From NCBI GenBank assembly GCA_000306725.1, contig CP003083.1, forward strand, positions 2,406,042 through 2,470,041: a stretch of 64,000 nt of DNA, read 5' to 3'. Source of the stretch: Methanolobus psychrophilus R15. Lineage in GTDB: Archaea > Halobacteriota > Methanosarcinia > Methanosarcinales > Methanosarcinaceae. Made by a program: the position numbers and the translations under genes. The notes beneath the pieces were generated by a model that did no database searches, had not been told where the DNA came from, and worked only from the letters and a program-made list of their open reading frames with translations. This document shows, in pieces, positions 1 through 64,000 of this stretch. The first letter of the stretch is position 1. Each line of letters opens with the position of its first letter.

Positions 1-942
1 CCTATCTTCTCAGGATCAGGTCTTCCCCACAATGAGATCGCACTGCAGATAGCACGTCAGGCAAAGGTTCCCGGTTCCACCGAGGAATTCGCAGTAGTGT
101 TCGCTGCAATGGGTATTACAAGTGAGGAAGCACAGTACTTCATGGAGGACTTCGAGAAGACCGGTGCCCTTGAGAGAGCGGTGGTTTTCCTTAATCTTGC
201 AGACGACCCTGCAGTCGAGCGCCTGATCACACCAAGGATGGCCCTTACAGCAGCCGAATACCTTGCATACGAGCATGACATGCACGTACTGGTTATCCTT
301 ACGGATATCACCAACTACTGTGAGGCACTCCGTCAGATGGGTGCAGCCCGTGAAGAGGTTCCGGGAAGGCGTGGTTACCCAGGTTATATGTACACTGACC
401 TTGCATCACTCTACGAGCGTGCAGGTGTTATCAAGGGAAGAAAGGGTTCAGTCACACAGTTCTCAATCCTTACCATGCCCGGTGACGATATCACCCACCC
501 GATCCCTGACCTTTCAGGCTACATCACCGAAGGACAGATCGTGGTTTCAAGGGAACTGCACAGAAAAGGTATCTATCCCCCTATAAACGTACTGCCTTCA
601 CTCTCCCGTCTGATGAACTCGGGCATTGGTGCAGGCAAGACCAGGGATGACCACAAGGCAGTCTCTGACCAGATGTATGCAGCCTACGCAGAAGGCCGTG
701 ACCTCAGGGGTCTCGTTGCAATCGTAGGTAAGGAAGCACTCTCCGAGAGGGACCAGAGGATCCTTGAGTTCGCAGACCTTTTCGAGGACAGGTTCGTCCG
801 CCAGGGAAGGGACGAGGACAGGACAATCGAGGATACCCTGAACGTCTCCTGGAGCATCCTTGCAGAACTTCCGGAAGCCCTGCTTACAAGAGTGGACAAC
901 AAGTACATCGAGAAGTACCACCCTGCTCATAAGAGCAAGTAA
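1..942 (+). CDS. atpB: A1Ao ATP synthase subunit B (5' partial)
   Basis: Non-catalytic B subunit of the archaeal A1Ao ATP synthase, which forms the A3B3 head with subunit A and makes ATP from the ion gradient. The reading frame is open from base 1; its first residues, [14 protein letters not shown], are a hallmark of V/A-type B subunits, and [18 protein letters not shown] and the [17 protein letters not shown] block follow. The N-terminal part, roughly the first third of a family member, lies outside the window. The C-terminus is intact and subunit D follows after 17 bp, the usual archaeal order (A-B-D-G). The methanosarcinal name is ahaB. Identification is firm. Confidence 0.97.
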
Positions 943-959
943 CTGAAAGGTGATCCTAC

Positions 960-1577
960 ATGGGCGTAAAAGATGTAAAACCAACACGGTCCGAGCTCAT
1001 TGAGCTCAAGAAGAAGATCAAGCTCTCCCAGGGCGGCCACAAGCTGCTTAAGATGAAGAGGGACGGACTTATCCTTGAGTTCTTCGAGATACTCGGCAAG
1101 GCCAAGGATGTCAGGACCGAGCTGGATGCCGCCTATGAAGTCGCTTCCCGGAGGATATCCATTGCAAATGCTGTTGACGGTACTATTACCGTCAAATCCA
1201 CTTCTTTTGCCCTCCAGGGCAAACCGGAGATAGAGCTGGAAAGCCGCAATATCATGGGTGTCGTTGTTCCCAAGATCGAGTCATCAAGTGTCCACAAAAC
1301 ACTTGATGAGCGTGGTTACGGTATTGTCGGTACCAGTTCCTATACGGATGAAGCAGCAGATTCCTATGAGATTCTTGTCGAGAAGATCATCCTTGCAGCA
1401 GAGATCGAGACCACCATAAAGAAACTTCTCGAGGATATCGAGAAGACTAAAAGGCGTGTCAATGCTCTCGAGTTCAAGGTGATCCCCGAACTTCAGGAAG
1501 CAATGAACTTCATCAGGCTCCGTCTCGAAGAGATGGAAAGGGAAAACACTTTCAGGCTGAAGAGGATCAAAGGTTAA
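960..1577 (+). CDS. atpD: A1Ao ATP synthase subunit D
   Basis: Central-stalk D subunit (AhaD), the coiled-coil rotor shaft that turns inside the A3B3 head. The 205-residue protein begins MGVKDVKPTRSELIELKKK, the typical start of V/A-type D subunits, and both ends are long charged helices (residues about 5-70 and 140-205) suited to an antiparallel coiled coil. The ATG is preceded by AAAGGTGATCC, a good archaeal ribosome binding site. It lies 17 bp after the B subunit and is clearly in the same operon. Length is normal for the family. Confidence 0.96.
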   Translation: MGVKDVKPTRSELIELKKKIKLSQGGHKLLKMKRDGLILEFFEILGKAKDVRTELDAAYEVASRRISIANAVDGTITVKSTSFALQGKPEIELESRNIMGVVVPKIESSSVHKTLDERGYGIVGTSSYTDEAADSYEILVEKIILAAEIETTIKKLLEDIEKTKRRVNALEFKVIPELQEAMNFIRLRLEEMERENTFRLKRIKG

Positions 1578-1583
1578 CTCCTT

Positions 1584-1754
1584 ATGAGCACTCCCAATGG
1601 TCGCCCAAACCTGGTCGACCGCTTTTTTATAAGACTATCCCGACCTGAGAACTTAGCTAGGATACTTAGGTGGGCCTGGTTCATTTCCCTAGTCATGCTT
1701 GTATTAGGTTATATCATCATTTATACTAAGATCAGGCATATAATCCCGATCTGA
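1584..1754 (+). CDS. ahaG: Small membrane protein at the end of the ATP synthase operon (AhaG-like)
   Basis: A 56-residue ORF starting six bases after the D-subunit stop codon. It begins MSTPNGRPNLVDRFFIRLS, has one clear hydrophobic helix (about residues 30-47, WAWFISLVMLVLGYIIIY) and a short basic tail. In Methanosarcina the aha operon ends with a small gene, ahaG, in just this place; length, position and a single membrane segment agree, but the assignment rests on position rather than alignment. Its role in the enzyme is not settled. The tight spacing suggests translational coupling to atpD. Confidence 0.75.
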   Translation: MSTPNGRPNLVDRFFIRLSRPENLARILRWAWFISLVMLVLGYIIIYTKIRHIIPI

Positions 1755-2163
1755 GTTTTCTATTTCTTCATAGTTCATTTTATAATTATTTGTCTTTCGT
1801 TATGTTGTAGTATTTATAGTTTCGAAATGAGCTTAATCATGTAGCTATTATTATATTAACTGCTAACTGGTTTCTCCCAAAAACAAAACCTTAAGCCAAA
1901 GAAAAAGAGAACCTGAATAGATCTTAGTTATTCGGGGCATATCAACCAATTGATGATATTATTGTTTAAATGCATGTTTAGATATGATGATAATTGCTTA
2001 TTTTATTCAGTTACCAAGAAATCACAAATATTTTTACAGAAATGCATGTATTCTTATACTGTGGAACGAAAACTGCAAAAAGGACAGCATACAATATGGA
2101 AAACCACAAAGCCCATATTGCGTCTAATGATAGCGCCAATGCAAATACTATCGAGTATCAAAT
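1755..2163. other. Gene-free spacer between ATP synthase operon and glycan locus
   Basis: About 400 AT-rich bases where two convergent units meet. Short T-rich tracts follow ahaG (1755-1800) and probably act as the archaeal terminator. A hairpin with an 8-bp stem (CCTGAATA 1912-1919 with TATTCGGG 1929-1936, one G-T pair) stands alone. Short open frames here lack a ribosome binding site and protein-like composition, and I call none of them. Confidence 0.6.
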
Positions 2164-3768
2164 TTATGATGTCTGGTTTTGGGTGTTGTTGCTATGGTCC
2201 CACATGTAAACTCTCACAGTTGCGTCATGCAATTCTTTCTTTGTTTCAGCTTCGATGAAGTTTCTAGACTGTGGAGATATTTTATACCATGCAAGCGTAT
2301 CTGTGACAATCCAACCTCGCTCATGGATCTCAGTGACATTTTCTAGCATTTCGATATTCTTTAGGACTATGGAATTGGAATATACATCCCGGGACCCATT
2401 GTTTAACGTAAAGGATTCCATGCCGGTGCCAACAACGTTGAAAGCTAGCCAATAATCATTCTTTCCCATATAGAACTGGGCGGGAGCGGTCCATGTGGAG
2501 ATAACAACATCTTCCGGCTGCATATTACTGCTTACATATGAGTATGCCTTTCTGAAATCTGCAAGGGGTGCATTGGGACCCAGATCATACACCTCCTTTG
2601 GTGTAAACGTGAAGGCCGGGGAAAAGTACATCAGAAATATTAGTGAGACTACCGTTATTGAGTATATTACAGGCTTTATTGGAATATTTGGAGAAAGGTT
2701 GTCTTGGACTGCATTCTTGCCACGGACACCAGCAGAGCCAGTATCATTTTTTGTACTGTCATTGGTTTTTAATGGACCGAATCTCTTACTTACTGTATGT
2801 GAGGTATACTCAACTACGAAATCAAGAAAATAAGCTGCAAGAATAAAAAGTACAGGTACAACGAAATACAGGTAACGGATCCCAAAAAGAAGGACGTGGA
2901 AGAATATCAAATAAAAAGGAATGACAACAGATAGTGTCAGGAGTAATCCTTTTCTCCAATCCCTGTTCATAAGTACGGTTGCTCCGGGAACTGCTGCAAA
3001 TAAAAAAAAGCCGAGGTTTTTTTTCAGAAAATAGATGTATTCCTCATAATAATTCACTTGTGTCTGAAGCACATGCGAAATCACACCTTTATTATAAGCT
3101 ATCCCGAGCAGGAATAAAAATACTATGCCTATGTATAAAACGTTTTTTTGTCTGAGAATATTCATATCCCTGTTCTGTTTCAGGAAGGATATTATTAAAA
3201 AGAGCAAAAAAACAACGATCAGAGTATAACCGAATACATGGGACAAAACAGTTGCTATAAACGAAGCAGCTAGCAATAACAGACGTTTTTTGTCCCTGCT
3301 ACTGACGTAACCGTAGAACAGGTACAATGACAGGAGATAAAAGAATTGCAATTGCTGGTACATTCTTGCCTGCCTTGACCATGCTATCTCCCATACGGAG
3401 AAGGCCACCAGGATTGCTGCGATGATCCCGATCCTTTTGTTACCCCACCTGCTGCCGATATGATAAACGAGGAGTATGGTCAGGGCTCCGAAGATCACAC
3501 TGGGGAACCTGCCTGCAAACTCATTGACACCAAAAACGCTGAAGGAAAGCGATATCAGAAACGTGTTGAGGATCGCACGTCCATAAAAGTGGCCTGAGGT
3601 AAAAACAGGAGCCCCATTTTCGGACAGGGCGATTGCCGCAATCGAACTAATTGTTTCATCAAACCAGAAGGACTCACTTCCGAGGCTGTGTATTCTTAAA
3701 ATGAAGCCTGATATTAATACAGCCAGGATTACGATATTGTTCCTGATCAATTGCAGTCCGTATTTCAT
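2164..3768 (-). CDS. GT-C membrane glycosyltransferase (PMT/ArnT-like)
   Basis: Integral membrane protein of 534 residues, probably a lipid-phosphate-sugar-dependent glycosyltransferase of the GT39/PMT type that works on the outer face of the membrane. Seen: a first membrane helix (residues 10-27), then the acidic loop motif ESFWFDETIS (about 33-42) typical of the catalytic first external loop of GT-C enzymes, about ten more helices to residue 330 and another near 385, and a soluble C-terminal domain of about 140 residues. The sugar and acceptor cannot be told. It converges on the ATP synthase operon and diverges from the epimerase cluster, so it is probably the left edge of the surface-glycan locus. 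Confidence 0.8.
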   Translation of the reverse strand: MKYGLQLIRNNIVILAVLISGFILRIHSLGSESFWFDETISSIAAIALSENGAPVFTSGHFYGRAILNTFLISLSFSVFGVNEFAGRFPSVIFGALTILLVYHIGSRWGNKRIGIIAAILVAFSVWEIAWSRQARMYQQLQFFYLLSLYLFYGYVSSRDKKRLLLLAASFIATVLSHVFGYTLIVVFLLFLIISFLKQNRDMNILRQKNVLYIGIVFLFLLGIAYNKGVISHVLQTQVNYYEEYIYFLKKNLGFFLFAAVPGATVLMNRDWRKGLLLTLSVVIPFYLIFFHVLLFGIRYLYFVVPVLFILAAYFLDFVVEYTSHTVSKRFGPLKTNDSTKNDTGSAGVRGKNAVQDNLSPNIPIKPVIYSITVVSLIFLMYFSPAFTFTPKEVYDLGPNAPLADFRKAYSYVSSNMQPEDVVISTWTAPAQFYMGKNDYWLAFNVVGTGMESFTLNNGSRDVYSNSIVLKNIEMLENVTEIHERGWIVTDTLAWYKISPQSRNFIEAETKKELHDATVRVYMWDHSNNTQNQTS

Positions 3769-3835
3769 GGTAACCTGATATGATATTTAAGAACCAGATG
3801 CTCTAAAACTATTACCCTATCTGGAAGACTTAATA

Positions 3836-4105
3836 TTAAAGTGTTGGTTTCATATGTGTTTGTTGGTTTCTCGAAACTTGTAAAAAATTGCGATTTGTAT
3901 GAAGGGATAATGCTAAAAGTACTTCCACAACCCAGGATCCGGCTCTGATATTTTCATGACTATGGTTCATGTACAGAGAAATTTCAAAGTGAGGCACCTT
4001 CCTAAGCATCATATACGCAAAATCACAAATTTTCTCACTATCCATATATTTCATACATCTATTACCCGTGGTAAGATTCGACAGGTACGGACCCAATACA
4101 GACAT
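3836..4105 (-). CDS. Doubtful 89-residue ORF
   Basis: An open frame with no recognisable family. It has an ATG start with AT-rich TATA-like DNA (4110-4140) about 20-30 bases upstream, which would allow a leaderless mRNA. The composition is not strikingly protein-like (scattered Cys, His and Asn; no domain). It may be chance; I list it because the stretch 3769-4169 holds nothing else. Confidence 0.2.
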   Translation of the reverse strand: MSVLGPYLSNLTTGNRCMKYMDSEKICDFAYMMLRKVPHFEISLYMNHSHENIRAGSWVVEVLLALSLHTNRNFLQVSRNQQTHMKPTL

Positions 4106-4169
4106 TAATGAATAGATTTAAATAATATATAATTATATCTAAATAATAATTTGTGTAGTAACATTTAAG

Positions 4170-4325
4170 ATGATGAAATCTTTGAAAAAGGGATTAGTGA
4201 AGAGACTTACATAGATGGTGAAACCGATGCTCTCTGATAAAAACAGAAATTTATCCCGCAAGAAGAAAGTGAATGGTGAAGATATGCATAACTGCGAAAA
4301 AAATTGCTTCATCTGCGATAAGTAA
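4170..4325 (+). CDS. Small lysine-rich ORF with in-frame amber codon (possible)
   Basis: From ATG 4170 a frame runs 14 codons to TAG (4212-4214), is followed directly and in frame by ATG GTG, and runs 36 more codons to TAA (4323-4325). Read through, it gives a 51-residue basic protein ending HNCEKNCFICDK. In Methanosarcinaceae TAG can be read as pyrrolysine, so the two halves may be one protein; otherwise the second half (4215-4325) could start at its own ATG. A strong AT-rich TATA region (4110-4140) lies the right distance upstream of 4170. No homologue is recognised, and coding status is uncertain. Confidence 0.3.
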
Positions 4326-4328
4326 TGA

Positions 4329-4341
4329 AAAATTATTTAAA
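4329..4341 (+). promoter_or_regulatory. TATA box of the epimerase/glycosyltransferase unit
   Basis: ATTATTTAAAGTC is a good archaeal TATA element about 60-70 bases before the epimerase start, predicting a transcript start near 4365 and a leader of about 30 bases with the GGTGAT ribosome binding site at 4388-4393. Confidence 0.5.
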
Positions 4342-4397
4342 GTCTCTTCACATTTAGGCGGCAATCAAAAACCAAATTTTAAAAAACGGTGATATAT

Positions 4398-5462
4398 ATG
4401 GTAATTTTACTTACGGGCTGTGCAGGATTTATCGGTTCACATGTGCTGGACAGGCTTCTTTCCATGGACGAAGAAGTAATAGGGGTGGACAATTTTGATT
4501 CATTCTACAATCCCCTTATTAAGTGCAAAAACATAGAGCACAATTTGAAAAACAAAAATTTTGCGTTATATAATGCCGATATCCGGCATATCAAAGAAAT
4601 GAATGCAATTTTCCATGACAACGATATCACTACAATAATCCATTTAGCAGCACGGGCAGGAGTAAGACCTTCAATAAATGATCCTCTATTATATGAAGAT
4701 GTCAACATCCGGGGTACTCTGAACCTGCTGGAGCTTAGCAGAAAATATAATGTAGAGAATTTTGTTTTTGCATCCACATCCTCAGTGTACGGCGCCAATG
4801 AGAAAATCCCGTTCAGTGAAGAGGATTGTGTTGACAGGTCTATCTCACCCTATGCGGCATCCAAAAAAGCGTGTGAGACGTTCTGCTACACACACCATCA
4901 CCTTTACAACCTGCCGGTCGTATGCCTGCGCTTTTTCACAGTATATGGACCCAGGCAGAGACCCGAGATGGCCATCCACAAGTTCACGCAACTGATCGAC
5001 GAGGGAAGCGAGATCGAGATGTACGGCAACGGAGCCTCCAAGAGGGATTACACATACATAGACGATATCGTGGACGGCATCATCAATGCCACAGGAATAA
5101 AGGAAGGCTATGAGATCATCAACCTCGGCAATTCCGACGTGGTGGAGCTGCGCTACCTGATCCGCGTCATCGAACAGAACCTTGGCAAAAAGGCAAATAT
5201 CAAAGAGCTGCCCGACCAGCCCGGCGACGTACCTATCACCTATGCAGATATCTCCAAAGCCAGGTCTCTAATAAGGTACAACCCCCAGGTAAAGATCGAA
5301 GAGGGTGTCAGAAGGTTCGTGGAATGGTACAGGAACGAACGTACCGTTCTCCAGGACAGTGACATTAATGAAATTAACAAAATTATTGAGAGCCATATCC
5401 CTGATGTTGTACAATCCCCGGATGAAGACAGAAGCAAGGAAAAGAAGTACATAGCTGTATAG
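4398..5462 (+). CDS. NAD-dependent sugar-nucleotide epimerase (UDP-glucuronate 4-epimerase type)
   Basis: Extended short-chain dehydrogenase of 354 residues. The Rossmann glycine motif TGCAGFIGSH stands at the N-terminus, followed by catalytic Ser/Thr (STSSVYG) and the YAASK motif near residue 150. FFTVYGPRQRPEMAIHKF matches the UDP-glucuronate/UDP-galacturonate 4-epimerase branch. It probably makes the UDP-sugar used by the glycosyltransferases downstream. A GTG at 4389 could extend it by three codons, but that GTG belongs to the ribosome binding site GGTGAT, so ATG 4398 is preferred. The next gene starts 11 bp later. The first third is more AT-rich than the rest. Confidence 0.88.
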   Translation: MVILLTGCAGFIGSHVLDRLLSMDEEVIGVDNFDSFYNPLIKCKNIEHNLKNKNFALYNADIRHIKEMNAIFHDNDITTIIHLAARAGVRPSINDPLLYEDVNIRGTLNLLELSRKYNVENFVFASTSSVYGANEKIPFSEEDCVDRSISPYAASKKACETFCYTHHHLYNLPVVCLRFFTVYGPRQRPEMAIHKFTQLIDEGSEIEMYGNGASKRDYTYIDDIVDGIINATGIKEGYEIINLGNSDVVELRYLIRVIEQNLGKKANIKELPDQPGDVPITYADISKARSLIRYNPQVKIEEGVRRFVEWYRNERTVLQDSDINEINKIIESHIPDVVQSPDEDRSKEKKYIAV

Positions 5463-5472
5463 AGGTGAGTAT

Positions 5473-5817
5473 TTGAGATCCGTTGCTGTTCCTTCCTACG
5501 AAAAAAAGAGTAAAGTTATCTCTGGGTATGAGGAAATCCATGAACCCGTAGATCCGCTTGAAGATGACTTTAGGAGAGTCCTTGTTGATGACAGGTCAGG
5601 AGATAACACCTGCAGGATGAGGACCGGACTGTCAGAAAAAAATGTATTGATATCTATTGTTGTCCCATTCTATAATGAGGAAGATAACGTAGCGCCTCTG
5701 TACGAGGAAATCTGCGAATCCATTAATCCGCTTGATAATTATTTTGAGATAATCTTCGTTGATGACGGTTCCACGGACTCCACCTACAGGATGATGGCCG
5801 ACATCTCAAAAAAGGAT
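5473..5817 (+). repeat. Diverged in-frame tandem duplication inside the glycosyltransferase gene
   Basis: Two copies of 58 codons: 5473-5646 and 5647 onward. Both begin with TTG and carry the matching series V-P-x-Y, Y-E-E-I, P-L, V-D-D, S-x-D-x-T-x-R-M. The match needs no gaps, but synonymous positions differ widely, so the duplication is old or the copies came from two paralogues. The second copy keeps the catalytic residues; the first has lost the NEE and DDGS signatures. Confidence 0.8.
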
Positions 5818-6582
5818 GACAGGCTGAAGGTCATCAAGTTCAGAAGTAACTTCGGCCAGAGCGCAGCCCTGAAAGCCGGTTTCGATAATGCCAAAGGAGA
5901 TTACGTAATCACCCTGGATGCCGACCTGCAGAACGACCCACAAGACATCCCCGCCATGATCGACAAGATAAAGACCGAGGATTACGACGTGGTCTGCGGC
6001 TGGCGCTTCAACAGAAAAGACACCGGATCTAAAAAACTATTCTCCAAATTCGCCAATTTCCTGAGGAACCATCTCACAAGCGAACAGATCCACGACTCCG
6101 GTTCAACCTTCAGGATCTACAAAAAAGAGTGCACGCAAGATCTTGAACTCTACGGGGAGCTGCACCGCTACATCCCTGCCATGCTCTCCTGGAAAGGCTA
6201 CAGGATAGGCGAGATCAAAACGAACCATCGCGAGAGACTTCACGGGAAGACCAAGTATAATTATAAGAGACTGATAAAGGGTTTTCTTGATCTTATTGTT
6301 ATTACATTCTGGCAGAAATACTCACTCCGGCCGATCCATATCTTTGGTGGTATTGGCCTTATGCTAAGTATACTAGGAGGGGTATCCATCGTGTATCTTG
6401 TTTTTGTGAGACTAATCTTCGGATTAGGACTCGCCAACAGGCCATTATTCACAGCTAGTATTCTAGCTATAATCATAGGTATACAATTTTTCACTCTGGG
6501 GATTCTTGCGGATGTCATGATCAAAATATATTATGGACAGAATGGGCGAAAAAACTATCTTGTGGAGAACATTGTTGAATGA
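5473..6582 (+). CDS. Polyprenyl-phosphate glycosyltransferase (GT2, DPM/GtrB-like) with duplicated N-terminus
   Basis: GT2 glycosyltransferase of 369 residues that moves a sugar from a nucleotide to a polyprenyl phosphate on the inner membrane face. Core GT-A domain about 58-290: VVPFYNEE, FVDDGSTDST, LDADLQNDPQD (DXD), then two C-terminal helices (about 295-320 and 330-355) as in GtrB/DPM1-type enzymes. Odd: residues 1-57 are a degenerate copy of residues 59-115 (ungapped offset 58; about 23 of 57 identical), so the first copy's SYEK and VDDRSGDNT sit ahead of the real active site. The TTG start at 5473 has the strong ribosome binding site GAGGTGA four bases upstream, so the extension is probably translated. 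Confidence 0.85.
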   Translation: MRSVAVPSYEKKSKVISGYEEIHEPVDPLEDDFRRVLVDDRSGDNTCRMRTGLSEKNVLISIVVPFYNEEDNVAPLYEEICESINPLDNYFEIIFVDDGSTDSTYRMMADISKKDDRLKVIKFRSNFGQSAALKAGFDNAKGDYVITLDADLQNDPQDIPAMIDKIKTEDYDVVCGWRFNRKDTGSKKLFSKFANFLRNHLTSEQIHDSGSTFRIYKKECTQDLELYGELHRYIPAMLSWKGYRIGEIKTNHRERLHGKTKYNYKRLIKGFLDLIVITFWQKYSLRPIHIFGGIGLMLSILGGVSIVYLVFVRLIFGLGLANRPLFTASILAIIIGIQFFTLGILADVMIKIYYGQNGRKNYLVENIVE

Positions 6583-7712
6583 AAATCTTAATGCTTAACT
6601 ATGAATTTCCTCCACTTGGAGGAGGAGGAGGAGTTGCTGCTAAAAAGCTAGCTGAAGGTTTTGTTAAGCTGGGTTACCAAGTAGATTATGTTACATCAGG
6701 GTACAAATATTTGAAAAAATATGAGGTCATTGACGGAATCCATGTTCATAGAGTTAAGGTTATAGGTCGCAAAGATTTAGCTACTGCAACTATATATTCG
6801 ATGGTCAGTTTTCCGTTATTAGCTTATAAAAAAGCCAGCGATTTGTGCAAAAAAAATAGATATTATGTTATCAATACGCATTTTGCAATTCCAACAGGAC
6901 CTTTAGGTGTCTGGATATCCCACAAGTACAATATACCAAATATATTATCAATACATGGAGGTGATATCTATGACCCATCCAAGAAAAACTCTCCACATAA
7001 AAAGTGGTATTTAAAAAAAGCAGTCGAATGGGTATTAAACAATTCGAATTATATTATTGCTCAATCGTCTAACACAAAAAAGAATGTTTTAAAATACTAC
7101 GACTTCAAAAAAGAAATAGGAATCACTCCTCTCGCCTATGAACCATACAAGTTCAACGAAGTTAGTCGTAAAGATTTAGGTTTAGATGAAAAACTAATCT
7201 ATACCATAAGTATTGGCAGACTGGTAAAAAGAAAAGGCTTTGATTTCTTAATTAAATGTATTGCAAAAGTTCCAGAAAACGTTCATGCATTGATTATTGG
7301 CGAAGGTCCTGAAAAAAAGAATTTGGAAGAACTGTCCATAAATTTAGGCATACAAAACCGGATTCATTTTATAGGATTTGTATCAGAAGTTGAAAAATTC
7401 CAATACCTTCAAAATTCCGATGTCTATGTATTATCTTCCATACATGAAGGATTTGGTATTGTTTTGCAGGAAGCAATGCAAGTTGGTCTTCCAATAATCT
7501 CAACCGATAATGGCGGGCAGACTGATTTTGTAAAAGAAGGAAAGAATGGGTATCTTATTCATTTTGGAGATATTGAAGCTTTTATAGATAGGATAAATAG
7601 GTTAACAAGTGCAAAATATATTAAAATCAATTTTTCAAGATATAATGTAGAGGAAGTTGATAAATTCGAAAATAAAAAGATATGTGAGGAATATCTGGGG
7701 GTACTGAAATGA
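6579..7712 (+). CDS. GT4 family glycosyltransferase
   Basis: A 377-residue retaining glycosyltransferase of GT-B fold. The N-terminal domain has EFPPLGGGGGVAAKKLAEGF, the nucleotide-sugar loop typical of GT4; the C-terminal domain has SIGRLVKRKGFDFLI and the E-x7-E type motif (HEGFGIVLQEAMQVGLPIIS, about residues 288-307). It is soluble and probably works at the cytoplasmic membrane face on a lipid-linked sugar. It overlaps the gene before it (ATGA) and the methyltransferase after it, so the genes are translationally coupled. From here to about 13190 the DNA is much more AT-rich than the rest of the window, a sign of recent acquisition. Confidence 0.88.
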   Translation: MKILMLNYEFPPLGGGGGVAAKKLAEGFVKLGYQVDYVTSGYKYLKKYEVIDGIHVHRVKVIGRKDLATATIYSMVSFPLLAYKKASDLCKKNRYYVINTHFAIPTGPLGVWISHKYNIPNILSIHGGDIYDPSKKNSPHKKWYLKKAVEWVLNNSNYIIAQSSNTKKNVLKYYDFKKEIGITPLAYEPYKFNEVSRKDLGLDEKLIYTISIGRLVKRKGFDFLIKCIAKVPENVHALIIGEGPEKKNLEELSINLGIQNRIHFIGFVSEVEKFQYLQNSDVYVLSSIHEGFGIVLQEAMQVGLPIISTDNGGQTDFVKEGKNGYLIHFGDIEAFIDRINRLTSAKYIKINFSRYNVEEVDKFENKKICEEYLGVLK

Positions 7713-8422
7713 AAGCTGATGACAATTATGACAATTACAAAGCTAGTTTAACAAACAAGTTTATTCCTTCTGGCAAACAATATAAGATATATGAGAACTA
7801 TTATCGAAAAAATATATTAAAATTTATACCATCAAACAAAGGCACTAAAATTGTTGATATTGGTTGTGGTTTAGGCCATTGTTTATATTTTTTAAAAACT
7901 AACAATTATACTAATGTTTTAGGTATTGATTTAGTAGAAGAAAATGTTGAATTCTGTAAATCAAAAGGGTTTAAAGTTAGACAAGAAAACATCCTCAATT
8001 ATATCTCCTCTGATAATGAAATGGCTGATGTATTTATTTTAAGCAATGTATTAGAACACTTTCCTTATCAGGAAATAGAACATATCATGAATTCATTGTA
8101 TAAAATGTTAAACGAAAATGGTTGCATTATCATAATTGTACCTAATTGCAACAATGTCTATGGTCTAGCTACGTATTTTTCGGATATTACGCACAAAAGT
8201 CCTTTAACAGAGAAATCGTTTGAAGATTTAATTTTAAATACTCAAATAAAGAACTATTCATTTCATAATTTGATTGTTTACCCAAATATACTTTTATTTG
8301 ATTTAATCATAGAAGTATATAATCACTTGCTATTTAACATTAGAAAAATCAATAATTTAGTAAATGGGCAAAAGCCTTACAAAGTCCAATCTAAAAATTT
8401 GTTGGTAGTAGGATATAAATGA
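7709..8422 (+). CDS. Class I SAM-dependent methyltransferase
   Basis: A 237-residue protein with the SAM-binding motif I VDIGCGLGHCLYFL (about residues 49-62), acidic motif II (GIDLVEEN) and the post-I segment LSNVLEHFPYQEIEHIM typical of the methyltransferase-11 family. Found between glycosyltransferase genes, it probably methylates a sugar of the surface glycan. It overlaps both neighbours by four bases (ATGA), a tightly coupled operon. The sugar position methylated cannot be told. Confidence 0.82.
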   Translation: MKADDNYDNYKASLTNKFIPSGKQYKIYENYYRKNILKFIPSNKGTKIVDIGCGLGHCLYFLKTNNYTNVLGIDLVEENVEFCKSKGFKVRQENILNYISSDNEMADVFILSNVLEHFPYQEIEHIMNSLYKMLNENGCIIIIVPNCNNVYGLATYFSDITHKSPLTEKSFEDLILNTQIKNYSFHNLIVYPNILLFDLIIEVYNHLLFNIRKINNLVNGQKPYKVQSKNLLVVGYK

Positions 8423-9543
8423 AAATTGCGATAATGTTTCCAAATCATTCCGAAGCTCTTTTCGATAAAAACTCTTCTAGAACATTTGGGGGTGCCAGTG
8501 TTCAAATGTATTTAATTGCAAAAGAACTTTCAGAATATAAGAGGATAAATACCTATTCATTTATTCCTGAATATAATTTAATTGATTTTGATGATAACGA
8601 AAAATTTGATATTGTTAATATATTCAAAGAAAGTGATCCATTACTTGTTAAAATAACAAAATTTAATTCAAGAGTACATAGAATTAAACCAGATGTTATT
8701 ATCCAACATGGATTGACATTCTTTTCTTGTTTACTGGCTGTATATTGTAAATTATCAAAAATCAAATTTGTATATATGTTTGCATCAGATAAAGAAGTAC
8801 AAGGAAAATACCAAAATAACGGTAAAAAATGCATTTTGTTCAATTTATTAGTGAAAAAATCTTCGATATTAATATCACAAAATTTATTTCAACATGATCT
8901 ATTGCTAAAAAAGTATAACAAAAGAAGTTATCTTATTTATAATGGATTTAATATTGATAAAAATGTTGTGGAAGAAAAGCGGTTTATTTTGTGGGTTGGC
9001 CGATGTGATACAATAAAAAAACCAGAATTATTTCTTGAGCTAGCAAAGAAAAATCCCAATGAATCGTTTTTGATGATTGCACCCGAAACACTTGATAAAG
9101 AATATTATAGTTCAATTAAGACAAATGCTAAAAAGATTGAAAATCTAAGATTTATTTCATTTGTACCATTTAGTGAAATTGACTCATTCTTTAAACACGC
9201 TAAAGTTCTTATAAACAGTTCTGAATATGAAGGTTTTCCTCAGACATTTATTCAAGCTTTTAAAGCCGGAACACCGGTTATATCACTTAATGTAAATCCA
9301 GACAAGATTTTAAGTAAATATAATTGTGGAATTTGTGCAAATGGTGATTTTAATAAAATGGCAAAATTATTAGAAAACTTGATTATAGATGCAAATCTGT
9401 TGAATTTGATGAGTCAGAATGCTTATAATTATGCAAAAGAAAATCATGATATAAAGTTAAATGTTAAAAACTTGCTTAAGCTCATATTTCCTGATTTAAA
9501 TAGTAAATACCTTGAGGACAAAGATAAGGACAAGATATTATAA
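8419..9543 (+). CDS. GT4-like glycosyltransferase
   Basis: A 374-residue GT-B protein: N-terminal FGGASVQMYLIAKEL loop, middle WVGRCDTIKKPELFLELAK (donor-site start of the C-terminal domain, about residue 193) and SSEYEGFPQTFIQAFKAGTPVI (acidic EGF...QAF motif near 273-290, where most GT4 enzymes have E-x7-E). It is coupled to the methyltransferase by an ATGA overlap. The coding sequence is very AT-rich, with many AAA, AAT and ATT codons. Confidence 0.82.
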   Translation: MKIAIMFPNHSEALFDKNSSRTFGGASVQMYLIAKELSEYKRINTYSFIPEYNLIDFDDNEKFDIVNIFKESDPLLVKITKFNSRVHRIKPDVIIQHGLTFFSCLLAVYCKLSKIKFVYMFASDKEVQGKYQNNGKKCILFNLLVKKSSILISQNLFQHDLLLKKYNKRSYLIYNGFNIDKNVVEEKRFILWVGRCDTIKKPELFLELAKKNPNESFLMIAPETLDKEYYSSIKTNAKKIENLRFISFVPFSEIDSFFKHAKVLINSSEYEGFPQTFIQAFKAGTPVISLNVNPDKILSKYNCGICANGDFNKMAKLLENLIIDANLLNLMSQNAYNYAKENHDIKLNVKNLLKLIFPDLNSKYLEDKDKDKIL

Positions 9544-9576
9544 CTATTCAACCTCTCAAAATAAGTTCATAGAAAT

Positions 9577-9795
9577 TTGCCATTATATCTTAATAAAGAA
9601 GGTAATTGCTTTTGTCTTACCTGTTCTAGATATCTCGGAGTATGCACAAAAATATGTGTTTTTGAATCTAGAGAAGAAGATTTAATTAAAAAGTATGAAT
9701 CCTTAACTCTTCCAAATAAGGATATTAAATTGTTAACAACAAAACTAAAGTTTGGAGTGTGGCTAAACAAATGGAATCAAAGGTATTACAAGTGA
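9577..9795 (+). pseudogene. Possible remnant ORF between glycosyltransferase genes
   Basis: A 72-codon frame in the 230-base gap between two glycosyltransferase genes, running 25 bases into the next one. No family is recognised. A second frame over the same DNA (about 9570-9690) also reads as hydrophobic protein (KKVIAFVLPVLDIS), which suggests a decayed gene rather than a live one. There is no clear ribosome binding site. Confidence 0.25.
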
Positions 9796-10850
9796 TTAAT
9801 ACATCAGGTCTTGGGGGAGCTGAAACTGTTGTTCAGAAACTGTTGATAAATGAAAAACATCCCGTTTTTTGTTTAAAAAAAGATAACATTGAAAGGTTCA
9901 CCTTAGTGTCAAAAGATGTTTATTTTGGGACAATATCAAATAATTATAAACTAAATCCTTTTATATTTTTTAAATTAATTAAACTAGTTAAGCAAAAAGA
10001 AATTGACGTATTGCATGTTCATTTAGCAAATTCATTGTTTTACGCAATTTTAATTAAAGTTTTCATTTCAAACACAAAGATAATTTATCATGAACATGGC
10101 GAAATATTTTATAACAACAAACTGAAACTCATGATTAAGATTTTTCAAAATAATATTAATTTATACATAGCCGTATCAAAAGTAACAAAACAAAAATTAA
10201 TGGAACATATAAATATCTCAGAAGATAAAATAAAAGTACTTTATAATTTTGTAGATTTAGATGAATTAAATGGGAATGATATTAAAAGTGATCTCCAAAA
10301 AAATAGGGATAAATTAGGAATAAAAGAAGAAGAATTTGTTATTGGATATGTAGGTAGATTAAGTTATATTAAAGGTTGTGAATATTTAATTAGTGCACTG
10401 CAATATTTAGATTTTAAATACAAATGCTTAATTTTAGGCGATGGAGAGCTAAGAGCAGAACTTGAAACTTTAGCTGATGATCTAAATGTTGCAGAATATG
10501 TTAAATTTTTAGGTTATAAACAGGATATAGCTTCATATTATTCTCTATTTGATATATTGGTGATGCCCTCATTAAGTGAAGCTAGTCCTATGACTTTCTA
10601 TGAATCACAAGCTTATGGAATTCCAATAGTTGGAAGTGACATATCTGCGATAAAAGAATTAGTAACTCCTAAGAAAAACGGATTATTATTTGAGGTAAAA
10701 AATAGTAAAGATTTAGCTACTAAAATTAGTTATTTGTATGATAGCAATAAACTACGAATTCAAATTAAGGAATACTCTCTACAAAACATCAACAATTACT
10801 CACTTGAGGCATATATAAAGAATCTAAATTTTATATATTCAAGCCTATAA
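9771..10850 (+). CDS. GT4 family glycosyltransferase
   Basis: A 359-residue GT-B enzyme. It begins MESKVLQVINTSGLGGAETV, the usual N-terminal start of GT4 capsule and lipopolysaccharide glycosyltransferases, followed by HEHGEI and GYVGRLSYIKGCEYLI (donor domain, near 195) and MPSLSEASPMTFYESQAYGIP (catalytic E-x7-E region, near 270). A GTG at 9759 would add four residues but sits one base after GGAG, so ATG 9771 is preferred. It is part of the AT-rich island; the flippase follows eight bases later. Confidence 0.85.
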   Translation: MESKVLQVINTSGLGGAETVVQKLLINEKHPVFCLKKDNIERFTLVSKDVYFGTISNNYKLNPFIFFKLIKLVKQKEIDVLHVHLANSLFYAILIKVFISNTKIIYHEHGEIFYNNKLKLMIKIFQNNINLYIAVSKVTKQKLMEHINISEDKIKVLYNFVDLDELNGNDIKSDLQKNRDKLGIKEEEFVIGYVGRLSYIKGCEYLISALQYLDFKYKCLILGDGELRAELETLADDLNVAEYVKFLGYKQDIASYYSLFDILVMPSLSEASPMTFYESQAYGIPIVGSDISAIKELVTPKKNGLLFEVKNSKDLATKISYLYDSNKLRIQIKEYSLQNINNYSLEAYIKNLNFIYSSL

Positions 10851-10857
10851 TAATGTC

Positions 10858-12132
10858 ATGATATCTAATAAATACTTAAAAAATTGTTTCTTTAACCACA
10901 AAGAAACAATTCACAATTTTACATGGAGAGCTCTGCAGATCTTTGGAAAGCAAGGGATTACCTTTTTTATATTTATTTTATGCGCAAAACTTCTTACACC
11001 ACATGATTTTGGTATATATAATTACATCTTGGCTGTAATCTATCTATTGATTATTTTTGGTGATTTTGGGATATCCACAGCAACATCAAAATATGTTGCT
11101 GAATATAATGCTACAGATAAAGATAAGTTAAAGTTAGTTCTTTTTAATTCTATTATTTTAGTAATTGTAATTGCAACCATTGTAGCGTTATTGACTATAC
11201 TATTTGGAAGATATTTTTTAAATGAAAATTATGGTTATGTCTTATATGTTTTGCCAATGTTATTTTTGGCACCTATAAGCTCTCTGTATGATGGGATTTT
11301 CAGAGGCTTAAAAAAATTTAAAGAATTAGCAATTGTTTCTTTACTTATCGGCTTGTTGTCTATTAGCTTTGTTTACCTTTTGGTTAGAAATTATGGCTTA
11401 GTTGGGGCCTTAATTTCTCAGAGTTTGTTTTATATGTTATTGGTCATAGTATTAGTTATTATATATGGAAAAATGCATATTCAATTTGATAAGCAATTGA
11501 TGAGATCGATTTTTAATTACTCAGTGATTCTGGGAATCACAAGTATTGGATTCTATCTCTATTCTCGTTTTGATATATTAATTTTAGGTTATTTTGGATA
11601 CATAGAAGAAATTAATTCATTTGAAATATTTGCAAAAATCGGAATATTAATGAGTACTTTATTTACTATAATGGGACAAGTTATAGCCCCTAATATGACT
11701 GCTCTTGCCACCCAAAATAAGTTTAGCATAATTCATAAAAAATTTTTAATATTCGTTTTTTCCAGTATTTTATGTAGTACTTTTTTTACATTTATTTTAT
11801 ATATTTTATTACCAATTATTATGAGATTGTATTACCCACATTTGCTAACATCAGAATTTTTGGAAATATTTGCCATTTTAATATGGATTTTGCCACTTAA
11901 TATGGTTAGCGGACTCATATCTCAAGGTTTCACTGTTGCTACTGGATATGCTAAATTAGGCTTACTAACTATTCCTTTTGGAGTACTTAATGTAATAATG
12001 GCATTAATTTTTATAAGCCAATTTGGCTATATTGGTGTAGCATATAGTTCAATAATTGTGTCATTTACAAATAAAGGAATTACATGGTTTTTGCTGTATA
12101 GAATTTTTAAAAGAAATACTGTAATATATTAA
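10858..12132 (+). CDS. Polysaccharide/oligosaccharide flippase (Wzx-like, MATE/MVF fold)
   Basis: A 424-residue integral membrane protein with about 12 helices; the first lies near residues 35-52 after FTWRALQIFGKQGITFFIF, and an N-terminal LLTPHDFGIYNYILAVIYL segment matches the family (polysaccharide_synt). It probably turns the lipid-linked oligosaccharide made by the neighbouring glycosyltransferases to the outer face, where a GT-C enzyme or ligase takes it. No Shine-Dalgarno is seen before ATG 10858, so translation may depend on coupling. Confidence 0.85.
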   Translation: MISNKYLKNCFFNHKETIHNFTWRALQIFGKQGITFFIFILCAKLLTPHDFGIYNYILAVIYLLIIFGDFGISTATSKYVAEYNATDKDKLKLVLFNSIILVIVIATIVALLTILFGRYFLNENYGYVLYVLPMLFLAPISSLYDGIFRGLKKFKELAIVSLLIGLLSISFVYLLVRNYGLVGALISQSLFYMLLVIVLVIIYGKMHIQFDKQLMRSIFNYSVILGITSIGFYLYSRFDILILGYFGYIEEINSFEIFAKIGILMSTLFTIMGQVIAPNMTALATQNKFSIIHKKFLIFVFSSILCSTFFTFILYILLPIIMRLYYPHLLTSEFLEIFAILIWILPLNMVSGLISQGFTVATGYAKLGLLTIPFGVLNVIMALIFISQFGYIGVAYSSIIVSFTNKGITWFLLYRIFKRNTVIY

Positions 12133-12242
12133 TAATCTCCTAATTTGATGCGTCTTTTATGATCTATAATAACAAAAGGTTAATCATATTGTGTACTTAA
12201 AATAGATGATTTTAAATTTAGGATAACAATGAGGACATATAA

Positions 12243-13193
12243 ATGAAAAATGTAAATATTTCAGTAATCATGTCTGTATACAATAGTGAAAAATATCTTG
12301 ATGAAAGTATACAAAGTATTCTAAATCAAACTTTTGAAGAGTTTGAATTTCTTATCATTAATGATTGTTCTACTGATAATTCAATGAATATTATCAATGA
12401 ATATTCTGAAAAGGATGACAGAATTGTTCCGATTGTTAATAAAACAAATTTAGGCTTAACCAAGTCATTAAATCTTGGATTGAAAAAAGCTACTGGTAAG
12501 TACATTGCTAGAATAGATGCGGATGATATTGCTCTGCCAGAAAAACTAAGAATTCAGTATGATTTTTTAGAACAAAATCGAGATGTTTTTTTAGTCGGTT
12601 CTGGTGCATATACTATTGATGAAAATGGATCAATAAGGACAAGAATAAGACCTTTGACTGAGCTTGAAGAGATTAAAAAGGAGCTTTCGGTTCAAAATTG
12701 CCTATCTCACCCTACAATTATGTTTAGGGATGAAGGATTTATGTATAGGGATAAATTTGTATATGCACAAGATTATGATTTTTATTTATATTTATTGTCT
12801 AATAACAAAAAAATAGCAAATATATTTGAACCTCTTATTAAATATCGGATCAATCCAAATGCAATTTCCTGGTCTAAAAAATCGCAACAAAATCAGTTTG
12901 CATTGAAAGCAAATGAATTTTATCATCAAAGACTGAAGTATGGAAGGGATGAATATGATACATTTGATGCTAACGAAATATTATCGATAGACGTTTATAA
13001 CTCAACCGAAAAGTCAATATTGAAGTTAGAAATTGAAGCAAAATTCAAGTTTAATAATTTCAAAGAAGTCAGAAAGCTTTGTAAAAAATATTATATGCAC
13101 CATGGCTTTGCGAATAAAATCTTGATATACCATTTTCTATCTTTCACAGGGACAAATATTGTTAACTGCATAAGAAAAATTATTTATTATTAA
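12243..13193 (+). CDS. GT2 family glycosyltransferase
   Basis: A 316-residue inverting glycosyltransferase of GT-A fold without membrane helices. Motifs in order: VIMSVYNSEKYLDESI (residues 8-23), INDCSTDNS (nucleotide binding), ARIDADDIALPEKL (DXD metal site, near 94-99), and SHPTIMFRD (near 155), characteristic of the WfgS/WcaA-like group. The ribosome binding site GAGGA lies seven bases before the ATG. A 110-base gap separates it from the flippase, and its 3' end overlaps the convergent membrane protein gene by 14 bases. Confidence 0.88.
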   Translation: MKNVNISVIMSVYNSEKYLDESIQSILNQTFEEFEFLIINDCSTDNSMNIINEYSEKDDRIVPIVNKTNLGLTKSLNLGLKKATGKYIARIDADDIALPEKLRIQYDFLEQNRDVFLVGSGAYTIDENGSIRTRIRPLTELEEIKKELSVQNCLSHPTIMFRDEGFMYRDKFVYAQDYDFYLYLLSNNKKIANIFEPLIKYRINPNAISWSKKSQQNQFALKANEFYHQRLKYGRDEYDTFDANEILSIDVYNSTEKSILKLEIEAKFKFNNFKEVRKLCKKYYMHHGFANKILIYHFLSFTGTNIVNCIRKIIYY

Positions 13194-15384
13194 CATTCCA
13201 CGAATATATTCTATACCCATTAATATATGTATTGAAGTTAAATGATGTGTTATATAAATAAAAATCCTCATTATACAATTTTGTTACTACCTCTTCATTT
13301 TCATTGAAAACTACTTTTTCTGTTGAGATATATAATCCTTGGGGGTTATCAGCAACGGCTTCTTTTAAACCATAGTACTCAAAATAATTAGATTGTACGT
13401 AAGTATTTTTTGATACGTCATAATGATGACCTCTACTACGTATAAGACCCTTTTCCATATCCATGGATCGATTCAAATAAAGTATAAGTTCCCCATACCT
13501 CCCATCAAAAACAACAATAGTATCATCATTAACATTTAATTCGTTTTCCAGATAGTTCACAACTTCTAACATCTTGAACCTGCCAACACCAATATTGTCA
13601 ATTTGAACGTTAGAAATTCCTTTTTCTTCATATGCCAGAGGGGGATTTATAGAATAAATTAAAGCTGTCGGATTTATCAAAGCAATTAGCAATATAATTA
13701 TTGTGAGTTTTTCAAATTTGGTTTTAAAAGCTTTAAATAAATTTAAAATTGCATTGGCCAATATTATAACATAAGGGGCGAACAGGAAATATATGTATCT
13801 TACAGGGATGTAATCTAGATGAGACTCATATTTCAAAGTATACAATAATAATCCAAAAATGAATGTACTAAACAAAATCAAAATATATTTTTTATTTAGT
13901 TTATTAACACCAAATGAAAAAACTCCTAGGAGGAACAAAGTAAGTATAAAAATAGTTTCCACATTTGTATTATGATACCATTGCCATGGAGAACTAATCA
14001 TTGGATTAAAAAAAACGTCAAAAAATATATAGTTAGGAGTATTAAATCCAAATACGAAGGGAAAACGCTCTATATTGTACAATGCTGTGATTATTATTAA
14101 ACTGATTATCATATAATAAATAAGATTTGAATATAACTTATTATTGCTTCTTCTTTTTAATAAATATGCAATAATGAATATTGAAGGAAGTAATGTATAA
14201 ATCCCAGTTATAAGAGTTTGAGGACGGTTAACTTCATGCAACAATATTATGGTTAAAGGAATTAAAGAAAATAAAATAAAATATTTTACGTAATCTTTTG
14301 TATTAGTTGTATTAATCAATCTTTTATAAATAACAAAACATAAAAATAAAGCAATTGATCCGACCATTAAATCAAATGAATAATCCCTTGTAATTCGCGA
14401 TTGAATTATTGCCCAGGGAGATATTACGTATAAAAAAGAAGACATTAATGCCAAATTTTTACTTAACAATCGACCAATTAAACAAATAAAGACTAAAGTT
14501 ATAAAACTGTAAGTAATAAAAGGAATTTTAATTGTAAATAAACTAAACCCAAACATTTTAACTATTTGTAACATAAAAAAGTCAGTTATTGGAGAATACT
14601 TATAGAATGAAACTCCATTTTCATACATATTTTTTATGCCAAGAACATTATAATTATCAGATCCATTTATAAAATTGTTCTCATATAATCTTGTTATGAA
14701 AAATAAACTAAAAATCAAGATTAAAACAGCACTATACACCCAACCCTCTTTATACATCCACTTGATAGAACTATATGGTAATCTTGCGATCCAGACAAAT
14801 GGGGTAATAAATACCCGAAGTGCCAGAGTACTATAATTCCTTTTGTTCCACTTCTCCGAAATTGCATAATCCAAATCCAAGCTTGATAAAAAGACAAACT
14901 TCCTATCAAACTCTTCTTCTCTTTTTCCTTCTGCTTTTCTTTCCGACTCTGTTTCTAGTGCAGTTTCCGCTTCGATTTTTTCCCAGTTAAAATAAAAGGT
15001 AAAAAAGCCAAAGCCAATTGTACCCAAAACCAGATAGAATTGGACTGAGAAGATGTTAGATATAACTGAATTTAATAATTGATTGCTCTCAATAAAGTCA
15101 AAAGTTAAACTTCCAATTGTTATCACAAATAGTCCTGCTAAAAAAAGATTTCTGAAATAAGGCTCAGCTTTTGCTTTAAAATATTCCTCGTCCTTTTGAA
15201 TATAGACGAAAAACCAGCCGAATCCCGATGCAAAAGTAACAGTGACTAACAAAGCAATATCAATCCAAAAACTGACAATTATATTTGTAAAATGATGAAG
15301 GAGAAGTAATATGACTCCCATAATAAAAATATTAGAAGTTACTTCTAACAAAGTACCTCTATGTTTTTCAGCAAATGACTCCAT
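13180..15384 (-). CDS. Large multi-pass membrane protein, probable GT-C glycosyltransferase
   Basis: About 734 residues. The first 130 hold two pairs of helices and then a charged coiled stretch rich in E and K (about 140-180); after that come about ten helices (residues 210-590) and a soluble C-terminal domain. The helix pattern and the YENNFINGSDNYNVLGIKN segment after the helix near 230 suggest a GT-C/dolichol-phosphate-mannose-transferase-like fold, but I do not see a clean WFDE motif. A frame open to 15492 would add 36 residues; ATG 15384 is preferred because TATA-like DNA lies about 35-60 bases upstream of it and GAGAG just before it. Very AT-rich. Confidence 0.65.
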   Translation of the reverse strand: MESFAEKHRGTLLEVTSNIFIMGVILLLLHHFTNIIVSFWIDIALLVTVTFASGFGWFFVYIQKDEEYFKAKAEPYFRNLFLAGLFVITIGSLTFDFIESNQLLNSVISNIFSVQFYLVLGTIGFGFFTFYFNWEKIEAETALETESERKAEGKREEEFDRKFVFLSSLDLDYAISEKWNKRNYSTLALRVFITPFVWIARLPYSSIKWMYKEGWVYSAVLILIFSLFFITRLYENNFINGSDNYNVLGIKNMYENGVSFYKYSPITDFFMLQIVKMFGFSLFTIKIPFITYSFITLVFICLIGRLLSKNLALMSSFLYVISPWAIIQSRITRDYSFDLMVGSIALFLCFVIYKRLINTTNTKDYVKYFILFSLIPLTIILLHEVNRPQTLITGIYTLLPSIFIIAYLLKRRSNNKLYSNLIYYMIISLIIITALYNIERFPFVFGFNTPNYIFFDVFFNPMISSPWQWYHNTNVETIFILTLFLLGVFSFGVNKLNKKYILILFSTFIFGLLLYTLKYESHLDYIPVRYIYFLFAPYVIILANAILNLFKAFKTKFEKLTIIILLIALINPTALIYSINPPLAYEEKGISNVQIDNIGVGRFKMLEVVNYLENELNVNDDTIVVFDGRYGELILYLNRSMDMEKGLIRSRGHHYDVSKNTYVQSNYFEYYGLKEAVADNPQGLYISTEKVVFNENEEVVTKLYNEDFYLYNTSFNFNTYINGYRIYSWNVNNK

Positions 15385-15419
15385 GATTAACTCTCGCATC
15401 GTATACTTTAAACAGACAT

Positions 15420-15445
15420 ATTTTATAAATATAAAACTATTTAAA
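15420..15445 (-). promoter_or_regulatory. Candidate TATA region for the large membrane protein
   Basis: On the minus strand this reads TTTATATTTATAAAATATG, an archaeal TATA element placed about 35-60 bases before ATG 15384. It supports the shorter start. Confidence 0.4.
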
Positions 15446-15611
15446 GCATTTGTTATATTGTAGGTGTAATGACAACCCTTAGAAACAACCACTATATTAA
15501 AAACTTAATTATATAATTGCTTTCCAAGTCTAGAAGCAGTCCATGTCTATGAACACTCACCAAAGACAAACGTCAGCAACTAATGAATGAAAACGTCAGA
15601 GGCGCTAAAAC

Positions 15612-18140
15612 ATGTTCAAAACCATCCGATATATATTGCCAATATTATTCTTTACGATTGCTATTTTAATTTCTGTTGCTTCAGCAAGCCATCTGGGAAA
15701 CGACCTCATCCCAAATTACGGGTTTGAAGACTGGAGCAGCGGAAAACCTCTCAACTGGACTACGCCTCATGCTGACTGGGACATTGTACAAGTCGGCGGT
15801 GAAAAAGGCAACTATGCTTTGATGCTTGAGACTGACAGATACACCTCTCCCGGCAAAGGCACCATGGAAAGTGTGACCGTTGAGGTTGAAGAAGGAGACA
15901 TGTTCCTTGTTACAGCATGGGCAAGAAGCATCAATGCCCGTGAAACAAAAGCAATGGTAAGAGGCTATGATGATGAGAGGAAAAGATGGATCACTCTTAA
16001 GACCTTTAACCCGTCATCACAGATGCAACATGCATTCATTACAGTACCAGAGGACATTACCCTTCTTTGCATGAGGATTGAGGCAGGGTATGTGGACGAT
16101 AAGGATAAGGGAACTGCAAGATCCTATTTTGATGAACTGAGGATCATAGACCCTGCGGTGGAGAATGCAGAGTTCTATCTTGACGAAGGGACAATAAACA
16201 AGAACGAGACCTTGACAATAGGTTCGTATGAACTGAGCCTTGAGGAAGCAAAAGATAACAAGGCATTGATCAAGGTATCGTCCGCAGGCAAGGTCATAGA
16301 TTCCGGAGTATTAACGCCGGGCAAGTCGGTAGAGTTCAAAAGAAATAACGATAAATACCTTGTCTTTTGGGTTGACGATGTCTTTGTGAACCCGGAGTAT
16401 TCAGAAGCCAGGCTAAGTCAGCTACTGGCGGGAAGGGTAGCCTCGAATGTTCCGACTATTCGGCCGGTAGACGAAAAAGGGCTTGTTCTGTACCTGCCAC
16501 TAGATGAGAATGCAAACCTCGAAGCTTATGATTATAGCAGAGAAAGTAACCACGGAGTTATATACGGAGCAGAATGGGCAAAGGGTATGGAAAACTATGC
16601 CCTTAGGTTCGATGGCGTCACGGACTATCTGGAGATACCCAATACAGGAAACAAATTCGAAGAAGGCGACCATACATTTGCATTATGGTTGAGATCAACG
16701 GGACTACGTGACAGTACGAAATATGTAATCTGTCATTATAACTGGCGCATTGTATGGCAATCAGATTCAAAAATAGGTTTTACAATCGGCAGAATGGATA
16801 ACAAGGATGGACCTGCCTATACTATAACCGCTGATGTCTCAGAGATCAAGGAGGACTGGATTCACTTAACAGGTGTTTACAAACCTTCTGAAAACAAGGC
16901 ATTATTCTATGTCAACGGAGAGCTTGCCGGAGAAAAAGACTTTGGGAATGAGAGGATATGGGCGGATTACGGCAACCATAATCTGTTAATCGGAACCTCC
17001 AAGCACGGAGCAGCAACATTCTATGAAGGACTGGTCGACGAGGTGCGCGTCTACGACAGGGCATTAACCCCGCAGGAGATAAGGGAACTTATGTCCAAGC
17101 CCCTTGGCCTGTCTGGAGTTTCATCCTACCAGAGCTCCATGTCGCTTGAGAAAGGCATGACTTCACCTGTCGGGAACGGTTTTCAGATACAGTACTCCGA
17201 TGCACCTTATCTGAACCTGGCACTCACCGACGGGGAGCAGACACAGAGATATTCCCTTGTGAATATCTCGGAGGGGCAAACTCTGTTCCTGAAGAACTCC
17301 CAGGGTGTGGCTGCAGTAAGGCTGAACATCGACAGCATTACCAGCGAAAGACTGAATCTGTCGGACATATGGGTTGCAAATGAGAAGGCGAATGTTCCTG
17401 TGCTTAAGGTCACATCGATCGACTTCTCTCAGATACGGGCGTATGCACCTGCAACTGTCAGGGTGACGGTCGTCAACAGCGGCTCAAAGGCCTATCCTGC
17501 GGACGGCGACGGTACCATTGACCTGTATCTCGGAGACGAAAAGGTCGGCAGCTACAGGATCTCTGAGAGTCTGGCTCCAGGTGAAACTTTGGAGCACAGC
17601 TTTGAACTGAACTCAAAGAAGGCCGGGGACAATGAGCTCAGAGCGATCGTCTCCAGCAAATACGGCACTGAGAGTTCAACCAGTACAGTTAAGATCGAGC
17701 CTCCGGTAAACCCTCCTTTAAGCGGAATTCCTTTGTATGTGAAGGAGACGGGATCAGGCATAACCCTGCACATGACCTTGAACGGCCCCGGCATCAAGGG
17801 AGAGTCATGGAAGGACAATGCACAGGTATCCATAAGGATAATGGAACCTCTGGGACCAAGGACTTTCTATGATAAGTCGCATTCGATTTCCGGTGCCGGG
17901 AAGACCATTGAGATACCTTATGAGGAGTTCTATCAGGGTGATGAGCAGTATCTCATAACCGTCAAGTTCAGGGAAGCAGAAAACAGTGTAGTGGCAAAGA
18001 TAGCCGGTGAGGACGGGATCTATAACCCGCCCAACAAAAGTTACCTGCTGCTGTTGCTGCTGGTGCCGGTTACCACCTATGCAGTCAGAAGGAAGTTTTT
18101 CGGTGGAAAGGATACAGGGAAAAAGCAATCTGATGAGTGA
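15612..18140 (+). CDS. Exported surface protein with LamG/concanavalin-like domain and C-terminal anchor
   Basis: An 842-residue exported protein. It has an N-terminal signal peptide (residues 1-25, cleavage near ISVASA-S), a carbohydrate-binding-like beta domain (about 27-180, starting NLIPNYGFEDW type), a LamG/jellyroll domain (about 300-500: LVLYLPLDENANLEAYDYS, YALRFDGVTDYLEI, GLVDEVRVYDRALTPQE), a CARDB-like beta domain (about 605-700), and one C-terminal helix (about 812-828) with a basic tail. It is probably anchored on the outer face of the membrane and may bind or crosslink surface glycan; no catalytic residues are seen. The ribosome binding site AGAGG precedes ATG 15612. Its codon use is like the rest of the genome, unlike the AT-rich island before it. 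Confidence 0.75.
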   Translation: MFKTIRYILPILFFTIAILISVASASHLGNDLIPNYGFEDWSSGKPLNWTTPHADWDIVQVGGEKGNYALMLETDRYTSPGKGTMESVTVEVEEGDMFLVTAWARSINARETKAMVRGYDDERKRWITLKTFNPSSQMQHAFITVPEDITLLCMRIEAGYVDDKDKGTARSYFDELRIIDPAVENAEFYLDEGTINKNETLTIGSYELSLEEAKDNKALIKVSSAGKVIDSGVLTPGKSVEFKRNNDKYLVFWVDDVFVNPEYSEARLSQLLAGRVASNVPTIRPVDEKGLVLYLPLDENANLEAYDYSRESNHGVIYGAEWAKGMENYALRFDGVTDYLEIPNTGNKFEEGDHTFALWLRSTGLRDSTKYVICHYNWRIVWQSDSKIGFTIGRMDNKDGPAYTITADVSEIKEDWIHLTGVYKPSENKALFYVNGELAGEKDFGNERIWADYGNHNLLIGTSKHGAATFYEGLVDEVRVYDRALTPQEIRELMSKPLGLSGVSSYQSSMSLEKGMTSPVGNGFQIQYSDAPYLNLALTDGEQTQRYSLVNISEGQTLFLKNSQGVAAVRLNIDSITSERLNLSDIWVANEKANVPVLKVTSIDFSQIRAYAPATVRVTVVNSGSKAYPADGDGTIDLYLGDEKVGSYRISESLAPGETLEHSFELNSKKAGDNELRAIVSSKYGTESSTSTVKIEPPVNPPLSGIPLYVKETGSGITLHMTLNGPGIKGESWKDNAQVSIRIMEPLGPRTFYDKSHSISGAGKTIEIPYEEFYQGDEQYLITVKFREAENSVVAKIAGEDGIYNPPNKSYLLLLLLVPVTTYAVRRKFFGGKDTGKKQSDE

Positions 18141-18375
18141 ACTAACAGATATCAGTTATGATGCAGCATGAAAATACGGATAACACCAGGAACAGATTCT
18201 TTCATGTTGCATTTTCATGTCTTTACAGTGTTATTAGCTGGCCTTTGCTTTCAACTACCTTCTTTCTTCATAAAACTACTTTAGATAAATTTTCAATTAC
18301 CAATTCAAAATAAATAAGATTAAATAGTTAGAGTGTCTAGCACAAGTTTAATATGTAGATAAATAATATAATGTA

Positions 18376-18391
18376 GATATAAATATATATC
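18376..18391 (+). promoter_or_regulatory. TATA region of the PGF-type surface protein gene
   Basis: GATATAAATATATATC lies about 35-45 bases before ATG 18422; GAGAGGT at 18404-18410 is the likely ribosome binding site. The spacer 18141-18375 shows nothing else I can support. Confidence 0.5.
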
Positions 18392-18421
18392 TAATATTGA
18401 CTTCGAGAGGTACTGGTACTT

Positions 18422-20185
18422 ATGGTTAATACTAAATTATTAAAAACGAAATATGCAAGCGTTGCAGTGACTGTGACAATTGTGCTAATGCTGATCCTGT
18501 CCGGGCCCGCAACCGCGTTAAACATGGGAATAAGCATCAATAACACCACGCCTGCACAGGGTGAGGAGATTACTTTTACTGTTACGGCAAACATTACTGG
18601 TATAGATAAATATGTGCCGATGCAGAACTTCTCACTGGCGTTGTCCAAGGATGGTTCCGTTGTCCGTAACGTAGTATTTTCTCCCAGCGGAACCATCCTC
18701 TCAGGCGGCTCGGACGTAAATATCGATCCTATTGAAGTGCCTTCCTCCTCGGATTACGGTTATGGCAACGGTACTGCACTCGATGATCAATATGGCTATG
18801 GTTACGGATATGCATACGCCTTCGGTTATGGCTACGGATACGCTGCGAATAACGGAGCTGGCGGCGACACACGCGTGTACGAGTATAACGTGACAATCAA
18901 TACTTCCAGTTTCGATACAGGAGAATACAGCGCACAGGTACTGATGAATACTGGCAGTACTGCAAAGCCGAATTTCTCCTCGATTTCAACAGACTTCACA
19001 GTCGAACCAAAACCAGCAGATATATCCGATTATGTAGGGCCTGACGGAACGGTTAACACTACCTTCAGCATCACATCAGCCTCCGGGAACGTTACTCTGA
19101 TAGTGGCAAACGGTACCGTTGCAAAGAACTCAGAAGGAAATGCACTGAATACCAGCATTACGCTGGGTACGACCGGCGCCAATTCAACCATGACACTGGC
19201 ACTCTCAGGTTCAGAATCGGTCGTTGGCAAGGTTGTGAAGCTTGGACCCGCCGGAGCTACGTTCGACCCCTACATCCAGGTAAGGTTCGACTATGATGAT
19301 GCGGATGTCTCAGGCCTCGACGAGAGCACCCTGGGAGTCAAATTCTATAATGCTTCAAGCGGCCTGTGGGAATCACAGACCGTGGTTGAACGCAATACAG
19401 CCGAGAACTACATTATCGCAAACATTGAGCACTTCAGTGACTTTGCCGTTGTCGGGACCGAACTAACAACACCCACAGATGATTCATCCTCCTCCTCTGG
19501 CAGAAGCAGCGGTGGTGGCGGAAGCGGTGGAGCTTCCGGCGAGAAGTATGAGAACATTCTTGTAAAAGATACGCAGGGTATTTACATTGATAAGAACACA
19601 CTCATCAATTACGAATTCAGTAAACCCGGTAATGCGATTGGATTTGTACAGTTCACTGCCCTGAAGAATGCCGGAAGGATAACGGCAACAATAGAGATAC
19701 TACGCGACAGGTCTTCGTATGCTGAAACGGATGCTCCTGGCAAAATATACCAGCAGATGAACATATGGATCGGTAAGCTCGGGTTCGACAGCCCTGAAAA
19801 TGTAAAAGACCTGAAGATCGGTTTCAAGGTAGAAAAAGCATGGATTGAAGAGAATGGTGTTGAGACAGGTACGATAAAGCTGTACAGGTATGCAGACGGC
19901 GCCTGGAATGCGCTGCCAACCTCCATCATTGTTGACGATGGGGAGTATGTGCACTTTGAAAGCCAGACTCCGGGATTCTCACCATTTGCAATTACAGCCG
20001 AAAGTAAGGCTTCGGGTGAGACCATCGACGAAACGACTCCAGTTGGCGACAGTAGGGTGGAGTTCGGTAACGAGACCTATGAACCGGGTAAGAAGGGATT
20101 GCCTGGTTTCGAAGCATTGCTTCTGATATTTGTAGGAGTAATCGTAGCCGCGTTCTATCTGCACAAAAGGAAGAGAGAGGAATAG
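18422..20185 (+). CDS. Surface glycoprotein with PGF-pre-PGF domain and PGF-CTERM-type anchor
   Basis: A 587-residue secreted protein. Signal peptide residues 1-36 (hydrophobic core VAVTVTIVLMLILSG). Residues 110-145 are a Gly-Tyr-rich tract (repeats of YGYG with A/F/N). A Ser/Gly linker (about 356-376) precedes the PGF-pre-PGF domain (about 378-525, ending TPGFSPFAITAES). The C-terminus is tripartite: LPGF at about 559-562, a hydrophobic helix, then HKRKREE, the form of an archaeosortase-processed PGF-CTERM signal. Many NxS/T sites (for example NNTT, NVTL) suggest N-glycosylation by the nearby glycan locus. It likely belongs to the cell envelope; a transport or adhesion role cannot be told. 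Confidence 0.85.
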   Translation: MVNTKLLKTKYASVAVTVTIVLMLILSGPATALNMGISINNTTPAQGEEITFTVTANITGIDKYVPMQNFSLALSKDGSVVRNVVFSPSGTILSGGSDVNIDPIEVPSSSDYGYGNGTALDDQYGYGYGYAYAFGYGYGYAANNGAGGDTRVYEYNVTINTSSFDTGEYSAQVLMNTGSTAKPNFSSISTDFTVEPKPADISDYVGPDGTVNTTFSITSASGNVTLIVANGTVAKNSEGNALNTSITLGTTGANSTMTLALSGSESVVGKVVKLGPAGATFDPYIQVRFDYDDADVSGLDESTLGVKFYNASSGLWESQTVVERNTAENYIIANIEHFSDFAVVGTELTTPTDDSSSSSGRSSGGGGSGGASGEKYENILVKDTQGIYIDKNTLINYEFSKPGNAIGFVQFTALKNAGRITATIEILRDRSSYAETDAPGKIYQQMNIWIGKLGFDSPENVKDLKIGFKVEKAWIEENGVETGTIKLYRYADGAWNALPTSIIVDDGEYVHFESQTPGFSPFAITAESKASGETIDETTPVGDSRVEFGNETYEPGKKGLPGFEALLLIFVGVIVAAFYLHKRKREE

Positions 20186-20205
20186 TCCCTCTCTTATTTT
20201 CCTTT
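20174..20205 (+). terminator. Hairpin plus T-tract at end of surface protein gene
   Basis: AGAGAGG (20174-20180) pairs with CCTCTCT (20188-20194), spanning the stop codon, followed by TATTTTCCTTTTT. It resembles an intrinsic terminator; in archaea the T-tract itself is the main signal. Confidence 0.6.
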
Positions 20206-20362
20206 TTGCAGTCTGATGAAACCTATTTTCCGGTTGTTTTTAACGCAATCCCTATAAATTTTTTCTTGACCACTTACACGGGAAATGGAGTGTGACCAGA
20301 AATTTCGACATGAAATTGCCTTTCTGTTCTATCCTCTGGTGCACATTCGTATTCTCATCAGA

Positions 20363-20638
20363 TTAAAAGGGTGGTAGCAAGATCTTTTTTGATGAACCTG
20401 ATATGTTAGCACTATCCCTATTGATTCTAAATATCACGGCATTCTCTGCGGTGAAGTCGTCCTTGAGGGCTGAGAACTCTTTTGCTTCACGGGTGCAGCC
20501 GGCGGTGTTGTCGCGGGGGTAGAAATATAGGACGAGCCACTTGTCATGGAAATCTTTCAGGCATATTGTTTCTCCGGCCTGGTCGGGGAGGCAGAACGAG
20601 GGGGCGGGCTGGCCTTCGGATAATGTGGTGTTTGTCAT
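20363..20638 (-). pseudogene. Truncated peroxiredoxin (Bcp/PrxQ type)
   Basis: A 91-codon frame whose first ~70 residues are clearly Bcp: EGQPAPSFCLPDQAGETI, the thioredoxin-fold strand LVLYFYPRDNTAGCT with the peroxidatic Cys (residue about 48) and the following REAKEFSAL. After AVIFRINRDS the sequence leaves the family and stops at 91 residues, while Bcp proteins have about 150-160. No continuation is seen in the other frames of the 180 bases that follow. The missing half holds the resolving region and the C-terminal fold, so the protein is probably inactive: a 3' deletion remnant. Confidence 0.75.
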
Positions 20639-20860
20639 GCGTTTCTCCTTTGTGTATCTTCGATCTATACTAATGTCCAGAATTATCCTCCTGTGTATAA
20701 GGGATGTGGAGGGTCCGGGTGATATGGAGGACTGTGTGTCTGTTCTGATTGTTTGCTGGTTTGGAAAGATGAAGCAGAATCATGTATTTATAGCGTCCTG
20801 TCTCTTCATGCGATAAATTATTTATACGGCCATCAATAGTGGATAATCCATTGTTGCTTA

Positions 20861-21538
20861 ATGACTGGAATGAAGGAGGGGAGCAAAACGGAACTGATAA
20901 GGATGGAAGGGGTATGTGTCGCGGCGGGAGACAGGAACATCCTTTCAGGGTTTGATATGTCTGTTGTCAGGGGGGAGAAAGTGCTCGTCAAGGGGCGCTC
21001 CGGCATTGGCAAGACAACACTTTTCAGGCTGCTACTGGGATTCAGGGTGCCTTCCTCAGGCATTCTCTATTTTGAGGGCAGGCCGATGGATGCGGGGCTT
21101 GCCTGGGATATCCGTAAAAGGGTGGCGCACATCTCCCAGGATAGTGATATTGGCGAGGGGGTGGTGAGGGATATGCTTGAAGAGATATTTTCCTATAATG
21201 CCAACAAGGGACACTTCGACCCGGAAAAGCTCCGGGCGCTGCTGGCGGAACTTTCCCTGCAGGAAGATGTCCTTGACAAGAAGTTCGAGAACCTGTCCGG
21301 CGGGGAGAAGCAGCGCATCGCTATTATTATCTCCCTGCTCACAAAAAAGGACACATTCCTCCTGGATGAGATAACATCGGACCTCGATGCGAAGCTGAAG
21401 AGGAAGGTTGTGGACATGTTCGTGGGTAATCCTTCCTGGACCGTGCTGGCAATATCCCACGACTCAGAGTGGGAACGCGAGGGTGTGAGGGTCATCGACC
21501 TTGAGAAACTGCAGGAGGATGCCGGTGTCTGCAACTGA
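20861..21538 (+). CDS. fetA: ABC transporter ATP-binding protein (FetA/YbbL-like)
   Basis: A 225-residue ATPase subunit. Walker A GRSGIGKTT (about residues 46-54), Q-loop HISQD, signature LSGGEKQR (about 144-151) and Walker B TFLLDEITSDLD. It pairs with the downstream membrane protein of the UPF0014/FetB family, which in Escherichia coli forms an iron exporter with FetA; substrate here is inferred from that. A TATA-like TTATTTATA (about 20818-20826) implies a very short leader before ATG 20861. It overlaps fetB by 14 bases. Confidence 0.85.
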   Translation: MTGMKEGSKTELIRMEGVCVAAGDRNILSGFDMSVVRGEKVLVKGRSGIGKTTLFRLLLGFRVPSSGILYFEGRPMDAGLAWDIRKRVAHISQDSDIGEGVVRDMLEEIFSYNANKGHFDPEKLRALLAELSLQEDVLDKKFENLSGGEKQRIAIIISLLTKKDTFLLDEITSDLDAKLKRKVVDMFVGNPSWTVLAISHDSEWEREGVRVIDLEKLQEDAGVCN

Positions 21539-22316
21539 TATCACTTTGACGGGAATGGTGTTCTGTTTCCTGCTTCTGTTGATACCTGTACTTATCAGCC
21601 ATCACCTGCAGCTCCAGCTGGTAGGCTCCACCATTGAAGGTGCTTTCAGGATGACGGTGCAGCTGGTGTTTGTGGGATTCTTCCTGACGTTCGTTTTTGA
21701 CCTCAACAGTTCCGTGCTCAACATCTTCTGGGTGATGATAATGGTTATTGTGGCATCCTATACCGTCCTGAAGAACTCCTCGCTGAAGTATGGTTCGCTT
21801 ATCATGCCCCTTACTCTTTCATTCGCACTGGCGAACATAGGGGTGCTGCTGTACTTTAACAGTTTTGTTATCGCCCTAAGCGATCTTTTTGAAGCGAGGT
21901 ACTTCATCCCCATAGCGGGCATGGTGATAGGCAATTCCCTTCGGGCCAATATCGTAGGTATCAATGATTTCTGTGACCAGATACAGAGAAATGAGAACCG
22001 GTATCTTTCCAGTCTGTCCCTGGGTGCGGAAAAGTACGAAGCTCTGAAACCTTACCTGAGAAAGAGCCTCAGGAACTCTATCAGACCGACCCTTGCCAAC
22101 ATGGCGACAGTAGGCATCGTTTTTCTTCCGGGCATGATGACAGGGCAGATAATCGGCGGTTCAAGTCCTCTCACTGCAATTGAATACCAGATAGCCATAA
22201 TGATCGCGATCTATGTGGCAACAGTAATGAACGTAATGCTTTGTGTCCTTATACTCATGTACCGGGGCTTTGATGAGTACGGGACTTTTAGGAAGGATCT
22301 GCTGAGGGGTGCTTGA
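21525..22316 (+). CDS. fetB: ABC transporter permease, FetB/YbbM (UPF0014) family
   Basis: Integral membrane partner of the ATPase above, 263 residues with about seven helices. Family marks: the conserved RMTVQLVFVGFFL segment (about residues 42-54), MVIGNSLRANIVG, and FLPGMMTGQIIGGSSPLTAIEYQI near residue 205. The chosen start is GTG 21525: AGGAGG at 21513-21518 lies six bases before it, while the upstream TTG (21501) and ATG (21519) are badly placed. Start within the upstream gene implies coupling. Confidence 0.85.
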   Translation: MSATDITLTGMVFCFLLLLIPVLISHHLQLQLVGSTIEGAFRMTVQLVFVGFFLTFVFDLNSSVLNIFWVMIMVIVASYTVLKNSSLKYGSLIMPLTLSFALANIGVLLYFNSFVIALSDLFEARYFIPIAGMVIGNSLRANIVGINDFCDQIQRNENRYLSSLSLGAEKYEALKPYLRKSLRNSIRPTLANMATVGIVFLPGMMTGQIIGGSSPLTAIEYQIAIMIAIYVATVMNVMLCVLILMYRGFDEYGTFRKDLLRGA

Positions 22317-22426
22317 AGGATTTGTGCAATATCAATTGCAATATCCCTGACAACAGCGTTATTATATATACCTGGAAGTGGACTTTCCATTAACTTTATT
22401 CGTAGTATCGGATTGGAGTGCCTATC

Positions 22427-23215
22427 ATGACAGTACTGAGTTTCATTGCCTGCAGGATGTTCGAGGATGAGATCGCCCATATAATAGAGAATGACCCTGG
22501 TATTGGGAAAATAATAGTTGTGGATAATGAGGACCGTGGCGGTCTTACAGGCAAACTCGATGCTGTCGGATGTACATATGAATTACTTCCTCTGTTCTCA
22601 ATTCCTCCAAAGTCTCAAAATAGAGGAGTGGAAGGGCTGACCCTAATAGTTTACATGCTTGAACTGGCACTTCATGCCAGGCCCGATAACCTAAAGAAGG
22701 TCGTCTATGAGAAGACCGAAGAATTATCCAGATATGCTGATGGCATTCTTCTATTCTATGGGTTGTGCGGCAATGTGCTTGGGAAGATAGAGGAGGATTT
22801 CAGGTCAAACCCATGCACTGTCCGCATACTGAAAGAAGACAACGGAACAGTTGTCGATGACTGTATAGGCGCCGTGCTTGGAGGCAGGGCTGCATATCTT
22901 GAAAAGCTGACCGGTTCCAGGGGCGTAGGCACTTTCTTCATGACTCCCATGTGGGCAGCCCACTGGCGCGAGATGGTCGTGTCTGCCGGTATGACCCAGG
23001 ACCCTAATGACATAAAAATGTCAAAATTCGTTTTCGATCACGCAGGCTACAAAAATGTTGCCCGGATGGACACTGGCCTGCACTACGAGAAGGAGTTCGA
23101 TGCTATGGTGGAAGAGTTTGCACGCCTTTTTGAATTCAATATCATCGAAATGGCAGCAAGCCCGGCGCTGATAGAAGACTGTTACAGGAAGATGTGTGCT
23201 GACCTGAGGAGCTGA
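22427..23215 (+). CDS. DUF1638 family protein
   Basis: A 262-residue cytoplasmic protein of the DUF1638 family, common in Methanosarcina and in bacteria with corrinoid methyl metabolism. Seen: SFIACRMFEDEIAHII at the N-terminus, the GILLFYGLCGN segment (about 107-117; likely active or ligand site Cys) and GGRAAYLEKLTGSRGVGTFFMTP type block around 150-175. Its biochemical function is not established. The ATG at 22427 is preferred over GTG 22418, which overlaps the ribosome binding site GGAG. It stands alone, about 110 bases after fetB. Confidence 0.8.
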   Translation: MTVLSFIACRMFEDEIAHIIENDPGIGKIIVVDNEDRGGLTGKLDAVGCTYELLPLFSIPPKSQNRGVEGLTLIVYMLELALHARPDNLKKVVYEKTEELSRYADGILLFYGLCGNVLGKIEEDFRSNPCTVRILKEDNGTVVDDCIGAVLGGRAAYLEKLTGSRGVGTFFMTPMWAAHWREMVVSAGMTQDPNDIKMSKFVFDHAGYKNVARMDTGLHYEKEFDAMVEEFARLFEFNIIEMAASPALIEDCYRKMCADLRS

Positions 23216-23372
23216 CAGGTCGTCCCTATCTTTTTAGGAGTTCTTTCTTCTCTTTTCCCTACTCGAAGTTAAGTATGAAAGTTTTTGAGCAAAGCTCCTT
23301 AAATACTAACTCTTAAATACTCTCGGTCTAATCTTATAATTGAGGTTGTAAATTTATAGGGGGTAGTAGAAT

Positions 23373-23528
23373 ATGGCAGACTTGATAGGATTAGCTATTA
23401 TATTCCTGATACTGGCTATAATTGCTTATGTATTGGGTGCGCGCGGAGTTGCCGGAATGTCGATGCAGATCGCAAAGTGGCTTGTGATCATCTTTATAAT
23501 ACTGGCAATAATTACGTTCTTCTTGTGA
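23373..23528 (+). CDS. Small DUF1328-type membrane protein
   Basis: A 51-residue protein with two hydrophobic helices (residues 4-20 and 34-50) joined by [16 protein letters not shown]. The loop G-x-x-G-V-A-G followed by AK and a second helix matches the YtjA/DUF1328 pattern. TATA-like TTAAATACT elements occur at about 23299-23320, and GGGGGTAG stands before the ATG. Function unknown; in bacteria such proteins are often stress-related. Confidence 0.75.
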
Positions 23529-23584
23529 CGGGTTCCTGTGGCTAATGGCCGCTGTTAAAAACCTTATTTTTAAGAATGTCACCT

Positions 23585-23914
23585 TTACTTTTTTTGTATA
23601 TACTCATCCCTGCGCGGAGAGAATACTTCAATTGCGACAGAATCTCCGATTATCCGGGCGCTGTGGGGTACATTTCCCGGAATGCTCCATGAATCGCCTG
23701 CATTCACCTTAAAGTTCTCATCTCCAATACACAGGCTTATGCAGCCGGAAACGAGATATCCGGTCTGCTCATGTACATGGTCATGCTCGGGAAGGATGCT
23801 TCCTTTCTTCATGACAAATTCTGTCATCAGGGTACTGTTCCCATGAACCATGGTTTTCATCCGGATACCGGGAAGGACTTCTACGTGGTCATTCTCCGCG
23901 TGTTTGCAGAACAT
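23585..23914 (-). CDS. Cupin-domain protein
   Basis: A 109-residue single-domain cupin. Motif 1 is GSILPEHDHVHEQTGYLVSG (about residues 38-57: His/Asp/His and Glu as metal ligands) and motif 2 is NVPHSARI (near 80-87; the conserved P and H). Such small cupins bind a metal and act as enzymes or sensors; substrate unknown. It stands alone between two plus-strand small genes. Confidence 0.85.
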   Translation of the reverse strand: MFCKHAENDHVEVLPGIRMKTMVHGNSTLMTEFVMKKGSILPEHDHVHEQTGYLVSGCISLCIGDENFKVNAGDSWSIPGNVPHSARIIGDSVAIEVFSPRRDEYIQKK

Positions 23915-24063
23915 GGAGAAGTCATTGCTTCAATCCGATTTATTCTTTTGGATTTAAGTGGTTATCCGGACTTATCAAAAGCACTACCGCTTTTCAAGTT
24001 GCTGCTTTTACATGCATTATATTTATAAAGCTGTAAGTGAATACGGTTTTGGGGTATTAGATT

Positions 24064-24222
24064 ATGGGAGTATATAACGAAGTATATAAAGAGACAGTTG
24101 ACGACATACGCAATACCATCGGCATTCTGCCTAAGTTCATGAAAGACCTTCCGGAAGATGAACTGGTAGACGACTGGGCATTCTGGAAGTACGACGAACT
24201 GCATGCCCATAAATGGGAATAG
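24064..24222 (+). CDS. 52-residue protein like the N-terminus of AhpD/carboxymuconolactone decarboxylase
   Basis: Short acidic protein beginning MGVYNEVYKETVDDIRNTIG and ending DDWAFWKYDELHAHKWE. The pattern 'IGILPKFMKDLPEDELVDDWAF' resembles the first two helices of the AhpD-like fold, but the family's catalytic CxxC part is missing and no continuation is found after the TAG stop. It may be a stand-alone domain or a deletion remnant. TATA-like TATATTTATAAAG (about 24017-24029) lies upstream. Confidence 0.55.
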   Translation: MGVYNEVYKETVDDIRNTIGILPKFMKDLPEDELVDDWAFWKYDELHAHKWE

Positions 24223-24380
24223 TGCTGTCCAGGTAGTATACATCAGGTAATTTCATAGCATCATTTTTGCTACCTGCTGTTCAGCTCGTTTAATGTGCAG
24301 TGGCAGGAAATGAATAAGCGTTAGCTATATCTGCAGCTTTAGCTTTGGCCTACCCTATGTCCTGCCATGCATATTCACAC

Positions 24381-24620
24381 TTACTTTACAGGCAACTGTA
24401 TCTCGCTCATGAGTTCTTCTTCTGTAACCTCTTCAGGATCGTTGAGGTACAGCGCCCTTGATGGGCCTGCAAGTTCCAGCCCCTGTTCTGCCATATACTC
24501 GAAGAGGCGGGTATATGCAATACCTACTTCCCGATAGGGTCCCCGGTGGATGGCAGTCACAGCTCTTATTGCAGGTAGTGTCTTCAGGCTGATGGAAGGG
24601 TCTTGCTCTGCCCCCCTCAC
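24381..24620 (-). CDS. GyrI-like/AraC effector-binding half-domain
   Basis: A 79-residue protein matching the second SHS2 module of GyrI-like ligand-binding proteins: AIRAVTAIHRGPYREVGIAYTRLFEYM and SRALYLNDPEEVTEEELMSEIQLPV. Normal members have two such modules (about 150 residues), so this one is half-sized; it may dimerise or may be a truncated gene. The GTG start overlaps the stop of the Kef gene (GTGA), so it is translated with it. Confidence 0.65.
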   Translation of the reverse strand: MRGAEQDPSISLKTLPAIRAVTAIHRGPYREVGIAYTRLFEYMAEQGLELAGPSRALYLNDPEEVTEEELMSEIQLPVK

Positions 24621-26653
24621 AGCGTGCAGATCTCTGAAGAGGCTGCTATATTCTCGTCAAAGAATCGCCTCAACTGGCATAGCCTTTCAGGTTTTGCAAG
24701 CACGATACAAATATCTGAAGACAGCACCTCTGTGTCTCCTGTGGGATTTGCTATTATCTGCTCTCCTCTGCGTATGGCCAGCACCGTTGCGCCGTATGTG
24801 TTCCTGAGGTTCAGGTCCTTCAGGGTGCTTCCATGAAAACTGCAGTCATCCTTTATCTTAAAAGAGGTTACTTCCAATCCGGGCAGTTCATCCTTCAGGT
24901 TAAAGGTATTGTTATTATCTATCATGGAATGCTCTCGCAGCATGGAATAACCGTTTGCACGTATTTCCCGGGTGAACCTGTATATCTCCTCTTCGGGCAC
25001 AAGGTACTTCTTAAGAAGGCGGCTGAATATCTCGACAGATGTTTCGTATTCCTCGGGGATGACCTCATTGGCGCCCATCTGGCTGAGTGCCTTGATCTCA
25101 TTCATGTACCGTGTCCTGGCAATAATGTATATCTCAGGATTCATCCTTTTTGCAACATCTATTATCGTTCTGGTGGCAATATAGTCCGAAATGCCGACGA
25201 CCAGTACCCTGGCAGACATTATATTTGCCGACTCAAGAACCACTTCGTGCGTTGCATCGCCATAGTGGATCCTCTCCCCATGCTGTCTCTCCTGGCGCAC
25301 TGTCTCAGGATTTGTCTCTATGATAACATACGGTATGCCTGCAGCCTTTGCAGAGTTGGAAACGGTCTTGCCGTTGAAACCGTAACCTATGATTATGAGG
25401 TGATCATGCATTTCCTCGTCTTCTTTTACCGGTTCCATGCTCTTTGAGAATATACCATTGATGAGTATGCGGTTGGTGGTCCTTTTCAGTATCTGGTGTG
25501 AAAGGCGGTGTGATGCTGTCATGACAAAGGGTGTGGCTGCCATGGTGACAATGGAGACTGCAAGGAAGCTTTGGTACAATCTTTCATCGAGCAGGCCATA
25601 CTCCCGTCCGAAACTGGAAAGGATAAAAGAGAACTCTCCAACCTGGGCGAGTGCCATCCCGGTTATAATTGTGGTCCTCAGGGGATATCCCAGTATGAAT
25701 GTAACAAGCCCGGATGCAGCAGATTTCAGGAATATGACCACTCCTGCGAGCACAAGCATGATGAGAATGTTATCAAGGAAGAAACTCACGTCAAGCAACA
25801 TTCCAATGGATACGAAGAAGAAGCTCATGAACACATCCTTGAAAGGCATCATGTTTCCGATAGCCTGGTGACTGTACTCAGATTCTGATATTATCAGGCC
25901 TGCCAGGAAAGCTCCAAGGGCCAGTGACAGGCCAACATTGGAAGTAAGCCACGCGGTCCCGAACACTATGAATATGATGGTCACCAGAAACAACTCCCTG
26001 TTCCGCGTCTTAACTATCTGGAACAGTAGTGCAGGTACGATCCATCTTGCGCTCACTATGACAAGCAGCATGATGCCAAGGCCCTTTATAAGGAAGGATG
26101 CAGCACTGTCCCCGGAAGTTGAGGGCACACCTGCAAGTATCGGTGTAAGCAGTATCATGGGAACAATGACTATGTCCTGAAATATGAGGATCCCAAGCGA
26201 TATCTTTCCATAAGGGGTGTTGATCTCTCCTTTCTCTTGGAGAAGCTTCAGCACTATTGCCGTACTGCTCAGGGATACCAGGAACCCCAGAAAAAGCGCA
26301 GTGCTGGAGCTGTATCCCATGTAAAGTGAGATGTAGTAGACAAGCACAGAAGTGATTATTACTTGGAGACCTCCACCTACAAGTACGAACCTTTTGATGT
26401 CCCACAGCTCCTTTATAGACATCTCGACCCCTATTGTGAAAAGCAGCAGGATTATCCCTATCTCTGCAAGTATCTCAACCTGCTCAAGGTCACGAATGAT
26501 ACCCAGCACATGGGGCCCTGCTATCATTCCCGTTACGAGGAAACCCAGGACCGGAGAGAGTTTGGCCCTGTGGAATAACAGCAGTATGAATATCGATAGT
26601 CCGAAGATGATCTCGATGTCAGTGAATAGTGTAAGGTCCATATTATTTACCAC
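24617..26653 (-). CDS. Kef-type K+(Na+)/H+ antiporter with TrkA-N and TrkA-C domains
   Basis: CPA2 antiporter of 678 residues. Residues about 8-385 form the 12-helix exchanger domain (LGFLVTGMIAGPHVLG, TIGVEMS, SLSSTAIVLKLLQEKGE, VGEFSFILSSFG). Residues about 420-540 are a TrkA-N/RCK nucleotide-binding domain (IIGYGFNGKTVSNSAK, then HYGDATHEVVLESANI), and about 585-665 a TrkA-C domain. It moves K+ or Na+ against protons, controlled by NAD(H) or a nucleotide. Start: GTG 26653 (AAGGA five bases before) or ATG 26641; I cannot decide. The GyrI-like half-domain is coupled downstream. Confidence 0.9.
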   Translation of the reverse strand: MVNNMDLTLFTDIEIIFGLSIFILLLFHRAKLSPVLGFLVTGMIAGPHVLGIIRDLEQVEILAEIGIILLLFTIGVEMSIKELWDIKRFVLVGGGLQVIITSVLVYYISLYMGYSSSTALFLGFLVSLSSTAIVLKLLQEKGEINTPYGKISLGILIFQDIVIVPMILLTPILAGVPSTSGDSAASFLIKGLGIMLLVIVSARWIVPALLFQIVKTRNRELFLVTIIFIVFGTAWLTSNVGLSLALGAFLAGLIISESEYSHQAIGNMMPFKDVFMSFFFVSIGMLLDVSFFLDNILIMLVLAGVVIFLKSAASGLVTFILGYPLRTTIITGMALAQVGEFSFILSSFGREYGLLDERLYQSFLAVSIVTMAATPFVMTASHRLSHQILKRTTNRILINGIFSKSMEPVKEDEEMHDHLIIIGYGFNGKTVSNSAKAAGIPYVIIETNPETVRQERQHGERIHYGDATHEVVLESANIMSARVLVVGISDYIATRTIIDVAKRMNPEIYIIARTRYMNEIKALSQMGANEVIPEEYETSVEIFSRLLKKYLVPEEEIYRFTREIRANGYSMLREHSMIDNNNTFNLKDELPGLEVTSFKIKDDCSFHGSTLKDLNLRNTYGATVLAIRRGEQIIANPTGDTEVLSSDICIVLAKPERLCQLRRFFDENIAASSEICTL

Positions 26654-26811
26654 TTCAGTCCTTAGTGAATCTGCTTAATACTTAAAAAGACTTTTCAGTA
26701 TCACAAGTGTCAAGTGTGGGCCTGCTGTATAATTTGGAGTAAAGTGGATGCAAGTAAAGTAAATATACTTGTGAATTTAATGTAATTCGGCTAAAAAATA
26801 TGGGAAAGGGC

Positions 26812-27051
26812 TTAGAGCCCCGCCCTTTCAATAATCGTATCGGCAACTGCCTTTGCACTCTTGAAAGGAAAGTCTGCGGGTGTGAGCAGTTTTCCTGCTT
26901 CTCCGGCTGTAACCTCAAGATCGCCTGCCTTGCAGGTCGTGCTGGCTCCTGCCGGAAACGCTGCAATGAGATCTTCAGGTGTTTCTATCGGGAATTTTGC
27001 ATTTGCAAGTCCTGCAGCTATCTGTCCATGAATTACTTCTTTGACGTTCAT
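26812..27051 (-). CDS. MTH865-like family protein
   Basis: A 79-residue soluble protein: MNVKEVIHGQIAAGLANAKF then PIETPEDLIAAFP, TCKAGDLEVTAGEAGKLLTP and SAKAVADTIIERAGL. This order matches the MTH865 family, whose structure from Methanothermobacter is a small helical EF-hand-like fold of unknown function. The frame is open ten codons further up (27081), but ATG 27051 fits the family. It is monocistronic. Confidence 0.8.
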   Translation of the reverse strand: MNVKEVIHGQIAAGLANAKFPIETPEDLIAAFPAGASTTCKAGDLEVTAGEAGKLLTPADFPFKSAKAVADTIIERAGL

Positions 27052-27230
27052 ATTATACCAACTCTTATTTTTGTTCTGCATTCCCGGGAATTGGCAGTAA
27101 TATATAATTGCACGGTTACTGGTATATACTTTATCGGCACTGCAATATACTAGGTGTACTCGTGTATACTTCAGTGACCTTCTGGTACCTTCAGGGAACC
27201 TTTATTAGGCCGGGAGCAATACTCCTATAC

Positions 27231-28031
27231 ATGGATAATCCTCAGGATCAAACACATGATGGCATTTCCGATCTATCGGAGATAAAATCAAAGCTCTATG
27301 ATATGCAAAAAGATATGAAGGTCATTATAGAGCAGACCAACAGGCAGAATATCGATACTGTATTCGCCTATCTGAAAAGCAATTACCTGGGTGCCATTGA
27401 GTCCTATATTAATGAAGATGCAAAGACAAGCCTTGAAAAGAACATGGTGAAAAAATGTGACCGTCGGACGGAATGCGCTTCCATATTCAACAGTTTTCTG
27501 CGCAAGAATTCTAATCTTATCCGGCAGGATCACTCTCAGGAAGATGCAGTCAAAAACAACAAGTCGGAGCTGGCCAGACTGAGATTGGTACTTCCTTACG
27601 ATAAATGTGAGGTATGCTACTCTGAAGTGGCTCAACTGTTCGCAAAACAGGTCAATCTTATGGAGTCTATGAAGGTGTATGACTCTAATAAAGGGAAACA
27701 ACAGGAAATTTCCATGGTGCCGCCCAAAGAGATTGTTGACGGAATGCTTGAACCTCTGTGCCATGAGAAACGTTTTGAGATACTCAAGGCACTGACCTGC
27801 AGTACACAATCATTTTCCTCCCTGTCGCAGTTAACCGGTCTTAGGGGTGGCAACCTTCTTTTCCATCTCCAGAAACTGGCAGAGGCAGGTATCATCATGC
27901 AAAGGCATGAAAGAGGCGATTACATGATCACAGCCACTGGTTTCAGAATAATGGAAGGAGTCAGCAGCATCTACTCATCGCTGGCCTGCCAGGTGGATGA
28001 AGCTGAACCTGAAATCATAAAAGGCTCCTGA
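27231..28031 (+). CDS. Winged-helix transcriptional regulator (ArsR-like, archaeal)
   Basis: A 266-residue protein. The C-terminal part (about 170-245) is a winged helix-turn-helix: EKRFEILKALTCSTQSFSSLSQLTGLRGGNLLFHLQKLAEAGIIMQ. The N-terminal 160 residues are mostly charged helices with a CDRRTEC and a CEVC pair and no known domain; they may form a sensor or dimerisation part. The ATG at 27231 is chosen because the upstream extension looks untranslated (hydrophobic, Tyr/Trp-rich). It converges on hemD, which ends eight bases further. Confidence 0.75.
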   Translation: MDNPQDQTHDGISDLSEIKSKLYDMQKDMKVIIEQTNRQNIDTVFAYLKSNYLGAIESYINEDAKTSLEKNMVKKCDRRTECASIFNSFLRKNSNLIRQDHSQEDAVKNNKSELARLRLVLPYDKCEVCYSEVAQLFAKQVNLMESMKVYDSNKGKQQEISMVPPKEIVDGMLEPLCHEKRFEILKALTCSTQSFSSLSQLTGLRGGNLLFHLQKLAEAGIIMQRHERGDYMITATGFRIMEGVSSIYSSLACQVDEAEPEIIKGS

Positions 28032-28039
28032 AGTATTGT

Positions 28040-28855
28040 TTACTTCCTGTCTTTTTTATCGTTATATTCTTGCATTGAGGCTTTCAACAGTTCTTCAAAT
28101 GTGAAGTTCTCAGGTGTGACTCCTGCTTTTACCCTAAACAGTTTCAGTGCCTGTGCGGTAGAATCTCCAATAGCTGCAACGATAGAAGCATTTAGCACCT
28201 GTGCCACATCTTTATCGAGGCCTTGTCGTTTGGCATGATCGAAGAAGTTGTGTACGGTCGTGGGGTCGGTAAAAGCAAATATGTCTATATTGCCCTGCAT
28301 TGCTGTTCTGATGAACTGTTCCTGCTCTTCCTTGTCTGGGTCGATGAGGTTGTAAACCCTTGTTTCATATACAGTCGCGCCGAAATCCTGCATGTGGTCA
28401 GTGAATGCATTGGAGCCCGGGGCACCATAAACTACATCGATTATAGCTTCATCTGCATAGTCCTGCATGTATGCGGCGATTTCTTCAGTGTTGCATATAT
28501 CAGGCATTGCATCTACTTTAATACCCGCTGCATCTAGAGATTCCTTTGTTTCCGGGTTGACAGCTACAATATATCTCTTATTAAGCGTTTCAATGAAGTG
28601 GGGTCTCATGGGGTGAGGTATTTTCTTCAACACATATTCTATCTCTGCAGGACCGGCAATGATCACACAGTCAGTCTCTCCCTGCATGACCCTTGAGAAA
28701 AAGCCATCGTATACGCTGTCTTTTATATTGCTCAATTCTGCCATGGGAACTGCAAGAGGGTCAAAGCCCATGGACCGTGCAAGTTCTGCTGAATCATTCA
28801 GGTATCTCTCAGGCCTCATAATGGCGATTACAGGTTTATTTTGTTCAGTTGTCAT
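28040..28855 (-). CDS. hemD: Uroporphyrinogen-III synthase
   Basis: Closes and flips ring D of hydroxymethylbilane to uroporphyrinogen III, the common precursor of sirohaem, corrinoids, F430 and haem. The 271-residue protein has the two-domain HemD layout: VIAIMRPERYLNDSAELARSMGF at the start, EIEYVLKK, AYMQDYADEAIIDVVYGAPGSNA at the domain change, and FAFTDPTTVHNFFDHAK plus VAAIGDSTAQAL near the C-terminus, the most conserved HemD segment. It stands away from other haem genes. Confidence 0.9.
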   Translation of the reverse strand: MTTEQNKPVIAIMRPERYLNDSAELARSMGFDPLAVPMAELSNIKDSVYDGFFSRVMQGETDCVIIAGPAEIEYVLKKIPHPMRPHFIETLNKRYIVAVNPETKESLDAAGIKVDAMPDICNTEEIAAYMQDYADEAIIDVVYGAPGSNAFTDHMQDFGATVYETRVYNLIDPDKEEQEQFIRTAMQGNIDIFAFTDPTTVHNFFDHAKRQGLDKDVAQVLNASIVAAIGDSTAQALKLFRVKAGVTPENFTFEELLKASMQEYNDKKDRK

Positions 28856-28922
28856 GATCGTAAGAATCCTATGCTATATTTTTAAGTGAACTGCATTTTA
28901 CTCTACTTTCTATTTTATAATA

Positions 28923-28969
28923 TGAAGCGTAAAACCCCGATGTCTTTAGCTTCGGTGATGTAAGCTTCA
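28923..28969 (+). mobile_element. Degenerate IS200/IS605-type end hairpin
   Basis: CCCCGATG (28935-28942) and CTTCGGTG (28950-28957) pair at six of eight positions around the loop TCTTTAG, inside an outer stem TGAAGC/GCTTCA (28923-28928 with 28964-28969), and the block ends TTCAC. The right-end hairpin at 29139-29161 has the same loop and the same TTCAC ending. It looks like the end of a second, older copy of the same element family. Confidence 0.55.
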
Positions 28970-29070
28970 CATCATAAATAAAGTATATATATATCATATA
29001 AGCATTGTTAGTATTGTAATTACGACAGCCAAGTAGTTATGTTCTTTGATATTTCAAGTTATATAACTTA

Positions 29071-29175
29071 AACACCGCAGGGACTGCGGGAAGAGCCTGT
29101 GGACTGGTGAACAGAAGTTCGGGGAATGAAGCAGGAAGCTTCTTAGTCTTTAGCTAAGAAGTAGTTCACGCTCTA
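29071..29175 (+). mobile_element. IS200/IS605 remnant: 3' end of tnpB with right-end hairpin
   Basis: Reading from 29071 gives NTAGTAGRACG followed by LVNRSSGNEAGSFLVFS and TAA at 29155-29157, the typical C-terminus of an OrfB/TnpB protein (NTAGT...ACG...EAGSF). The stop lies in a perfect 8-bp hairpin, CTTCTTAG (29139-29146) and CTAAGAAG (29154-29161) with loop TCTTTAG, then AGTTCAC, the usual right end recognised as single strand by TnpA. The frame is closed upstream, so only the last ~28 codons remain; no TnpA or TnpB body is present in the window. In live elements this segment also makes the TnpB guide-RNA scaffold. Confidence 0.7.
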
Positions 29176-29629
29176 CATTATATCTACTATTACATTTTAA
29201 CTTTTTTGACACCAGTGATCTTTATACAATTTCTGAATAATGGATTCTAGTGTGTACTTTGGTTGTAATCATATGGATTGATGGGAAAGGATTTATATTT
29301 GCAAATACATTTCTGTATTTACAGTTAACTTACTTGATGGGTTAAGAAAAGGGATAATTCCGTTCTATTACTTCTTTAGGTTAATTGCAACAATAAAAGA
29401 GAATATCGTATCGATTGCAGGATAAATGTTTCCGTCTCAGCTAGGTCTGTTCACACGTCACAGTTAAAAGAATGAGGGTCAATCCCATGTTGTCTCTTTA
29501 ATTGCTGATCAAGTGTCAGGTACGGGATAAGAGATTTGGTAAAGATCAGATTGAACGGGTCATGCGAAAGTTCTCTCTTCCTATACAATGGGAAGTTACA
29601 ACTAAAATACAACACAAAGGAAATTAAAC
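29176..29629 (+). other. Long untranslated region before the CxxC-x17-CxxC protein
   Basis: About 450 bases without a credible ORF. Part may be a long leader of the gene at 29630, since no clear TATA box lies within 60 bases of its ATG; AAATACAACACAAAGGAAATTAAAC with AAAGGA is the ribosome binding site. I see no strong hairpin. Confidence 0.4.
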
Positions 29630-29875
29630 ATGAGAAACGATAAGAGAGGCAGCAGCGGCGGAAACGGTGGCTTCAGATCAAGCGGTCCAAGAAATGACAG
29701 GAACGACAGCAGAGGCGGAAGCGGCGGTTTCAGGCCAAGCGGTCCAAGAGAAATGCACAAAGCGGTCTGCGCAGACTGCAACCAGGAAACAGAGGTACCA
29801 TTCGTTCCATCCGGCGACAGGCCTGTATACTGCAGGGAATGCTACCAGAACCACAGACCTCCAAAAAGATATTAA
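29630..29875 (+). CDS. CxxC-x17-CxxC zinc protein with Gly/Arg-rich N-terminus
   Basis: An 81-residue protein. Residues 1-41 are low-complexity and rich in Gly, Arg, Ser and Asn, with a repeated GGFRxSGPR (residues 14-22 and 33-41) like RGG-type RNA-binding tails. Residues 47-70 hold CADC, exactly 17 residues, then CREC: the CxxC-x17-CxxC zinc-binding domain. An RNA-binding or cold-response role is suggested by the tail, not shown. The ribosome binding site AAAGGA lies about ten bases before the ATG. Confidence 0.8.
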   Translation: MRNDKRGSSGGNGGFRSSGPRNDRNDSRGGSGGFRPSGPREMHKAVCADCNQETEVPFVPSGDRPVYCRECYQNHRPPKRY

Positions 29876-30058
29876 TCCTGGGTCTAGTTTATTAATTCAA
29901 GCGGGCGATGTGTAATGCATATCGTCGCCCCTTTTTTACATCATGTCTTTCCCTAGTTTTCTTTCATACCTGCCTTTGGTTATTCCTGCTTTGGTATTTC
30001 ATACCACTGGAATTATTATGACTGAATGGCTTTAACCCAATATTTACTATATTTATAG

Positions 30059-31039
30059 GTGCAAGTAAAAAAGTATTTATTGAAATCAATCCCACAAAAA
30101 ATAGTGATGAAACAAGCTATAACTGTTTTTTTCCTCATAGTGCTTACAATCTCTTCGTGGGTCTTAGCATATGAATATCGAAGCCTGTTCCTGCTGAAGA
30201 TATACTTCACCCTTTTATGGTTAACTTTGATACATTCATTTTTCAAAATTATACTGGAACATGTGTTAGTTCGAAAAACAAAGGACGCTAAAACTCGATA
30301 TGAATACAATAAAATATTTTCAATATTGTATATTGTCGTTCTTTTGCTGGCAGCAGTCCGTATCTGGATAGAGGATACGCAGTTCCTTCTTGTGTCATAC
30401 GGATTGATAGCAGCCGGAGTGACTGTTGCTCTGCAGGATTTTTTCAAGAATTTGATGGGTGGTTTCCTTATATTTGTGACCGGAACTTACCGGATTGGTG
30501 ACAGGGTAGAGATAAACTCTAAATTCGGTGATGTCATCGACATAAATATTTTGAACACGACCCTGTTCGAACTGAAAGAATGGGTGCATGCAGACCAGCC
30601 CACCGGACGGATATCAACAATACCTAACGGTGCCATCCTGAACAGTGTGATAAACAACTATAGTAAAGACAATCCTTTCATCTGGGACGAAATAACTCTT
30701 CCTATCACCTATGACAGCGACTGGAAAGACGCCCATGAAAGGATAATGCACATTCTCCGGGAAGAAACAAGGGCTGTAACAATAGCCGCCCAAGAGCAGA
30801 TATCGGAATTGAGTAAGAAATACTACCTTGCTGAATATCTGCAGGGACCGGCAATATACCTGACAATGACCGATAACTGGATAGATCTCAATATAAGATA
30901 TCTTGTTCTTACAAGGGAGAGGAGGTATCTCCATGACCGATTGAGTCGTTTAATCCTTGAAGACCTTCAAAGAGACAGCAAGATTAAGGTTGCTTCCGAA
31001 ACAATGGATGTCACAGTAAGGGCTGCAAATAAAGGTTAA
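30059..31039 (+). CDS. MscS-family mechanosensitive channel
   Basis: A 326-residue small-conductance channel. Helices at about 19-38, 48-66, 85-105 and the pore helix region 115-145, GLIAAGVTVALQDFFKNLMGGFLIFV (small residues plus the A-L-Q-D-F-x-K-N-x-x-G-G signature), then the beta domain FRIGDRVEI-like (YRIGDRVEINSKFGDV) and the C-terminal alpha/beta domain. It opens under membrane tension and releases solutes. GTG 30059 lies only a few bases after TATA-like CTATATTTATA, so ATG 30107 (residue 17) is a possible true start. Confidence 0.88.
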   Translation: MQVKKYLLKSIPQKIVMKQAITVFFLIVLTISSWVLAYEYRSLFLLKIYFTLLWLTLIHSFFKIILEHVLVRKTKDAKTRYEYNKIFSILYIVVLLLAAVRIWIEDTQFLLVSYGLIAAGVTVALQDFFKNLMGGFLIFVTGTYRIGDRVEINSKFGDVIDINILNTTLFELKEWVHADQPTGRISTIPNGAILNSVINNYSKDNPFIWDEITLPITYDSDWKDAHERIMHILREETRAVTIAAQEQISELSKKYYLAEYLQGPAIYLTMTDNWIDLNIRYLVLTRERRYLHDRLSRLILEDLQRDSKIKVASETMDVTVRAANKG

Positions 31040-31055
31040 ATATGACTGATTTTTG

Positions 31056-31709
31056 TCAGATGAGCTTCCATGCTTCCTCGATGTGAATGGCTTGCATTCC
31101 AATCTCCTGCGGGGCTATGATGTCGTTTTCCGGAGTGTCGCCAATGAACAGCACCTCTTGGGGCTTGAGCTGCATCCGGTCAAGTGCAAACCGGTATATC
31201 TTGGGATTAGGTTTTTTGTATCGGACGTCCGAAGAGAAAATAATCGGGTCAAAGAGGTCATATAAACCCAGGAACCGCAGCTCCAGTTCGGAAAAAACCC
31301 GCTGTCCGTTGGACAGTATGCATCTTTTCAAATGCTGGCTGCCTTCAATCAGCCTGCGACTCTGCGGAAAGACGCCTATCCTGCGCAATGATGCTGAGCG
31401 GAACACTCTCGAAGTCTCGATACCCAGTTTGTGCTCGTCAATATCCCATATTGAGTTCTCACTGCATATCCCTGAAAGTATCTTCTCTATTCTTATTTCT
31501 GCATGCTGTTCATGGGAAGATTCCACTTCTTCTTTTGTCCTGGCAAGGTACTCACTTTTCAGTGTATCCGGATCTATTCTCACACCCTGGTACTGCAGCC
31601 ACTTGCTTACAGTGTCATAAGTATAGAAATCACTTTCATCTGTCTGTATATCCACAATGGTGTGATAGCAATCAAATATCAGACCCTTCACTCTATAGCT
31701 TTCAAACAA
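31056..31709 (-). CDS. HAD-superfamily hydrolase
   Basis: A 217-residue phosphatase-like protein. Motif I GLIFDCYHTIVD (nucleophile Asp near residue 13; the second Asp of DxD is Tyr, as in haloacid-dehalogenase-like members), motif II LSNGQR (near 135), motif III Lys in SSDVRYKKPNPKIY and motif IV VLFIGDTPENDI. The substrate is unknown. It overlaps the kinase-like gene upstream by 22 bases, which suggests one operon for a phosphorylated small molecule. Confidence 0.82.
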   Translation of the reverse strand: MFESYRVKGLIFDCYHTIVDIQTDESDFYTYDTVSKWLQYQGVRIDPDTLKSEYLARTKEEVESSHEQHAEIRIEKILSGICSENSIWDIDEHKLGIETSRVFRSASLRRIGVFPQSRRLIEGSQHLKRCILSNGQRVFSELELRFLGLYDLFDPIIFSSDVRYKKPNPKIYRFALDRMQLKPQEVLFIGDTPENDIIAPQEIGMQAIHIEEAWKLI

Positions 31710-32569
31710 TTAAGAGCCTCCTTCAGAAGGTAATCGTAATAAGGGGAGTGCCTGTACAGTCTGGCAGTTCTAAGAAGGCCAATGCTCATGAAGAATGGCA
31801 GGGTTTTGCTTATCCGATGAAAATCTTCCTCATTTTTGCTGTAGTGCCAGAGAAAATGTCCTATGTATGGTTCAGCTTTCATCCCGGATCCGCAGTTCAA
31901 CTGAAAATAGTTCTTCATCTCTGCACAAAGCGTGCCCACGTCCCTGATACTGTTAGCATGATGCCAGCAACTTTCCATATCAATGACATATGGTATTCCG
32001 TTCCTGATCAGGTAGTTCAGGGGTGATGCGTCCCTGTGGATCATGGACCCATGCCGGCAATCAATACGGGGACTGTGCCACCATTTTCCAAGCAGCATGT
32101 CGAAATATTCTCTGGTGCTGCCGTCAAGCATGAGCTGGTCCAGAAGGTCATGGAAATTCCCAAATTCCTTCTCCCTGTTATAATGTACCTGTGTGCTGTC
32201 ATGCAGTCTGCGAAGCATGAGCGCAATAGATGCCAATATATCATACAGTTGCTCTGGGCGCTGGAAGTACCATAAAAGGTTTTTTCCTTTCAAATACTCT
32301 GTCACGAGCACACAGTTAAGATCGCTACTAATCGCAATGGGTCTTGCCACACTGATGATTTGTTCAGCTTTTTTTAGGTTGTGGTACTCGTTCATCATTG
32401 CTTTGTGGGCATCGTAGTCTTTAAGCTTGCTTGTGGGTTCGGCAAAGAACTTTGCAACTACACTGTAATGTTCTCCCCGGAACCTATATCTGCATACTGT
32501 ATGTGATGTAGAGCCATACTTGAAAACATCCGTCTCACAATATTTATTTTTTATCCGGTCTCCAAGCAC
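31688..32569 (-). CDS. APH-type phosphotransferase (kinase-like)
   Basis: At least 293 residues. The Brenner motif MIHRDASPLNYLI (catalytic Asp near 183, Asn) and the metal-binding VIDMESCWHHA (near 197) are intact, as in aminoglycoside/choline-kinase-like enzymes; the N-terminal lobe has VVAKFFAEP with the ATP-binding Lys. Substrate unknown. The GTG at 32569 has no ribosome binding site, and the frame stays open for 29 more codons upstream with protein-like content (GISQYHVSTLGPGDFFRDW) but no ATG, GTG or TTG, so the true N-terminus is uncertain or damaged. Confidence 0.72.
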   Translation of the reverse strand: MLGDRIKNKYCETDVFKYGSTSHTVCRYRFRGEHYSVVAKFFAEPTSKLKDYDAHKAMMNEYHNLKKAEQIISVARPIAISSDLNCVLVTEYLKGKNLLWYFQRPEQLYDILASIALMLRRLHDSTQVHYNREKEFGNFHDLLDQLMLDGSTREYFDMLLGKWWHSPRIDCRHGSMIHRDASPLNYLIRNGIPYVIDMESCWHHANSIRDVGTLCAEMKNYFQLNCGSGMKAEPYIGHFLWHYSKNEEDFHRISKTLPFFMSIGLLRTARLYRHSPYYDYLLKEALNCLKAIE

Positions 32570-32656
32570 TTCTACGAGCCAGTCCCTGAAGAAATCTCCG
32601 GGGCCAAGTGTACTTACATGATATTGCGAAATCCCTGCCCACCATCCGTTGATGCT

Positions 32657-32971
32657 TCATGCATTATGCGTTTACGTATGTATATTTGTATCTATCTTCA
32701 AGAACAAGTTATCATAGCAAGAGCAGGCATCTGGATGATGTAGAAAAATAGGCACCTGGCAGATTGCCAGGTATCATGCCTTATGCTTTAGGAGCATGTA
32801 AGGACGTAACCGGAAATTACCCATATTACGCCAGTAGCATCGCAATTATAATCACTGGGAAAGGGTATAGGTCCGTAGATTTACATAATTTCTGAAACAA
32901 GCTCTCAATTCATACCCTTAGCTGCTTTTTACTTCTCCTCTGTCGTGTTATTGTCTATTCTTGCATGCAAT
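32657..32971. other. Gene-free region before the rRNA promoters with hairpins
   Basis: It contains a perfect 8-bp hairpin with a 3-base loop (ACCTGGCA 32754-32761 with TGCCAGGT 32765-32772) and an inverted repeat AAGGGTAT (32867-32874) with ATACCCTT (32911-32918). They may belong to a small RNA or mark transcript ends; I have no further support for either. Confidence 0.35.
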
Positions 32972-33010
32972 GCGGAAGCCTTTTATATGAACATGCGCTT
33001 TTAGTGCTGC
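32972..33010 (+). promoter_or_regulatory. rRNA promoter P1
   Basis: GCGGAAGCC followed by TTTTATATG (TATA, 32981-32989). The CGGAAGCCTT-TATAT block is repeated in P3. Expected transcript start about 33010, some 500 bases before mature 16S. Confidence 0.6.
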
Positions 33011-33143
33011 TCTCAATCACGAGGTTGATACGGCTTTAAGCCGGTGTCACTTTCCTGAGAGGCTTGCCTGAAAAGGCAGGTAATAATATATCATAAAATC
33101 TCAATAAAGGTTTCAATTTTTCCTTCTGGCCCTCCGTGGTCGC

Positions 33144-33190
33144 AAGGTATAAATACGAAAGCTGCCTTTAAAGAAGTCCTCGCATCATGC
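33144..33190 (+). promoter_or_regulatory. rRNA promoter P2
   Basis: TATA element GGTATAAATAC at 33146-33156. The block GTCCTCGC at 33176-33183, 28 bases from the TATA, is repeated at P3 and is the likely start site; it is followed by a small hairpin CGCATCATGCG. Confidence 0.65.
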
Positions 33191-33242
33191 GGGGAAAATG
33201 CGCTGGTAAAAGATGCTGATCTTTGCCTTCGACCCAACCGGG

Positions 33243-33296
33243 TCGGAAGCCTTATATAAGATCGTGCTCTTCTAGCAGTCCTCGCGCAATGCGAGA
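33243..33296 (+). promoter_or_regulatory. rRNA promoter P3
   Basis: CGGAAGCCTTATATAAG with TATA at 33252-33259, then GTCCTCGC at 33278-33285 (25 bases on), followed by hairpin CTCGC/GCGAG (33281-33285 with 33291-33295). This is a near repeat of P1 upstream and of P2 downstream of the TATA box. Confidence 0.65.
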
Positions 33297-33356
33297 AAAC
33301 AATTACAATCACCGCCTAATAAGCAAGTGGAGGCAGGAGTTATTTCCTGTCTGACG

Positions 33357-33393
33357 TTGGATTTGGCAGTTCGGTTAATTCTGACCGGTAGTG
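33357..33393 (+). other. 16S pre-rRNA processing stem, 5' arm
   Basis: TTGGATTTGGCAGTT and ATTCTGACCGG pair with bases 35017-35053 after 16S (GGTCAGAAAT and AACTGCCAGATCCAA). This encloses the 16S gene, as the archaeal bulge-helix-bulge processing stem does. Confidence 0.75.
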
Positions 33394-33515
33394 AATTATA
33401 AACTACGTCAAAGGAATTAACCAAACTAATGTGCAGAAAGGAAAATTCTCTCAAAAATAGAATTTCTCCGATCGATTCCTTAAATGACTTCCAAACAATT
33501 TGTGTGTGATCAACA

Positions 33516-34989
<1,474 letters not shown>

Positions 34990-35016
34990 AAGCACGGTTG
35001 GCACAATGCCAACCAT

Positions 35017-35053
35017 CACAACCGGTCAGAAATCGAAAAACTGCCAGATCCAA
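35017..35053 (+). other. 16S pre-rRNA processing stem, 3' arm
   Basis: Complement of 33357-33393; see that entry. It lies between the 16S end and tRNA-Ala. Confidence 0.75.
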
Positions 35054-35081
35054 AACAAAAGGATTCGCTGGAATCCATCAA

Positions 35082-35154
35082 GGGCTTGTAGATCAGTTGG
35101 AAGATCGTCGCCTTTGCAAGGCGAAGGCCCTGGGTTCGAATCCCAGCAAGTCCA
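35082..35154 (+). tRNA. tRNA-Ala (UGC)
   Basis: Acceptor GGGCTTG pairs with CAAGTCC; anticodon loop TTTGCAA with TGC at 35115-35117; T-loop TTCGAAT. CCA is not encoded. The position between 16S and 23S is the normal euryarchaeal one. Confidence 0.97.
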
Positions 35155-35239
35155 CTCTAAGTGCACCAGGCAAGTAATGTTGCCTGGGAAGGATGAAGTG
35201 GTCACATCCCCAATGTGACCATAATGAGATCGTGTATAC

Positions 35240-35275
35240 GCATGCATATATCAGACGCTCACTGGACAAAGTGAG
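35240..35275 (+). other. 23S pre-rRNA processing stem, 5' arm
   Basis: GCATGCATATATCAG and CTGGACAAAGTGAG pair with CTTACTTTGTCCAG and CTGATACGTGCATGC at 38207-38246, enclosing the 23S gene; typical archaeal processing stem. Confidence 0.75.
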
Positions 35276-35288
35276 GTGGACTCTGGTA

Positions 35289-38202
<2,914 letters not shown>

Positions 38203-38206
38203 CTAT

Positions 38207-38246
38207 CTTACTTTGTCCAGGCGAAATCTGATACGTGCATGCATGC
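38207..38246 (+). other. 23S pre-rRNA processing stem, 3' arm
   Basis: Complement of 35240-35275; see that entry. Confidence 0.75.
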
Positions 38247-38309
38247 TATACACGATGCCATCAAGGTAAAGTATTTAACCAATGCTTTCAATGGTACATC
38301 GCTCATGGG

Positions 38310-38381
38310 GCCAAGGTGGCGGAGCGGCTACGCAATCGCCTGCAGAGCGATTCCATTCCGGTTCGAATCCGGACCTTGGCT
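38310..38381 (+). tRNA. tRNA-Cys (GCA)
   Basis: GCCAAGG acceptor pairs with CCTTGGC; anticodon stem ATCGC/GCGAT with loop CTGCAGA gives anticodon GCA; discriminator T, usual for tRNA-Cys; T-loop TTCGAAT. It lies between 23S and 5S, whereas in many euryarchaea the Cys tRNA follows 5S. Confidence 0.95.
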
Positions 38382-38410
38382 TTACACTTCATTGTTATTG
38401 TAAGTGAGTC

Positions 38411-38527
38411 TGGCGGCCATAGCGGCGGGGCAATTCCTGTACCCTTTCCGAACACAGAAGATAAGTCCGCCAGCGTTCCATACTGTACTGAAGTACGCGA
38501 GTCTTCGGGAACTACGGATCGCTGCCA
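38411..38527 (+). rRNA. rrf: 5S ribosomal RNA
   Basis: Terminal stem TGGCGGC (38411-38417) and GCTGCCA (38521-38527); internal CCGAACACAGAAGATAAG is the conserved 5S block (loops B and C). About 117 nt; ends approximate. T-rich DNA follows and probably terminates the operon. Confidence 0.93.
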
Positions 38528-38841
38528 GCTCACTTATTCTATCACTTTTCTGTTTCTATTATTATGATGACTGCGACCGAAGGTCATGTTTATGTTATTT
38601 TCTATGTTCTGACAGGGGGTTGCTTTTGCACCATTCCTGTTGCTTTCTGGTTTATTGGGATTAAGTGTGCAAATTAATGAAGTTCTTGCATTACTTGGTC
38701 AGCTCAAGAGTGTGATATTAGATTCCTTTATCTGATTCAGTCTTCAAAACAGATTGAACAAAAGAAAGCTTGTAATTCTTTCTTTTTTTACGAGTTTAAG
38801 ATGGGATTCTCAAAAGGTACTCTGAATTGTGTTATAAGTGT

Positions 38842-39011
38842 GGGCATTGTGGCCAACACGATGCCCTTAGTGGTTGGTTAGTCAAGTTTTTATGCTCCCT
38901 GCACATTAATTTTAGATTTAAAAATATATTTTTATTGAATCCAACTTTTGAACAAAAATTGATCAACTTGAATGCAGCGAAGAAAGGGCATCGTGCGGGA
39001 TTACGGTGCCC
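38842..39011 (+). ncRNA. Candidate RNA or small element: two hairpins that can also pair with each other
   Basis: Hairpin 1: GGGCATTGTG (38842-38851), loop GCCAA, CACGATGCCC (38857-38866). Hairpin 2: GGGCATCG (38986-38993), 10-base loop, CGGTGCCC (39004-39011). CACGATGCCC of hairpin 1 is the exact complement of GGGCATCGTG at 38986-38995, so a long-range stem competes with the two local ones. Both local stems contain a U-G pair that works only in a plus-strand transcript. A degenerate mobile element with folded ends is the alternative. Confidence 0.4.
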
Positions 39012-39092
39012 ATAGTGAGCCTCCTGTCTTCAGTTTCACATAATTCTCAAGTAAACCCTCTTTTGTGGGTTGCTTTCGGGGAACTTATTTTT

Positions 39093-39195
39093 AACATGAG
39101 AATTGGGGCTCATGTTTCACTTATTCACAGGAGGTGGACAAAGGTTCCAATAAGGTTTCCCACGCTTTCTTTTATTCACTCCCCGTGTCCAGTTT
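39093..39195 (+). ncRNA. Candidate structured RNA with G-rich loop
   Basis: AACATGAG (39093-39100) and CTCATGTT (39109-39116) form a perfect 8-bp stem with loop AATTGGGG. It is followed by TGGACA (near 39136) and TGTCCA (near 39187), which could form an outer stem of a second structure. Coding frames across it are weak. Confidence 0.3.
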
Positions 39196-39600
39196 AAATT
39201 ATCCTTATATATTATAAACCAATATCGAAACTACCTTCTGACTCGTGGGTTTTCCCCGCGTACTTCTGAAATTAATAATCCATCTATATACATATATAGA
39301 ATCTATTATAGAATCTATTTTTCTCATAATTAGTAAATAGGTATAAAGTCACCACATTTTTTATATCGCTTATTAATTTATTATGGCACTAAAATTATGT
39401 CCTGCTTATGGGGTAAGAGTTTATAATCATCAGTACACACCTTTAAGGACTAGATAAATTGTAATTATATATGCTTGCATATATATTATATATACACATA
39501 AAGTCTCGTTAATTTGACTAGGGACCTTATATTTTGCTGCCGCTAAAATAGCATCTTGTAATAAAATAACTTGTCACTAGCATTATTAATAAAAGGTTAT

Positions 39601-39770
39601 GTTAAATAAATAAAAGACCTACTGATTATTGCGGGTCGTGGGGGAATGAGCCGCAAATTGAGAGTGGATTAGTTGAGAGATGTTGGGGAACATCTCGGAT
39701 TCGTTAAGGAGAGAGGCGCCTTAAAGCGTGGTGGTTTCCAGGCGCCTCATACTACCTTGGTATTTTAAAC
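39601..39770 (+). ncRNA. Candidate small RNA 1 (three hairpins)
   Basis: Hairpins in a row: GCGGGTC/GAGCCGC (39631-39637 with 39648-39654, one mismatch, loop with five Gs); GAGATGTT/AACATCTC (39677-39684 with 39689-39696, loop GGGG); GAGGCGCCT/AGGCGCCTC (39713-39721 with 39740-39748, 18-base loop containing CGTGGTGGT at 39727-39735). A TATA-like AAATAAATAAAAG (39604-39616) lies about 25 bases before the first hairpin and T-rich DNA follows the last. No family is recognised. Confidence 0.5.
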
Positions 39771-40002
39771 TGTTTTCTATATAACTTCCAATACTATAAA
39801 AATGTATTCTATATATTCTATATTTTTTGTAAGCTCTTTAGCTGATTACAACATTCAAGTTAAATTGCTTTCCATGATCACTGCTTGCTCTCTAGAAGCA
39901 GAACACATTAATGATTAATTTACTAGATAAATCCATTTTACTTATTAATTTAGTAAGGCTCTATGTTAAGTTAGAATTATAAATTATTACATGTGGACTT
40001 TG

Positions 40003-40116
40003 GGAGTAGCACATTAGGGTTACTAACAGAAATTATCCCTGGTTTTTGGGAATATTGCAGAATGGATATTATGGGGGCATCCTGGACGTGGTGGTAAAGG
40101 ATGCTTCATAATACAC
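40003..40116 (+). ncRNA. Candidate small RNA 2 (hairpin with the same loop motif)
   Basis: A near-continuous 16-bp stem: TATTATG (40067-40073) with CATAATA (40107-40113), one bulged G, two G-U pairs, then GCATCCT (40077-40083) with AGGATGC (40098-40104). The 14-base loop holds CGTGGTGGT at 40087-40095, the motif also found in the third hairpin of candidate RNA 1. The G-U pairs set the transcribed strand as plus. TATA-like AATTATAAATTAT (39974-39986) would start a transcript near 40010. Confidence 0.45.
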
Positions 40117-40359
40117 TATATCAAAATGAAGATGTGTAAAATGTTTTACAGCCTTGGCAAATTAATATAATTGCTTATATCTCTACAATGATTTAATTCT
40201 ATACATGCAAAAAGCAGCATCTACTTAGGACTATATACTATATTTTAGTAGTCATACGCGGATTCCTTTACATAATATTTTTACACAATAATTATCATAT
40301 ATTTTTGTGTGTATTGTGCAAAAACCAGTATCATACTATGACTATTAAAACTATTTAAG

Positions 40360-40431
40360 TGGACTCGGCGGGATTTGAACCCGCGGCCTTTACGTTGCGA
40401 ACGTAACGATCTACCCCTGATCTACAAGCCC
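40360..40431 (-). tRNA. tRNA-Ala (CGC)
   Basis: Read on the minus strand: GGGCTTG acceptor with CGAGTCC, anticodon loop TTCGCAA (CGC), T-loop TTCAAAT, no encoded CCA. It lies about 40 bases downstream of the aEF-1beta gene on the same strand, behind a long T-tract (40448-40470) that should end that transcript. Confidence 0.95.
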
Positions 40432-40470
40432 AAAAATGATAACTGTAGGAAAAAGAAAAAAGAAAAAAAC

Positions 40471-40740
40471 TTATACTGGTCTGCCTACTTCTGTGACCGT
40501 TACGCTCTCGACGCCTTCGACAGCTGCAAGAGCCTCTTCGACCTTCTCGGTGCCGCCTTCAAGGTCGCCTACAAGAACCACCATCATTATGGCCTTCAGG
40601 CCAAAAGCAATGGGGTCTTCCCTGGAAGTGCCAAATTCTGCACCTTCAGGCAGAGCTGCGACCAGCTTATCCTTAAGCGCTTTAAGGTCGGTGTCCACGG
40701 ATACCGGCATGATCCTGATAGTTGCTGCTACATCTCCCAT
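40471..40740 (-). CDS. aef1b: Translation elongation factor aEF-1 beta
   Basis: Exchange factor that reloads elongation factor 1-alpha with GTP. The 89-residue protein has MGDVAATIRIMPVSVDTDLK, PIAFGLKAIMMVVLVGDLEGGTEKVEEAL and VESVTVTEVGR at the C-terminus, full length for the archaeal family. ATG 40740 is preferred to the GTG three codons up because GAGGTGA lies five bases before it. It follows the zinc-ribbon gene by ten bases. Confidence 0.95.
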   Translation of the reverse strand: MGDVAATIRIMPVSVDTDLKALKDKLVAALPEGAEFGTSREDPIAFGLKAIMMVVLVGDLEGGTEKVEEALAAVEGVESVTVTEVGRPV

Positions 40741-40750
40741 CGAATTCACC

Positions 40751-40918
40751 TCACGGGCCTACAAAGCCGCATTTCGGGCATGTGTACGGATTGCTCTGCT
40801 GTCTGCAGCTTTTACATCTTCCAAGCTCCTTGCCGCATACAGGGCAAGGGAAGCGTGCAAATCCAACCTCTACGAGCCTTTTATTGCATGCAGTACAATT
40901 CTCAACTTTGTTTACCAT
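40751..40918 (-). CDS. Small zinc-ribbon protein (HVO_2753 family)
   Basis: A 55-residue protein with four CPxC-type knuckles: Cys8-x2-Cys11, Cys25-x2-Cys28, Cys35-x2-Cys38 and Cys47-x2-Cys50, so it should bind two zinc ions. Members of this family are commonly encoded just before aEF-1beta in euryarchaea. The haloarchaeal homologue has been studied as a small two-zinc protein; its exact job is not settled. Ribosome binding site AGGAGAG lies before the ATG. Confidence 0.85.
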
Positions 40919-41007
40919 TTAAACTCTCCTTTAAGCGTGATATCTGATCAATATAATACTGAAAAATTCAGCATGTCGATGATTTCAGTACATAAGCGGT
41001 ATGTAAT

Positions 41008-41649
41008 TTAAATATTCCCCTTGATGTAAGTCCCCACGATATCTTTTCCAACAACAGCATCAATAACTCTTTCCGGGTGCTTCCCATTGACTATCAGGCA
41101 ATCCATACGGTTCTCCTTAAGGAACAAAGGCAGCGCCGCATCCAGGCAAGTGGCTCCCATTTTAAGAACCTCGTCTGCTGTCAGGAACTGCTGCACAACA
41201 TCCTCTGCATATATTCCGTCCACATCTGTCACCTTCACAAATGACGGAGCACCAAACTGTTTAGCTATCCATGCAGCTATGGTGTCAGCGGTCACATCCC
41301 ACGAATGTGGCAATTCATCCTTATCCTTAAGTGTCCTGTAAGGGAGCAGCATGGTAACTCCGAAGGGAATGTGCTCCAGTGAATCTGCAGTGTTTATACC
41401 TGTCTTATCCTGGATATAATATGCATATTGTTCCATTGCAAGGATGGCCATCCAATGGGCTGCATCATCCTTTATATTGTACTTTTCACAGACCGAGCGG
41501 ACAGTATTTGCAAAAAGACCACCTCCTGGTATTATGAGGATGGAGATGCACTCTTTGTCCCCGCATGACCCAAAGCGTGTCAGTAATGCCTTTATGACCG
41601 GCAGTGAGTCCTCCATAAGGCTTCCCCCAAGCTTCACGACAACTCTCAT
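41008..41649 (-). CDS. mfnE: [5-(aminomethyl)furan-3-yl]methyl phosphate kinase (methanofuran synthesis)
   Basis: Amino-acid-kinase-fold enzyme that adds a second phosphate to the aminomethylfuran intermediate so that it can be coupled in methanofuran biosynthesis. The 213-residue protein starts MRVVVKLGGSLMEDS (phosphate loop), has IIPGGGLFA (near 42-50) and KVTDVDGIYAEDV (near 140). Its place beside mfnF and mfnD supports MfnE rather than another kinase of the fold. It ends the mfnDFE unit. Confidence 0.9.
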   Translation of the reverse strand: MRVVVKLGGSLMEDSLPVIKALLTRFGSCGDKECISILIIPGGGLFANTVRSVCEKYNIKDDAAHWMAILAMEQYAYYIQDKTGINTADSLEHIPFGVTMLLPYRTLKDKDELPHSWDVTADTIAAWIAKQFGAPSFVKVTDVDGIYAEDVVQQFLTADEVLKMGATCLDAALPLFLKENRMDCLIVNGKHPERVIDAVVGKDIVGTYIKGNI

Positions 41650-41658
41650 AATGCCTCC

Positions 41659-42657
41659 TTATCCTATGTCTTTATCGTTTCGGGCTGAAACGTCTTCCTC
41701 GAACATCCTGGCAGCCGCATATGCAGGGAACACCTTTGATATCTCTTCTCCCCAGCGCTGTGCAACTGAGATCCATTCAAATCCAAGCTTTTTTGCAGCT
41801 GCACGTATAAGGAACTCTCCAAGACCTGCTGATACTATCGTAGAAAGCTCATTCCTCTCTGCAACCTGTGCTATTGCCTCGCTCAGCAATATCACTTGCT
41901 TCTCCCGGACTTGTTCTGCTATACGGTATATCTCATCGGGTGAGATCTCTGTGAGGTCGGCGCAAACAACCCTTGCAATTCTTCTCATTGCATCGGTCTT
42001 GCTTTTCCCGGCGCCGTCTGCGGTTTCACAAGTGTATAGCTCCTCTGATATGTCCCCAAGTAAAAAATAAACGTCTGCAGTGGTTGCGAAAAGCTCGGAG
42101 GATACTCGGCATTTTCCCGATGCCAGGTCCAGACTGTCTAGCAGATATGCCAGGTTCGTCCTCAGCACGCCTGCGTAGACCAGCTCACTGCGGATAAGCC
42201 TTGAAAAATCCGTGAGTCCAGCCATATGTTTTCCGGATTTTATGGGGATGATGTCGCTGGTGGTGCTTCCCATGTCCACGAAGATGCAATCTCCTATCTC
42301 TGAACCAATAAGATCGGCTGAAGCAGCCCAGTTGGCAGCGGCCAGTTTGCGCAGGTCTCCTAAACCGTCATAGAAATGCCCGTTACTATCGATATAGCGG
42401 ATCTCGCAGTTGAATGCCTGCTCAACGGATTCCATTATGAATTTTATGCCGGCCATCTTGTCCTCGAAGCAGTCAGCAAGTTCTCCTGTCATAACGACAC
42501 TCACCCTGTCAGGGCTGTGTTTCTCAGCTATCTCTTCCAGGGCTTCCGGAAGTCGTGTATCCTTCCACAGGGGTACATAGTGCAGTTCTATTATCTCACC
42601 ATCAGCAGAAGCGATCTTAGTGTTCGCACCGCCAATATCTATCCCGATTGTTTTCAT
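41659..42657 (-). CDS. mfnF: Methanofuran synthesis coupling enzyme MfnF
   Basis: Joins gamma-glutamyltyramine to the activated aminomethylfuran by an ether link, forming the APMF-Glu core of methanofuran. The 332-residue protein has the ASKHA/hydantoinase-A-like fold: MKTIGIDIGGANTKIAS (phosphate 1), FVDMGSTTSDIIPI (near 129-142), VSAGLGEFLIRAAA (adenosine site near 275). The start overlaps the end of mfnD by four bases, and mfnE follows after nine. Confidence 0.88.
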   Translation of the reverse strand: MKTIGIDIGGANTKIASADGEIIELHYVPLWKDTRLPEALEEIAEKHSPDRVSVVMTGELADCFEDKMAGIKFIMESVEQAFNCEIRYIDSNGHFYDGLGDLRKLAAANWAASADLIGSEIGDCIFVDMGSTTSDIIPIKSGKHMAGLTDFSRLIRSELVYAGVLRTNLAYLLDSLDLASGKCRVSSELFATTADVYFLLGDISEELYTCETADGAGKSKTDAMRRIARVVCADLTEISPDEIYRIAEQVREKQVILLSEAIAQVAERNELSTIVSAGLGEFLIRAAAKKLGFEWISVAQRWGEEISKVFPAYAAARMFEEDVSARNDKDIG

Positions 42658-43574
42658 AGAATGTCCTCAAAGTCATCTTTAGTGAACGAGAATTCTCCTT
42701 CAGTGCTGACTGCATCAGGCAGTTCACCTGAGATATTCTTCAGCAGGAGCTCTCCTATCTCTGTCTTGAGTGTCCTGGCCAGCCCGTAAATGGCAGTTGT
42801 CGGCCGGGGGTTCACATCAATTACGTATGGTTCTTTGCCATATACGATATCTACTCCGATATAACCATTGCATCCCAGGACTTTTGCTGTTCTGGCAGCA
42901 ATACTGAATAATTCCTGCTCGCACTCGGTCCTGAACGGAACGACATTGCCTTTGTAGATTACCGGCGAGCCTGCTTTAGTGCAGTTCATCTCAATATGCT
43001 GTTTATTTACGCTTAGCGGAAGGAACCTTTTGCCGCAGATCATGCTCACACTCAGGTGCTCGCCTTCAATGTATTCTGTAGCAATGAAACCTTCTTCCGC
43101 GTTGCTGGAAAATGCTATACTTACTCCCTCGGATGCACAGCCGAACCTAGGCTTGATGATGCATGTGCCTTCAAGTCCGCTCTCAATTATCCGGGGTACA
43201 TTGATTGAATGGGACTGTAGTATGCGGGTGCATTCAAGCTTATCTGCGCATGCACTTACTGACTTCGCGGAGCATCCGAGGTTTATCGTATTCCTCTCAA
43301 TTCCCGTTGAAAGCTCTCCCAGCAGCTCGTCAGGACCTATCACAAGTCCTGCATCGGCATATGATGCCTCTCTTGCGAGCACTTCCGCAAAGTCTTTTGC
43401 ATTGGAACTGACAGCTCTGCCATGCTGGAGTACGGGTCCTGAAGAAAGGTATGTGACTTCATGCCCCAACCTTGAGAAACTGTCTACCAGTGTCCTAAGC
43501 ATGGCCCCCCCTTCCTTAAGGAGGGTTCCGTCAAGCCCTGTCCCTACCGCGTATTCTGCCAGCAGTATCTTCAT
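42654..43574 (-). CDS. mfnD: Tyramine-glutamate ligase (methanofuran synthesis)
   Basis: ATP-grasp enzyme of 306 residues that links tyramine to the gamma-carboxyl of glutamate, an early step to methanofuran. Seen: MKILLAEYAVGTGLDG, CIIKPRFGCASEGV (ATP-grasp Lys/Gly loop, about 137-150), EYIEGEHLSVSM (about 173-184) and GVDIVYGKEPYVIDVNPRPTTAI (metal site, about 240-262). It heads the mfnD-mfnF-mfnE unit. Confidence 0.9.
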   Translation of the reverse strand: MKILLAEYAVGTGLDGTLLKEGGAMLRTLVDSFSRLGHEVTYLSSGPVLQHGRAVSSNAKDFAEVLAREASYADAGLVIGPDELLGELSTGIERNTINLGCSAKSVSACADKLECTRILQSHSINVPRIIESGLEGTCIIKPRFGCASEGVSIAFSSNAEEGFIATEYIEGEHLSVSMICGKRFLPLSVNKQHIEMNCTKAGSPVIYKGNVVPFRTECEQELFSIAARTAKVLGCNGYIGVDIVYGKEPYVIDVNPRPTTAIYGLARTLKTEIGELLLKNISGELPDAVSTEGEFSFTKDDFEDIL

Positions 43575-43637
43575 GTTGAATGCAAGTGCATTATTTGATA
43601 TATCATTTGCTATTGTTTATTGTAGTTGGCACAATTG

Positions 43638-43655
43638 TTTAAAAATAAATATATA
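43638..43655 (+). promoter_or_regulatory. TATA element of the small membrane protein gene
   Basis: TTTAAAAATAAATATATA about 30 bases before ATG 43681; the predicted transcript start (near 43670) makes the GTG at 43663 an unlikely start codon. Confidence 0.45.
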
Positions 43656-43680
43656 GTATCAGGTGAATTACACGACAGGG

Positions 43681-44094
43681 ATGAACATGGAATTAGACAT
43701 TGATAATCCATTTGTACAGGCACTGGCAGTTTCAACTGCAATGGCTCTCTTCATGATAAGCGTGGCACTTGGTATCATGTATATGGCATCCTCCGGCTCC
43801 ACGCCTGTCCCGATGGCTGTCATTTTGCTGATATTTGCCATAGTCTTCATTGCCGGCTCTGTCTTTTTCGAAAGTCGCGGCGCAGATTATCTTGGTTCCA
43901 TGGCAGGAGGGGCCATTGCATCTTTTATAGCTACCTTTTCAGCAACTGCTTTTCTCACGGGCATGGTGCATGCCTGGAATGGCGGCATCCAGGCGCTCTG
44001 GTGGGAACAGATATTGTCGGCACTCGCGGTCTGCATGGTTGCCAGCATGTTCATAATCCGGCTTTTGCAGCACAAGTTGCAGTCATCTTATTAA
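43681..44094 (+). CDS. Conserved four-helix membrane protein, function unknown
   Basis: About 137 residues with four hydrophobic helices (about 12-34, 41-60, 72-96 and 108-128). No catalytic motif; contains WNGGIQALWWEQ between helices 3 and 4. I do not recognise a named family. Possible starts are GTG 43663, ATG 43681 and ATG 43687; the TATA box argues against the first. It diverges from mfnD and lies upstream of grpE, without an evident link to either. Confidence 0.6.
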   Translation: MNMELDIDNPFVQALAVSTAMALFMISVALGIMYMASSGSTPVPMAVILLIFAIVFIAGSVFFESRGADYLGSMAGGAIASFIATFSATAFLTGMVHAWNGGIQALWWEQILSALAVCMVASMFIIRLLQHKLQSSY

Positions 44095-44162
44095 CTTTGG
44101 CAACATATCTTTTATGGATATCATTGGGGTATTATCGACAAAAACCTTCTCAAGATGGGAAA

Positions 44163-44172
44163 TCTATTTATA
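44163..44172 (+). promoter_or_regulatory. TATA box before grpE
   Basis: TCTATTTATA, expected start near 44193. This makes ATG 44236, with GGAG eight bases upstream, the likely grpE start, and leaves ATG 44155 and 44188 in untranscribed DNA. Confidence 0.5.
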
Positions 44173-44235
44173 GAACTTCAAACAATGGTTAACTCAAATG
44201 CGCATAACTGTGCATTAAATAGTGGAGATATTGAG

Positions 44236-44748
44236 ATGGATAAAGGATCTGAGAATTGTGATGACCCTGGTTCAGAGGCAACAAACGCTGATAACCAGCA
44301 GGAGGATGAAACTGCACAGCTTCGTGAGAAATTACTGCGGCTCACCGCGGAATTTGATAATTTCAGGAAACGAAGTGTAAGGGAAAAAGAGGAGTACCGC
44401 AAGTTTGCAGTTGAACAATTCATCACAGAATTGCTTGAGGTATATGATAACTTCGAGCGTGCAATAGCATCTTCAAAACAGACCGATAATGTAGAATCCG
44501 TCGTAAAGGGTGTGGATATGGTGTTCAGGCAGTTTGCTTCTATCCTTGAAAAGGAAGGTCTGCAGAAAATAGAATGCCATGGCGCTGAATTCGACCCTCA
44601 TCTTCATGAGGCTATTATGCACGTTGAACATCCTGAGCATGAGGAAAATACTATCGTTAATGTGTGCAAATCCGGGTACTACCTTCACTCTAAGGTGATC
44701 AGGCCTGCGATGGTTGCGGTTTCAAAGAAACCAGGCGCTGATGAGTAA
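44236..44748 (+). CDS. grpE: GrpE, DnaK nucleotide-exchange factor
   Basis: Releases ADP from DnaK. About 170 residues: acidic disordered N-terminus, a long coiled coil (TAQLREKLLRLTAEFDNFRKR, about 28-75), and the C-terminal beta wing with EGLQKIECHGAEFDPHLHEAI and GYYLHSKVIRPAMVAVSK. First gene of the grpE-dnaK-dnaJ heat-shock group, which Methanosarcina is thought to have received from bacteria. Confidence 0.92.
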   Translation: MDKGSENCDDPGSEATNADNQQEDETAQLREKLLRLTAEFDNFRKRSVREKEEYRKFAVEQFITELLEVYDNFERAIASSKQTDNVESVVKGVDMVFRQFASILEKEGLQKIECHGAEFDPHLHEAIMHVEHPEHEENTIVNVCKSGYYLHSKVIRPAMVAVSKKPGADE

Positions 44749-44831
44749 TAGTACTTCCTGATGCAAAGAATGCTGTCATATAAAAGAAGAACATAATTGT
44801 AACTAAAACTAATCGATAAAGAGGTAAGATC

Positions 44832-46685
44832 ATGGGAAAGATTTTGGGAATTGATCTTGGAACTACAAATTCATGCATGGCTGTGATTGAGGGTGGAGAA
44901 CCTGTCGTTATTCCAAACGCAGAAGGGGGCAGGACCACACCTTCAGTAGTTGCTTTTTCCAAGAAGGGAGAGAAACTGGTAGGGCAGGTTGCAAAGAGGC
45001 AGATTATCACGAACTCCGAGAACAGTGTCAGCTCTATCAAGAGGCACATGGGCGAAGCCAATTATAAAGTGACACTCGGTGGCAAGGACTACACTCCACA
45101 GGAAATATCTGCAATGATCCTGCGTAAACTTAAGGACGATGCAGAAGCCTATCTTGGTGAAACTATCAACGATGTGGTCATCACTGTGCCTGCTTACTTC
45201 GATGACTCTCAGAGACAGGCTACAAAGGATGCCGGTTCCATTGCGGGCTTTAACGTAAAGAGAATAATCAATGAGCCTACTGCTGCATCCCTTGCCTATG
45301 GGCTTGACAAGGAATCAGGTGAACATAAGATAATGGTGTATGACCTCGGAGGAGGCACATTCGATGTATCTGTCCTTGAACTGGGAGAAGGCGTGTTCGA
45401 GGTGCTTTCCACAAGTGGTGACACTCACCTTGGAGGAGATGACTTTGACCAAAGGATCGTCAATCACATTGTAAGCGAGTTCAAAAAGAACGAAGGTATC
45501 GATCTTTCCAAGGATAAGGCTGCACTGCAGCGTTTGAAGGATGCGGCAGAGAAAGCCAAGATAGAGCTATCCAGTGTCACTTCCACAAATGTCAATCTGC
45601 CATTCATCACAGCTGACTCCAACGGGCAGCCAAAGCACATAGATATGGACCTCACAAGGCCTCAGTTCGAGAAGATGGTAAGTGATCTGCTTGACAAGAC
45701 CCTTGTAGCTGTTAACAGGGCAATGGATGATGCAAAGCTCAAACCCAGCGACCTTGAGAAGGTATTGCTGATCGGTGGCTCTACAAGGATACCTGCAGTG
45801 ACCGAGCTTGTCCGCAAGGCTACAGGCAAGGAGCCTTACAAGAATATCAATCCTGATGAAGCAGTAGCAGTTGGTGCGGCTGTGCAGGCAGGGGTTCTCG
45901 GCGGAGAGATCCACGATGTGCTGTTGCTTGATGTCACACCACTGACCCTGGGTATCGAGACTCTGGGTGGGGTTGCGACACCTCTTATCGAGAGGAATAC
46001 GACCATTCCTACAAGGAAGAGCCAGGTGTTCTCTACAGCCGCTGATAGCCAGCCGTCCGTGGAGATCCATGTGCTGCAAGGTGAGAGGGGAATTGCTTCT
46101 GCTAACAAGACCCTTGGAAGGTTCATGCTTGACGGCATCCCGCCAGCTCCAAGGGGCCTGCCACAGATAGAAGTGACTTTCGACATAGATGCAAACGGCA
46201 TCCTGCATGTTACTGCAAAGGATCTTGGAACAGGCAAGAAACAGTCCATATCCATCCAGAAGCCTGGAGGGCTTTCAGAGGAAGAGATCGATCGGATGGT
46301 CAAGGATGCGGAGCTCCATGCAGAGGAAGACAAGAAGCGTAAGGAAGAGGTGGAGGTAAGGAACACTGCCGAATCCCTCATAAATGCCGCAGAGAAGGCC
46401 GTTAAGGAGGCAGGGGATATCGCCACAGCCGAGCAGAAATCCAAAGTAGAGGCAGCAATAGCTGCTCTTAAGAAAGAGCTTGAAGGCGACAACATTGAAG
46501 CCATCAGCACCAAGACCGAGGAACTCCAGACCGCTGTGTATGACATATCTGCTGCAATGTACAAGAAAGCCCAGGAAGAGGCAGCTGCTGCAGGTACTCC
46601 GGAAGAGGGAGCTGGTCAGGCAGGTTCTTCCGATGAGAACATTGTGGATGCTGACTATGAAGTGGTCGACGAGGATAAGAAGTAA
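44832..46685 (+). CDS. dnaK: Chaperone DnaK (Hsp70)
   Basis: ATP-driven protein-folding chaperone of 617 residues. Nucleotide-binding domain 1-360: [41 protein letters not shown]; substrate-binding domain about 365-510: [16 protein letters not shown]; then the helical lid and an acidic tail ending [15 protein letters not shown]. Full length. AAAGAGGTAAG precedes the ATG. The gap to dnaJ contains a terminator-like hairpin. Confidence 0.98.
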
Positions 46686-46701
46686 CGTCATAGATAACTT
46701 C

Positions 46702-46740
46702 ATGTAAGATACTGCGCTCAACAGTATCTTACATCTTTTT
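46702..46740 (+). terminator. Perfect 13-bp hairpin between dnaK and dnaJ
   Basis: ATGTAAGATACTG (46702-46714), loop CGCTCAA, CAGTATCTTACAT (46722-46734), then CTTTTT. It looks like an intrinsic terminator or a processing/attenuation site that would lower dnaJ relative to dnaK. Confidence 0.65.
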
Positions 46741-46778
46741 CATGTTTATTCAGCCTAGGTAATCCACAGGAATCACTT

Positions 46779-47942
46779 ATGTCCACTACACGCGATTATT
46801 ACGAGATACTTGGTGTATCAAAAGAGTCAACGGAAGCTGAGATCAAAAAAGAGTACCGAAAGCTTGCGATGAAGTATCACCCGGATAAGAATAAGGAGCC
46901 TGATGCTGAAGAGAAGTTCAAGGAGATATCTGAGGCTTATGCCGTACTTTCCGACCCTGAGAAGAAGGAGCAGTACGACCGTTTCGGCCATGCAGGTATC
47001 GACAGCCGCTACACCCAGGAGGATATTTTCAGGAATGCTGACTTCAGGGGCTTTGAGGATCTTGGTGATATCCTTGGAAGCATATTCGGTGGCGGATTTG
47101 GAGGGTTCGGGGGATTTGGCGGCCAGCAGCAGCGTCGCGGCCCTGTCAGGGGTTCGGATCTGCGCTATGACCTGAACATAACACTGGAGCAGGCTACAAA
47201 CGGAGTGGAAACTACCATTAATGTGCCCCGGGCAGAGACCTGTGAAACATGTAACGGGAGTGGTGCCAAGCCTGGCACAAGCCCCAAGACCTGTTCCAAT
47301 TGTCATGGGGCCGGCCAGGTCACTCATGCCCGTGATACGCCTTTTGGACGCTTTATGTCAACAAGTACCTGTAATGTGTGCCGCGGGGCTGGTCAGATCA
47401 TCGAAGACCCCTGTCCTGCGTGCAGAGGCACTGGCAAACAGAAGAAGGTCCGCAAGCTCTCCGTGAAGGTTCCCAAGGGTGCGGATACTGGGTTACGAAT
47501 GAAGATAAGCAGGGAAGGCGAGCAAGGCAGTCCGGGTGCTCCTCCGGGAGACCTTTATGTGGTCCTGCATGTTGAACCGCACCAGTTATTTGAACGGGCA
47601 GGTGACGATATCCTTTATGAGCTACCCATAAGTTTCTCCCAGGCGGCACTGGGAGCTGATGTTATGGTACCAACTCTCCATGGTAATGTCAAAATGAGTG
47701 TCAAGCCCGGGACCCAGACTCATTCTATCCTCCGGCTTAAAGGAAAAGGTGTGCCATATCTCCATGGGCGGGGCCAGGGTGACCAGCTTGTAAAGGTCGT
47801 TGTCAGGACACCTACAAACCTTACGGAAGAGCAGAAAGAGCTGCTCCGGAAACTGGATATCTCGGAAGAGGGAACAAAGTCAAAGAATCCCAAAGGTGGG
47901 AAAGGTATCTTTGATAAGGTAAAAGAAGCCTTTGATACCTAA
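46779..47942 (+). CDS. dnaJ: Chaperone DnaJ (Hsp40)
   Basis: DnaK co-chaperone of 387 residues, type I. J domain 1-70 with HPD (KYHPDKN), Gly/Phe-rich region (about 98-125), four zinc repeats CxxCxGxG ([39 protein letters not shown]; about 149-220) and the C-terminal substrate domain. All expected parts are present. Confidence 0.98.
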
Positions 47943-48049
47943 TCCCTTTTCTTTTTTAATTCACAGATGGCAAACTTTAAAAGGCACTAATCTCAATAAG
48001 CCTTCTTTACGTTTATCTTTATGAATAAATGTTTTACGAAGGAATTTTC

Positions 48050-49384
48050 ATGAAAATTGTTATAATCGGTGCCGGTGAAGTCGGCTACCATATTGCCAAA
48101 GCCCTTTACCGGGCAAATGATGTTATTGTTATCGACCAGAACGAAGAGGCCTGCCACCGTGCAGATGAACTGGATGTTCAGGTGATGCAGGGCAACGGTG
48201 CAAATGTATCCATTCTCAGCAAGGCTCTGGAGAATGCGGATCTGCTGGCAGCAGTGACAGGTTCGGATGAAGTGAACATTGTTGCCTGCATGGCAGCAAA
48301 ACTGGTATCTAAGGATAAAGATAGACTGAAGACGGTTGCAAGGGTGAGTAACCCTGATTATATTGATAAGCCGGTAGCGAGGCGCACAAAGATCGGCATC
48401 GATACCATGATATGCCCGGAACTTACACTGGCCTCTGAGATCGCAGAGATACTTTCTATTCCATATGCCATAGGTGCGGAATATTTTGCAGATGGCAAGG
48501 TGGAAATGATGGAGTTTGCAGTTTCTGACAGTAGTCAGCTTGTGGGAAAAGAACTGCAGGAACTAAACCTGGCCAATTGCTGCATAGTTAGTGCGCTTTT
48601 CAGGGAGTCAGAGGTAATCATACCCCACGGCAAGGATAAAATCCAGAAGAACGATCATATAGTGGTCATCGGCAAGCCCGCTGCCATAAAAGAAGTTCGT
48701 GACATGTTTGGTGAAAAGACCGGAAAGCGCAGTAAGATCATGATCATCGGTGGAGGCATTGTAGGCTTTTATCTTGCCAAGGTGATCTCCAATGGTGAGT
48801 TTGACATAAAGGTGATCGAAACTAACCGGGAGCGGTCTGAACAGATAGCTGAAGAACTTTCGGGTGTGCTTGTGCTCAATGGGGACGGCACCGACATCAA
48901 TCTCCTTAAGGAGGAAGGTGTAGCTGATATGGATGTTGTCATTGCAGTTACCAACAGCGATGAGAAGAACCTGCTGTGTGCGCTCCTTGCCAAGCAACTC
49001 GGGGGTAAGAAGGTAATAGCCCGGTCTGACAGGTCCGACTATGTATCGCTGTTTGAGATGGTGGGTGTGGACAGTGCAGTCAGCCCAAGGCAGGCCACGG
49101 TCAGTGAGATACTTAAACTGACATTTGGGAAGGGCATAGAGTCTGTCACAACCATTGAGGGTGAAAAGGCTGAGATCATAGAATATACCACGTCAAAAAA
49201 GTCAAAAATAGTCGGCAAGCCACTTAAGAACGTTAAATTCCCTCCGGGATCCATTGTAAGCATGGTTGTCCGCAAAGGCAATACAGTGGTCCCTCGAGGG
49301 GAATACGTAATAGAGGAAGGTGACAGGGTCGTTGTGTTCGCTTTGCAGTCCGTGCATTCGGAAGTTGAAAACCTTTTTCACTGA
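48050..49384 (+). CDS. trkA: Trk potassium uptake regulator TrkA
   Basis: Cytosolic gating subunit of 444 residues with two RCK repeats: KIVIIGAGEVGYHIAKAL (1-20) and KIMIIGGGIVGFYLAKVI (near 229-246), each a GxGxxG nucleotide-binding fold followed by a TrkA-C domain (about 140-215 and 365-444). Binds NAD(H)/ATP and opens the TrkH channel encoded next. ATG 48050 is chosen over ATG 48029: AAGGA lies seven bases before it. TrkH follows after 17 bases. Confidence 0.95.
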   Translation: MKIVIIGAGEVGYHIAKALYRANDVIVIDQNEEACHRADELDVQVMQGNGANVSILSKALENADLLAAVTGSDEVNIVACMAAKLVSKDKDRLKTVARVSNPDYIDKPVARRTKIGIDTMICPELTLASEIAEILSIPYAIGAEYFADGKVEMMEFAVSDSSQLVGKELQELNLANCCIVSALFRESEVIIPHGKDKIQKNDHIVVIGKPAAIKEVRDMFGEKTGKRSKIMIIGGGIVGFYLAKVISNGEFDIKVIETNRERSEQIAEELSGVLVLNGDGTDINLLKEEGVADMDVVIAVTNSDEKNLLCALLAKQLGGKKVIARSDRSDYVSLFEMVGVDSAVSPRQATVSEILKLTFGKGIESVTTIEGEKAEIIEYTTSKKSKIVGKPLKNVKFPPGSIVSMVVRKGNTVVPRGEYVIEEGDRVVVFALQSVHSEVENLFH

Positions 49385-49401
49385 CTTAACGGAGTATCCT
49401 A

Positions 49402-50835
49402 ATGAACACGTCGATCATCTTCAATGTGTTGGGGGGCCTTCTTCAATTCCTTGGCCTGGTTATGGTCATACCTTTACTGGTAGCTGTTTATTATAATGAC
49501 CCTCTGCTGCCTTTTGCAGTGGCTGTGCTTATCACGGGTGTCACGGGCATACTGCTATCCAGGCGGTACGGGGCAGAAGGTGAATGGAAGGTAAAAGAAG
49601 GATTTGCCATAGTAGCGTTTGGTTGGCTATCTGTGGCTTTTTTTGGCTCCATACCTTATGTGCTTGACGGCATAACTCCCATAAACTCCTTTTTTGAATC
49701 CATGTCCGGTTTTACCACTACCGGAGCAACGATCCTGCAGGACATAGAATCCCATTCAAAGAGTATACTTTTTTGGCGCAGTATGACCCAATGGCTCGGA
49801 GGAATGGGTATTATCATGATCTTCATTGCAATTCTCCCCAAGCTCGGAGTCGCAGGAAGGCAGCTTTTCCGTGCAGAAGCGCCGGGCCCGACTGAGGATA
49901 AGCTAAAGCCGAGAATACGAGGTACTGCAAGGATACTCTGGGCGGTCTATGTTGTCATCTCTGTTGTGCAAGTGATATTACTGAAACTTGCGGGAATGTC
50001 ACTTTATGATGCTGTGACACATACTTTCACAACGATGTCAACAGGCGGTTTTTCCCCATACGGGGCCGGTATAGCCGAATTCAACAGCCCCCTGATAGAA
50101 GGCATCATCGTTGTTTTCATGTTCATTGCAGGAGCAAACTTTGCCCTGCATTACAGGGTGCTGTATGTAGATCATAACAACTTTATGAAAGACAATGAGT
50201 TCAAGTTCTACACTGCTATTATACTTATAGCGACAGTTATTTTGACCTTCTCTCTTTGGAAAGATATGGGTCAGTCTATCGAGACCGCATTCAGGTATGC
50301 TGTATTCCAGGTCATTTCCATTATCACCACTACAGGCTACGCTTCTGCGGACTTTGATATATGGAGTGACTCTGCAAGGATCGTGCTGCTGGCTGTCATG
50401 TTCATAGGCGGATGTGCAGGGTCCACAGCAGGTGGGATAAAAGTTGTCAGGATCCTGCTCTTATTGAAATATGGAAAAAACGTCCTTTTTAAATCCCTGC
50501 ATCCCAAGGCTATAAAGCCTGTGAAATATAATGGGAAAGCCGTCCCTGAGGATATCATGCATTCCATCGTGTCCTTTGTTGTCCTCTACATGATGATATT
50601 TGCGATATCTACAGGAATCCTGGCTCTTATGGGAATGGACCTGATAAGCTCCATCACTGCATCCATTACAACATTGGGAAACATCGGTCCCGGGTTCAAT
50701 GCTGTTGGCCCGATGGCTAACTTTGATGTAGTTCCGGATCTCGGCAAGCTCCTGCTGATAGCCAACATGTGGATAGGCAGACTTGAGGTATTCACAGTAC
50801 TGGTGATGTTGACGCCCGAATTCTGGAAAGACTAA
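49402..50835 (+). CDS. trkH: Trk potassium transporter TrkH
   Basis: Membrane K+ channel/transporter of 477 residues. Four pore loops are seen: FTTTGATIL, TTMSTGGFSPYGAG, TTTGYASADFD and TTLGNIGPGFNAVGP, each with the selectivity Gly. Helix pairs between them complete the M1-P-M2 repeats. It makes a complete potassium uptake system with trkA; it fits the osmotic needs of a methylotrophic methanogen. Confidence 0.95.
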   Translation: MNTSIIFNVLGGLLQFLGLVMVIPLLVAVYYNDPLLPFAVAVLITGVTGILLSRRYGAEGEWKVKEGFAIVAFGWLSVAFFGSIPYVLDGITPINSFFESMSGFTTTGATILQDIESHSKSILFWRSMTQWLGGMGIIMIFIAILPKLGVAGRQLFRAEAPGPTEDKLKPRIRGTARILWAVYVVISVVQVILLKLAGMSLYDAVTHTFTTMSTGGFSPYGAGIAEFNSPLIEGIIVVFMFIAGANFALHYRVLYVDHNNFMKDNEFKFYTAIILIATVILTFSLWKDMGQSIETAFRYAVFQVISIITTTGYASADFDIWSDSARIVLLAVMFIGGCAGSTAGGIKVVRILLLLKYGKNVLFKSLHPKAIKPVKYNGKAVPEDIMHSIVSFVVLYMMIFAISTGILALMGMDLISSITASITTLGNIGPGFNAVGPMANFDVVPDLGKLLLIANMWIGRLEVFTVLVMLTPEFWKD

Positions 50836-50896
50836 ACTGTAGATATGATTACACTTAAAAAGTGAATAAAAATATGTGATCGGCATTAACTGCCGG

Positions 50897-52111
50897 TCAG
50901 CGTTCAAAGTCCAGTTCGTATTTGACTACATTCTTGAACAGTACTCTCAGATCCCACAGAAGCTTCTTGTTCGCCTTGAAAAGAGCGTAAAGCAGGTCAA
51001 GCAGGCTCATGCTCGAGAAATTGACACCTTCCAGTGAGTGAGCAAGAGAGTCGATCTCCTTGTCCGTAAAACCGGTGAAAATGTCCTTAACTATCAAGCT
51101 GTTATCGATATCCATGCCTATTTTCTGGCGCCACTTCTTTTCATACAGTCCAAGTGATGCTGTTGAGACATCGTTCTTTGAAATGGCCTCGAATGCAACT
51201 TCTCCTGCCATCTTGCCGGCTTCCATGGCGTTAATTATACCGCCTCCGGTAATTGGGTCTGACTGCCTCGCTGCGTCTCCCACAAGCATCAGTCCGTTAG
51301 TGATGGTCTTGTCGATACTGCCGCTGACTGGTACTCCGCCTACATCTATCTCAAGTACTTTCGCATCAGGGTACTTTTTTGCCACAAATTCCTTCAGGTA
51401 ATCAATTGCATGCTTCTTTCCTGATTTGCTTCCGAGAATGCCGATACCTACGTTGGCGAGACCTTGTCCCTTTGGGAACACCCAGATATATCCGCTGGGG
51501 GCTATCTCGTTTCCCAGATAGAAATAGCAGTAGTTCTGGTCGATACCTGTTCCGCTCATCAGGAACTGGGCGCATGTTTCGATATCTCCTGGCTTTAGTG
51601 AAGTGTCGATGCCTGCCCATCTTCCTACTTTTGACTCAACACCATCTGCACCGATGACCACCTTTGAACGAATCGCCTTCTCCTCTCCGAGGTGCATCAG
51701 TTTGACACCTTTGACAAAATGATCTTCTATAATGAGGCCCGTTGCTCTTGTCTTGACCATTACATCAGCGCCTGCTTTTGCGCTTTCACAGGCAAGTGCC
51801 CGGTCAAAGATCTTGCGTTCCAGGACGTAGCCGACCTCTCCTCCTGCGATTTCCTCTGCCATCTCGATCATGGAGCCGTCAGGTGAAAAAATACGTGATC
51901 CCTTTACGTCGGCACATATCCAGCGGTAATCAGGTTCAATATGCTTACGCAGCCACACCTTGCTGACTCCCTCTGCACACCTGACAGGATCTCCAATTTC
52001 CTGCCTTTTCTCGATCATCAGTACACTAAGGCCTTTCTCAGCTGCAGCTTTAGCAGCACTCGATCCTCCAGGTCCTGCTCCTATCACAATGACATCGTAC
52101 TGGTCTTTCAT
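50897..52111 (-). CDS. Geranylgeranyl (digeranylgeranylglycerophospholipid) reductase
   Basis: FAD enzyme of 404 residues that saturates the isoprenoid chains of archaeal lipids. Seen: [21 protein letters not shown] (FAD Rossmann, 6-26), [10 protein letters not shown] (near 42-51), [37 protein letters not shown] and [20 protein letters not shown] (FAD ribose/phosphate site). Its start overlaps the ferredoxin gene's stop (ATGA). In Methanosarcina acetivorans the corresponding reductase needs its neighbouring ferredoxin for full chain reduction, and the same pairing is seen here. Confidence 0.93.
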
Positions 52112-52281
52112 CTGGACACCTCAATGGCTCCTACCGGACAGATCTTGGCGCATATCCCGCAACTTGTGCAGCTGTCATCCGCCTCGATCCAAGTTTCGAC
52201 CAATTCAAGCGCACCGGGGGGGCACACACTTACACATGCACCACAATATCCGCATTTGAATTTATTCACTTTGATGGTCAT
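52108..52281 (-). CDS. 2[4Fe-4S] ferredoxin paired with the reductase
   Basis: A 57-residue ferredoxin. Cluster motifs C10-x2-C13-x2-C16-x3-C20-P and C38-x2-C41-x2-C44-x3-C48-P are complete. It is the probable electron donor of the reductase, whose ATG overlaps its stop. Too short for many gene finders but beyond doubt from its motifs; TGATAATAA with GGTGA precedes the ATG. Confidence 0.92.
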
Positions 52282-52406
52282 TTATTATCACCTGTGTTAA
52301 TGTAATGTTTTTCATAATGGGAATTATATATAAGCTCTCTTCCGGCATAAAATCTGATATGGCATGAGGTTATCCTATATGGCGGAAGGGTTACAAATAC
52401 TTTACA

Positions 52407-53039
52407 TCACTGTAAGAGTTCAAGCCTGGCTCTGGATTTGCCGTTCCCTTCAATTCCGAATTTGCTGTCGACATAGACTTTTGACAGGCCATGTCCGTGA
52501 AGCATGACCTCTATAAGGTCATGAGGTTCATCTATATCGGTGCTTAGCAGGAATGAATCATATACGTGGACAGACTGTTTCATATCTTTTGCTATTCTGC
52601 AGTGGCTAAGAAAGCTGGAATCATAATAGCTGACATAAAATTTACGGGGATTCCTGATAAAGAGAACATTCGTACCTCCTCCTTTCCCAGGGACGATCAC
52701 CAGGTCCTTGTCTATTGATGCTATCTCTTTGATGTGCATGGGTGATACCAGTGGAAGATCTGCCATTATGATAAGGACAGGCTCACTGATGGTCTCAAGG
52801 TATTGGTTGATAGCCTCATTAAGATCGTGTTCACTGAAAAGAATGTTCGCTCCAAGGTCATTCGGGACGCCGTTGCTGGGGGTTGTGAGTATGTCGATAT
52901 TACTGACACCTGCTTCCCTCAGGCTCCCGACGACATCCCTAAGCATTAATTCCACAAAATGTTCCCGTTCCCTGATGGATAATGCGGGGGAAAGTCTTGA
53001 TTTAGCATTTTGTTTTTTGTAGGGGATGAGTGCTTTCAT
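52407..53039 (-). CDS. cofC: 2-phospho-L-lactate guanylyltransferase
   Basis: Activates 2-phospholactate (or phosphoenolpyruvate) with GTP to give the side-chain donor for coenzyme F420. 210 residues, GT-A-like nucleotidyltransferase fold: MKALIPYKKQNAKSRLSPAL (NTP loop), ILTTPSNG, LIIMADLPLVSP (metal Asp), VIVPGKGGGTNVLFIR. ATG 53039 (GAGGA six bases upstream; overlaps the cofH stop as ATGA) is preferred over ATG 53045. Last gene of the cof unit. Confidence 0.9.
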   Translation of the reverse strand: MKALIPYKKQNAKSRLSPALSIREREHFVELMLRDVVGSLREAGVSNIDILTTPSNGVPNDLGANILFSEHDLNEAINQYLETISEPVLIIMADLPLVSPMHIKEIASIDKDLVIVPGKGGGTNVLFIRNPRKFYVSYYDSSFLSHCRIAKDMKQSVHVYDSFLLSTDIDEPHDLIEVMLHGHGLSKVYVDSKFGIEGNGKSRARLELLQ

Positions 53040-54106
53040 CTGCATTCCTCATAGATGGCGTTCCTTCTTTTTGGTATCCTTCCGCTTTCCCTGATGATCC
53101 ATTCAAGTTCACTTGCAGGAGTATATTCCCCGTTGCTGCCCCCGGAAGCGGTAGTTATGTGATCTTCCATGAGGGTTCCACCGAGGTCGTTGGCACCACT
53201 GAACAACGCAACCTGTGCAAGCTTTGTGCCCAGTTTCACCCACGGAGCCTGTATATTGTCAATATGGTTGTTGAGGATGATCCTGGAAATGGCAAACAGT
53301 TGAAGGTCTTCAATACCGCCGGTCATGTACTGGCCTCTTTCCATCATACTCTCCCCCATCATGTTGTTATAGGGCATGAAAGGCATGGGTATGAACTCTG
53401 TAAATTCTCCGGTCTGCTCCTGTATGCCACGTATCAGGAAAATATGCTCCAGCCTTTCCGTCATGCTCTCTACATGCCCATACATTATGGTCGCGTTGGT
53501 GCGCAGGCCGATTCCATGCGCCTTTGTGATGGTTTCCACCCATTGGCTTGTGGTCAGTTTTCCAGGGCATATTATATTACGCACCCGGTCCACGAGGATC
53601 TCCGCAGAAGTGCCTGTAAGCGTGCCAAGTCCGCTCTCCTTCAAAAGCATCATTGCCTCTTCAACAGGCATCCCTGCCTGACCGGCAGAATAGAATACTT
53701 CCATTGGTGAGAGGCCATGGATGTTCATTCCTGGATACTCTGAGCTGATAGCTTCAAAAATGTCAAGGTAGTAGTCAAGTTTAAGGTCCGGGTTATATCC
53801 TCCCTGCACGCAAACTTCCACTGCACCGGCATCATTTGCAAGCTTCACTTCATGGAGTACCTCGTCCCTGGAAAGGATGTGGCCTTCATTCTGCTGGAAT
53901 GCACAGAATCCGCAATTCCCGATGCATCGGTTTGTCAGGTAGATGTTCCTGTTAACCACATAGCTGACAGTGTCACCAACTGCATCATATCGTATGTCAT
54001 TCGCAAGGCTGAAGAGATCAAAGGGATTAGCATCCAGTAATCTCAGGGCATCCTCATACCCGACTTTTCCGCAGCGGGCATCTTCTATAATGTCATCAGG
54101 GAGCAA
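53036..54106 (-). CDS. cofH: CofH-type FO synthase subunit, second copy
   Basis: Radical-SAM enzyme that, with CofG, joins tyrosine and 5-amino-6-ribitylaminouracil to form FO, the F420 chromophore. Cluster motif CIGNCGFC (about residues 59-66), EVCVQGGYNPDL, HGLSPMEV, GTSAEILVDRVR and ALFSGANDLGG are all intact. The frame is open to 54220 inside the upstream paralogue, but TTG 54106 with GAGGA six bases before it gives a protein (356 residues) that aligns end to end with that paralogue (start LPDDIIEDA against LSDDVIENA). The pair arose by tandem duplication and has diverged well. Confidence 0.88.
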   Translation of the reverse strand: MLPDDIIEDARCGKVGYEDALRLLDANPFDLFSLANDIRYDAVGDTVSYVVNRNIYLTNRCIGNCGFCAFQQNEGHILSRDEVLHEVKLANDAGAVEVCVQGGYNPDLKLDYYLDIFEAISSEYPGMNIHGLSPMEVFYSAGQAGMPVEEAMMLLKESGLGTLTGTSAEILVDRVRNIICPGKLTTSQWVETITKAHGIGLRTNATIMYGHVESMTERLEHIFLIRGIQEQTGEFTEFIPMPFMPYNNMMGESMMERGQYMTGGIEDLQLFAISRIILNNHIDNIQAPWVKLGTKLAQVALFSGANDLGGTLMEDHITTASGGSNGEYTPASELEWIIRESGRIPKRRNAIYEECR

Positions 54107-54114
54107 AATATTCC

Positions 54115-55233
54115 TCAGACTGTCCTTATATTCACTTTCCCCGGGCTGGCTGCATCGAACACCTTGGTGTAGGCAGTGTTCCTTTGCTTTGGCTGCCTTC
54201 CTGCTGTCCGGATGAACCATTCAAGCTCCTGGGCTGACATGAATTCTCCGTTGTTTGCTCCTGCAGAACGGGATATCTTCTCTTCCATCAGCGTTCCGCC
54301 AAGGTCATTGGCGCCGCAGAATAAGGCCACCTGGGAGAGCTTCTTGCCTAATTTCACCCAGCTTGACTGGATATTCCTTACATAGGTGTTAAGTATTATG
54401 CGGGCAAGGGCGTACATTTTCAGGTCTTCCATACCAGGAGTGACATACCTTCCGGACCTTAACATCTCCTCGCCTATCTTATTATTGTAAGGCATGAAAG
54501 GCAAAGGTACAAATTCGGTGAATCCGCCAGTCTGTCGCTGTATATCCCTGATAAGCATCATGTGCTCTATTCTTTCTTCCATGGTCTCTATGTGCCCGTA
54601 CATCATGGTGGCGGTGGTTGGTATGCCTGTCCTGTGAGCTTTTGTTATTACATCTGTCCACTCCGCAGTATTGAGCTTACCGGGACATATTATTTTTCTC
54701 ACTCTGTCTGAAAGTATTTCTGCTGCTGTTCCGGGCATCGAGTCAAGGCCAGCTTTCTTCAGTTCAAGGAGTGCTTCATCAATTTCCATATCGCTCTGTC
54801 TTGCGGCATGGTATACCTCCATGGGCGAAAAGGCATGAGTGCTTATGTGAGGGAATCTTTCCTTTACTGACTCAATGATACTAATATAATAACCCAGGTC
54901 TACGTCCGGCAGCAGTCCTCCCTGGATGCACACTTCAGTGGCTCCGAGCCGGTCTGCTTCTTCAACCTTTTCCAGTATCTGTTCAGTACTGAGGATGTAG
55001 CCGGAATTATCCTTAAAAGCGCAGAAACCGCAGTTACCAACGCACTTGTTAGTGAAATTAATATTACGGTTCACAATATAGGTAACAATATCCCCGACAG
55101 TCTCATAGCGTAACCTGTCAGCAAGTTCAAAGAGTTCGAAAGGGTGCGCCTGCAGAAGGGAGAATGCTTCTTCTTTTGTAGTTCTTCCCGCAAGAGCATT
55201 TTCAATTACATCGTCGCTTAAAGTCGGTTTCAT
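54115..55233 (-). CDS. cofH: CofH-type FO synthase subunit, first copy
   Basis: Same enzyme class, 372 residues: CVGNCGFC cluster motif (about 66-73), EVCIQGGLLPDV, HAFSPMEVYHAA, GTAAEILSDRVRKIICPGKL and ALFCGANDLGGTLMEE. The stop lies eight bases before the start of the second copy. Which copy is the main FO synthase subunit cannot be told by eye, since both keep the cluster and conserved blocks. Confidence 0.9.
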   Translation of the reverse strand: MKPTLSDDVIENALAGRTTKEEAFSLLQAHPFELFELADRLRYETVGDIVTYIVNRNINFTNKCVGNCGFCAFKDNSGYILSTEQILEKVEEADRLGATEVCIQGGLLPDVDLGYYISIIESVKERFPHISTHAFSPMEVYHAARQSDMEIDEALLELKKAGLDSMPGTAAEILSDRVRKIICPGKLNTAEWTDVITKAHRTGIPTTATMMYGHIETMEERIEHMMLIRDIQRQTGGFTEFVPLPFMPYNNKIGEEMLRSGRYVTPGMEDLKMYALARIILNTYVRNIQSSWVKLGKKLSQVALFCGANDLGGTLMEEKISRSAGANNGEFMSAQELEWFIRTAGRQPKQRNTAYTKVFDAASPGKVNIRTV

Positions 55234-55310
55234 GTAGTTCTCCGGTGTGTGCCATGTTCAGGTAAGACATTATTCTTCTGATTTATCCCCCTATACATTG
55301 CAGCACCATT

Positions 55311-56297
55311 TCAAACTTTCCGGTATCCTTCTTCATCGGAGAGGGACAGGATAAGGTCTTTTAGCTGGTCGCTGTACCAGCCATTCTTTATATGTCTAGG
55401 ATATATCGGAAGCCTTTCCCGGAGCGGAGTGCCTCTTACCATCTGCCTTAACTTTTCAATGCCGGGCCAGTTTGCTTCCGGATTGATCCAGTCGATGGTT
55501 GTAGGTGATATCCCGCCAAGATCGCGTGCTCCGCACTGTATGAGGATGTAGGGGTCGATAAGATTGGGTGCGACCTGTATTACAACATCCTGTGGAAGTA
55601 TTTCACTTGCTATCAGTACTGTCTGCATCATTTCCTCATCGCTTGGCGAGGGACAGTCTGCCATGGGGGTATCTTTTTTTGGCATGAAGTTCTGGATGAT
55701 CACTTCCTGGATATGCCCGTATTTCTCGTGCAGTTCTGCTATTGATTGCAGGGAGTTTATCCTGTCATCCAGTGTTTCACCAATCCCGACAAGTATGCCT
55801 GTGGTAAAAGGAATCTGAAGCTTTCCTGCATAGCTCATTGTCTTTAGCCTGGCTGCGGGTTTTTTACCCGGACTGTTGGCATGTGCGCTAAGATCCGCAG
55901 TGGTTTCAAGCATGAGTCCCATACTCGCATTTAACGGCCTGAGGGTCTCAAGTTCGGTATAGTTGAGAACTCCTGCATTGGTATGAGGCAGAAGGCCGAT
56001 GTCAATTGCAGTCCTGCATAGGTCGGATACATACTCAAGAGTAGAAGAAAAACCTGTCCCTGAGAGCAATTCCATATACCCGGGCACTTCTTCCGCGTAT
56101 TCACCAAAAGTAAAGAGTACTTCCGTGCATCCTGCCTTTTTTCCCTCTGTCAGCAGGGGAATGATCTCTTCTTTGGTCATCAGCCTGGATTTGGGGTCAT
56201 CCGGAGAGCGTCTGAAAGTGCAATATCCGCACTCATTTCTGCAGATATTGGTGACCGGTACGAAGACGTTGCGGCAAAAAGTTATAAATTCAGGCAT
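55311..56297 (-). CDS. cofG: FO synthase subunit CofG
   Basis: Radical-SAM partner of CofH, 328 residues. Cluster motif CRNECGYC (about 19-26), VLFTFGEYAEEVPGY, HTNAGVLNYTEL, TTGILVGIGETLDDRI, GARDLGGISPTTIDWINPE. Complete. It lies 77 bases upstream of the first cofH gene on the same strand. Confidence 0.94.
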   Translation of the reverse strand: MPEFITFCRNVFVPVTNICRNECGYCTFRRSPDDPKSRLMTKEEIIPLLTEGKKAGCTEVLFTFGEYAEEVPGYMELLSGTGFSSTLEYVSDLCRTAIDIGLLPHTNAGVLNYTELETLRPLNASMGLMLETTADLSAHANSPGKKPAARLKTMSYAGKLQIPFTTGILVGIGETLDDRINSLQSIAELHEKYGHIQEVIIQNFMPKKDTPMADCPSPSDEEMMQTVLIASEILPQDVVIQVAPNLIDPYILIQCGARDLGGISPTTIDWINPEANWPGIEKLRQMVRGTPLRERLPIYPRHIKNGWYSDQLKDLILSLSDEEGYRKV

Positions 56298-56378
56298 CTC
56301 TAATCAATGAATACAATAACATCTACATAAGTTTAATTGAATGGGCTGTATCCATTTAACAGCCACATCCAACTCAAC

Positions 56379-57665
56379 TCATGCCGTGCTTAATATTTCC
56401 TTCATAGTGTTTTTCACACCAAGGGCCACACCTTCGACCTCTATGCCTCCCTTGCCTTTTGCACCGTCCCCGACAACGAATAGGTTGGGAATGGGTGTCC
56501 GGTTCTTCAGGTCAGCTCCTGAGGGTGCCCTGTTTACCGGCCATTCGCTCGAGTATGACTGGATAAGGAGCACTTCATAATCCTTGCCGGCAAAGATGTC
56601 CTGCAGATCCTCAAGCCCAAAACGTATCTCTTCTTCCAGGTTTCCAAGGTCTTTCCAATGGACGCATTGATGAGACATTGTCAGGTGCTTTCCGGGCGGT
56701 GCAAGACTTGGATCGATATTGGTGACCTCGTTTATTCCATTCACTCTCTTTGCATAGGGCGTGAGCAGGACTCCCCCGTGCCCGATTAGGGGTTTTTCAG
56801 ATGAAATGCATATCTTGATACCGGCAGATGGTTTCAGTTCTTCTGTCATATGAGCATAATCCTGAAGTTCCTTGTTGTTATCATCACTATTAAGAATGCT
56901 CGCTGTGGCTACATGCCCTATATCACTGATAATAATGTCGGCATTATGCTCTGTACCATCGACGATCACTCCTGTTGCTTTCCCGCCGGCTGTGGTTATT
57001 GCCGTAACTTCTGTGGATGTATTTATAACTCCGCCGTGTGCATCTATTACTGCAACAAGGGCATCTGTGGTGCCTTTGCATCCTCCGATAGGAACGCCTG
57101 AACCACCATAACGGTAAAGGTTCTCTATTATCTCAAAGGCCTCTTCGGCGGGCACATCTGCCGACCTGAGGCTCAGGGCCCATCCAAAGAAGGCATCAGA
57201 GATTCTGTGCGTCCAGTCCTGTTCTATGTGTTCTGTACACCATTGTGCAAATGATATCCCTTTAGGAGGGTTTTTCCGGGTGGTTATTACATAAAATACA
57301 AGCTTAAGGCGATTGATCAGAGAGAAGGGCGCTTTAAAGTCCTCGAACAGGAGATCCTTGTGGCCGAATTTGTAGTCAGTATCTCCTCTTCTGCGGGGTA
57401 CTCTTATAAGGGCAGAAGGTTTTGAACGGACTATCTCCACATCTGCACCAACTTCTTTTAACAACTTTGCGAGAGGACCGCCCGGTCCGTGCGGAATCAT
57501 ATGCAATGCACCTGTGGTCAGTTGGAATCCGTGGTACGGTATGTTTGTGAACCTTCCTCCAATGATGGGGAGACGTTCAAATACCTCTACTTCGTGTCCT
57601 TCTCTTGAAAGCTTCGCTGCACTCAATAGTCCTCCAAGCCCGGCACCGATAACAATTGCCTTCAT
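56379..57665 (-). CDS. Phytoene-desaturase-like FAD oxidoreductase
   Basis: A 428-residue flavoprotein of the CrtI/amine-oxidase fold: MKAIVIGAGLGGLLSAAKLSREGHEVEVFER (FAD site 4-33), PIIGGRFTNIPYHGFQLTTGALHM (CrtI signature), and the C-terminal LFVVGDGAKGKGGIEVEGVALGVKN. It could saturate or desaturate an isoprenoid, such as lipid or methanophenazine side chains; substrate is inferred. A ferredoxin gene lies one base upstream, mirroring the reductase-ferredoxin pair at 50897-52281. Confidence 0.8.
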   Translation of the reverse strand: MKAIVIGAGLGGLLSAAKLSREGHEVEVFERLPIIGGRFTNIPYHGFQLTTGALHMIPHGPGGPLAKLLKEVGADVEIVRSKPSALIRVPRRRGDTDYKFGHKDLLFEDFKAPFSLINRLKLVFYVITTRKNPPKGISFAQWCTEHIEQDWTHRISDAFFGWALSLRSADVPAEEAFEIIENLYRYGGSGVPIGGCKGTTDALVAVIDAHGGVINTSTEVTAITTAGGKATGVIVDGTEHNADIIISDIGHVATASILNSDDNNKELQDYAHMTEELKPSAGIKICISSEKPLIGHGGVLLTPYAKRVNGINEVTNIDPSLAPPGKHLTMSHQCVHWKDLGNLEEEIRFGLEDLQDIFAGKDYEVLLIQSYSSEWPVNRAPSGADLKNRTPIPNLFVVGDGAKGKGGIEVEGVALGVKNTMKEILSTA

Positions 57666-57666
57666 T

Positions 57667-57822
57667 TTATCCCTCTATTGCCTTAACAGGACAGTAAGCT
57701 GCGCAAACACCGCATTCAACGCATTTTTCACCAATGCTTGCGCTACCCTTCACCAGAATAGCATCAAATTTGCAAAATGCAGCACATTGACCGCACCCTA
57801 CACAGTTCTCGTTCACTTTCAT
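57667..57822 (-). CDS. 2[4Fe-4S] ferredoxin paired with the FAD oxidoreductase
   Basis: A 51-residue ferredoxin with C-VGC-GQC-AAFC (residues 7-17) and C-VEC-GVC-AAYCP (35-45) clusters. The frame extends 12 codons up, but ATG 57822 has GGTGA five bases before it. It ends one base before the flavoprotein start and is its likely electron partner. Confidence 0.9.
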   Translation of the reverse strand: MKVNENCVGCGQCAAFCKFDAILVKGSASIGEKCVECGVCAAYCPVKAIEG

Positions 57823-58001
57823 GGTTTTCACCGTTTTTTCTTTTAGTAACAATCTCAATTGTAAAAAGTGTTATTGTCTATACTCATTTATGCCCACTTT
57901 GCCTGGAATGAGCATTCTTTGTCTTTCAGGTGTAGAAAATGTCAGAATGACGTATTTACTTTTGCATCTCTTAATTTCTTTCCTTCAAAGCACAAAAACA
58001 G

Positions 58002-58010
58002 AAAAATATA
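58002..58010 (+). promoter_or_regulatory. TATA box of the AsnC-type regulator
   Basis: AAATATATT stands about 27 bases before ATG 58037, so the mRNA is leaderless or nearly so; this also fixes the start codon. Confidence 0.55.
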
Positions 58011-58036
58011 TTATTAACATTGGATATTTAATCTCT

Positions 58037-58498
58037 ATGGATGAGGTAGACATTGCTATATTGGAACGTCTCTCCGAGAATTGCAGAATGCACAGCACTG
58101 TGATAGCGAATGATCTTGGTGTAGCTACTTCCACTGTGCATAAAAGGATAGATAAGCTTCACAGCTCAGGTATCATCAAGGAATTCACTATCAGGGTAGA
58201 CCCTGCTGTAGTCGGGTTCAATATCACCACTTTCATCGGGATAAATATAGAGCCGACAAAAAGGACAAGCGTGATAGAGAGTTTAAAACTGATTGATGAT
58301 GTGCTTGAAATATATGAGCTGCTTGAGCCCTATGATTTGCTTTTGAAGGTGCAGACCTTTGATGTGCATACTCTCAAAGAGAACGTATTGAACAATATAG
58401 CCGGCATAGACGGTATCAAAAAGTCTTACAGCATCCTGACGACCAAGTGTCATAAGGAACGCTCTCTTTCTATACGAAAAAGAATCACACACATGTAG
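58037..58498 (+). CDS. Lrp/AsnC family transcriptional regulator
   Basis: A 153-residue regulator. N-terminal helix-turn-helix (about 3-55: DIAILERLSENCRMHSTVIANDLGVATSTVHKRIDKLHSSGIIKEFT) and C-terminal ligand-binding RAM domain (about 65-140). It diverges from the ferredoxin/FAD-oxidoreductase/cof unit and could control it, or itself, in response to a small molecule. A frame open upstream to 57821 is not used. Confidence 0.9.
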   Translation: MDEVDIAILERLSENCRMHSTVIANDLGVATSTVHKRIDKLHSSGIIKEFTIRVDPAVVGFNITTFIGINIEPTKRTSVIESLKLIDDVLEIYELLEPYDLLLKVQTFDVHTLKENVLNNIAGIDGIKKSYSILTTKCHKERSLSIRKRITHM

Positions 58499-58571
58499 AT
58501 ATCATGAATAATCATGATAGTTATCCGAAATGCATTTATATTATTGCATGATAATTCCTTTTGGTGATCGA

Positions 58572-58997
58572 ATGAAAGAAGAAGTTGTCAGGGTAGTGTG
58601 CAGGGATAATGGCGAACTTGTATGCAAGATGGTCAAGGCAGCAACTTACGAATTCACACTTGCCACACGTGCTAAATGGGAGATGGTCATCTGTGACGAA
58701 GACATCAGTGTACGTGCCGGGGAGTTCAAAAGGGTGAATGTCAAGGAAATCTATCTGGAGCCGGATATGGTTGCTATGCCCTGCACCTTCACTCACCATG
58801 CTGTTGTTTCAGTAATGAAAGTGGGCACAAAAGGCGGTGCGAAGCCTGTGGATAACGAGCGTATAATCACTTATGCCTACATCCTGGGCCAGGAGACAGG
58901 CGAGGTCAGGAAAGGCGACCTGCTGGCGGTACTCAATATCTTTCCAATAATGTTCACCCGGGAAGCCATGACGCCTAAGGAAGTGCACGGACTTTAA
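58572..58997 (+). CDS. DUF22 family protein
   Basis: A 141-residue soluble protein of the archaeal DUF22 family. Seen: EVVRVVCRDNGELVCKMV, AGEFKRVNVKEIYLEP, HHAVVSVMKVG and EVRKGDLLAVLNIFP. The beta-rich pattern recalls small-molecule-binding SAF-like folds, but function is unknown. ATG 58572 is chosen (GGTGA four bases upstream). The next gene starts 14 bases after its stop with a strong ribosome binding site, so the two form an operon. Confidence 0.8.
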   Translation: MKEEVVRVVCRDNGELVCKMVKAATYEFTLATRAKWEMVICDEDISVRAGEFKRVNVKEIYLEPDMVAMPCTFTHHAVVSVMKVGTKGGAKPVDNERIITYAYILGQETGEVRKGDLLAVLNIFPIMFTREAMTPKEVHGL

Positions 58998-59011
58998 GGA
59001 GGTGGCAGAGT

Positions 59012-59518
59012 ATGAACACCTGTCTTATATGCGGTGACATGCAGGATGCCAGACATTATGCAGGTTACAATATATGCACTGCATGTGCCGATGTCATGGA
59101 AGATATCATGGGCGAGTATTTTGTGAGGACTATATGGAGAAGCGAACCAAAAGCTCACGAAGGTTACCTGAGTTACCTTGACCGCACGACCAGATATATC
59201 TCGGATTATAAGAAACTCACAAAAAGATCCGGCCAGTACACAATGAATGTCAGTAGCAGGATACCGGATGCCATGCAAAGCAATTCCGGCCATCCTTCCA
59301 GGCAGCGCTACTTTGAGTACATGCAGAAGGTCCTTGACTGGCTTGAAAAGACGCCTGAGTTCTATCATTACTATTTCAAAGAATACTATGTCTGCCCATC
59401 ATGCGGGTCCTCGATATTTGAAAAATACGTCCGGCATAACATCGGGGAGTGGCTTGTGGTCTCATGTTCTAATTGTGATACTGTGATCAAAAAATACTAT
59501 TCTCCAAGGCAGGCCTGA
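59012..59518 (+). CDS. Uncharacterised protein with two zinc-knuckle pairs
   Basis: A 168-residue protein. CLIC (residues 4-7) plus CTAC (22-25), and CPSC (about 129-132) plus CSNC (about 151-154) form two separate four-Cys zinc sites at the ends of a helical middle rich in Tyr and Lys. I do not recognise the family. The ribosome binding site AAGGAGGTGG is the strongest in the window, which implies high expression. Coupled to DUF22. Confidence 0.75.
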   Translation: MNTCLICGDMQDARHYAGYNICTACADVMEDIMGEYFVRTIWRSEPKAHEGYLSYLDRTTRYISDYKKLTKRSGQYTMNVSSRIPDAMQSNSGHPSRQRYFEYMQKVLDWLEKTPEFYHYYFKEYYVCPSCGSSIFEKYVRHNIGEWLVVSCSNCDTVIKKYYSPRQA

Positions 59519-59622
59519 GTCGCATCTTGTCTGGATTCTGGAAATAACCCTAACTCGCCGCAAAATCACCCTTCTTTCTTTTTTACTCTCACCTATGGAA
59601 ATTACTGGGTGTTGGTCTGGTT

Positions 59623-59925
59623 TTGGCAATCACTCTTCTTGAGGCATCAGTGGCAGCAGATAGGGCCAGCGGTCTTGAGCGTGTCTATCAGGAAAGGACG
59701 GCGCAGGTTCCTTCCGATATCATCGAGACATTTCTGGTACGTGACACAGGAGATGCCAGAGTGTTCAGAATCATCACTGTCTGGATTAGTCGTGAAGCAT
59801 TGGAGAGAATGCGCTCTTCAGGTGTCAAGCCGACAGGTGTGCAGATATTCGAGGCCGCGAAAGCCACACCTAACTGTCGATTTTCGATGTTGTTGTCCAT
59901 CGGAAACACAAGTGATTACAGAGGG
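59623..59925 (+). pseudogene. ABM-like (antibiotic biosynthesis monooxygenase fold) gene with frameshift
   Basis: Reads AITLLEASVAADRASGLERVYQERT ... GVQIFEAAKATPN in one frame, typical of small alpha+beta barrel ABM-type proteins, then loses sense after about 59873. One frame over, the DNA continues LSIFDVVVHRKHK and stops (TGA near 59923-59925), the expected end strand of this fold. A single-base change near 59870-59876 would restore a ~100-residue protein. The start (TTG 59623) is weak as well. Read as is, the frame runs on to 59991 with an unlikely hydrophobic tail. Confidence 0.6.
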
Positions 59926-60228
59926 TTTTATGTTTATATTCTACTCGTATGCCCGGTAGTATTTCATATCGGCAGCTCCTTATTTTTTTAAGTTTCTTTT
60001 TGTAAATATTTCCTGTGTTAGGGCGACTTGAAAAAGTCTATCAGAACAGTTATGCTTTTTTCTGGAATGCTGCTCTGGAGCCCTGGAGCCTGAATTGCCA
60101 CAATTTAAATATGATGAATTATTATCAAGTAGTAATCAACTCGCTCTATTGAAAAATATATCAAAAGATATGTTTTGTTTCGTTAAGATTGTAAATGCAC
60201 GTATACGAAAAAAATTACACGGAAGGTG

Positions 60229-60237
60229 TTTTATACC
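60229..60237 (+). promoter_or_regulatory. TATA box of the fpo operon
   Basis: TTTTATACC with a purine-rich GAAGG-containing stretch just before it. The start is expected near 60260, giving a short leader with CAGGAGAA seven bases before ATG 60276. The region 59992-60228 shows nothing else of note. Confidence 0.5.
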
Positions 60238-60275
60238 TATAATCTCTCTACGTAATAACTATCAGGAGAATCGTT

Positions 60276-60665
60276 ATGTCTGGAATAATCGATATAAGTA
60301 ACATAATATACAGTTACATACCGGTTGCAATCATCCTTGTTGTGGCACTCATGATGCCTCCTCTGACTATGTTCCTTGTGAAATCTTTAAGCCCAAGGAA
60401 CAAATCGGCGGCAAAATACGATACATACGAGGCTGGTTCCATCCCTATCGGGGATGCAAGGATACAGTTCAATGTCGAATATTATCTTTATGCAATTGCT
60501 TTTGTTCTATTTGATATCGCAGTTCTGTTCCTTTATCCGTGGGCCATGATCTTCCAGGGCCACGGGATCACTGAGATAGCAACCGTTGAAATGCTGGTCT
60601 TTATTTTTGTTGTATTGTTTGGTTACGTGTACCTGTTGAAGAAGGAGGCACTCAAGTGGCAGTAG
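60276..60665 (+). CDS. fpoA: F420H2 dehydrogenase subunit FpoA
   Basis: Membrane subunit (NuoA homologue), 129 residues with three helices (about 8-35, 65-85, 92-118) and the conserved KYDTYEAGSIPIGDARIQFNVEYYLYAIAFVLFD. First gene of the fpo operon encoding the proton-pumping enzyme that oxidises F420H2 and reduces methanophenazine. It overlaps fpoB by ten bases. Confidence 0.95.
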   Translation: MSGIIDISNIIYSYIPVAIILVVALMMPPLTMFLVKSLSPRNKSAAKYDTYEAGSIPIGDARIQFNVEYYLYAIAFVLFDIAVLFLYPWAMIFQGHGITEIATVEMLVFIFVVLFGYVYLLKKEALKWQ

Positions 60666-61183
60666 AGCAATCAGATTATGAGGAAGTCCCCGGTGTCATA
60701 CTGACTGACCGTAACGCGATCAGCGACTTCCTGAAGACTACTAAGGCTCAGGATGTTCTCAACTGGGGCAGGAAGAATTCGCTATGGTTCATGGTGAATG
60801 CAATGGGATGCTGTGGTGTGGAGCTGCTCTCCACGGGCATGGCACATTATGATACCGATCGGTTCGGTATTATCCCGAGGAACTCTCCAAGGCATGCAGA
60901 TGTGCTCATTATCAGTGGGTATGTAACTAAGAAATATCTGCCTGCGCTGAAGAAGATATGGGACCAGATGCCTTCACCAAAATGGGTCATAGCCTTTGGG
61001 GACTGTGCCATTAGTGGAGGCCCTTTCTACGAATCCTACAGCACCCGGCAGAATGTAGATGAGATCTTCCCGGTCGATGTTTTCGTGCCAGGTTGCCCTC
61101 CAAGGTGTGAAGCCTTGATCCAGGCGTTCTTTGAGCTGCAGAAAAAGATCGAAGCAAAGCAGGATAGAGGCACGGAGTATTGA
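60656..61183 (+). CDS. fpoB: F420H2 dehydrogenase subunit FpoB
   Basis: NuoB homologue, 175 residues, carrying the N2 iron-sulphur cluster near the quinone-type (methanophenazine) site. Ligands in NAMGCCGVELLSTG (two Cys), FGDCAISGG and VPGCPPRCE. GTG start, with GGAGG seven bases before it inside fpoA. Confidence 0.96.
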   Translation: MAVEQSDYEEVPGVILTDRNAISDFLKTTKAQDVLNWGRKNSLWFMVNAMGCCGVELLSTGMAHYDTDRFGIIPRNSPRHADVLIISGYVTKKYLPALKKIWDQMPSPKWVIAFGDCAISGGPFYESYSTRQNVDEIFPVDVFVPGCPPRCEALIQAFFELQKKIEAKQDRGTEY

Positions 61184-61192
61184 GGTGATTCA

Positions 61193-61669
61193 ATGGATGC
61201 TAATACAATGATAGATTCACTTTCAACCCAGTTCCCGAATGCTATGTATGATACAAAAGTGGAATCCAAGATAAGGATCATTGCCAAAGTGAAGCCTGAA
61301 ATCATAACGGATGTATGCAAGTATCTCAAGGAAAACCTGTCTTTCGGGCATCTGTGCTGTGAATTCGGCGTTGATTACCCCGGCAGGAATGAGATTGAAG
61401 TGGTGTACGTTATAGGCTCTTATGACCATTCGGTAGTACTTACCCTAAAGGCTATCCTTCCAAGGGACAATCCCGAGATCGAGTCTGTTGTGCCTGTTTT
61501 CTGGAATGCCAACTGGTATGAAAGAGAGACATACGAACTGTTCGGTGTGAAGTACCTTAATCATCCGGACCTGAAGCCTCTTGTGCTTCCGGAGGATATG
61601 CTTGGCGAATGGCCTCTCAGGAAGGACTATAGAGGCTTCCCAAATAAAACAGCTAAGAACCTGGTGTGA
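61193..61669 (+). CDS. fpoC: F420H2 dehydrogenase subunit FpoC
   Basis: NuoC homologue (30-kDa subunit), 158 residues of the peripheral arm. Ends with NWYERETYELFGVKYLNHPDLKPLVLPEDM and WPLRKDYRGFP, the most conserved part of the family. GAGGTGA lies five bases before the ATG. Confidence 0.96.
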   Translation: MDANTMIDSLSTQFPNAMYDTKVESKIRIIAKVKPEIITDVCKYLKENLSFGHLCCEFGVDYPGRNEIEVVYVIGSYDHSVVLTLKAILPRDNPEIESVVPVFWNANWYERETYELFGVKYLNHPDLKPLVLPEDMLGEWPLRKDYRGFPNKTAKNLV

Positions 61670-61678
61670 GGATTTATT

Positions 61679-62803
61679 ATGGACGAAAAAGTTGGACCTT
61701 CTGAAATGATAGTACACCTCGGACCGCAGCACCCTATGATGCCTGGACCATTCAGGCTTAACGCTAAACTGAGGGGTGAGACGGTTGTAGATTCCGAGGT
61801 GGAGATGGGCTGGATCCATAAAGGGATCGAAAAGATACTTGAAAACAAGACATACCTCCAGGGCATAACAATTGTTGACAGGATATGCTACCTTGCGGCA
61901 CTAACTAACGAGGAAGCATACGTTGGATGTGTTGAGAAACTTGCAGGTATCGAAGTACCTCCGAGAGCACAGTACATTCGTGTTATAATGGAAGAGTTTT
62001 CCAGGATACAGAGCCACCTGCTTGGTATAGGTGAATACGCTTCCTTTGTGGGCTTTGTGAGTATGTTCATGTACACGATCAGGGACAGAGAAGATGTAAT
62101 GACTCTGATGGACTCTGTTACCGGGGCACGTGTAACGCACAGTTTCCTGCGCTTTGGCGGTGTGAAGGACGACCTGCCTGAAGGGTTCAAGGATAATGTG
62201 AAGCGTGTTTTCGCTAACCTGAGGAAAGCTGTCGATTCCTATGAGGAACTGTTCAGTTCCGACGAGATATACAGGTCAAGGACAGTGGGTATCGGTGTTC
62301 TTACTGCGGAAGTGGCAAAGGATATCGGAGTTTCCGGTCCGCCGCTGAGAGCAACAGGAGTTGCTTTTGACATACGCAGGGATGAACCCTATCTTGTCTA
62401 TCCTGACCTGGATTTCAAGGTGTGCGTTCAGAAAGCTGGTGATGTCTACGCAAGAGTGCAGGTACGTCTCGATGAGATGCGTGAGAGCATGTACATCATT
62501 GAACAGTGCCTTGATCAGATCCCCGATGGACCCTTATTCCCGGAGGGTACAGCCTATGGCCGCAGGACACCTGTTATGAGAGTGCCTGCCGGAGAGGTGT
62601 TCCACCGTGTCGAGGATCCAAGAGGCGAAATGGGATTCTACATGATATCTGATGGTTCTGACAAACCTTACCGGGTGAAGATCAGAGGCCCGGTATACCC
62701 AACCTTGCAGGGACTGCCTCCGCTACTCAAGGGAGTCAGGGTCGCCGACATCGTGGCAATCGCCGGAAGTATGGACACATGCACAAGTGAGGTTGACAGG
62801 TGA
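61679..62803 (+). CDS. fpoD: F420H2 dehydrogenase subunit FpoD
   Basis: NuoD homologue (49-kDa subunit), 374 residues, at the methanophenazine-binding pocket. LGPQHPMMPGPFRLNAKLRGE near the start (catalytic His/loop), EMGWIHKGIEKI, DRICYLAALTNEEAYV, and GEMGFYMISDGSDKPYRVKIRGP near the end. The Cys ligands for nickel known from related hydrogenases are absent, as expected. Confidence 0.97.
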   Translation: MDEKVGPSEMIVHLGPQHPMMPGPFRLNAKLRGETVVDSEVEMGWIHKGIEKILENKTYLQGITIVDRICYLAALTNEEAYVGCVEKLAGIEVPPRAQYIRVIMEEFSRIQSHLLGIGEYASFVGFVSMFMYTIRDREDVMTLMDSVTGARVTHSFLRFGGVKDDLPEGFKDNVKRVFANLRKAVDSYEELFSSDEIYRSRTVGIGVLTAEVAKDIGVSGPPLRATGVAFDIRRDEPYLVYPDLDFKVCVQKAGDVYARVQVRLDEMRESMYIIEQCLDQIPDGPLFPEGTAYGRRTPVMRVPAGEVFHRVEDPRGEMGFYMISDGSDKPYRVKIRGPVYPTLQGLPPLLKGVRVADIVAIAGSMDTCTSEVDR

Positions 62804-62808
62804 GCATT

Positions 62809-63834
62809 ATGGAATTACCGGAAATCCTATTCAATCCTCTTGTAAGAGGTATTCTCGGCATTTGCCTGATGAGTGCCATATTCCTTGGTGCTATGGCCGC
62901 TGTCTGGTTCGAGCGTAAACTATCAGCCGACATCCAGCAGAGATATGGTCCGATGAGGACAGGTCCTCACGGATTACTACAACTGGTGGCAGATGCCATC
63001 AAGCTGTTCACTAAAGAAGACATTATACCCAGGAACGCTGACCGTTTGCTTTTCGTTGCAGCACCTATTATGATGATGGGTTCTGTTTTCCTTATGCTTG
63101 TTGCTCTTCCTTTTGGTGCGATAATCATCAATGGTGATACTTATCCGATAGCTGCCACCGATATGGACATCAGCATACTGTACATCGAAGCTGTATCTGC
63201 TATCTCTATCATAGGTATCTTCATGGTCGCATATAGTTCCAACAACAAGTATTCCCTTCTTGGTGCGTTCAGGAATTTTGCACGTATGATCGGATACGAG
63301 GTTCCACTGGGTATCACTATCGTCAGTGTCGCTATCATGGCAGGCTCACTGAACATCGTGGAAATAGCACAGGCTCAGCACCCCTTGTGGTTCATTTTCA
63401 AGCAGCCCATCGGATTTATCGTGTTCTTCATTGCGCTTATGGCTGACATGGGACGTCTTCCCTTCGACCAGAACGAGTCCGAGGAAGAGCTCATTGCAGG
63501 ATGGATCACTGAATACACTGGTATGAGGTTCGGTCTTGGATTCTTTGCAGAATACATCCACCTTATCCTGGGTTCAATGCTTGTTGTGCTGCTTTTCCTT
63601 GGCGGCTGGAACCTGCCTGCAGTATTGACATCCAACAATGTCCTTGGAATAATCCTGCCGACAGTCTTCTTCCTGCTGAAAGTGGTTCTTGTGATGTTGT
63701 TCATCATCATGCTCAGGTGGGCTGTCCCACGGTTCAGGATCGACCAGGTAGTAGACATTAGCTGGAAAAAGCTGCTCCCCTTAGCCCTTCTCAACCTGGG
63801 CTGGGTAATTGCACTTGGACTGCTGGGAGTGTGA
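62809..63834 (+). CDS. fpoH: F420H2 dehydrogenase subunit FpoH
   Basis: NuoH homologue, 341 residues, eight helices, forming the link between the peripheral arm and the pump. AAVWFERKLSADIQQRYGPMRTGPHGLLQLVADAIKLFTKED is the family signature; GRLPFDQNESEEELIAGWITEYTGM is the conserved acidic loop. ATG 62809 (AGGTGA five bases before) is preferred over GTG 62800, which overlaps the fpoD stop. Confidence 0.95.
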   Translation: MELPEILFNPLVRGILGICLMSAIFLGAMAAVWFERKLSADIQQRYGPMRTGPHGLLQLVADAIKLFTKEDIIPRNADRLLFVAAPIMMMGSVFLMLVALPFGAIIINGDTYPIAATDMDISILYIEAVSAISIIGIFMVAYSSNNKYSLLGAFRNFARMIGYEVPLGITIVSVAIMAGSLNIVEIAQAQHPLWFIFKQPIGFIVFFIALMADMGRLPFDQNESEEELIAGWITEYTGMRFGLGFFAEYIHLILGSMLVVLLFLGGWNLPAVLTSNNVLGIILPTVFFLLKVVLVMLFIIMLRWAVPRFRIDQVVDISWKKLLPLALLNLGWVIALGLLGV

Positions 63835-63839
63835 AAGAA

Positions 63840-64000
63840 ATGGTTATCAAGAACATTATTAGAGCCGTTAAGAACATCTATTTCGGCCCCACGGTAACAA
63901 GGATGTGTCCGGAAGTACCCACAAGACTTTCAGACAGGTTCAGAGGTCTGCAGAAGCTTGATAAAAGCAAATGCATAGGCTGTGGAATATGTGCAAACAC
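63840..64000 (+). CDS. fpoI: F420H2 dehydrogenase subunit FpoI (3' partial)
   Basis: NuoI homologue, ferredoxin-like electron carrier. The 53 codons seen begin MVIKNIIRAVKNIYFGPTVT and reach the first cluster motif CIGCGIC; the rest lies beyond the window. The start is five bases after the fpoH stop. Confidence 0.93.
   Translation, partial: MVIKNIIRAVKNIYFGPTVTRMCPEVPTRLSDRFRGLQKLDKSKCIGCGICAN

Follow-up and report, generated by a model that had tools for sequence, protein, structure and literature searches.

Why do two hairpins in one gene-free spacer expose the same nine-base loop on stems that look so different? The question arises downstream of the 5S rRNA gene in the window, the 64,000-nucleotide stretch of contig CP003083.1 of Methanolobus psychrophilus R15 that was analysed here. 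The 5S gene ends at position 38530, the next gene is a tRNA-Ala gene on the opposite strand (40360-40431), and both hairpins lie in between, as a preliminary description had stated. On re-reading, its coordinates and both copies of the shared loop 9-mer CGTGGTGGT were right, and so was its interpretation of the hairpins as plus-strand RNA. In hairpin 1, G39713-T39721 pairs with A39740-C39748 over exactly 9 bp, as described, and CGTGGTGGT lies at 39727-39735; in hairpin 2, 40067-40082 pairs with 40099-40113 and CGTGGTGGT lies at 40087-40095, and here the reported 16-bp stem has to be corrected to 15 bp with one bulged G. Two occurrences of CGTGGTGGT in 64 kb, against 0.18 expected and with at least two occurrences in 3 of 100 shuffles, are unusual without being decisive. 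Both regions fold better than their dinucleotide shuffles (39628-39758, z -4.5; 40056-40118, z -4.1).

Each of the two hairpins is the 3' stem-loop (P3) of an RNA gene of about 130 nt that comprises three hairpins, and the two are related by descent. The elements of these genes, designated RNA 1 and RNA 2, are as follows.

39527-39550, plus strand: degenerate copy of an upstream box, TTATATTTTGCTGCCGCTAAAATA, in which mainly the right half of the consensus TGAAATTWYAATGNCATTAAAATA is kept, about 100 nt 5' of RNA 1
39594-39613, plus strand: BRE/TATA-like promoter of RNA 1, AGGTTATGTTAAATAAATAA, corresponding to AGGTTAAATAAA, which throughout the family keeps a constant spacing to the RNA 5' end
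39628-39760, plus strand: RNA 1, a full-length member with DNA homologues, matching covariance model R1 at 39674-39760 with 103.7 bits (fold z -4.5); its 5' end is placed from the promoter and P1, its 3' end is approximate
39629-39656, plus strand: P1 of RNA 1 (TTGCGG/CCGCAA), with compensatory variants in other copies
39677-39696, plus strand: P2 of RNA 1 (GAGATGTT-GGGG-AACATCTC), 8 pairs, 4 of them with both-side changes, 97.6% of cells paired
39706-39758, plus strand: P3a of RNA 1, a basal helix (AAGG with CCTT) that encloses P3, 87.8% of cells paired, no double changes
39713-39748, plus strand: P3 of RNA 1, that is hairpin 1, with the nearly invariant loop TTAAAGCGTGGTGGTTTCC, 9 pairs, 6 of them with both-side changes, 97.3% of cells paired
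39962-39980, plus strand: promoter-like sequence of RNA 2, TATGTTAAGTTAGAATTAT, read from the sequence, resembling the RNA 1 promoter at an equal distance from P1
39989-40119, plus strand: RNA 2, a divergent paralogue, matching R1, from which it was held out, at 40036-40119 with 25.2 bits
39991-40014, plus strand: P1 of RNA 2 (ATGTG-G-ACT-TTGGG-AGT-AG-CACAT), in which GCT/AGC replaces ACT/AGT in the second genomic copy
40067-40113, plus strand: P3 of RNA 2, that is hairpin 2, with CGTGGTGGT in its loop, recognised by its fold and the R1 match and deleted in the other genomic copy of the spacer

A DNA search with positions 39610-39760 found 19 matching sites in this genome and multiple copies in other Methanolobus genomes, while outside the genus the same search returned marginal chance matches only; the element of hairpin 1 thus has about 20 more copies elsewhere in the genome. 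Aligned copies follow a common plan, in which P1 (TTGCGGG...CCGCAA) and P2 share a GGGG-type loop and P3 (GAGGCGCCT-TAAAGCGTGGTGGTTTCC-AGGCGCCTC) is framed by AAGG and CCTT. The P3 stem occurs in the variants GGCGCC, GGCACC, GGTGCT and GGTGCC, each with a matching 3' arm and an unchanged loop, and P1 shows the compensatory variants TTGCGAG/CTCGCAA, TTGTGAG/CTCACAA and TTGCAAG/CTTGCAA. When the pairs of P2 and P3 were counted over 41 sequences, 10 of 25 had changed on both sides, and there were 56 double-change cells against 18 in the shuffles (0 of 500 shuffles reached the observed value), a comparison that overstates the significance because paralogues and species are related. Since 96% of the cells are paired, against 37-55% with the partners shifted relative to each other, and the pair types are varied, the structure is nevertheless safe. 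The family loop AAAGCGUGGUGGUUU stays fixed while the stems covary, and the compensatory changes in P1, P2 and P3 bear out the proposal that selection maintains the loop across altered stems.

The relationship between the two hairpins was assessed with R1, a covariance model of P2-P3 that was built without hairpin 2. It recovered hairpin 2 as a divergent member of the family (E 3.7e-4); RNA 1 and RNA 2 have the fixed loop GUGGUGG in common, and the UUUC part of the loop has been lost from RNA 2. Two further genomes of Methanolobus carry better-preserved relatives of the RNA 2 subfamily (L032, 35.0 bits; L033, 28.7 bits). The stems, which the preliminary description took to be unrelated in sequence, are therefore homologous, and the hairpins, which it held not to stem from a duplication, are paralogues of a multi-copy gene, as seen both in the DNA matches and with the covariance model. 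The contrast that it drew between duplication and selection was a false one, because the hairpins derive from duplication.

A search of the region against Rfam 15 gave no match at the gathering score and, at E values up to 5, nothing but a chance hit to a microRNA model, so that the statement that no RNA class like this had been described holds for Rfam; the transcripts themselves, as we detail below, have very probably been reported before. Two known types of guide RNA were considered and rejected. Upon inspection, the alignments contain no conserved C (RUGAUGA) and D (CUGA) boxes near the ends, as in a C/D-box guide sRNA, and Rfam gave no match. In place of the pseudouridylation pocket of an H/ACA guide RNA, P3 forms a continuous helix, and the ACA that follows P3 in RNA 2 is not conserved in the family. 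Of the traits of a trans-acting base-pairing sRNA, the RNA has a promoter of its own, an intergenic site, a defined structure and an exposed, conserved seed.

The RNA is restricted to one set of Methanolobus genomes. Model R1 found 23 copies in this genome and between 1 and 31 in 10 other Methanolobus genomes, so that the covariance search which the preliminary description had called for placed the family in 11 of 27 genomes of the genus (31, 23, 23, 22, 21, 16, 14, 9, 7, 2 and 1 copies); the remaining 16 genomes of Methanolobus gave no match to R1, and neither did the 26 further genera of the order that were searched. A scan with the core motif returned 50 stretches, 47 of them in Methanolobus or Methanosarcinaceae records and three of them chance matches in other organisms, and the strict core pattern had no match in the viral contigs scanned. 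Many copies are arranged in tandem (L061, L066, L071, L074, L079 and others), with a second P2-P3 unit, devoid of P1 and of a promoter, no more than about 20-35 nt beyond a complete RNA. Within the window, a weak P2-like match at 17243-17290 (AGAGATATT...AATATCTCGGA; 10.9 bits, E 0.77) is probably due to chance.

Copies that are dispersed, in tandem or convergent with genes, with a conserved block that spans the RNA and the 3' end of a neighbouring FilR1 gene, might suggest a passive or selfish repeat of the MITE/REP type, or a bidirectional terminator acting in cis where genes converge, in either case devoid of a function in trans. We regard this as quite improbable, since the copies possess a dedicated conserved promoter and an upstream box, compensatory changes in three stems around an invariant loop and positions that are conserved between species, and since conserved cold-induced sRNAs of this organism have published expression (PMC5378194). 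As a rule, inverted repeats at the ends and a linked transposase are lacking, the terminal repeats having been looked at non-systematically. Mobile repeats of the MITE/REP type are expected at unrelated positions in close relatives; seven loci of this genome have matching flanks in the sister species G022 and/or G016, and the copies have therefore retained their positions and do not move freely.

Most complete copies carry AGGTTAAATAAA about 25-30 nt 5' of P1, with ATTAA further upstream, and the partly palindromic box TGAAATTWYAATGNCATTAAAATA about 100 nt 5' of P1. In 79 promoters the refined box has a median score of 23; the 99th percentile of shuffled sequences is 6.5. Allowing up to three mismatches, there are 10 box sites genome-wide (reversed control, none), seven of which precede copies of the RNA. 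Judged by these sequences, the box would be an activator-like element and most complete copies would be transcribed from promoters of their own. Two other box sites are accompanied by a family-like promoter sequence and then by a different sequence downstream. At L213 (G000:2928051-2928074, minus strand; G000 denotes this genome), box and family promoter are followed by P1-like and P2-like pieces and, where P3 would be, by a short open frame; the 5' part of the RNA may here have turned into the leader of a small gene. At L215 (G000:2862532-2862555, minus strand), the box and a family-like promoter precede an unrelated sequence, possibly another transcript under the same control.

Differential RNA sequencing of M. 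psychrophilus R15 had previously revealed nine sRNAs that are highly conserved, induced by cold and preceded by a "cold box", and 40% of the sRNAs of this strain respond to cold (Li et al., 2015; PMC5378194). The published set resembles ours in being conserved, intergenic and preceded by a common motif upstream of the promoters, in the same genus; our independently found box likewise is a conserved motif upstream of the promoter, degenerate at the copy in the window. The nine published sRNAs are thus very likely members of the hairpin RNA family, and from these data we infer that the copies, including those of the type found in the window, are likely to be switched on in the cold. The main text of that paper gives no structure, family extent, orthologues elsewhere, FilR1 link or target, so that, relative to it, the structure, the genus-wide extent, the linkage to and co-expansion with FilR1 genes and the 11-bp complementarity of the loop to FilR1 codons 2-6 are new.

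FilR1 of Methanosaeta harundinacea belongs to the PF08350 family of regulators (PMC3991700); we use the name FilR1 for proteins that combine PF08350 with an N-terminal winged helix, that is, FilR1/Msr-type regulators. Of 89 distinct 3'-most RNAs, 18 have a convergent FilR1 gene at a distance of at most 250 nt, and in 14 of these 18 cases its stop codon is positioned 76-81 nt beyond the RNA, the sequence in between being conserved. In this genome, 6 of 16 loci have such a neighbour (P 2e-8 for a random neighbour), and over 27 genomes the numbers of FilR1 genes and RNA copies are correlated (Spearman 0.73, P 1.7e-5; median of 33 FilR1 genes in RNA-bearing and 10.5 in RNA-lacking genomes), P values that are weakened because the RNA-bearing species share ancestry. 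The other 71 of the 89 distinct loci are without a convergent FilR1 gene within 250 nt, which counts against a functional tie to FilR1. Taken together, family, structure, promoter and FilR1 link range from near certain to likely. The literature searched contains no RNA partner for the FilR1/Msr regulators. At one locus, a transposase-like open frame (L205:561-1505) interrupts a FilR1 gene (pieces 99-518 and 1299-2063); the 3' half of this gene keeps its convergent orientation to a tandem RNA pair (L204), the arrangement running over the point where the chromosome record begins.

What might the invariant loop recognise? Two proposals of the preliminary description did not stand. The 9-mer CGTGGTGGT occurs 23 times on both strands of the genome, mostly in the RNA genes, and a reversed control pattern 24 times; there being no excess outside the RNAs, the simple idea of ACCACCACG targets (of the ACCACC type) was dropped. 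Pairing with the 3' end of 16S rRNA was likewise dropped, as inspection gave five of six pairs only. The suggestion that the loop may act near start codons fared better. If G-U pairs are counted, the loop 5'-GUGGUGGUUUC-3' is complementary to 5'-GAAACCAUUAC-3', which represents codons 2-6 of many FilR1 genes (KKPLL; AAG AAR CCR YTR CTT), over about 11 bp of a GAAACCAYUAC-type sequence within the start region ATGAAGAAACCATTACTT. The most stable duplexes, at many FilR1 starts, have energies of -15 to -17.6 kcal/mol, and the mean duplex energy is -11.2 kcal/mol in RNA-bearing against -7.9 kcal/mol in RNA-lacking genomes (P 2.6e-6), where the N-terminus mostly reads KKRLL (AAA AAA CGR TTA CTT) and pairs poorly. 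Compared with a null model of synonymous codons, the codon choice favours pairing in KKPL genes of RNA-bearing genomes (z -6.4, 0 of 500; this genome alone, z -4.0) and not in RNA-lacking genomes (z +0.9): the first lysine is encoded by AAG in 23 of 31 genes against a usage of 33%, and the proline by CCA or CCG in 26 of 34 against 40%. The match was noticed first and then tested on overlapping data, and all these P values are too small because paralogues and species are not independent.

Several observations count against this pairing or restrict its meaning. The choice of leucine codons at the site is alike in RNA-bearing and RNA-lacking genomes; 3 of 400 shuffled loops pair as well as the real one, which is a moderate P value; and around FilR1 codons 91-98 there is an even stronger codon bias toward pairing with the same loop (z -7.0, against -5.4 at the start), so that the start site is not the only place on the mRNA with such a signal. 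At the start, same-codon identity (0.54, against 0.48 in the gene body) is not clearly raised, some FilR1 genes of RNA-bearing genomes are without the site, and RNAs of the G008/G013 type have the loop GUUUAU instead of GUUUCC, a difference that is not mirrored in the targets. For the P1 loop, the P2 loop and the linkers, FilR1 starts are no better pairing partners than other genes or shuffles are. That FilR1 genes stand under the same upstream box as the RNA is ruled out by a median box score of -1.3 in front of them, and no box was found there.

We tentatively favour, at somewhat less than an even chance, that the P3 loop represses the translation of FilR1 mRNAs. In the cold, the RNA copies would be switched on from their own promoters with the shared upstream box; the invariant P3 loop would form about 11 bp with codons 2-6 of the mRNAs for FilR1/Msr-type winged-helix regulators; the resulting duplex would block the initiation of translation; and all copies would act additively on the many paralogous regulators. 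The full form of this proposal, in which 20-30 cold-inducible copies, kept together with a co-amplified FilR1 family, repress dozens of regulators at once through one loop, is more doubtful.

Other explanations attach to the same data. An sRNA acting in trans could have its main targets elsewhere, among cold-response mRNAs, the FilR1 link being a by-product of gene-neighbourhood duplication. Most copies, after all, do not lie beside FilR1 genes, the loop also scores well on non-FilR1 5' regions (-11.9 against -12.6 kcal/mol), and the cold response extends to the 40% of R15 sRNAs mentioned above; this is an unlikely reading, given a genome without an excess of perfect 9-mer complements and a target site and codon bias that differ between RNA-bearing and RNA-lacking genomes. 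Somewhat less unlikely, although still improbable, is a titration of protein, in which the G-rich loops (GGGGAA in P1 and P2, GUGGUGG in P3) would sequester an RNA-binding protein in the manner of CsrB/RsmZ or 6S RNA; this protein might be one of the FilR1-type regulators or belong to the cold-shock/TRAM proteins. The identical GGGG-type loops of P1 and P2, fixed loops on varying stems and many co-regulated copies suit such a function, and FilR1 co-expansion is as compatible with a protein as with an mRNA as the partner. This hypothetical binding would predict neither the codon bias at FilR1 starts nor the difference between RNA-bearing and RNA-lacking genomes. RNAs of the CsrB/RsmZ type resemble ours in repeated stem-loops that expose the same G-rich loop; their loop sequences and architecture differ from those of the Methanolobus RNA, and we know of no CsrA homologue in archaea.

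Repression of FilR1 translation by the P3 loop would have precedents in part. LhrC of Listeria monocytogenes has far fewer copies than the Methanolobus RNA, and its seeds are C-rich, not G-rich. Like our family, LhrC is encoded by several near-identical sRNA genes under common control, with conserved single-stranded motifs thought to pair (PMC4132741), but it is bacterial, and no paralogous target family is known to be linked to its copies. An archaeal sRNA of the same order, sRNA162 of Methanosarcina mazei, targets the mRNA of a transcription factor (PMC3510493); it is a different RNA, as R1 has no match in the 26 other genera searched. The literature searched contains no described archaeal RNA family with tens of covarying copies per genome, and few archaeal sRNAs have known targets. 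If the favoured reading is true, it would account for cold-induced sRNAs left uncharacterised in 2015, and one environmental signal would reset a whole paralogous family of regulators, a lineage-specific archaeal RNA-regulator network in which an sRNA family is seen expanding together with its target family. It makes a concrete prediction that can be probed by mutation (loop nucleotides against codons 2-6 of FilR1 genes). The family also comes with a shared promoter box, and sister species with and without the RNA offer a natural control.

RNA 1 and RNA 2 themselves are part of a larger duplicated unit.

38759-40265, no strand: intergenic segment of about 1.5 kb, with a second copy that is 89-95% identical at G000:1537.0-1538.4 kb, beside tRNA-Gln

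No 5S match was found at the second copy, and with its position beside tRNA-Gln this rules out another rRNA operon. There, both sides of an A-U pair in P1 of RNA 2 have changed to give G-C (ACT/AGT to GCT/AGC), and a deletion of about 100 nt between short AATAT repeats has removed P3 of RNA 2; RNA 2 therefore looks like a decaying or specialised paralogue. The duplicated spacer ends beside tRNA-Ala(CGC) at the present site and near tRNA-Gln at the other, and a relative of RNA 2 in G016 (L191) adjoins tRNA-Arg, so that insertion or duplication at tRNA genes is possible. The same spacer contains an unannotated segment, 38940-39200, that is 95-96% identical in the second copy and in G022 and about 70% identical over ~155-215 nt in G016 and G013; it folds only slightly better than its shuffles (z -1.75) and is possibly another RNA or a small gene.
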